IMG/VR virus record: IMGVR_UViG_3300037196_000358
Location: 1 to 20,543 of that record
Source: a virus
Strand: one strand, 5' to 3'
Length of the DNA stretch: 20,543 bases
Shown: positions 1-20,543 of the stretch, in pieces
Layout: the number at the start of each line of letters is the position of its first letter
How positions within the stretch are numbered: position 1 is the stretch's first letter
Made by a program: the position numbers and the translations under genes
Notes under the pieces: model-generated
Database searches by the model: none
Seen by the model: the letters and a program-made list of their open reading frames with translations, nothing else
What the model was told of the DNA's origin: nothing

Positions 1-63
1 GTTGAGAGTTACGGTGAGATTCCGGTGGCGAGGCCAGAAGGGTGAAGTTTTTGTTAACTTGCG

Positions 64-564
64 TTAACTCGGAAGTGTCCAAACGACTGCTTGGACGGCG
101 GCTTCTGTGGTCGCGGCTGAGATCTGCGCCGCAAGAACGGAATTTTGAACGACAAGCGCCTCTTTAGCCACGCTGCCATCCTGTAGAACCTTCAAGATTT
201 GCGGGGCCGTGTGTGCGACATAGCCCCAATTTCCAGAAGCATCGGCGCACCAGAACTTTCCGCCAATACCGCCAGCCACCAAACCCACCAGATTGGCTTG
301 GTCGGTTTGGCCTGACGGATAGGTATAGACCGCCCCAAGCGCGGAAGACTGAAAGCCCCCAATAATGGCCGACGCACATCCAGCAGATACGGCGTAAATT
401 TGAGTGTCTTGCGCCTGCGCCAGGGCGGCGGCGGCATAACCCGGAAAGGCCGTGGTCAGTTGGGCCGGGGTGGGGAAATCGTCGAACAACACCTCGCCGG
501 CAGCCGGCGTGTGATCGTTGGAACAGCAGGAAATGTAGCTCCCATTACCACTCGCTACATACAT
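64..564 (-). CDS. Tail-associated protein with DUF4376-like C-terminus
   Basis: A 166-aa protein starting at ATG 562-564. A GAGGAG Shine-Dalgarno sequence lies 8 nt upstream, and the ATG overlaps the TGA of the gene before it. The GTG one codon further upstream is less well placed. The second half (about residues 90-166) runs from a DQANLVGLVAGG segment through GKFWCADASGNWGYVAHT to a helical end rich in Ala and Gln. This pattern resembles the DUF4376 domain found in phage tail-fibre assembly and tail proteins. The N-terminal half is Ala-rich and not recognised. It is the last gene of the leftward block inside the window and follows fibre-like genes, which supports a role at the tail tip or in fibre assembly. 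A small hairpin (GTTAAC, loop TTGC, GTTAAC; 53-68) overlaps its stop codon but has no T-run behind it. The family call is tentative and from memory. Confidence 0.7.
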   Translation of the reverse strand: MYVASGNGSYISCCSNDHTPAAGEVLFDDFPTPAQLTTAFPGYAAAALAQAQDTQIYAVSAGCASAIIGGFQSSALGAVYTYPSGQTDQANLVGLVAGGIGGKFWCADASGNWGYVAHTAPQILKVLQDGSVAKEALVVQNSVLAAQISAATTEAAVQAVVWTLPS

Positions 565-1487
565 CACAAAGACTCCTCATAACCGCGAGTGCCGATTTGA
601 GACCATTTGTTACAGCTTGTCGCCCAATAGATATTGGTCGTCTCAAGGGAAATCGACACATCGACGACGTTCGTGAGTATTCCGAATGACGTTACGAGGT
701 TAGTAAAGTACACTTCCGTTGTTCGACCGTCGTTATAAGAGACATTGCACGCACTGTTGGGGGCAACCATCATTCCACTAGTTGTGTTGTTAGACTGACT
801 AAATAGCTGGACATGCACCATTCTCGCGGTCGAAGCGACAAACGGAGACACCGAAACGGCGACCCAGGTGGGATTGACAATATTCCCTACCCCGCCTGAA
901 GAGCTAACCAATGTAGGCAGGGTGATGGTATTTGTGCCAGCCGTATTAACATAAGTCACGCGAGACCCACGTTGCATCGTCCTGTACAAGTACGGGCCGG
1001 CATCGGTGAGGAGCGGCCCGGCATAGGCCCAATAGGTATAGCCGCTGGGCAGCGTCGGCGCTGTCCCACTGAAGGGCGATTGCAGCGACATCAAGGACGA
1101 AACCGTGGTGCCGTTGTAGATCGCATAGAGGTAATACCAAGTCGAGGCGGCCAGACTGCCCGTATCCAAGCCTCCGGCGCCAACCGTCCCGGTCGCCACG
1201 GTCGCATTGACGCCACTGAGAACGACGGTCGCCCCCGCGCTGTTGACCGCCGTCAGATAGGCCGCGGTGATGGTGGCGGCCGTATTGTTGGCGACGACCA
1301 CCTTCTTGCCGATGTGGCTATGTGGGAGACTTCCACCCCCACCCCCACCCCCACCACTACCGCTGCCATTACTGGCAGCCGTTACAAACCCTTTAGAATT
1401 AACGGTGATATTGGCATTGGTATAGCTTCCGGGGACCACACCCGTCGGGAGGAGTGGTGGGCCTGGCGGAATGGGCAACAGCGGCAT
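564..1487 (-). CDS. Probable tail fibre or spike protein with polyglycine linker
   Basis: A 307-aa protein with ATG at 1485-1487 and a GGGGAG ribosome-binding site 7 nt upstream. The N-terminus is proline-rich and leads into a segment of the type GSYTNANITVNSKGFVTAAS. That motif is common in phage tail-fibre proteins, where it precedes a fibre shaft or head. A run of eight glycines (about residues 45-52) follows, then a Ser/Thr/Gly-rich, probably beta-structured region to the C-terminus. No enzymatic motif is visible. The neighbours are repeat-rich probable virion proteins upstream and a DUF4376-like protein downstream, which fits a receptor-binding or tail-appendage role. The shaft motif is seen directly; the host-binding role is inferred. 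The ATGA-type overlap with the next gene suggests translational coupling. Confidence 0.7.
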   Translation of the reverse strand: MPLLPIPPGPPLLPTGVVPGSYTNANITVNSKGFVTAASNGSGSGGGGGGGGSLPHSHIGKKVVVANNTAATITAAYLTAVNSAGATVVLSGVNATVATGTVGAGGLDTGSLAASTWYYLYAIYNGTTVSSLMSLQSPFSGTAPTLPSGYTYWAYAGPLLTDAGPYLYRTMQRGSRVTYVNTAGTNTITLPTLVSSSGGVGNIVNPTWVAVSVSPFVASTARMVHVQLFSQSNNTTSGMMVAPNSACNVSYNDGRTTEVYFTNLVTSFGILTNVVDVSISLETTNIYWATSCNKWSQIGTRGYEESL

Positions 1488-1490
1488 GTC

Positions 1491-2702
1491 TCAACTCCCC
1501 GCATAAGCGACCCAATCGGCCGCTGTTCCGTTGATGAAAAGATCGCTGAGATTGGCGACGGCGAAACTGATCCCCGTGCCCGGAGCCAGCGGATAACCCG
1601 TTCCGGTGCCGCTTGATGTCGTGTTCACACCAGTGGCTCCGACATAAATTGTCCCGGCGTTACTGCTGGCTGCCGTGATGATGACGCCATTGGTAAGGGC
1701 TCCGCTCCCCAGAACAACCGCTGTATTTGTGACCGCGATAGCCTTCTGCCCGCACACAGGAGCCGCTGGTAATGGAGTTACCACCGGCATGCTGTTGGCA
1801 ATAGTCGCCGGCCCGAGTGTGGGGAGCTTTGCGTTAACAGCCGCGAGCAGATACGCTCCCTGGGAAGTCCACCCGTTGAGTCCAACGCCACCCGACATCA
1901 ACGTCGCGGCAGAAATCGCCGTACCGTCCTGCGCGGGGGTGCCAAGCTGCGTCAGGATCGCCGCCAGCGTAGTCTGTGTAGCTGCGCCTGCGGGCAACGG
2001 CCAACTGCCCGGCGGATTAATGCTCACCGTGTCCGTGCCAGACGCCAACATCCAAGTGCGGCCGGTGGACCATGTGCCACTTTGCGTAACCGCCCTCGGG
2101 CCGCTCGCAGTCGAGGCAATAGTCGAGAGATAGCCGATCTCGGTGGCTTGGTTGGCTGCGGTTGCGGAGCCTGTCGGAAGCGGCCAACTCGCGGGCGGAG
2201 TGACCGCGACCGTCCCAATCGCCGCAGAGCCTGCGCCAAGCGCTACAGTCCACGACCCGGACTGAGCGGCGGCGACGCTGTCCGTCCCGCTGGTCAAATC
2301 CCAGGTGCGTCCGGTGCTCCAAGTTCCCGATTGCGTAACCGCCCTTGGACCACTAGCAGTCGAAGCAATCGCAGAAAGGTAGCCAATTTCCGTAGACTGA
2401 TTAGCAGCAGTTGCTGCACCTGTGGACAATGGCCAACTACTGGGGGGAGTAACCCCTACAGTCCAAACCCCTGACTGCGTTGTGGCGATAGTTCCGCCAA
2501 CCGAGACATCCACAGTTCCGACAGACGCCCCGGAGAGGGGTACTGGAGTTCCAGTAATCGTATAAGGCACATTGCCGGGAATAGATACCGAAATAAGCGG
2601 ATTGCCGAGTCCGCAATCTACATAACGAAAATAGTTGCCGCCCGCCCCGTCTTGCCAGAGATCTGACCAACCGTTGCCAGAAGATCCACCCAAGTTACTC
2701 AT
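1491..2702 (-). CDS. Repeat-containing probable virion protein
   Basis: A 403-aa protein with ATG at 2700-2702, directly behind the TAA of the upstream gene (TAAATG junction) and with GAGGGG 6 nt before the ATG. It contains two long repeats at about residues 86-143 and 169-226. They share the blocks SWPL, ATAANQ, TEIGYLS, IASTASGPRAVTQSGTWSTG and RTW. A third, partial copy starts at about residue 230. Elements of the form TQSGxWTVG recur outside the main repeats. The composition is rich in Ser, Thr, Gly and Ala, as in beta-structured phage surface or tail proteins. The DNA of the two repeats differs at many silent positions while the protein is nearly constant, so the duplication is old and the repeat is constrained. 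Function unknown; an adhesin or fibre-associated role is inferred only from position and composition. Confidence 0.7.
   Translation of the reverse strand: MSNLGGSSGNGWSDLWQDGAGGNYFRYVDCGLGNPLISVSIPGNVPYTITGTPVPLSGASVGTVDVSVGGTIATTQSGVWTVGVTPPSSWPLSTGAATAANQSTEIGYLSAIASTASGPRAVTQSGTWSTGRTWDLTSGTDSVAAAQSGSWTVALGAGSAAIGTVAVTPPASWPLPTGSATAANQATEIGYLSTIASTASGPRAVTQSGTWSTGRTWMLASGTDTVSINPPGSWPLPAGAATQTTLAAILTQLGTPAQDGTAISAATLMSGGVGLNGWTSQGAYLLAAVNAKLPTLGPATIANSMPVVTPLPAAPVCGQKAIAVTNTAVVLGSGALTNGVIITAASSNAGTIYVGATGVNTTSSGTGTGYPLAPGTGISFAVANLSDLFINGTAADWVAYAGS
2025..2447 (-). repeat. Two coding repeats within the 403-aa virion protein
   Basis: Copy 1 spans about 2274-2447 and copy 2 about 2025-2198, 83 codons apart. 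A partial third copy runs from about 2015 to 1941. The protein copies match almost residue for residue across the core, while codons differ widely. That pattern argues against recent duplication or assembly error. Confidence 0.8.
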
Positions 2703-3059
2703 TTACTGCCCCTCTACGATAACTAGTGTGGTCCCGAGTGGGGAGATGGAGTAAAGGGCTTGACGAGATATTACAGTATCCAAAGTGAGCGTAGACCCTG
2801 CCGGCAGAATAAGATTGGCGGTAGTCGCGGCGGCCCCGAAATTCAGATAACTGTTATAGTTACCAGTATTCTGGATCTGGAGGTACTTGCGAGAGGTGTT
2901 GGCAGCAAGGATTTGGGAACTGGAAGAGGTTACAGTTCCCGTAGATAGGCCCATAGTAACGAAAGTTTGAGAAGAACTTGAAGGGTAGGGAACCTGCGAA
3001 TATGCAGGAAGGCTAAGGCTTCCCAGAACTAGGGCCAGGATGAGGGGCTTAGTCTTCAT
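2703..3059 (-). CDS. Small beta-rich virion-operon protein with N-terminal signal-like segment
   Basis: A 118-aa protein. I place the start at ATG 3057-3059 because GGAGG (plus-strand cctcc at 3066-3070) sits 6 nt upstream. Longer in-frame starts would add a basic extension overlapping the previous gene more. The N-terminus reads as a classic secretion signal: Lys at 2 and 4, a hydrophobic core of Leu/Ile/Val (about residues 6-12) and an AYS-Q cleavage-like site near residue 21. After a Ser-rich stretch the body contains an NTSRKYLQIQNTG segment and a short Gly/Ala beta-like region. This pattern recurs in small phage proteins that lie near the head genes. It overlaps its upstream neighbour by 11 bp. 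Function unknown. A virion surface role or export to the periplasm are both possible. Confidence 0.7.
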   Translation of the reverse strand: MKTKPLILALVLGSLSLPAYSQVPYPSSSSQTFVTMGLSTGTVTSSSSQILAANTSRKYLQIQNTGNYNSYLNFGAAATTANLILPAGSTLTLDTVISRQALYSISPLGTTLVIVEGQ

Positions 3060-3345
3060 CCTCATCCTCCGCATCCTCAGACTCAATCGCGAGATTTTCA
3101 ATCTGCACTTCTACACGGGAGTTATCGCCGACACAGGAGACACAGGTAATTCTGCCCAAAAAATGCCCGTGGATAATTCCCCCGACGAATGCATCTCTGT
3201 GGTCCAGATCCAGTTTGCCTAACTCATTTCCGGTGAGAGTGATCCTAAGCCCATAAGGGAACTCTGGCCCATCTACCGGAAGCGGGGCTGAGAAGTCATG
3301 CTTCTCTTCATCATCAAGTTCCATGCTATGCATAATTTGATACAT
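3049..3345 (-). CDS. Acidic small protein resembling phage capsid staple proteins
   Basis: A 98-aa protein. The ATG at 3343-3345 has a G-rich ribosome-binding site (GGGGG, 7 nt away). A TTG two codons earlier overlaps the previous stop and is less likely; a Met at HSMEL is also possible. The protein has an acidic start (MELDDEEKHD), a central FPYGLRITLTGNELGKL segment, then VGGIIHGHFLGRITCVS, and ends in a run of Asp and Glu. From memory this closely matches a conserved family in podovirus and myovirus head regions that is annotated as capsid staple or hypothetical protein. Its place in the structural block agrees with an accessory capsid role. The gene is certain, the family likely, the exact function inferred. 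Confidence 0.75.
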   Translation of the reverse strand: MYQIMHSMELDDEEKHDFSAPLPVDGPEFPYGLRITLTGNELGKLDLDHRDAFVGGIIHGHFLGRITCVSCVGDNSRVEVQIENLAIESEDAEDEDED

Positions 3346-3347
3346 AA

Positions 3348-3941
3348 TCAAACCCCCGGAGCTTGGGGAACTTGCGGAACTGCAGGGGCTGGTGCCGTAG
3401 GCTGCGGAGTTGCTGGCATAGCTCCGGCTGGCGGAACTTGCCCGGCGGAGGGATTGGTCATGAGTTCGGCTTCTTGTCTGTCCGCCATCTCATGCCCTTC
3501 CTTCATGTGCTTATGATGCAAAGCTGCATGAGCTTCTTGGTGCCGGGACTGCATCTGGGACTTTTCATGCTCATGTTTACGATGCATCTTAACTACACCA
3601 TGAGCACCTTCCGAACCGCCAGCATCATGTTCTTTTTCCTGGCGCTCGTGCATAGTTCTATGCTCATCTCTCTGGGCACCGTGCAAGTTACGCCGCTCGC
3701 CTTCCTGCCGCTTATGCATCTCTACCCGTTCGCTTTTGTGCCGAGTTTCCGGGCCAGCTAGTTTTGCAACAGTCTCTTTTTCAGCGGGCTTCTTAGCCGG
3801 GGACTTATCCAAATCCCGCTCATTAGTTCCCGTACCTTTGTCTTTCTTCTCAGAACTACTTTCGGCTTTCTCGTACAACGGACTACGCCGACGAGCCTTG
3901 CCCATATCCTCTTTTCGGGGTTCTTTAGCCTCGTCAGCCAT
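3348..3941 (-). CDS. Highly charged, histidine-rich coiled-coil protein
   Basis: A 197-aa protein starting at ATG 3939-3941, where AAGGA lies 9 nt upstream. An earlier in-frame TTG is too close to that site. The first 70 residues are Lys/Glu/Ser-rich and look disordered. About residues 70-155 are dense in His, Glu, Arg, Lys and Met, with repeated HERQE and HKRQE-type units that should form a long charged helix or coiled coil. The C-terminal 35 residues are a Pro/Ala tail. No cysteine and no enzyme motif are seen. It lies between two small basic proteins and the staple-like protein inside the structural block. It could be a head-filling, scaffold-like or metal-binding protein; none of these is shown by the sequence. 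Confidence 0.75.
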   Translation of the reverse strand: MADEAKEPRKEDMGKARRRSPLYEKAESSSEKKDKGTGTNERDLDKSPAKKPAEKETVAKLAGPETRHKSERVEMHKRQEGERRNLHGAQRDEHRTMHERQEKEHDAGGSEGAHGVVKMHRKHEHEKSQMQSRHQEAHAALHHKHMKEGHEMADRQEAELMTNPSAGQVPPAGAMPATPQPTAPAPAVPQVPQAPGV

Positions 3942-3946
3942 AATCT

Positions 3947-4180
3947 TCAATCCTTTTTATTATACAGAATGGCAGATCGGCGGGGTTTCTTGCTAAATCC
4001 CATCAAAGTTTCCGCCAATCGCGCCTGTTTCCCCAATTTGCCTTGAGAATTTTCACGGCCCTCAGCAAATTCTCGGGTAGTCTCGCCGGCTTCTTTCGCT
4101 TTAGCCGCAAACTGCCCGTGAGCGCCTTCCGTAGCGGCTTGGACCCACTTTTTATTTTTCTTGGGCTTTTCATCGGCCAT
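3947..4180 (-). CDS. Small basic phage protein of the head region (KKWVQ type)
   Basis: A 77-aa protein. The ATG at 4178-4180 has GGAG 7 nt upstream. Upstream in-frame codons would add about 50 unrelated residues that overlap the neighbouring gene, so I reject them. The N-terminus (MADEKPKKNKKWVQAA) and the KLGKQARLAETL segment near the C-terminus match a common type of small Lys/Ala-rich phage protein found near capsid or portal genes. Members usually carry a KKWIQ-like start and a K-A-x-LAxTL end. The protein is strongly basic and probably largely helical. Function is not established for this type; DNA or capsid binding is a guess from charge. Confidence 0.65.
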   Translation of the reverse strand: MADEKPKKNKKWVQAATEGAHGQFAAKAKEAGETTREFAEGRENSQGKLGKQARLAETLMGFSKKPRRSAILYNKKD

Positions 4181-4208
4181 AGGAAAACTCCGCGACAAGA
4201 GGTCAAGA

Positions 4209-4376
4209 CTATTTAGACTTGTCATACAGCACAGATTTCTTGCGCTTAGGTAGTTTGCCACCTTCATCAGACTTGGCAAACTCTTCCCCAACTTTCTGTG
4301 GAACCCCATCGACACCATCCGTCTTAAAGGCTGCCGCATACATCAGCTTTCGCTGCGCTTGGCTAACCGGAGGCAT
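4209..4376 (-). CDS. 55-aa phage protein, MPPVSQAQ type
   Basis: A short gene with ATG at 4374-4376 directly behind the TAA of the upstream gene (TAAATG junction) and TAG at 4209-4211. The 55-aa product starts MPPVSQAQRKLMYAAA, continues with GVPQKVGEEFAKSD and ends in a Lys-rich tail. Small phage proteins with the same plan (MPxxSxAQ start, VPxxVxxEF middle, basic end) are common beside capsid and tail genes, and some are grouped as DUF3008-like. The match is from memory. The direct stop-start junction suggests translation by reinitiation after the upstream gene. Function unknown. Confidence 0.75.
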   Translation of the reverse strand: MPPVSQAQRKLMYAAAFKTDGVDGVPQKVGEEFAKSDEGGKLPKRKKSVLYDKSK

Positions 4377-4868
4377 TTAACTGCGATCCCAGGCGCCAGT
4401 GCTCTGCGAATACGTATAGCAAGCCTTGCCAGCGGCGCCGAGAGCGGTTACAGCATTGTTGATAGTCTGCCCGGTTACGACACTAGCAGTCAGAGCAGTG
4501 ATAATCTGCGACGAAAACACGCAGTTAACCTGGCCGTCTGAGGGGAGCGCCGACAGGGTGACAGTTCCCGTAGCCAGCGTACCTGCCGGATTAAGGATCA
4601 GGTCCATGGTCGAATTGCCGAACGCCTGGGTAAAGCCGGTCGAAGGGGCCAACTTAATATAGCCAGGAACTCCGGCAATCTGGGCAGCCGTGGCGTATTT
4701 GCTGGGAACAGTACCCACACCGCCGACAACATCATTAAACAGATCGGTAGTCCCTACCATAGGAACCACTGCGACATAATTCTGATACTGGGCGTAGGCG
4801 TCCGCGCTGTAGTAGCCCCCGACGCCACAAAGCAGCGCAGCCAGAGCGATTTTAGACATATTGCGCAT
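4377..4868 (-). CDS. Unknown protein with N-terminal signal-like segment
   Basis: A 163-aa protein. The ATG at 4866-4868 is preferred because GAGGGG lies 7 nt upstream; an ATG five codons earlier has no such site. The first 27 residues look like a secretion signal: Arg and Lys near the start, a hydrophobic stretch of Ile/Ala/Leu, and an AYA-Q cleavage-like site. The rest is Thr/Ala/Gly-rich with two cysteines (in NCVFSS and KACYTY) that could form a disulphide bond. A TVTLSALPSDGQ beta-like segment sits between them. It is the second signal-bearing protein of this block. Export to the periplasm or a surface-exposed virion protein are both possible; the family was not recognised. Confidence 0.65.
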   Translation of the reverse strand: MRNMSKIALAALLCGVGGYYSADAYAQYQNYVAVVPMVGTTDLFNDVVGGVGTVPSKYATAAQIAGVPGYIKLAPSTGFTQAFGNSTMDLILNPAGTLATGTVTLSALPSDGQVNCVFSSQIITALTASVVTGQTINNAVTALGAAGKACYTYSQSTGAWDRS

Positions 4869-4891
4869 GATTAATCCCCTCATTGAAGCAA

Positions 4892-5392
4892 TTACGAATA
4901 AGTTCCGGTTCCGACGCTGGTCAGAGTTGCCGTAGTCGCCGAAGTCAGCGTAACATAAAACGATCGGGTAGTGTTCTGGGCGATGGTCATAGTTCCCGCT
5001 AAGGTCCAGCCCGTATTCGTAGTTACAGTCCAGGCATAAGCCCCGGAACTGCTGTTGATGACAGTCAGTTTGTAGGTATTCCCAGCCGCAGAGTTCTGGA
5101 TAGCCGAGAAAAGGCTGGGAGCCGTAGGCAACTGGGCATTAGCCGCACCACCCAGAGTTCCGGTAAGGTTCAGCGTGGTTTCAATCTGCCCCGCGTAGAC
5201 ATTACCCGTGGTCAGAGTCACCCCAGCGGTAGCGGTATTCGTAGTGTACGCCTGCCCGCCAGCTAGGATCAAATTGGCAACCTGCTCAGAGGTAGCTACG
5301 GTATCATATGGACCGCCATTATCCACCAGAACAAATTCCGTACCCGTAAGACTGGTCAAAACTACGCCAGGGGGTTGGTAGGAGTTAGTCAT
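4892..5392 (-). CDS. Beta-rich probable virion protein
   Basis: A 166-aa protein with ATG at 5390-5392 and GGAAGGG 6 nt upstream. The N-terminal 45 residues (MTNSYQPPGVVLTSLTGTE onward) include an EQVANLILAGG helix. The rest is rich in Thr, Ser, Gly and Asn. It includes a segment of the type NTYKLTVINSSSGAYAWTV and an ending TLTSVGTGTYS. This combination is frequent in small phage particle proteins, where the second half forms a beta sandwich. There is no signal peptide and no catalytic motif. It lies in the run of virion-type genes after the capsid genes. A decoration or tail role is inferred; the exact function is unknown. Confidence 0.65.
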   Translation of the reverse strand: MTNSYQPPGVVLTSLTGTEFVLVDNGGPYDTVATSEQVANLILAGGQAYTTNTATAGVTLTTGNVYAGQIETTLNLTGTLGGAANAQLPTAPSLFSAIQNSAAGNTYKLTVINSSSGAYAWTVTTNTGWTLAGTMTIAQNTTRSFYVTLTSATTATLTSVGTGTYS

Positions 5393-5406
5393 AGAATGCC
5401 CTTCCG

Positions 5407-6267
5407 TTAAACTGCCGAGGAGATCGCAAGAGACATAGCTGCCGAGCCTGTCTCGCTGATCCTGTAATTGATGGGTCCGCTGGTGAAGCTGGTGCAGTTC
5501 AGGCGGAGTAGGACGGTATTCTCAGCTTCCCCGGACAACAGAGAAATTGGTGTTCCCAAATTCCAGACCGCCAAGTTGCCCTGCCCACCAACATTGCCAA
5601 CGATCCAGGTAGAGCCGCCATCAAAACTGCGCTCAAGCTGAACTGAGCCGCTATAGGCAATGGGCGCTCCGGTAAAGCTGGCGTTGGTATCTGTACCAGA
5701 CAGGACGCTGGAACCGGCCAGAGCAAAAGAGACTGCTTTTCCGATCGCGGTAACTGTAGCTGAAGCTGACATGATAGCTGTTCCGGGGATTAGAACTCCG
5801 GCATTGAAGGTAGCAGCTTGAAGAATTCCGGTAATCGTAGTCCCTGCCGGGATACCCGCCCCTACGGCGGTGGCACCAATTAGACCAGTCGTAGATACCA
5901 ACCCCGAAATAGAACTGCTGCCGGAGTATACATTCCCAGTCAAACTAATCGCCGGCAAGGCCAGCGTACCGCTAGTTCCGGTAAGAGTTCCGACCGTAGA
6001 CCCCGGCGGCACATTAACCCCATTAACAGCCACCCCAGGGGCTAGCGTACCAGCACTGGCTACTGTGAAGTTAAGGGTTCCTGCCGTAGTGGTAAGGCTG
6101 GTATTGTAATTGCACCAAATCAGAAGATTATATGGGCCGAGGAAAGTGAATGGAACTCCCGGCCCAACTGAGGCGAACGTACCCGAGATAACTGCATTGG
6201 CAGCATCTCCAGTAGCTGGGGTGCCGGAGGCAAGTACACCCAATGGAGCCGGAAGTCCCATATTCAT
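5407..6267 (-). CDS. Large Gly/Ser/Thr-rich probable virion protein
   Basis: A 286-aa protein. ATG 6265-6267 opens the frame, but GAGG is only 3 nt before it and 9 nt before the second ATG (6259-6261). The true start may therefore be the latter, giving 284 aa. The N-terminal and central parts are low in charge and full of Gly, Thr, Val and Ala, with repeated GxxVPPGSTVG and GIPAGTTITG turns. Such turns are typical of beta-helix or beta-sandwich phage surface proteins. The C-terminal 90 residues contain SVQLERSFDGGSTW and VLLRLNCTSFTSGPINYRISE, a pattern common in phage virion proteins that bear a small beta domain. Function unknown; a capsid-surface or tail role is inferred from composition and position. 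Confidence 0.65.
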   Translation of the reverse strand: MNMGLPAPLGVLASGTPATGDAANAVISGTFASVGPGVPFTFLGPYNLLIWCNYNTSLTTTAGTLNFTVASAGTLAPGVAVNGVNVPPGSTVGTLTGTSGTLALPAISLTGNVYSGSSSISGLVSTTGLIGATAVGAGIPAGTTITGILQAATFNAGVLIPGTAIMSASATVTAIGKAVSFALAGSSVLSGTDTNASFTGAPIAYSGSVQLERSFDGGSTWIVGNVGGQGNLAVWNLGTPISLLSGEAENTVLLRLNCTSFTSGPINYRISETGSAAMSLAISSAV

Positions 6268-6272
6268 ACGCC

Positions 6273-6977
6273 TCAGTTAATCTTGCGAGCAGGTTCGTGC
6301 AGAGTTCCAAGAACCCGCAAAGCGCCGGAAGCGGCAGCTTCTCCAGCAACTTTAAGACCAACACCATGGGAACCGGGGGCTCGGCCAGGCTGCTCCGGCA
6401 AAACTCCCGTCATAACTTCATTCCCAGTATCCCCGTGAATGACCAAGCCGCCGGAGGTAACTCGGAGCGGCTTAAACTGCACAACTTCCGCCGTAGCTCC
6501 GATACTGTCGGTAAACGCAGCAAAGATTTCCTTGGCCTTATCATTGACGGGGATCATAGCTTCGTTGGGGATCCCCGACCATCCGATCTCAGTGGCCCGC
6601 TGCTTCTTCTGACTGTCAATCCAAATAGGTTCCACAAGGACTTCATCCAAATAGACCTTATTCGTCAGCGTGTAGAGGGCAACTTCCCGGCTTTCCTGGA
6701 GTTTGTCCACCAAATCGAACAGCAATTCCCGCGCGGCCTGTCGCTTAACCAAAACGTCCGGCGGAACCCGGACCTTCTCCGTACCCTGATCAGAGATGGC
6801 TGCAATCGAAAGCGCCATCGTTTCAAAAAGTTTCTGAAGTTCCGGGGAAGATTTTTCCGAATTAGCCGGAAGCGCACCAATGGTGTTCTTAATAGCTTCG
6901 TCCACGGCCAGTTTGACAGCTTCACGAAACTCCGCAGTTTTAGCGAAGTCCTTCGGGGGTTCTTGCACAATCGCCAT
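6273..6977 (-). CDS. Unknown structural-block protein, 234 aa
   Basis: Translation most likely starts at ATG 6975-6977 (MAIVQEPP), one base after the TAA of the cement gene and with GGTGG 6 nt upstream. An in-frame start 66 bp earlier would overlap the cement gene. Residues 10-40 are helical and charged. The middle (about 75-135) is a long mixed helix with RQAARELLFDLVDKLQESRE. The C-terminal third has FKPLRVTSGGLVIHGDTGNEVMTG and a Gly/Ala-rich tail. I do not recognise a family. Its place directly after major capsid and cement suggests a head-completion, inner-capsid or head-tail joining protein, but nothing in the residues proves this. Confidence 0.6.
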   Translation of the reverse strand: MAIVQEPPKDFAKTAEFREAVKLAVDEAIKNTIGALPANSEKSSPELQKLFETMALSIAAISDQGTEKVRVPPDVLVKRQAARELLFDLVDKLQESREVALYTLTNKVYLDEVLVEPIWIDSQKKQRATEIGWSGIPNEAMIPVNDKAKEIFAAFTDSIGATAEVVQFKPLRVTSGGLVIHGDTGNEVMTGVLPEQPGRAPGSHGVGLKVAGEAAASGALRVLGTLHEPARKIN

Positions 6978-6978
6978 C

Positions 6979-7527
6979 TTAAGCCACCGTATAATTGCGA
7001 GAGGCAAATTTCTCGGAGTAGTCATCACGGGCGAGCGTGACAATAGCCGAGGAGATAGTCCCAGCGGTGAAAGAAGTACCCGCCGGAACCTGGAACAACA
7101 GCCGCAGATAGCGCGGATTGAGGCCGGCTGGAAAACTCGGCGGGAAGTCGAACCGGGCCAGAATAGCTCCGCTGGTCAGGGCAGTTACCGCAATGGGGCC
7201 GGTTTCAACCAAGGTGTTCCAAGTGCTGGGCTGATAACTGCCAGAAACACCCTGGTCCGCCGCAGCCTGGAACGCCACATTCAGAGTAGCCGCCGTAGAA
7301 GTGGTGGCCGTAATTCCGATGTTAACCTGAACCAGCGGCTTATTCCCGCCGATACCAACATCCATTCCGAACACCGCCGCGTTGCCGATGATATTGGCCG
7401 GAGGAGTTCCCACACCCTGCCCAAGAAGGTCCAGGGTATTGATGGACGGGATAGAGATCCCAGCCGCTCCGATAAGCGACAAATTGCCGCCGATCGGGAC
7501 AAAACTAAGCTGCGAGTCGATGCGCAT
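6979..7527 (-). CDS. Capsid cement protein, Bbp16-like
   Basis: A 182-aa protein with ATG at 7525-7527 and AGGAG 9 nt upstream. The N-terminus begins MRIDSQLSF, followed by a proline-containing stretch with SINTLDLLGQGVGT. A beta segment KPLVQVNIGITAT comes next. The C-terminal part has PAGLNPRYLRLLFQVPAGTSF and a TAGTISSAIV strand. This order (short N-arm, 'D-GxG' region, strand, ALTSGAILARFDFPP, PRYLRLLF) matches the Bbp16 family of capsid cement proteins described in BPP-1-like phages. Such proteins sit on or between capsomers and stabilise the head. It directly follows the major capsid gene, as in that group. Identification is by pattern from memory; gene order supports it well. Confidence 0.8.
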   Translation of the reverse strand: MRIDSQLSFVPIGGNLSLIGAAGISIPSINTLDLLGQGVGTPPANIIGNAAVFGMDVGIGGNKPLVQVNIGITATTSTAATLNVAFQAAADQGVSGSYQPSTWNTLVETGPIAVTALTSGAILARFDFPPSFPAGLNPRYLRLLFQVPAGTSFTAGTISSAIVTLARDDYSEKFASRNYTVA

Positions 7528-7552
7528 TATCTTGAACTCCTAGTTAGCGCGC

Positions 7553-8602
7553 TTAGACGACGCGGGCTTCGGTGGTGGTAAGCTGGTCAACGATCTTGAT
7601 GGGAATACCGCGATAGGTATCGCAGGGCATACCGGCGTAGTCTTCCAGATGCAGCAGAACATTTCGCTGGCGCATAGCCTGCAAGTCCATGTAGTGCCGA
7701 ATGGTCCGGTTGCAGTAGAACGTCGGGCGAATACCGGGGGACGGATCTTCCACAGCGTCAGTTTTGGTAATGCCGCTGGTCTTCTTACCAAGATGCGGGG
7801 GGAGGAACATCATCTGCGCCAGTTTGGCAAAGATATCAACAGCATTCGGGCCAGCGAGACCAGCCGCAGTTACGTCGATATTAGCCGCGCGGGCGGCATA
7901 ACGCCAATCCTGCGGGCACAGACCAGCATGCTGTTCAAACAAACTCGTGTAAGCTTCAAAGCGATTACCCAGAGCATCATAACCCGGAGTTACATCGCCC
8001 TTATCCTCCATAACCAGACCAGCTTTGGAGCCACGCGGGTAGAGCCCGAAGATAGTGCGCTCACCCCAGCACACCAGCCAGATACTGGAGTTACTGGAAC
8101 CAGTTCCGCCGCAGTCCAAAACATTGGTGGCATTCTGGGCGCCGCTGGAAGTGCTGACAGTATTGTAGAAGCCAGCCAATCCCATAAACTGAGCGGGATT
8201 AGCCACAGAATTTCCGTAAAAGAAAGTCTGGGCCATAGTCTGCGACATACCTTCAAGGAACGCCACATCTTCCCGTTCGCGGAAAGTTTCAACATCCCCA
8301 GAGTCCATCGCCAGCGTCTTATCGACCTGCGAGTAATCTCGCAGCATGCCAATGCCAACACGAGACTTGGACGTAGTGCTCTTGGAGTAGGGCACGCCCA
8401 TATTGTACTGAGCCCAACTGCCGGCCGGGATACTGGTTCGGAATACGAAACTATGCCCGCCAGTCTCATTCGCCTCAATCCAAGGCAAATCATCAAACAA
8501 ATCATTGCTCTGACTGAGCATTTCGGCGATATACGCCTGTTTGCCATGCGGATCTTGGCGCGTAGTCAAATCGACAAGAGAGAGCCAACTGCCGGTAGCC
8601 AT
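7553..8602 (-). CDS. Major capsid protein, BPP-1-like (HK97-fold family)
   Basis: A 349-aa protein, near the usual size for this family (about 330-350 aa). ATG at 8600-8602 has AAGGA 8 nt upstream. Recognisable segments in order are: SLVDLTTRQDPHGKQAYIAE, then LSQSNDLFDDLPWIEANETG (about residues 30-50), PAGSWAQYNMGVPYSKSTTS, MLRDYSQVDKTLA, a FREREDVAFLEGMSQTMA helix, and FFYGNSVANPAQFMGLA (about 127-145). Near the C-terminus come FYCNRTIRHYMDLQA and YRGIPIKIVDQL. These match the major capsid proteins of BPP-1-type podoviruses, which adopt the HK97 fold. The neighbouring scaffold and cement genes are in the expected order. A 472-codon open frame on the opposite strand across this gene has no ribosome-binding site or recognisable product and is a shadow. 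Confidence 0.9.
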   Translation of the reverse strand: MATGSWLSLVDLTTRQDPHGKQAYIAEMLSQSNDLFDDLPWIEANETGGHSFVFRTSIPAGSWAQYNMGVPYSKSTTSKSRVGIGMLRDYSQVDKTLAMDSGDVETFREREDVAFLEGMSQTMAQTFFYGNSVANPAQFMGLAGFYNTVSTSSGAQNATNVLDCGGTGSSNSSIWLVCWGERTIFGLYPRGSKAGLVMEDKGDVTPGYDALGNRFEAYTSLFEQHAGLCPQDWRYAARAANIDVTAAGLAGPNAVDIFAKLAQMMFLPPHLGKKTSGITKTDAVEDPSPGIRPTFYCNRTIRHYMDLQAMRQRNVLLHLEDYAGMPCDTYRGIPIKIVDQLTTTEARVV

Positions 8603-8629
8603 ATACTAAGTCCTTTCTATACTGGGCAG

Positions 8630-9391
8630 TTAACGCCCGCTTTGGGTAGAGGTGGGATGATTATACAAAACTCCCCGACGATTAGCCGGAGTATTAGGCT
8701 GCGGAGCGGGAGTTCCGCGAACAGCGGGGATTTTCGGCTCATCATAAATTCGGGCAAGGTTATGGAAAGCCTTGAGAAAAGCCGGATGATCCCCAGCCCC
8801 AGTTACCCGAAGAAAGTCGTCAAAAGCCGCCCGATCTTCTGCCGGAACCGCCATATCCCGAACTCGGGCAATAGCACTCATTGCGGTCTGATGGCCCGCT
8901 CCACCGATCTTTTCATCGGACATAACTTGGGTTCTCCAAGTCTTCCTAACATCTGCAAAAGAGGCGTGCTGCTGGGCCAATGTATCAGTGCCAAGTTTGG
9001 CAATTGCCGTAGCATGCAGATTAAGCAATTCCTGCCCAACTTCAGCAGACATATTGTGCTTAGTTAGGACATCTCGGTAGATACTCATAGAGGCCGGATC
9101 GGGCTCAACCCCTCCGGGCAGCTCGAACTTGTAATCCGCCAGACTAACCGGCTCGGTGACTTTAACCTCAGAGACAGGATCTACCGGCTTGGCATCTTCT
9201 TTAGCCCCAACCGGCTCCGCTTTAACGTCAGCAGGCTCTGCCGCAACTTCGGCGGGCTTGGTAACTTCGGGAGTTTGCCCCACACCTTCAAGGAGAGAGG
9301 GAACTTCGGTATGCAGAACCACAGCAGTCTCAACCGCAACTGCGGGAACTTCTACCGTAACTTCTGCAGGAGCCTCAGCAACGTCGGTCAT
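8630..9391 (-). CDS. Head scaffolding protein (likely)
   Basis: A 253-aa acidic protein. Its ATG (9389-9391) overlaps the TGA of the upstream gene (ATGA), with GAGAGG 6 nt upstream. The first 80 residues are Val/Glu/Ala/Pro-rich and look disordered. From YKFELPGGVEPDP (about 88) onward there is a mostly helical region with QELLNLHATAIAK, QHASFADVRKTWRTQVMSD and ARVRDMAVPAEDRAAFDDFLRVTGAGDHPAFLKA. The tail is Pro/Asn/Arg-rich. This plan, and the position directly upstream of the major capsid gene, are typical of phage scaffolding proteins. No protease triad was identified. The family is recognised with fair certainty; the role follows from gene order. Confidence 0.8.
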   Translation of the reverse strand: MTDVAEAPAEVTVEVPAVAVETAVVLHTEVPSLLEGVGQTPEVTKPAEVAAEPADVKAEPVGAKEDAKPVDPVSEVKVTEPVSLADYKFELPGGVEPDPASMSIYRDVLTKHNMSAEVGQELLNLHATAIAKLGTDTLAQQHASFADVRKTWRTQVMSDEKIGGAGHQTAMSAIARVRDMAVPAEDRAAFDDFLRVTGAGDHPAFLKAFHNLARIYDEPKIPAVRGTPAPQPNTPANRRGVLYNHPTSTQSGR

Positions 9392-9792
9392 TTCATACCT
9401 CTCATCTTGATGTTAACCTTTGAAAATCTCGGGTCAAGCTCATCATGCATCGTAGCTACCTCCGAGCGAACTATCTTCAAAAGATGCAGGTATAATCTAA
9501 GCCCAAAAGCCTGCTGGCCGGCGTGGAACCAAGTTGCCTCAACCTGCGGAAACCCATTAGGACCAGTTGCGAACCGCTCTTCAAAAGTTCCCGCATCTTG
9601 CAAGAGCCCCCAGACAATTCCCCGGCCAGTGGGGTGCCCCATAATAGCTCTCCAGAACTCAAGTGTCTCCAGTTCCCGCAGGCGAGCCTTCTCCCGCGCC
9701 TTATTGACACCTGAACGACTTCCAGCGTCTGGGGTTTCCACCTCCGGGTCGTCTGAAACTTCGTCAAATAGTTCCAACTGTTCGTCTTCCAT
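9388..9792 (-). CDS. Bbp19-like phage protein
   Basis: A 134-aa protein with ATG at 9790-9792 and AGGAG 5 nt upstream. The acidic N-terminus (MEDEQLELFDEVSDDPE) is followed by a charged helix and, at about residues 46-110, by the stretch FWRAIMGHPTGRGIVWGLLQ, then DAGTF and WFHAGQQAFGLRLYLHLLK. The signature 'MG-x-x-x-GR-x-x-VW-x-LL-x-x-AG-x-F ... G-x-x-x-x-G-x-x-L' is that of the Bbp19-type proteins of BPP-1-like phages, found between portal and scaffold genes. The biochemical role of the family is not known to me; a head-assembly function is inferred from its constant position. The stop overlaps the next start. Confidence 0.8.
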   Translation of the reverse strand: MEDEQLELFDEVSDDPEVETPDAGSRSGVNKAREKARLRELETLEFWRAIMGHPTGRGIVWGLLQDAGTFEERFATGPNGFPQVEATWFHAGQQAFGLRLYLHLLKIVRSEVATMHDELDPRFSKVNIKMRGMK

Positions 9793-9800
9793 GGGAACTC

Positions 9801-10214
9801 CTAGTGCAGCATACCAGTGGACTGTACGTGCTGTTTTGAGGTAATACTGGCCGGGGGGAGGATCGCCCCTTTAATTCCGGTTTTATCGTGCCGAAGATGC
9901 TCGGCCAAGTTAGCTCCTAGGCGCAAATTATCTCCAAGCATCCCAAACAACTTGCGGGGCCGCCTGCCACGGAGCCATCCACCAGCTTTTTCGTGTGCCA
10001 TCTCCATGGCAATTCCCAGAGGGAACCAGCGAGAGTCTTCTCGCCAATGCCCAACTTGGCGACAGCATCCTTCGATAAGTTTAAGGGACTTTCGCAATTC
10101 CCCATATGCCTGCCCCATGACAGGCAGCTTTACCAGTCTATCACAGCAACTAGCTGCCTTCTTAAAATTCTCCACCATACAGGAGAAGATTTCACCCTCA
10201 GTTAGATCAGACAT
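9801..10214 (-). CDS. Conserved phage protein of unknown function (portal-adjacent)
   Basis: A 137-aa protein with ATG at 10212-10214, 2 bases after the portal stop codon, and GGGAGG 9 nt upstream inside the end of the portal gene. It begins MSDLTEGEIFSCMVENFKKA. Residues 20-80 form helices with a pair of cysteines (ASCCDRL) and a second pair (EGCCRQV), and a DSRWFPLGIAMEMAHEKAGGWLRG segment follows. I recall similar short helical proteins with GELF-S-x-x-ENFR and W-R-ED-x-RW-x-P motifs next to portal genes in other podoviruses, without a known function. The paired cysteines could bind metal, but this is speculation. Confidence 0.7.
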   Translation of the reverse strand: MSDLTEGEIFSCMVENFKKAASCCDRLVKLPVMGQAYGELRKSLKLIEGCCRQVGHWREDSRWFPLGIAMEMAHEKAGGWLRGRRPRKLFGMLGDNLRLGANLAEHLRHDKTGIKGAILPPASITSKQHVQSTGMLH

Positions 10215-10216
10215 AC

Positions 10217-12031
10217 TTATTGTCCTCCCGGAATTCCGAGTAATGCATTCAGTGCAGAATTTCCACCCACATTAGTTTCGCTAAGTGTCTTAGCAGCCTG
10301 TACCCCGGCCATAGTTGGAGCAATTGCCTGCTGCTTAGCCTGAGCACTCTGCCGGGCGGCGTCCTGTTCCTGCACCTCCTTCGCAGTGTACAAAGCATCG
10401 GCAGGGAAGCTACTCATATCTGCGTACCTGCGCATTGCGGCGTCCAGATTGAAAATACGCAGGGGATCGGGAACTCCGGCAGCTTTGGCAGCGGCGCTCA
10501 TACTACCAGCCATGCCTAGGGTATCTTTCATAGCTACGGTTTCAGTAGCCCTTTGCGCCAGCTTTAGAATTGAAATGTACTCAATCTTCAGCGGAACATT
10601 GTGCAAAGACTCCGGCAATGGGAGTAGCATCCCCCGGCGCCGCATAATTGACAATACTCTGGTAATGGCCGGTCCGGCGAACTCTGTCTCAAACAGTTCA
10701 ATAAACGGCCCAAGTATCTGAAGACGCTCCAGATCTCGCTTAGTTAGCTCCAACTCATTCCTGGGCTGCACACCTTCCATCTGGCTAATTGCCATAAAGA
10801 TGTCTGTGAAAAAACATTTCTTAATCCGATCCTGGATCTCCTTAATATCCTGTACAATCGGTTGCAAGGCTTGAGGGTTAACTTCAAACAAGGGGAAGAA
10901 GCCCTTTCTACCGCCAGCCGTGCTCATGTAGGTAATCTGGCCGGGGAGGATCGAACTAGGCTCATTCTTCAATTCTGGATCAGCCCCCATCGGAGGTCTA
11001 ACTACCTTTTCAAGTAATTCCGCCTTCCTGCGAGTTTCCTGCTGAAGCTGTTTTATATCTCCAAGAGCATCCATACCGGGACTACGCCCGTAGGGATCAT
11101 TGCTAACTGTAGACCAGCGGGCTGCCATGAACGGGCGTTCGTTAAAACCCCGCCTGGACAGTTCTCGGTCAGTTTTAACCCCCTTTAGCCAATATACCTC
11201 TCTCCAGGGGAAATGGCCGGGAACCACAGTTACTGAAGCAGTCTCACCAGTACCCCGTTTGGAACTGATTGGGGCATTAGGTTCAATAGCATGCGCAACC
11301 ACATGCTCCAATGACAAACTTGCTCCCCCAGTTTCCCAGGCAGTTCTAACTTGCTGCGGGCAATTATCCAGGGTAAACATCTCTACTATCTGCGCTGTGT
11401 TCAGTGTGAACTCCCGGTAAAAGGCATCGACACTGAGCCGGCCTCCGACATCGAGATAGTATTCTCCCGCGCACGAACCATAGCAGCGAATTACATCCTC
11501 ATCATCTTCATAGATAATTATGGGAGCCGTACCGAATGTAGTAACATCTTGGAAAGCTTGGGCCATAGTTGTATAGAAATTAGATTGGCCCAGTACAGTA
11601 TAAAGCTTCCTTTCTGTGTCCTCGATCCAATACTTCCCATCCCGATCAAGCTGGTCATAACTATTACCGAGCTTGAACCAGGGTCGCGAGGGGCTAGTTA
11701 GCCCGGTCCAAAGTCCGCTGGAGCATGTCTGCATAGCCAGGGTAGCTGTACTATCCACGATACTCTGGTTAATTGGGCTGCCTCGGGTCATCCTGTTGGC
11801 AACCACTAGCCAGTGATACCGGCGCGGGAGAATGTATTCTGCCAAACTTGCCCAATAGGCCCACCAACTATAGCGCCAACTGCGAAGCATACCCAAGCGA
11901 GATTCACAAGCCCCATAGATAGCAGGCCAATCTTTACCCGCTGGGGCGGGATTACCCAAAGTTAGGGGCTGTTGTGCCAGTAGCGTGGGGCTCATATGTT
12001 CGTAAGGGGCGGAACTGAAATCTTCAGCCAT
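10217..12031 (-). CDS. Portal protein (podovirus head-to-tail connector)
   Basis: A 604-aa protein with ATG at 12029-12031, three bases after the stop of the preceding small gene. The N-terminal domain has the hallmarks of podovirus head-to-tail connector proteins (PF12236 type). They are SRLGMLRSWRYSWWAYWASL then AEYILPRR at about 44-71, INQSIVDSTATLAMQTCSSG at 87-106, and GLTSPSRPWFKLG at 110-122. The central part carries the aromatic segments expected of the clip and stem regions, and the helical QISQMEGVQPRNELELTKRD type region follows at about 415-435. The C-terminus is Gln/Ala-rich. Twelve copies would form the ring through which TerL packages DNA. Size and position between terminase and scaffold genes fit. 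Confidence is high. Confidence 0.92.
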   Translation of the reverse strand: MAEDFSSAPYEHMSPTLLAQQPLTLGNPAPAGKDWPAIYGACESRLGMLRSWRYSWWAYWASLAEYILPRRYHWLVVANRMTRGSPINQSIVDSTATLAMQTCSSGLWTGLTSPSRPWFKLGNSYDQLDRDGKYWIEDTERKLYTVLGQSNFYTTMAQAFQDVTTFGTAPIIIYEDDEDVIRCYGSCAGEYYLDVGGRLSVDAFYREFTLNTAQIVEMFTLDNCPQQVRTAWETGGASLSLEHVVAHAIEPNAPISSKRGTGETASVTVVPGHFPWREVYWLKGVKTDRELSRRGFNERPFMAARWSTVSNDPYGRSPGMDALGDIKQLQQETRRKAELLEKVVRPPMGADPELKNEPSSILPGQITYMSTAGGRKGFFPLFEVNPQALQPIVQDIKEIQDRIKKCFFTDIFMAISQMEGVQPRNELELTKRDLERLQILGPFIELFETEFAGPAITRVLSIMRRRGMLLPLPESLHNVPLKIEYISILKLAQRATETVAMKDTLGMAGSMSAAAKAAGVPDPLRIFNLDAAMRRYADMSSFPADALYTAKEVQEQDAARQSAQAKQQAIAPTMAGVQAAKTLSETNVGGNSALNALLGIPGGQ

Positions 12032-12034
12032 AAC

Positions 12035-12259
12035 CTATTGCCCCAGGAGAGTTTTAGCGGCAGTTGCAGTAGTCCCGGTGACGCCTTGAGCCGAAGTTCC
12101 GCCCAAAGTGTCACTAAAACCCATACCACCAGCCGCAGCAGCAGCGGCTCTTTGTGCAGCAGCAGAACCCGCAGCCTGTACTTGCGCACTAGCTTGCGTA
12201 GCCGGGATAGGCGGAGGCGAAACTGCGGCAGGTGCTGCGGGAGTAGATCCACCACCCAT
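12035..12259 (-). CDS. Small Ala/Pro-rich protein between terminase and portal
   Basis: A 74-aa protein with ATG at 12257-12259 and AAGGAG 8 nt upstream, ending three bases before the portal start. It reads MGGGSTPAAPAAV, then a Pro/Ala/Gln-rich stretch, an alanine run (about residues 34-46) and a GGMGFSDTLGGTSAQ segment. Short proteins of this make-up (MGG start, Pro-rich, then a G-x-x-xTL-x-G motif) are found at the same spot in many podoviruses. Their function is unknown. Low complexity means that composition alone proves little; the good ribosome-binding site and the tight spacing support the gene. Confidence 0.7.
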   Translation of the reverse strand: MGGGSTPAAPAAVSPPPIPATQASAQVQAAGSAAAQRAAAAAAGGMGFSDTLGGTSAQGVTGTTATAAKTLLGQ

Positions 12260-12271
12260 AATTAGAACTCC

Positions 12272-13708
12272 TTACCAGATTGTGGAATATTTATCATCAT
12301 GCCCGTCGAATGGGTCGTAGTCAAACTTATGCCACCCACTTCTAGCGGCTGACTTCCTGCGAGCGGTTACGGGGAAAGCGAAAGTTAGGGCAAACGCATC
12401 TGCGTGGTCCGGGGAGTAGCCAAGTTTGCCTTTAATAACGTCCTTAGGCTCCAGAATAAGTTTACTGCCCTTGAAAGTGTAGGTAGTAGCCGAAAGCGCA
12501 TCGAAGAGCTTCTTATTGTAAGGAAGAGCGCCCCCACGTTTGACCCATTCGATAGCTTGGAAGTACATCTCCGCTCGCTTATTGGCGTAACGGGTATCAT
12601 CGCCAGCCTTAGTAGCAAAACCAACTCCGATTGGGGACTTTCCAAGGTTACGGAGTTGGTCTAGCCAGCCGGCGCCAAACCCGCCGGTATCATCTACAAA
12701 GCAGGCGTCTGCACCCCAGTTATCCCATTCGCGAATGGTAACCTCAGCCCCTTGGGTACTATCCAGTCCGCGATAATCCAAAAATCCGAAGCATTGAACA
12801 CCCTGGCGCTTGCAGATTACGCTCTCATCATCCCCGTGGCGAGCTACGTCAATCCCAAGAACCTTAGCAGCTACTCCTATGTCAAATTCTCTGTAGTATC
12901 TTTTTGAGGCAGCTTCCAGTTCCGGTAGCCCTATTAAGGCATTCAGGGATTGCGGCGGGAATTGCCCAAACACATTGACTAGCACCCAGGGATTATCACG
13001 GCCATACTTTTCAATCTGCTCATTGGCCCACTGCACGCTAATTCGAGGGGATCTCTTCGGGCTTTCGGGGTCTCCGGTAATTTCCACAACATACCAGAGG
13101 TGTTTTTCATCAGTGGTAGCTCTGTATAGCGGGCCTTCTCGCATGGTGGGATTACCGGCTTGGATAATATGCCCTTCTTTACAGGAAGATAGGGCAGCTT
13201 CGGCAGTAGCCATAACTGCGTCCGGGATACCGCCACTCTCATCCAGAAGGAATAGGATAAAATCGGCATGCAGCCCAGCCAGGGTGTCCGATTGCTGGCT
13301 TTTGTCGGCAGTTTTACTCCAAGTTCGCGCCGTCATAAACCAAGTTTCGGAGTATTCCTTGTGGCTAATTCTGGTCTTAGTCCAAGTAAACATCTCTTTT
13401 AGTAGTGGAGAATTTTCCTGCCACTTCGCCATTTCGGCCCATAGATTATCAGATAGATTATCCTTGCTGATTGAGGTAGCCGCAACTTTGGGCATGGGAC
13501 GGGTTAGTAGGAAGTTCCAAGCCAACCAGGCCAACAAGGCTGTCTTTCCGGGGCCTTTGCAAGCCTTCATAGCTATGCGTTGGTTTTTTGGGAAAGCTTG
13601 GAGAACTTCCGCCTGCCAGTCGTCAGGTTCTATTCCGAAGAGTTCCCGGACCATAACTACTGGATCATCGCGCCAGGCCCGGAGTTTGGCAATTGCTGGT
13701 AGACTCAT
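12272..13708 (-). CDS. terL: Terminase large subunit
   Basis: A 478-aa protein, the usual size. It is the packaging motor: an N-terminal ATPase and a C-terminal RNase H-like nuclease. Walker A is KGPGKT (residues 51-56) and Walker B is ILFLLDES (151-158) with D156/E157. IIQAGNP at 181-187 is a likely coupling motif. Nuclease-domain acidic residues are D287 in GIDVARHGDD, D339/D340 in CFVDDTG and D437 in SPDHADAFAL. The ATG at 13706-13708 overlaps the TGA of the small subunit (ATGA), so the two are translationally coupled. All expected residues are present and the reading frame is intact. Confidence 0.95.
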   Translation of the reverse strand: MSLPAIAKLRAWRDDPVVMVRELFGIEPDDWQAEVLQAFPKNQRIAMKACKGPGKTALLAWLAWNFLLTRPMPKVAATSISKDNLSDNLWAEMAKWQENSPLLKEMFTWTKTRISHKEYSETWFMTARTWSKTADKSQQSDTLAGLHADFILFLLDESGGIPDAVMATAEAALSSCKEGHIIQAGNPTMREGPLYRATTDEKHLWYVVEITGDPESPKRSPRISVQWANEQIEKYGRDNPWVLVNVFGQFPPQSLNALIGLPELEAASKRYYREFDIGVAAKVLGIDVARHGDDESVICKRQGVQCFGFLDYRGLDSTQGAEVTIREWDNWGADACFVDDTGGFGAGWLDQLRNLGKSPIGVGFATKAGDDTRYANKRAEMYFQAIEWVKRGGALPYNKKLFDALSATTYTFKGSKLILEPKDVIKGKLGYSPDHADAFALTFAFPVTARRKSAARSGWHKFDYDPFDGHDDKYSTIW

Positions 13709-14277
13709 TTCTTATCCCAGTCTTTTGAGATAGGTTGGAAGGGGTCTAGTTCCAAGGAGTCTGCTATACTATCCAGGTCTGTGGAATTATCCACGGGAGT
13801 TATATCAACTAACTCTGGGTCTTCGTAGCTTTTGGTTACTAGATCGGCCCAGGTTAGTTTGACGTCGTGTTCGATTTGCTGCTTGTCCCGCCAGCTAACT
13901 TCACGACGATTTTTCAGCCAGAAAGTAGCTGCTGCTGTGTCTGGGGCGACGTCTTCTCTAGTTTCGGTGACAGTTATGGAACCTTCGCTGTCGGTAACTG
14001 TTTTGGTAGTGGTTTTAACTCCGCCGATTGCCCGATTATAGAGTGCCAGAGCTACTTTACCGTCGGATTCTACGCGGCCTTGGGATAGGTAGGTAGTTAT
14101 CTCCGGCGTGCGCTTCTTCCAGGAATTGAAAATAGCCTCGCTAACTCCGAAGTAAGCTCCGATTTCGGCATCGGCAAGCCCCAACAAGGCCAGTCTGTAC
14201 ACAGTAGCCAGTGCTTCTTGCCGGGAAGTTGCGGGAATAGCTGCGGGGACAAGTGAGACTGCTGTTTTCGGGGGCAT
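13705..14277 (-). CDS. terS: Terminase small subunit
   Basis: A 190-aa protein with ATG at 14275-14277 directly after the TAA of the preceding small gene (TAAATG) and GGAGG 8 nt upstream. At about residues 31-55 LLGLADAEIGAYFGVSEAIF and NSWKKRTPE form a helix-turn-helix of the type that small terminases use to bind the packaging site. Next comes SQGRVESDGKVALALYNRAIGG and, after a variable hairpin, PDTAAATFWLKNRR (about 111-124), a frequent signature of this family. The C-terminal part is acidic. It recognises viral DNA and hands it to TerL. Position next to TerL confirms the call. Confidence 0.92.
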   Translation of the reverse strand: MPPKTAVSLVPAAIPATSRQEALATVYRLALLGLADAEIGAYFGVSEAIFNSWKKRTPEITTYLSQGRVESDGKVALALYNRAIGGVKTTTKTVTDSEGSITVTETREDVAPDTAAATFWLKNRREVSWRDKQQIEHDVKLTWADLVTKSYEDPELVDITPVDNSTDLDSIADSLELDPFQPISKDWDKK

Positions 14278-14442
14278 TTAGGAAGCCTCCGAGCGGGTTT
14301 TGTAGATTAGGTTCTGGAAACCATTGCTGTTTAGCATGTAGCTTACCCAAGATTGCGGCAAATGCAGCAATTCAGCATAAGTTTCATGGGAAGCTTCGGG
14401 AAGTTTGAGAACTAGGTTAAGCAGATCATCTTTAGCGGGCAT
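14278..14442 (-). CDS. 54-aa protein preceding TerS
   Basis: The start is ATG 14440-14442, with AAGGAA 7 nt upstream; a TTG 57 bp earlier lacks such a site. The protein begins MPAKDDLLNLVLKLPEASHE, followed by TYAELLHLPQSWVSYML. It could hold a short helix-turn-helix, but the match is weak. It ends NLIYKTRSEAS, and its TAA directly precedes the TerS start codon. That junction suggests reinitiation coupling with TerS. The function and family are unknown. A packaging accessory role is conceivable only from location. Confidence 0.6.
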   Translation of the reverse strand: MPAKDDLLNLVLKLPEASHETYAELLHLPQSWVSYMLNSNGFQNLIYKTRSEAS

Positions 14443-14503
14443 GGGAAGGTTCCTTAGCTGATTTAGCTGAGTATGCCATGCCAGAGGGTTTAATGTCAAT
14501 TGA

Positions 14504-14827
14504 TTAGGGGAATTCGCGAAGGGTTTGGTCGATTATTGCATCGACCATTTGGTTATCTATTTTCAGTATGGCCAGATAACCGGACTGGGTAGTTTCATCC
14601 CATACTTGTTTGACGCGAAGTCTCCAGGCGGTTTTGATTAGCGGGTACCAGATGTGATCGGGACGGGTTCTGATAGTTTCCAGGAAGTATTTCCAATAGC
14701 GATGTGTATTTTCCAAATGCGGGCGGGAGAGGCAGAAAGCAAATTTAGCGCGGGAGGTAGTTTGCAGTTTTTCTAGGATTATGTGGAATTCAATTGGGTA
14801 GTCATCGGGATCGTGGTGGCGGATCAT
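14504..14827 (-). CDS. Unknown 107-aa protein, first gene of the leftward structural block
   Basis: ATG at 14825-14827 with GGAG 7 nt upstream. The protein starts MIRHHDPDDYPIEFHIILEK and is rich in aromatic and charged residues (RYWKYFLETIRTRPDHIWYP; AWRLRVKQVWDETTQ). It looks like a compact, mostly helical soluble protein with no signal or membrane segment. No family recognised. It is the first gene of the long leftward gene block and lies just downstream of the repeat-rich intergenic region. A regulatory or packaging-linked role is possible, but unsupported by motifs. Confidence 0.6.
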   Translation of the reverse strand: MIRHHDPDDYPIEFHIILEKLQTTSRAKFAFCLSRPHLENTHRYWKYFLETIRTRPDHIWYPLIKTAWRLRVKQVWDETTQSGYLAILKIDNQMVDAIIDQTLREFP

Positions 14828-14958
14828 AGTTGCGCTCCGTTTGGAATTGTCAGATTTAGTTAGCGGCGCTTGGTGAGCTTGCGAACCTTAGCAGAGCTTA
14901 CGGCGCGTTCATATGAATTTTTGCATTTAATTAACTGGCGCATTTGCCATGTGCTTAT

Positions 14959-15031
14959 ATTGAAACTAGTCATGCTAAACCCGAATTGAAACTAAGCATG
15001 CTAAACTCCGGGATAATTAGGCACGCCAAAC
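14959..15031. repeat. Iteron-like direct repeats
   Basis: Two 22-bp copies at 14959-14980 and 14985-15006 match at 20 of 22 positions (ATTGAAACTA, two variable bases, CATGCTAAAC), offset by 26 bp. A third, diverged copy of the right half (CACGCCAAAC) lies at 15022-15031, offset by 25 bp. The segment GATAATTAGG also occurs twice, at 15012 and 15036. The array starts about 130 bp upstream of the first gene of the leftward block. The spacing is close to 2.5 helical turns, as in binding-site arrays for a replication or control protein. Confidence 0.7.
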
Positions 15032-15148
15032 TTTGAGATAATTAGGAGCCTCTAACTAGCACGCGCTGTCCCCCGCAAACCAACGATTTATCGTAGCATG
15101 AAATTCCGCAGTTAGCAAGGCTAATCTTATCCAAGCTAGAATTAAAAC

Positions 15149-15171
15149 CCCGTCGAAGACGGGTATAGCTC
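15149..15171. repeat. Hairpin element copy 1
   Basis: Perfect 6-bp stem CCCGTC/GACGGG with loop GAA (15149-15163) followed by TATAGCTC. It is one of three related elements; the 9-bp tandem repeat starts directly after it. On the minus strand the stem is followed by GTTTTAATT, so this copy could act as a weak leftward terminator. Confidence 0.7.
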
Positions 15172-15207
15172 CATAATTGCCATAATTGCCATAATTGCCA
15201 TAATTCC
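15172..15207. repeat. Tandem 9-bp repeat, four units
   Basis: Three exact units of CATAATTGC and a fourth ending in CC (15172-15180, 15181-15189, 15190-15198, 15199-15207). It directly abuts hairpin copy 1. Confidence 0.9.
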
Positions 15208-15257
15208 GAAACCGGCAGCTGTAATAATATAAATAACTCCACCCAATTTCCGCGGAG

Positions 15258-15280
15258 CCCGGCGGAGCCGGGGATAGTTC
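15258..15280. repeat. Hairpin element copy 2
   Basis: Perfect 6-bp stem CCCGGC/GCCGGG with loop GGA (15258-15272) followed by GATAGTTC. The fifth stem pair is G-C here, against T-A in copy 1 and C-G in copy 3. The tail is itself the first unit of the 10-bp tandem array. Confidence 0.7.
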
Positions 15281-15332
15281 AGGATAGTTCAGGATAGTTC
15301 TAGATAGTTCCAGCTAGTTCTAGATAGTTTGC
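15273..15332. repeat. Tandem 10-bp repeat, six units
   Basis: Units of GATAGTTCAG type at 15273, 15283, 15293, 15303, 15313 and 15323. The first two are identical; later ones differ at one to three positions (GATAGTTCTA, GATAGTTCCA, GCTAGTTCTA, GATAGTTTGC). The 10-bp period is close to one helical turn, so each unit faces the same side of the DNA. Confidence 0.9.
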
Positions 15333-15496
15333 AAATACCGGGAGTAGCTCAGCAGTTACCGGAATTGCCGCAATCACCTAGTATGGTTAAAGAATTAGCC
15401 GCAATTCCCGCCGAACAAGTCCCGCGCGGTTTCGGAAACTGCTAGTTATAATGCACAATCCCCGCGCAATTCCGGCAGTTCCCGCGCAAGCTTTGG

Positions 15497-15519
15497 CCCG
15501 CCGGAGGCGGGTATAACTC
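15497..15519. repeat. Hairpin element copy 3
   Basis: Perfect 6-bp stem CCCGCC/GGCGGG with loop GGA (15497-15511) followed by TATAACTC. After it comes CTAGCTAGTCTAA, a short repetitive stretch distinct from those behind copies 1 and 2. Confidence 0.7.
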
Positions 15520-15748
15520 TGCTAGCTAGTCTAATTCATGCCAGTTGGTCTAATACAGCTTCTAATTAATATGAAACAGTTCCTGAGATAACTAGCGAGG
15601 CTAATTTGAATTACCCAAAATTGGGAAATCGCCAAGTATGGGGGAACGCAACCGACCCCCGCCACCCTACCCCCAAACTCCAAATTAGCCCCCCTACCCC
15701 AGTCTAGCCAATCTCGCTAGTTAAGCTAAGCTAATCAAGCCGCGAGCG

Positions 15749-15762
15749 CCGCGGGCCCGCGG
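15749..15762. repeat. Perfect 14-bp GC palindrome
   Basis: CCGCGGGCCCGCGG reads the same on both strands. It may be a protein-binding site or the tip of a cruciform; no further evidence. Confidence 0.8.
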
Positions 15763-15815
15763 TTAAGCGTCCCTAGTTACGGGCAACTGCGCCCGTCCTT
15801 AGTCGACTACGGTCC

Positions 15816-15855
15816 TAGGGGGCATGGGCCAATTAGACCCGTTCCCATGCCCCTA
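15816..15855. repeat. Long-stem hairpin downstream of the 77-aa minus-strand gene
   Basis: GGGGCATGGG (15819-15828) pairs perfectly with CCCATGCCCC (15844-15853). Past one bulged G, TA pairs with TA, giving a 12-bp stem with a 15-nt loop. It begins 8 bases beyond the stop of the minus-strand gene that ends at 15863. There is no T-run on either strand, so it is not a classic intrinsic terminator. It could stabilise the 3' end of an RNA or be a DNA site. Confidence 0.75.
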
Positions 15856-15862
15856 CGAGGCC

Positions 15863-16096
15863 CTAGATACGCATCCACCCCCCTAGGCTAACTGCCCACA
15901 CCTGCCGCCCCCTAGTAGCCCTGCGGGACCGCTCCAGGAAGCTATACAGGCGGTCCTTAACGCCCTCCACGCGCTTCGCAATTACCGCCGAGGCCCTGCG
16001 ACGATAGGCCAGTATCTGCCCCTCGACGGCATCATGCTTATCCAGCACTAGACGCGCGGTCAGGGCGACGATAGCTTTGGCTTGCTGTAAATTCAT
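15863..16096 (-). CDS. Small basic protein of unknown function (77 aa)
   Basis: ATG at 16094-16096 is preceded by GGGAGGTGA, an almost perfect Shine-Dalgarno sequence, 5 nt away. The GTG three codons earlier lies inside that site and is not used. The protein starts MNLQQAKAIVALTARLVLDK and continues with a strongly basic helical middle (YRRRASAVIAKRVEGVKDRL; RSRRATRGRQVW). Net charge is clearly positive, which suggests nucleic-acid or membrane-surface binding, but no family was recognised. It runs in the same direction as the structural block yet is separated from it by 1 kb. It may be a small regulator. Confidence 0.6.
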   Translation of the reverse strand: MNLQQAKAIVALTARLVLDKHDAVEGQILAYRRRASAVIAKRVEGVKDRLYSFLERSRRATRGRQVWAVSLGGWMRI

Positions 16097-16136
16097 GATA
16101 ATCACCTCCCCCTGCCGCCCGTTATAGCCGATCTCG

Positions 16137-16352
16137 CTAGCTACGCAAGCTCTTTATCAGCCCCTGGAACTTCACCAGCCCCTGGAACAGTGTAGGAAGC
16201 CCTAGCTGGCTGCGCTCTTCCTGACCCAGGGCCTGCAACTGCTCCGACATATGCTCGACATACTGCACGCACTCAAAGACTTGCTGGGTCTTATCATCAT
16301 CCGCAGTTAGCACCATGCGCACTGCTGAAAGAAATGCTGCCGTATCGGTCAT
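16137..16352 (-). CDS. Small unknown protein (71 aa)
   Basis: ATG at 16350-16352 (MTDTAAFLSAVRMVL). GGAG lies 11 nt upstream, a little far but usable. An upstream extension of 30 residues would lack support. The middle is acidic and helical (ADDDKTQQVFECVQYVEHMS). The C-terminus carries a duplicated unit, LFQGLVK then FQGLIK, from an 18-bp-spaced DNA repeat of TTCCAGGGGCTG. No family recognised. It precedes the 77-aa basic gene by 40 bp, and the two are probably co-transcribed leftward from the spacer beyond 16353. Confidence 0.5.
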   Translation of the reverse strand: MTDTAAFLSAVRMVLTADDDKTQQVFECVQYVEHMSEQLQALGQEERSQLGLPTLFQGLVKFQGLIKSLRS

Positions 16353-16667
16353 GATAGGTAATTCTCCGCTAACTAAGCCGCGAACCAATTCGCAGTTCCT
16401 AATCTGCCTCGATCTAGCTAACTTTGCAAGAAAATAAATCACAACTAAGTCACAAGTTTGCTTGTTACAAATGCAGTGTGACGAATTTTCTTTAAATCAT
16501 ACGCAAACCCCCCCCTAGCTAAGGGCATACTAGCCAAAATCGTATAGGGGTGGCCACAAGAGGCTTTACACGCGCGGGCAGTTAGGGTAATGGATGTGTA
16601 TTGAAGAGCGGACACGGACAGCGCAAACCGCGTGAGGGGACGCTCTTTAGGGGGGGGGGATAAATAG
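16353..16667. other. Divergent spacer between leftward and rightward genes
   Basis: 315 bp with no gene. It contains the dyad at 16449-16468, a run of eight Cs (16508-16515), two CTAG sites and a run of ten Gs just before the ATPase start. Promoters for both directions should lie here, but I found no hexamer pair close to the sigma-70 consensus at 16-18 bp spacing. Confidence 0.7.
16449..16468. promoter_or_regulatory. Operator-like dyad
   Basis: GTCACAAG, loop TTTG, CTTGTTAC: 8-bp arms with one mismatch. It lies about 100 bp upstream of the leftward start at 16352 and 200 bp upstream of the ATPase start, in the divergent spacer. It looks like a repressor or activator site; the binding protein is unknown. 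Confidence 0.5.
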
Positions 16668-18077
16668 ATGCAAAATGCCGAGGCCACGGGGCTTGCTACT
16701 AGGCTGCTGGGGGTAGCTCCAGATAGTGGCGCGGGCGAGGCGGATATTGCCAGCCTCGCTGATCGCATTACGCACAGGTCGCAGACCCGTGGCGCCGTCC
16801 GGGAGTGGCTAATCAGCGCGGGTTTGCCGCTGGAGGCGACAGTAACTACACGCGCCAGGACACTGGCACAGGCCTATTTAGTCCCGAGCTACCGCGCCAC
16901 ACTGATACGCGCGCGGGGGGCAGCCGCTCCGGCCTCGGCATTGCTGGCGGATCTAGCCGCTTTTGCGGCACCAGATGCCCCTCGACCAGCTGTGCAGACT
17001 GTGGAGAGTGTGCAGATTGCCGAGAGTGTGCAGATTGCCGAGACCGCTCCCAACTCCCCTGCCGCGGTTGACATTGCCGTCGTAAGCACGCGCGTGCTTA
17101 CCCTGCTGACGCCAGATATAGCACGCGCTCATGCTGATATGCGGCACGCGCTTGAAGGGCAGCTGGTGGACGGCATGGCTGACGTAGTGGCTCAGACTTG
17201 CAAGGCCGCTACCGCGTATATTGATGCCCGGCTGCCCCCACGTATGATCACGGTCAAGTCCCCGACAGGCGGCGAGATTAGCGTCGGCTTGCAGCATGCG
17301 CAATTCCCTGCTCTTTTGAGGGCATGTGGCGCCCGTGATCACAAAGGCAATAGGCTCAATATATGGCTTACTGGCGCGGCTGGCTCGGGCAAAACCAGCG
17401 CGGCCGAAGCCGTAAGCAAAGCTTTAGGTCTGGATTTTTGTTTTGACGGCGCCCTTGACGCGGATTATAGGGTCTTGGGATTTAGAGATGCCGCTGGCGC
17501 TGTTGCCGAGACCAATTTTCGCCGGGCATTTGTCCACGGCGGCATTTACGTGGCGGATGAAATCGATAGCTGGCATCCGCAAGCCCTGCTGGCGCTAAAT
17601 GCGGCACTAGCTAACGGGGTGGCGAGTTTTCCCGACGGTATTTTCCACCGGCATCCGGATTGCGTAGTTATCGCTTGCGCGAATACTTGGGGGCACGGCG
17701 CTACACATGAGTATGTCGGCCGGGCTAAGCTAGACGCCGCCAGTCTTGATCGATTTTTTCCGAAGATCGAATGGAAAACCGACGAAAAGCTAGAGACGGA
17801 GATTGCCCGGCAAATGGCGGGTGAAATTGGGATTATTTGGGCTAAATTTGTGCAAGGCCACCGCCGACGGGTTAGCGAGCAAGGTCTCCGGGTGGTAGTC
17901 ACACCACGGATGACATTCTCGGGAATTAGTCTGCTGCTGCAAGACTTTACGGCCGGCGAAGTTGTCGAAATGACGGCGCAGGCCGGGCTTAGCCAGGAAC
18001 AGCAGGATGCGCTACGGCTGGCGGAATATGCATCCAGGGTGGCGGTGGAAATCCGCGAAGTCCCGAAAGGCCCATAA
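16668..18077 (+). CDS. CobS/MoxR-like AAA+ ATPase
   Basis: A 469-aa protein; ATG 16668 lies 8 nt after a run of ten Gs that probably serves as ribosome-binding site. About 200 residues of variable, Ala-rich sequence precede the AAA+ core, including a duplicated ESVQIA. Walker A is GAAGSGKT (236-243), Walker B is IYVADEID (293-300), sensor 1 is VIACANT (334-340) and a likely arginine finger is R362 in SLDRFF. The order and spacing match MoxR/CobS-type ATPases, which remodel partner proteins or insert metals, often with a vWA partner. Here the next gene, one base downstream, encodes a vWA-like protein. A role in cobalt chelation is unlikely in a phage; a phage-specific remodelling function is inferred but unknown. 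Confidence 0.85.
   Translation: MQNAEATGLATRLLGVAPDSGAGEADIASLADRITHRSQTRGAVREWLISAGLPLEATVTTRARTLAQAYLVPSYRATLIRARGAAAPASALLADLAAFAAPDAPRPAVQTVESVQIAESVQIAETAPNSPAAVDIAVVSTRVLTLLTPDIARAHADMRHALEGQLVDGMADVVAQTCKAATAYIDARLPPRMITVKSPTGGEISVGLQHAQFPALLRACGARDHKGNRLNIWLTGAAGSGKTSAAEAVSKALGLDFCFDGALDADYRVLGFRDAAGAVAETNFRRAFVHGGIYVADEIDSWHPQALLALNAALANGVASFPDGIFHRHPDCVVIACANTWGHGATHEYVGRAKLDAASLDRFFPKIEWKTDEKLETEIARQMAGEIGIIWAKFVQGHRRRVSEQGLRVVVTPRMTFSGISLLLQDFTAGEVVEMTAQAGLSQEQQDALRLAEYASRVAVEIREVPKGP
17004..17039 (+). repeat. Tandem 18-bp coding repeat in the ATPase gene
   Basis: Two identical units of GAGAGTGTGCAGATTGCC at 17004-17021 and 17022-17039 encode ESVQIA twice. They lie in the variable linker before the AAA+ core and keep the frame. 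Confidence 0.9.
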
Positions 18078-18078
18078 G

Positions 18079-18897
18079 ATGATTAAGCGCTATCCCAGCG
18101 TGGCGGCACTCGCTAAAGCTTGGCAGGACTGCCCGCACAAAAAGCCTCGGGCGGCCGATTGGTACAACGGCGAAAGTGCGAATGACACCTACCGCAAAGC
18201 GCTTAATGGGGATGCCTCGCTGGTCCCAGCGGCTGAAAAGCTTCTAAGTAAACTATCCGCGTCCCTGGAAACGCCACTCCGCAGCATTCACAGGGCGCCG
18301 TGCGGTGGCTGGCCAGCTATCCCAGATTATTTAATGGGCAGTCCCACGCCCATGCGACGTTTTGAGCATACCTCCGAGGATATAGCGCCTATTAGGGTGG
18401 TCTCAATCTGCACATCGTCGGCGGGGCTTGATGCCCGGATGCTGCAAAAGCGAGGAATAGCTATCCTCGCCTTGGTCCTAGCACTGGCGCAAAGCCGGCC
18501 AGTCACGCTTGAGGTTGCCGGGGTACTGGGTGGAATTGACTGCGATCGGAAAAAGGGTGAATTTATTCCAATTACGGAAATTAACACTAAACCCTTGGAC
18601 TTAGCTACGGCTTGCTACGTGCTTACAAGCTCCGGCTTTGATAGACGCATTCATCACGACTTAACTAGGCAATACATGCTGGCCACCTACGACGCGGAAT
18701 GGGCTGGTGCTTGGGCGCCTGGGTTTAGCCACGATAACCCGCAAGCTTATTTTGACACCCTAGCCGATCGGCTAGAATACCCCCGCGACAAAACGCTGGT
18801 GATTGGCGGCGCTCACTTGTCTGACAAGCTACTATCTAACCCTGTGGCTTGGGTGCAGGGACAGATTGACCGATTTACGCAAATTGCGAAGGACTGA
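18079..18897 (+). CDS. vWA-like partner protein of the AAA+ ATPase (DUF7192-like)
   Basis: A 272-aa protein. ATG 18079-18081 follows the ATPase stop by one base, with GAAAGG 8 nt upstream; an upstream ATG inside the ATPase gene has no support. Residues 1-100 are Lys/Ala-rich with a WYNGESANDTYRKAL segment. From about 105 the pattern is that of a von Willebrand A fold: the strand RVVSICTSSAG, a long helix (ARMLQKRGIAILALVLALAQ), the strand VTLEVAGVLGG, then TEINTKPLDLATACYVLTSS. The canonical DxSxS metal motif is replaced by ICTSSAG (110-116), so Mg binding may be lost. Such degenerate vWA proteins (DUF7192, from memory) accompany CobS-like ATPases in many phages. A 5-bp hairpin (18900-18913) follows the stop. 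Confidence 0.75.
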   Translation: MIKRYPSVAALAKAWQDCPHKKPRAADWYNGESANDTYRKALNGDASLVPAAEKLLSKLSASLETPLRSIHRAPCGGWPAIPDYLMGSPTPMRRFEHTSEDIAPIRVVSICTSSAGLDARMLQKRGIAILALVLALAQSRPVTLEVAGVLGGIDCDRKKGEFIPITEINTKPLDLATACYVLTSSGFDRRIHHDLTRQYMLATYDAEWAGAWAPGFSHDNPQAYFDTLADRLEYPRDKTLVIGGAHLSDKLLSNPVAWVQGQIDRFTQIAKD

Positions 18898-18939
18898 CGC
18901 CCCTTAATAGGGGAAAAGCCGTGACGACCTAAAAAATAG

Positions 18940-18968
18940 TTGACACGCGTTAGGCTTCTGCCTAAAAT
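18940..18968 (+). promoter_or_regulatory. Sigma-70 promoter for the 192-aa gene
   Basis: TTGACA at 18940-18945 and TAAAAT at 18963-18968 are separated by exactly 17 bp: a perfect -35 hexamer and a -10 with one mismatch. The start codon at 18992 is 23 bp beyond the -10, leaving a short leader with AAGGAG. It points to transcription by the host RNA polymerase and separates this gene from the ATPase pair. Confidence 0.85.
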
Positions 18969-18991
18969 TCCTCAGAAACAAGGAGATCAAA

Positions 18992-19570
18992 ATGGCCACT
19001 CAAGAGACATCCCGCCGGAAGCGCGGGGAAGATGTGAATATCACCTCCGCGCCGGAAAACAATTGCCTAACCATCGGCTTTGGCGATGGCACTCAAGCCG
19101 TGCTTAATTTGGGTGATCTCTCGCAAGAGATTATCACTCTTGCCCTCTACCACGGCCTTAAGAATAAGCTTATTCCGGCCCTTCCCGCCGGAAGCACGGC
19201 CGAAGCCAAGAAAGCTAATGTCTTGGACACCCTGGACACTCTGCTTTCCGGAAATTGGACTAAACCGCGCGAAACTGCCGCCAAAGTCGATAGCAGCGAT
19301 CTGTTATATACTGCGATGGTGCGTATCTGTGATGGCAATCACTCGCCGTACCCAAGGAAGTCACCGGAAGCCATCAAGGAATACTTGGACAAATATGCAA
19401 AAGCCGGTACAGACACCCCGGCAGAGGCCAAGGCCAAGAAAGACACCCTTCGGCAATGGGCTTCCAAAGATGCAATCGCCCGAGAGATCGCCGAAATCAA
19501 GGCGGAGCGTGGAAAGGGGCAGCCCCCAGAGAATGTTTCTGATCTGCTGGATGATCTTATGCGGTCCTAG
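18992..19570 (+). CDS. Unknown phage protein, 192 aa
   Basis: ATG 18992 has AAGGAG 6 nt upstream and a strong promoter just before it. The N-terminal 20 residues are basic and Ser/Thr-rich. Residues 25-60 contain LTIGFGDGTQAVLNLGDLS and LALYHGLKNKLIPAL. The middle has a NWTKPRETAAKVDSSDLLYTAMVRICDG stretch (about 87-114, given here only as a landmark in two parts: NWTKPRETAA and DSSDLLYTAM). A charged helix then leads to a Leu/Asp-rich end. No catalytic motif or signal is visible. The family is not known to me. The strong host-type promoter suggests high early expression, possibly of a DNA-binding or host-takeover protein, but this is inference. Confidence 0.7.
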   Translation: MATQETSRRKRGEDVNITSAPENNCLTIGFGDGTQAVLNLGDLSQEIITLALYHGLKNKLIPALPAGSTAEAKKANVLDTLDTLLSGNWTKPRETAAKVDSSDLLYTAMVRICDGNHSPYPRKSPEAIKEYLDKYAKAGTDTPAEAKAKKDTLRQWASKDAIAREIAEIKAERGKGQPPENVSDLLDDLMRS

Positions 19571-19576
19571 GTGACG

Positions 19577-19644
19577 GGAGGCTTAACCTAGCCAAGGGCC
19601 TAGAGTCCTTGGCCTAGTTAAACCCCCAAAGAAAGGTTAAAGCT
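19577..19644 (+). repeat. Conserved leader cassette, copy A
   Basis: A 68-bp leader before the 164-aa gene. Its first 27 bp (19577-19603) and last 25 bp before the final two bases (19618-19642) are identical to copy B; a 14-bp insertion (19604-19617) is unique. It folds as TTAA-CTAG-CCAAGG against CCTTGG-CTAG-TTAA with two single bulged Cs, a 14-bp stem. The SD (GAAAGG) follows within AAGAAAGGTTAAAGCT. Confidence 0.85.
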
Positions 19645-20139
19645 ATGTCCAATACACCCATCCCGCTCTACCAATGGCTGGCACTGCAGCTTGAGGGCTG
19701 GAGCAAGGTCCAAAAGCCCACCCCCGAAGGAAAAGTCAGTTGGTCTGATATGTATGAGCGCCGCATTCGCGAAGCTTTGAGCAACGCCTTTCCCTCGGGT
19801 TCTGGCTTTGATGCCGGCACCCAATTGATACCAGCCGAGCATATAAATAAAGCCGGCAAATGGAACGGTAAGTTGACCTTCATTGTAAGCTATCACCACC
19901 TGATGGACGGGTTTTATGCTGGTTGGACCTACCACAAGGTTACCGTCCGGTCAGACTTGACCCAAGGTTTTAGCCTGACCGTCAGCGGCCGGAACCGGAA
20001 CCAGATCAAAAGCTATATTGCCGAAATTTTCACTGAAATCCTGAACCAAGACGTGATGCGTATCACCGACGGGCCGTCTGCTGACTGGCATTTCCACATC
20101 GACGGCCAGTTTTTGGCCAATGCGGACTATGCGGCCTAG
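19645..20139 (+). CDS. Unknown phage protein, 164 aa
   Basis: ATG 19645 has GAAAGG 8 nt upstream, inside the repeated leader. The protein starts MSNTPIPLYQWLALQLEGWS. It has a charged helix with WSDMYERRIREALSNAFPSG and the beta-like parts NGKLTFIVSYHHLMDG and YHKVTVRSDLTQGFSLTVSG. A C-terminal region ends with SADWHFHIDGQFLAN. It looks like a compact alpha/beta soluble protein. No motif pointing to an enzyme was found and I do not recognise the family. Its stop codon (TAG) overlaps the beginning of the next leader copy. The shared leader suggests that it is controlled together with the two genes behind it. Confidence 0.7.
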   Translation: MSNTPIPLYQWLALQLEGWSKVQKPTPEGKVSWSDMYERRIREALSNAFPSGSGFDAGTQLIPAEHINKAGKWNGKLTFIVSYHHLMDGFYAGWTYHKVTVRSDLTQGFSLTVSGRNRNQIKSYIAEIFTEILNQDVMRITDGPSADWHFHIDGQFLANADYAA

Positions 20140-20192
20140 GAGGCTTAACCTAGCCAAGGGCCTAGTTAAACCCCCAAAGAAAGGTTAAAGTC
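20139..20192 (+). repeat. Conserved leader cassette, copy B
   Basis: A 54-bp leader identical to copy A apart from the missing 14-bp insertion and TC instead of CT before the ATG. The outer stem TTAA-CTAG with CTAG-TTAA is the same as in copy A; the tip is shorter (two CC/GG pairs, 3-nt loop). It starts on the last base of the preceding stop codon. Confidence 0.85.
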
Positions 20193-20426
20193 ATGTCCAC
20201 ACTATCTGAAGCTGTTCTTGGTGAGAAGAAGGCCTTTTGGGCCAAAACCTACGGCGAACCGGGCCATGGTCCGGCAGGCCCAAAAGGCATTTTGTTTGCC
20301 AATTGGAACAACTACACCGCGGAACAACGTGCCAGCTTGAAAACCGAAGGTTTCAGTCTTGAATGGTTGGACGAATGGATTATCCGCAAAAGCGGCAAAG
20401 CCTACTACGCCCCGCCGGACAGTTGA
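20193..20426 (+). CDS. Small unknown protein, 77 aa
   Basis: ATG 20193 lies behind GAAAGG of leader copy B. The protein starts MSTLSEAVLGEKKAFWAKTY. It has a Gly/Pro-rich middle (EPGHGPAGPKG), an acidic amphipathic segment with SLKTEGFSLEWLDEWIIRK, and a short end. The tryptophan content is high. There is no signal or membrane segment. The family is not recognised. Like its neighbours it appears to be a stand-alone cassette of leader plus small gene, a layout common in early phage regions. Confidence 0.65.
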   Translation: MSTLSEAVLGEKKAFWAKTYGEPGHGPAGPKGILFANWNNYTAEQRASLKTEGFSLEWLDEWIIRKSGKAYYAPPDS

Positions 20427-20459
20427 AGCTAGACTCTTAGCTATCGCGTCACATCCGCC

Positions 20460-20495
20460 GGCTTAGTCCTCGGTCCAGACGAAGGGGACTAAGCC
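20460..20495 (+). repeat. Leader hairpin of the third cassette
   Basis: A perfect 10-bp stem, GGCTTAGTCC (20460-20469) with GGACTAAGCC (20486-20495), and a 16-nt loop. The sequence differs from hairpins A and B, but it lies in the same place before the shared ribosome-binding segment AAGAAAGGTTAAAGCT (20515-20530). Confidence 0.85.
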
Positions 20496-20514
20496 CCCGC
20501 AATCTAACGCCACG

Positions 20515-20530
20515 AAGAAAGGTTAAAGCT
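20515..20530 (+). promoter_or_regulatory. Shared ribosome-binding segment, third copy
   Basis: AAGAAAGGTTAAAGCT directly before ATG 20531 is identical to 19629-19644 and differs only in the last two bases from the segment before 20193. GAAAGG is the Shine-Dalgarno sequence. Confidence 0.8.
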
Positions 20531-20543
20531 ATGCAAGAAAGCC
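20531..20543 (+). CDS. Start of a further gene, cut by the window edge
   Basis: Only ATG CAA GAA AGC C is present (MQES). The shared ribosome-binding segment with hairpin upstream makes a real gene start likely. Nothing can be said about its product. Confidence 0.6.

Follow-up and report, generated by a model that had tools for sequence, protein, structure and literature searches.

The window, by which we mean the whole 20,543-nucleotide stretch analysed, represents part of the genome of a podovirus-like phage. Its leftward genes include those for small and large terminase, head-tail connector and capsid, the gene for a CobS-like ATPase and others run rightward, and the non-coding control region R1 (14828-15862, no strand assigned) lies between these blocks and contains hairpins, tandem arrays, a promoter, boxes and a palindrome. 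The sister contig G001 (IMGVR_UViG_3300048778_000101; 62,208 bp) is 99.7% identical across the window and carries R2, the paralogue of R1, in a ~1-kb non-coding gap (G001 31085-32094), which is also covered by a third contig of the same species, L079 (IMGVR_UViG_3300037196_000069). R1 and R2 have in common a block that is 71% alike, a repeated box, a palindrome and a promoter, and the flanks of the hairpins are otherwise non-alignable. They are paralogous control regions, each bordering the leftward late genes on their upstream side.

An open reading frame across the first two hairpins has 107 codons in G001 and is cut to 66 in the window (15042-15242). Its length differs where an array differs by 12 bp, and the stretch is therefore unlikely to be coding. 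R1 shows 7 substitutions against G001 in ~1.03 kb, as compared to 53 in the whole 20.5 kb, and thus drifts faster, with one hairpin among the sites hit; these sister comparisons cover three contigs of one species, and the polymorphism counts are tiny. Outside R1, we detected an 18-bp repeat (16991-17096) within the CobS-like gene, and paired 2-bp indels between window and sister in that gene, which shift and then restore the frame across ~10 bp. Two repeated segments were found next to small rightward genes at 19577-19651 and 20139-20199 (27 bp, 100%; 41 bp, 95%).

The candidate sigma70 promoter of the leftward late block (15090-15118, minus strand; TTGCTA-17-TACGAT) was detected by alignment to R2, with 8/12 matches, while the R2 sigma70-like promoter, TTGCCA-17-TACGAT, was found by scan and points into the late genes. 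Three copies of the box GAAACTAGNCATGCTAAAC (14962-15033, no strand assigned) lie between the promoter and the late genes; counting strong copies, there are three in R1 and four in R2, with one more, inverted, on the far side of each region (15760-15780 in the window; G001 positions of the box: 31205-31345, 31957 and 58430). The third block, in the opposite orientation at G001 ~58,355-58,450, combines the box with TTGCTA-16-TATAAT. The directional box, which follows sigma70-like promoters in three regions, is a possible operator or leader element; the exact scan with it gave >100 single matches in unrelated contigs and was uninformative. The relative L088 (67% portal identity) has operator-like repeats of the AAAGGTGCAC/GGTATGC type at 3100-4600, upstream of its large terminase gene, where the hairpins are absent.

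On the other side of R1, the palindrome CCGCGGGCCCGCGG, perfect over 14 bp (15749-15762), and one inverted box occupy 15749-15780 (no strand assigned), and the arrangement in R2 is alike, with the palindrome at G001 ~31946. R1 and R2 also lie at the sharpest local G+T strand-bias switches of the sister genome (window 14001-16000; G001 30000-32800 and 50800-53600). The G+T content of the plus strand has its maximum just left of R1/R2 and its minimum just right of them, also between flanking genes of the same orientation, which points to a DNA-level process centred on these regions.

Three hairpins were detected in R1, all on the plus strand: copy 1 at 15149-15171 (CCCGTC-GAA-GACGGG, tail TATAGCTC), copy 2 at 15258-15280 (CCCGGC-GGA-GCCGGG, tail GATAGTTC) and copy 3 at 15497-15519 (CCCGCC-GGA-GGCGGG, tail TATAACTC). 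The shared plan of stem, loop and tail, which an earlier sequence-only reading of the window had described at these positions, is matched exactly by the pattern CCCGNCGRAGNCGGGKATARYTC at 15149, 15258 and 15497, and with up to 3 mismatches the same three sites were found in the window and none in 100 dinucleotide shuffles. That reading had proposed shuffled sequence as a test, and the hairpins proved to be far above chance: of 2,000 shuffled versions of 14828-15862, 0.45% had three or more triloop hairpins with a 6-bp stem, whatever their sequence, and none had that many with C-GNA-G loops. G001 carries the same three R1 hairpins, with the copy 3 arm GGTGGG forming a G-T wobble, and three further hairpins in R2, at 31517 (GGA), 31765 (GGA) and 31876 (GTA, one T-C mismatch), as well as a decayed inverted copy at ~31657-31678. 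The six strong copies share the plus strand and are confined to R1 and R2 of the 62-kb genome; the covariance-model search of the sister genome gave no further convincing copy.

The loops of all six strong copies are G-N-A closed by C-G, with A, G, G, G, G and T at the loop centre, and the variable sites are mostly this centre and one stem pair. The sequence-only reading had called the hairpins covarying. The fifth stem pair is indeed T-A, G-C and C-G in copies 1-3, and across the family this pair shows three pair types and one mismatch, i.e. it changes compensatorily, but five of the six stem pairs are invariant and the covariation score was equalled in 33 of 500 column shuffles. Stem covariation, carried by one pair, is suggestive only, and quasi-palindrome correction could be the source of the compensatory pair without selection.

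The covariance search proposed in that reading, when applied to 455 kb of related phages, gave no copies, and relatives at ~46-68% protein identity have no detected family members. In IMG/VR, pattern scans in exact and in relaxed form found multiple copies solely in this species (L079 included), the scan of GTDB genomes gave ten single matches, six of them without a paired stem, and no genome with several, and no Rfam family reached the gathering threshold in the window. The sequence-only reading knew of no described family of this kind, and in the openly accessible literature we likewise found no phage family of such hairpins described. The hairpins are a real family, local to one phage species.

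Tandem arrays are located beside three of the six strong copies, in each case directly on the 3' side, and their units include the tail core ATARYT. Array 1 (15171-15205, plus strand) consists of 3.9 units of CCATAATTG (9 bp, 100% match) and adjoins the tail of copy 1; array 2 (15272-15329, plus strand) consists of 5.7 units of GATAGTTCAA (~10 bp, GATAGTTCAG-type, 87%) and lacks 10+2 bp of this length in the sister. The repeats reported earlier after copies 1 and 2 are hence present, but the third proposed one is not: no array was called in the CTAGCTAG-type stretch that follows copy 3 and is altered to TGCCAGCTAG in the sister. The R2a array has a 16-bp unit, GGAGCCGGGTATAGCY, made of loop, 3' arm and tail, as would result from copying that stopped within the hairpin. 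With array starts placed at random within R1 and R2, the chance of three so near to hairpins is ~0.001.

The arrays also change in length between the sister phages. Over the 20.5 kb aligned between the window and G001, the sole indel >2 bp is one 10-bp unit (9+1 in the alignment) immediately behind hairpin 2, and over the 6.4 kb aligned between L079 and G001 the sole indel is one 16-bp unit immediately behind hairpin R2a; these two, both of them array units directly 3' of hairpins, are the only indels that reach 10 bp in the ~27 kb of these few sister alignments. Existing tandem repeats are slippage-prone even without a hairpin. Taken together with the R2 copies and the tail-derived arrays at three of six copies, the length changes support the earlier suggestion of structured sites that seed tandem repeats, with hairpin-provoked slippage as the probable cause.

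The same reading had offered, as the other option, a mobile or self-copying element, and a GC-rich hairpin copying itself into intergenic DNA would account for near-identical copies of 20-23 bp with sharp similarity boundaries amid non-alignable flanks, and for the decayed inverted copy in R2. We consider this unlikely, since the copies are confined to two paralogous regions, no insertion/empty-site pair or target duplication was seen, a Y1 transposase was not detected in the sister genome by a search with working controls, and neither the relatives nor the viral and GTDB scans gave copies. The three sister contigs share all the sites that they cover.

We favour, at somewhat better than even confidence, a family of DNA hairpins specific to this phage, d(CCCGNC-GNA-GNCGGG) with an ATARYT-type tail, which fold, provoke slippage arrays on their 3' side and are kept as a cis site. 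The plus strand, when single-stranded or strongly supercoiled, would form a C-GNA-G triloop hairpin of very high stability. A polymerase on the plus template would reach the tail first and then stall at or inside the hairpin, slip back and re-copy the tail, sometimes together with the 3' arm, and repeated slippage would extend the arrays solely 3' of the hairpin. Template hairpins make polymerases stall and slip in vitro (PMC4134008). The hairpins themselves would be retained as a cis site of the control region, for replication or supercoiling-sensitive regulation, and not as a by-product; a DNA-level cis site is their most likely role. Three of the six strong copies have no array, and the hairpin alone is therefore insufficient for array formation, while the G-T wobble of copy 3 in the sister shows that the constraint is not absolute.

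Folding as DNA on the plus strand is probable from published work on triloops. The energy parameters give equal stability for both strands, and R2c, the copy with the T-C mismatch, folds poorly in the calculation. For d(GCA), the triloop closed by CG has a melting point 20 C higher than the one closed by GC (PMC5815330), and the N4 promoter hairpin, with a sheared G:A loop pair, is extruded in vivo under gyrase supercoiling (PMC4496689), so that folding of the plus strand would be preferred. A more specific version, in which GNA-triloop hairpins extrude as recognised cis sites of two bidirectional control/replication regions and build iteron-like arrays by slippage, outside the N4 promoter system, is for the present doubtful.

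Since late transcription runs leftward, the hairpins could instead act in the RNA, as terminators, processing or stability elements of leftward transcripts, and two copies are terminator-like on the minus strand (R1a with GTTTTAATTC, R2b with TATTGTTATA), with weak T-runs. Four of the six strong copies have no T-run, the candidate late promoters of R1 and R2 both have the hairpins on their upstream side, R2 has a longer terminator-like hairpin with TTATTTT near the tail-gene stop, and the Rfam result for the window also argues against this reading, which we regard as quite unlikely; intrinsic termination was rejected, as the T-run test gave weak runs at 2/6 strong copies. It is likewise quite unlikely that the elements are a functionless mutational by-product, with quasi-palindrome correction perfecting the hairpins and slippage yielding the arrays. 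Template switching could give the one compensatory pair without selection, and the drift of R1 above the 20-kb average, one hairpin included, agrees with this, but near-identical hairpins in regions elsewhere ~71% alike or unalignable would be left unexplained, as would the shared strand and the GNA loops.

The triloop class recalls N4-type early promoters, in which template-strand hairpins are read by the virion RNA polymerase: all six strong copies have the C-GNA-G loop and three contain the heptamer GCGGAGC. The N4 heptamer GCGRAGC, which we deduced from the contacts -8G, -10G and -11R and the G:A pair -10/-12 (PMC4496689), is kept in these three only, the others being TCGAAGA, CCGGAGG and TCGTAGC. 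Contrary to N4, variation falls on the -8 pair and spares the outer stem, and the hairpin polarity points into the late genes. The giant virion protein matches the T7-like internal virion protein D (gp16-like), no T7- or N4-type RNA polymerase was recognised by sequence searches (one of them, which had no working positive control, is uncounted), and an RNA polymerase motif scan gave nothing convincing. The N4-type promoter is largely refuted, and we give it hardly any credence.

As a structure, the family is similar to the N4 virion-RNA-polymerase early promoters in its short GC stem, its purine-rich 3-nt C-G-closed loop with G...A ends and variable centre, and its phage intergenic location; it differs in having six strong copies in late control regions with tandem arrays attached, a constant outer stem with the variable pair adjoining the closing pair, and no recognised phage RNA polymerase. 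The GC clusters of yeast mitochondria (PMC4478555) and the repetitive hairpin-forming elements of sponge mtDNA (PMC2800124) are also short, GC-rich and palindromic and occur as several near-identical intergenic copies, whereas here we saw neither mobility nor insertion polymorphism nor target duplication, the copies are in two paralogous regions only and the arrays are one-sided. REP/RAYT elements are likewise short extragenic hairpins with a conserved foot, but the foot found here is 3' on the plus strand (GARYTAT 5' of the hairpin on the minus strand) and not GTAG, and the pattern scan of bacterial genomes found no multi-copy element. REP/RAYT was rejected, as alignment and flanks gave no GTAG-type tetranucleotide 5' of the hairpin; the search of the sister for a Y1 transposase was also negative. 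A mechanistic parallel is the hairpin slippage model of Viguera and Ehrlich (PMC4134008), in which the polymerase halts at the foot of a template hairpin before misalignment on short repeats; those cases were mainly engineered and scored as deletions, while the present one is natural, multi-copy and apparently array-creating.

The change in array length between sister phages suggests genuine hairpin folding at the DNA level. The phage provides a natural, compact test case of short hairpins that apparently create adjoining tandem repeats, with strand polarity and loop type legible from the sequence. The marked strand-composition switch centred on R1 and R2 allows a direct test of a role in replication or recombination, and if the hairpins are also functional, DNA-hairpin recognition would be extended beyond the N4 promoters.
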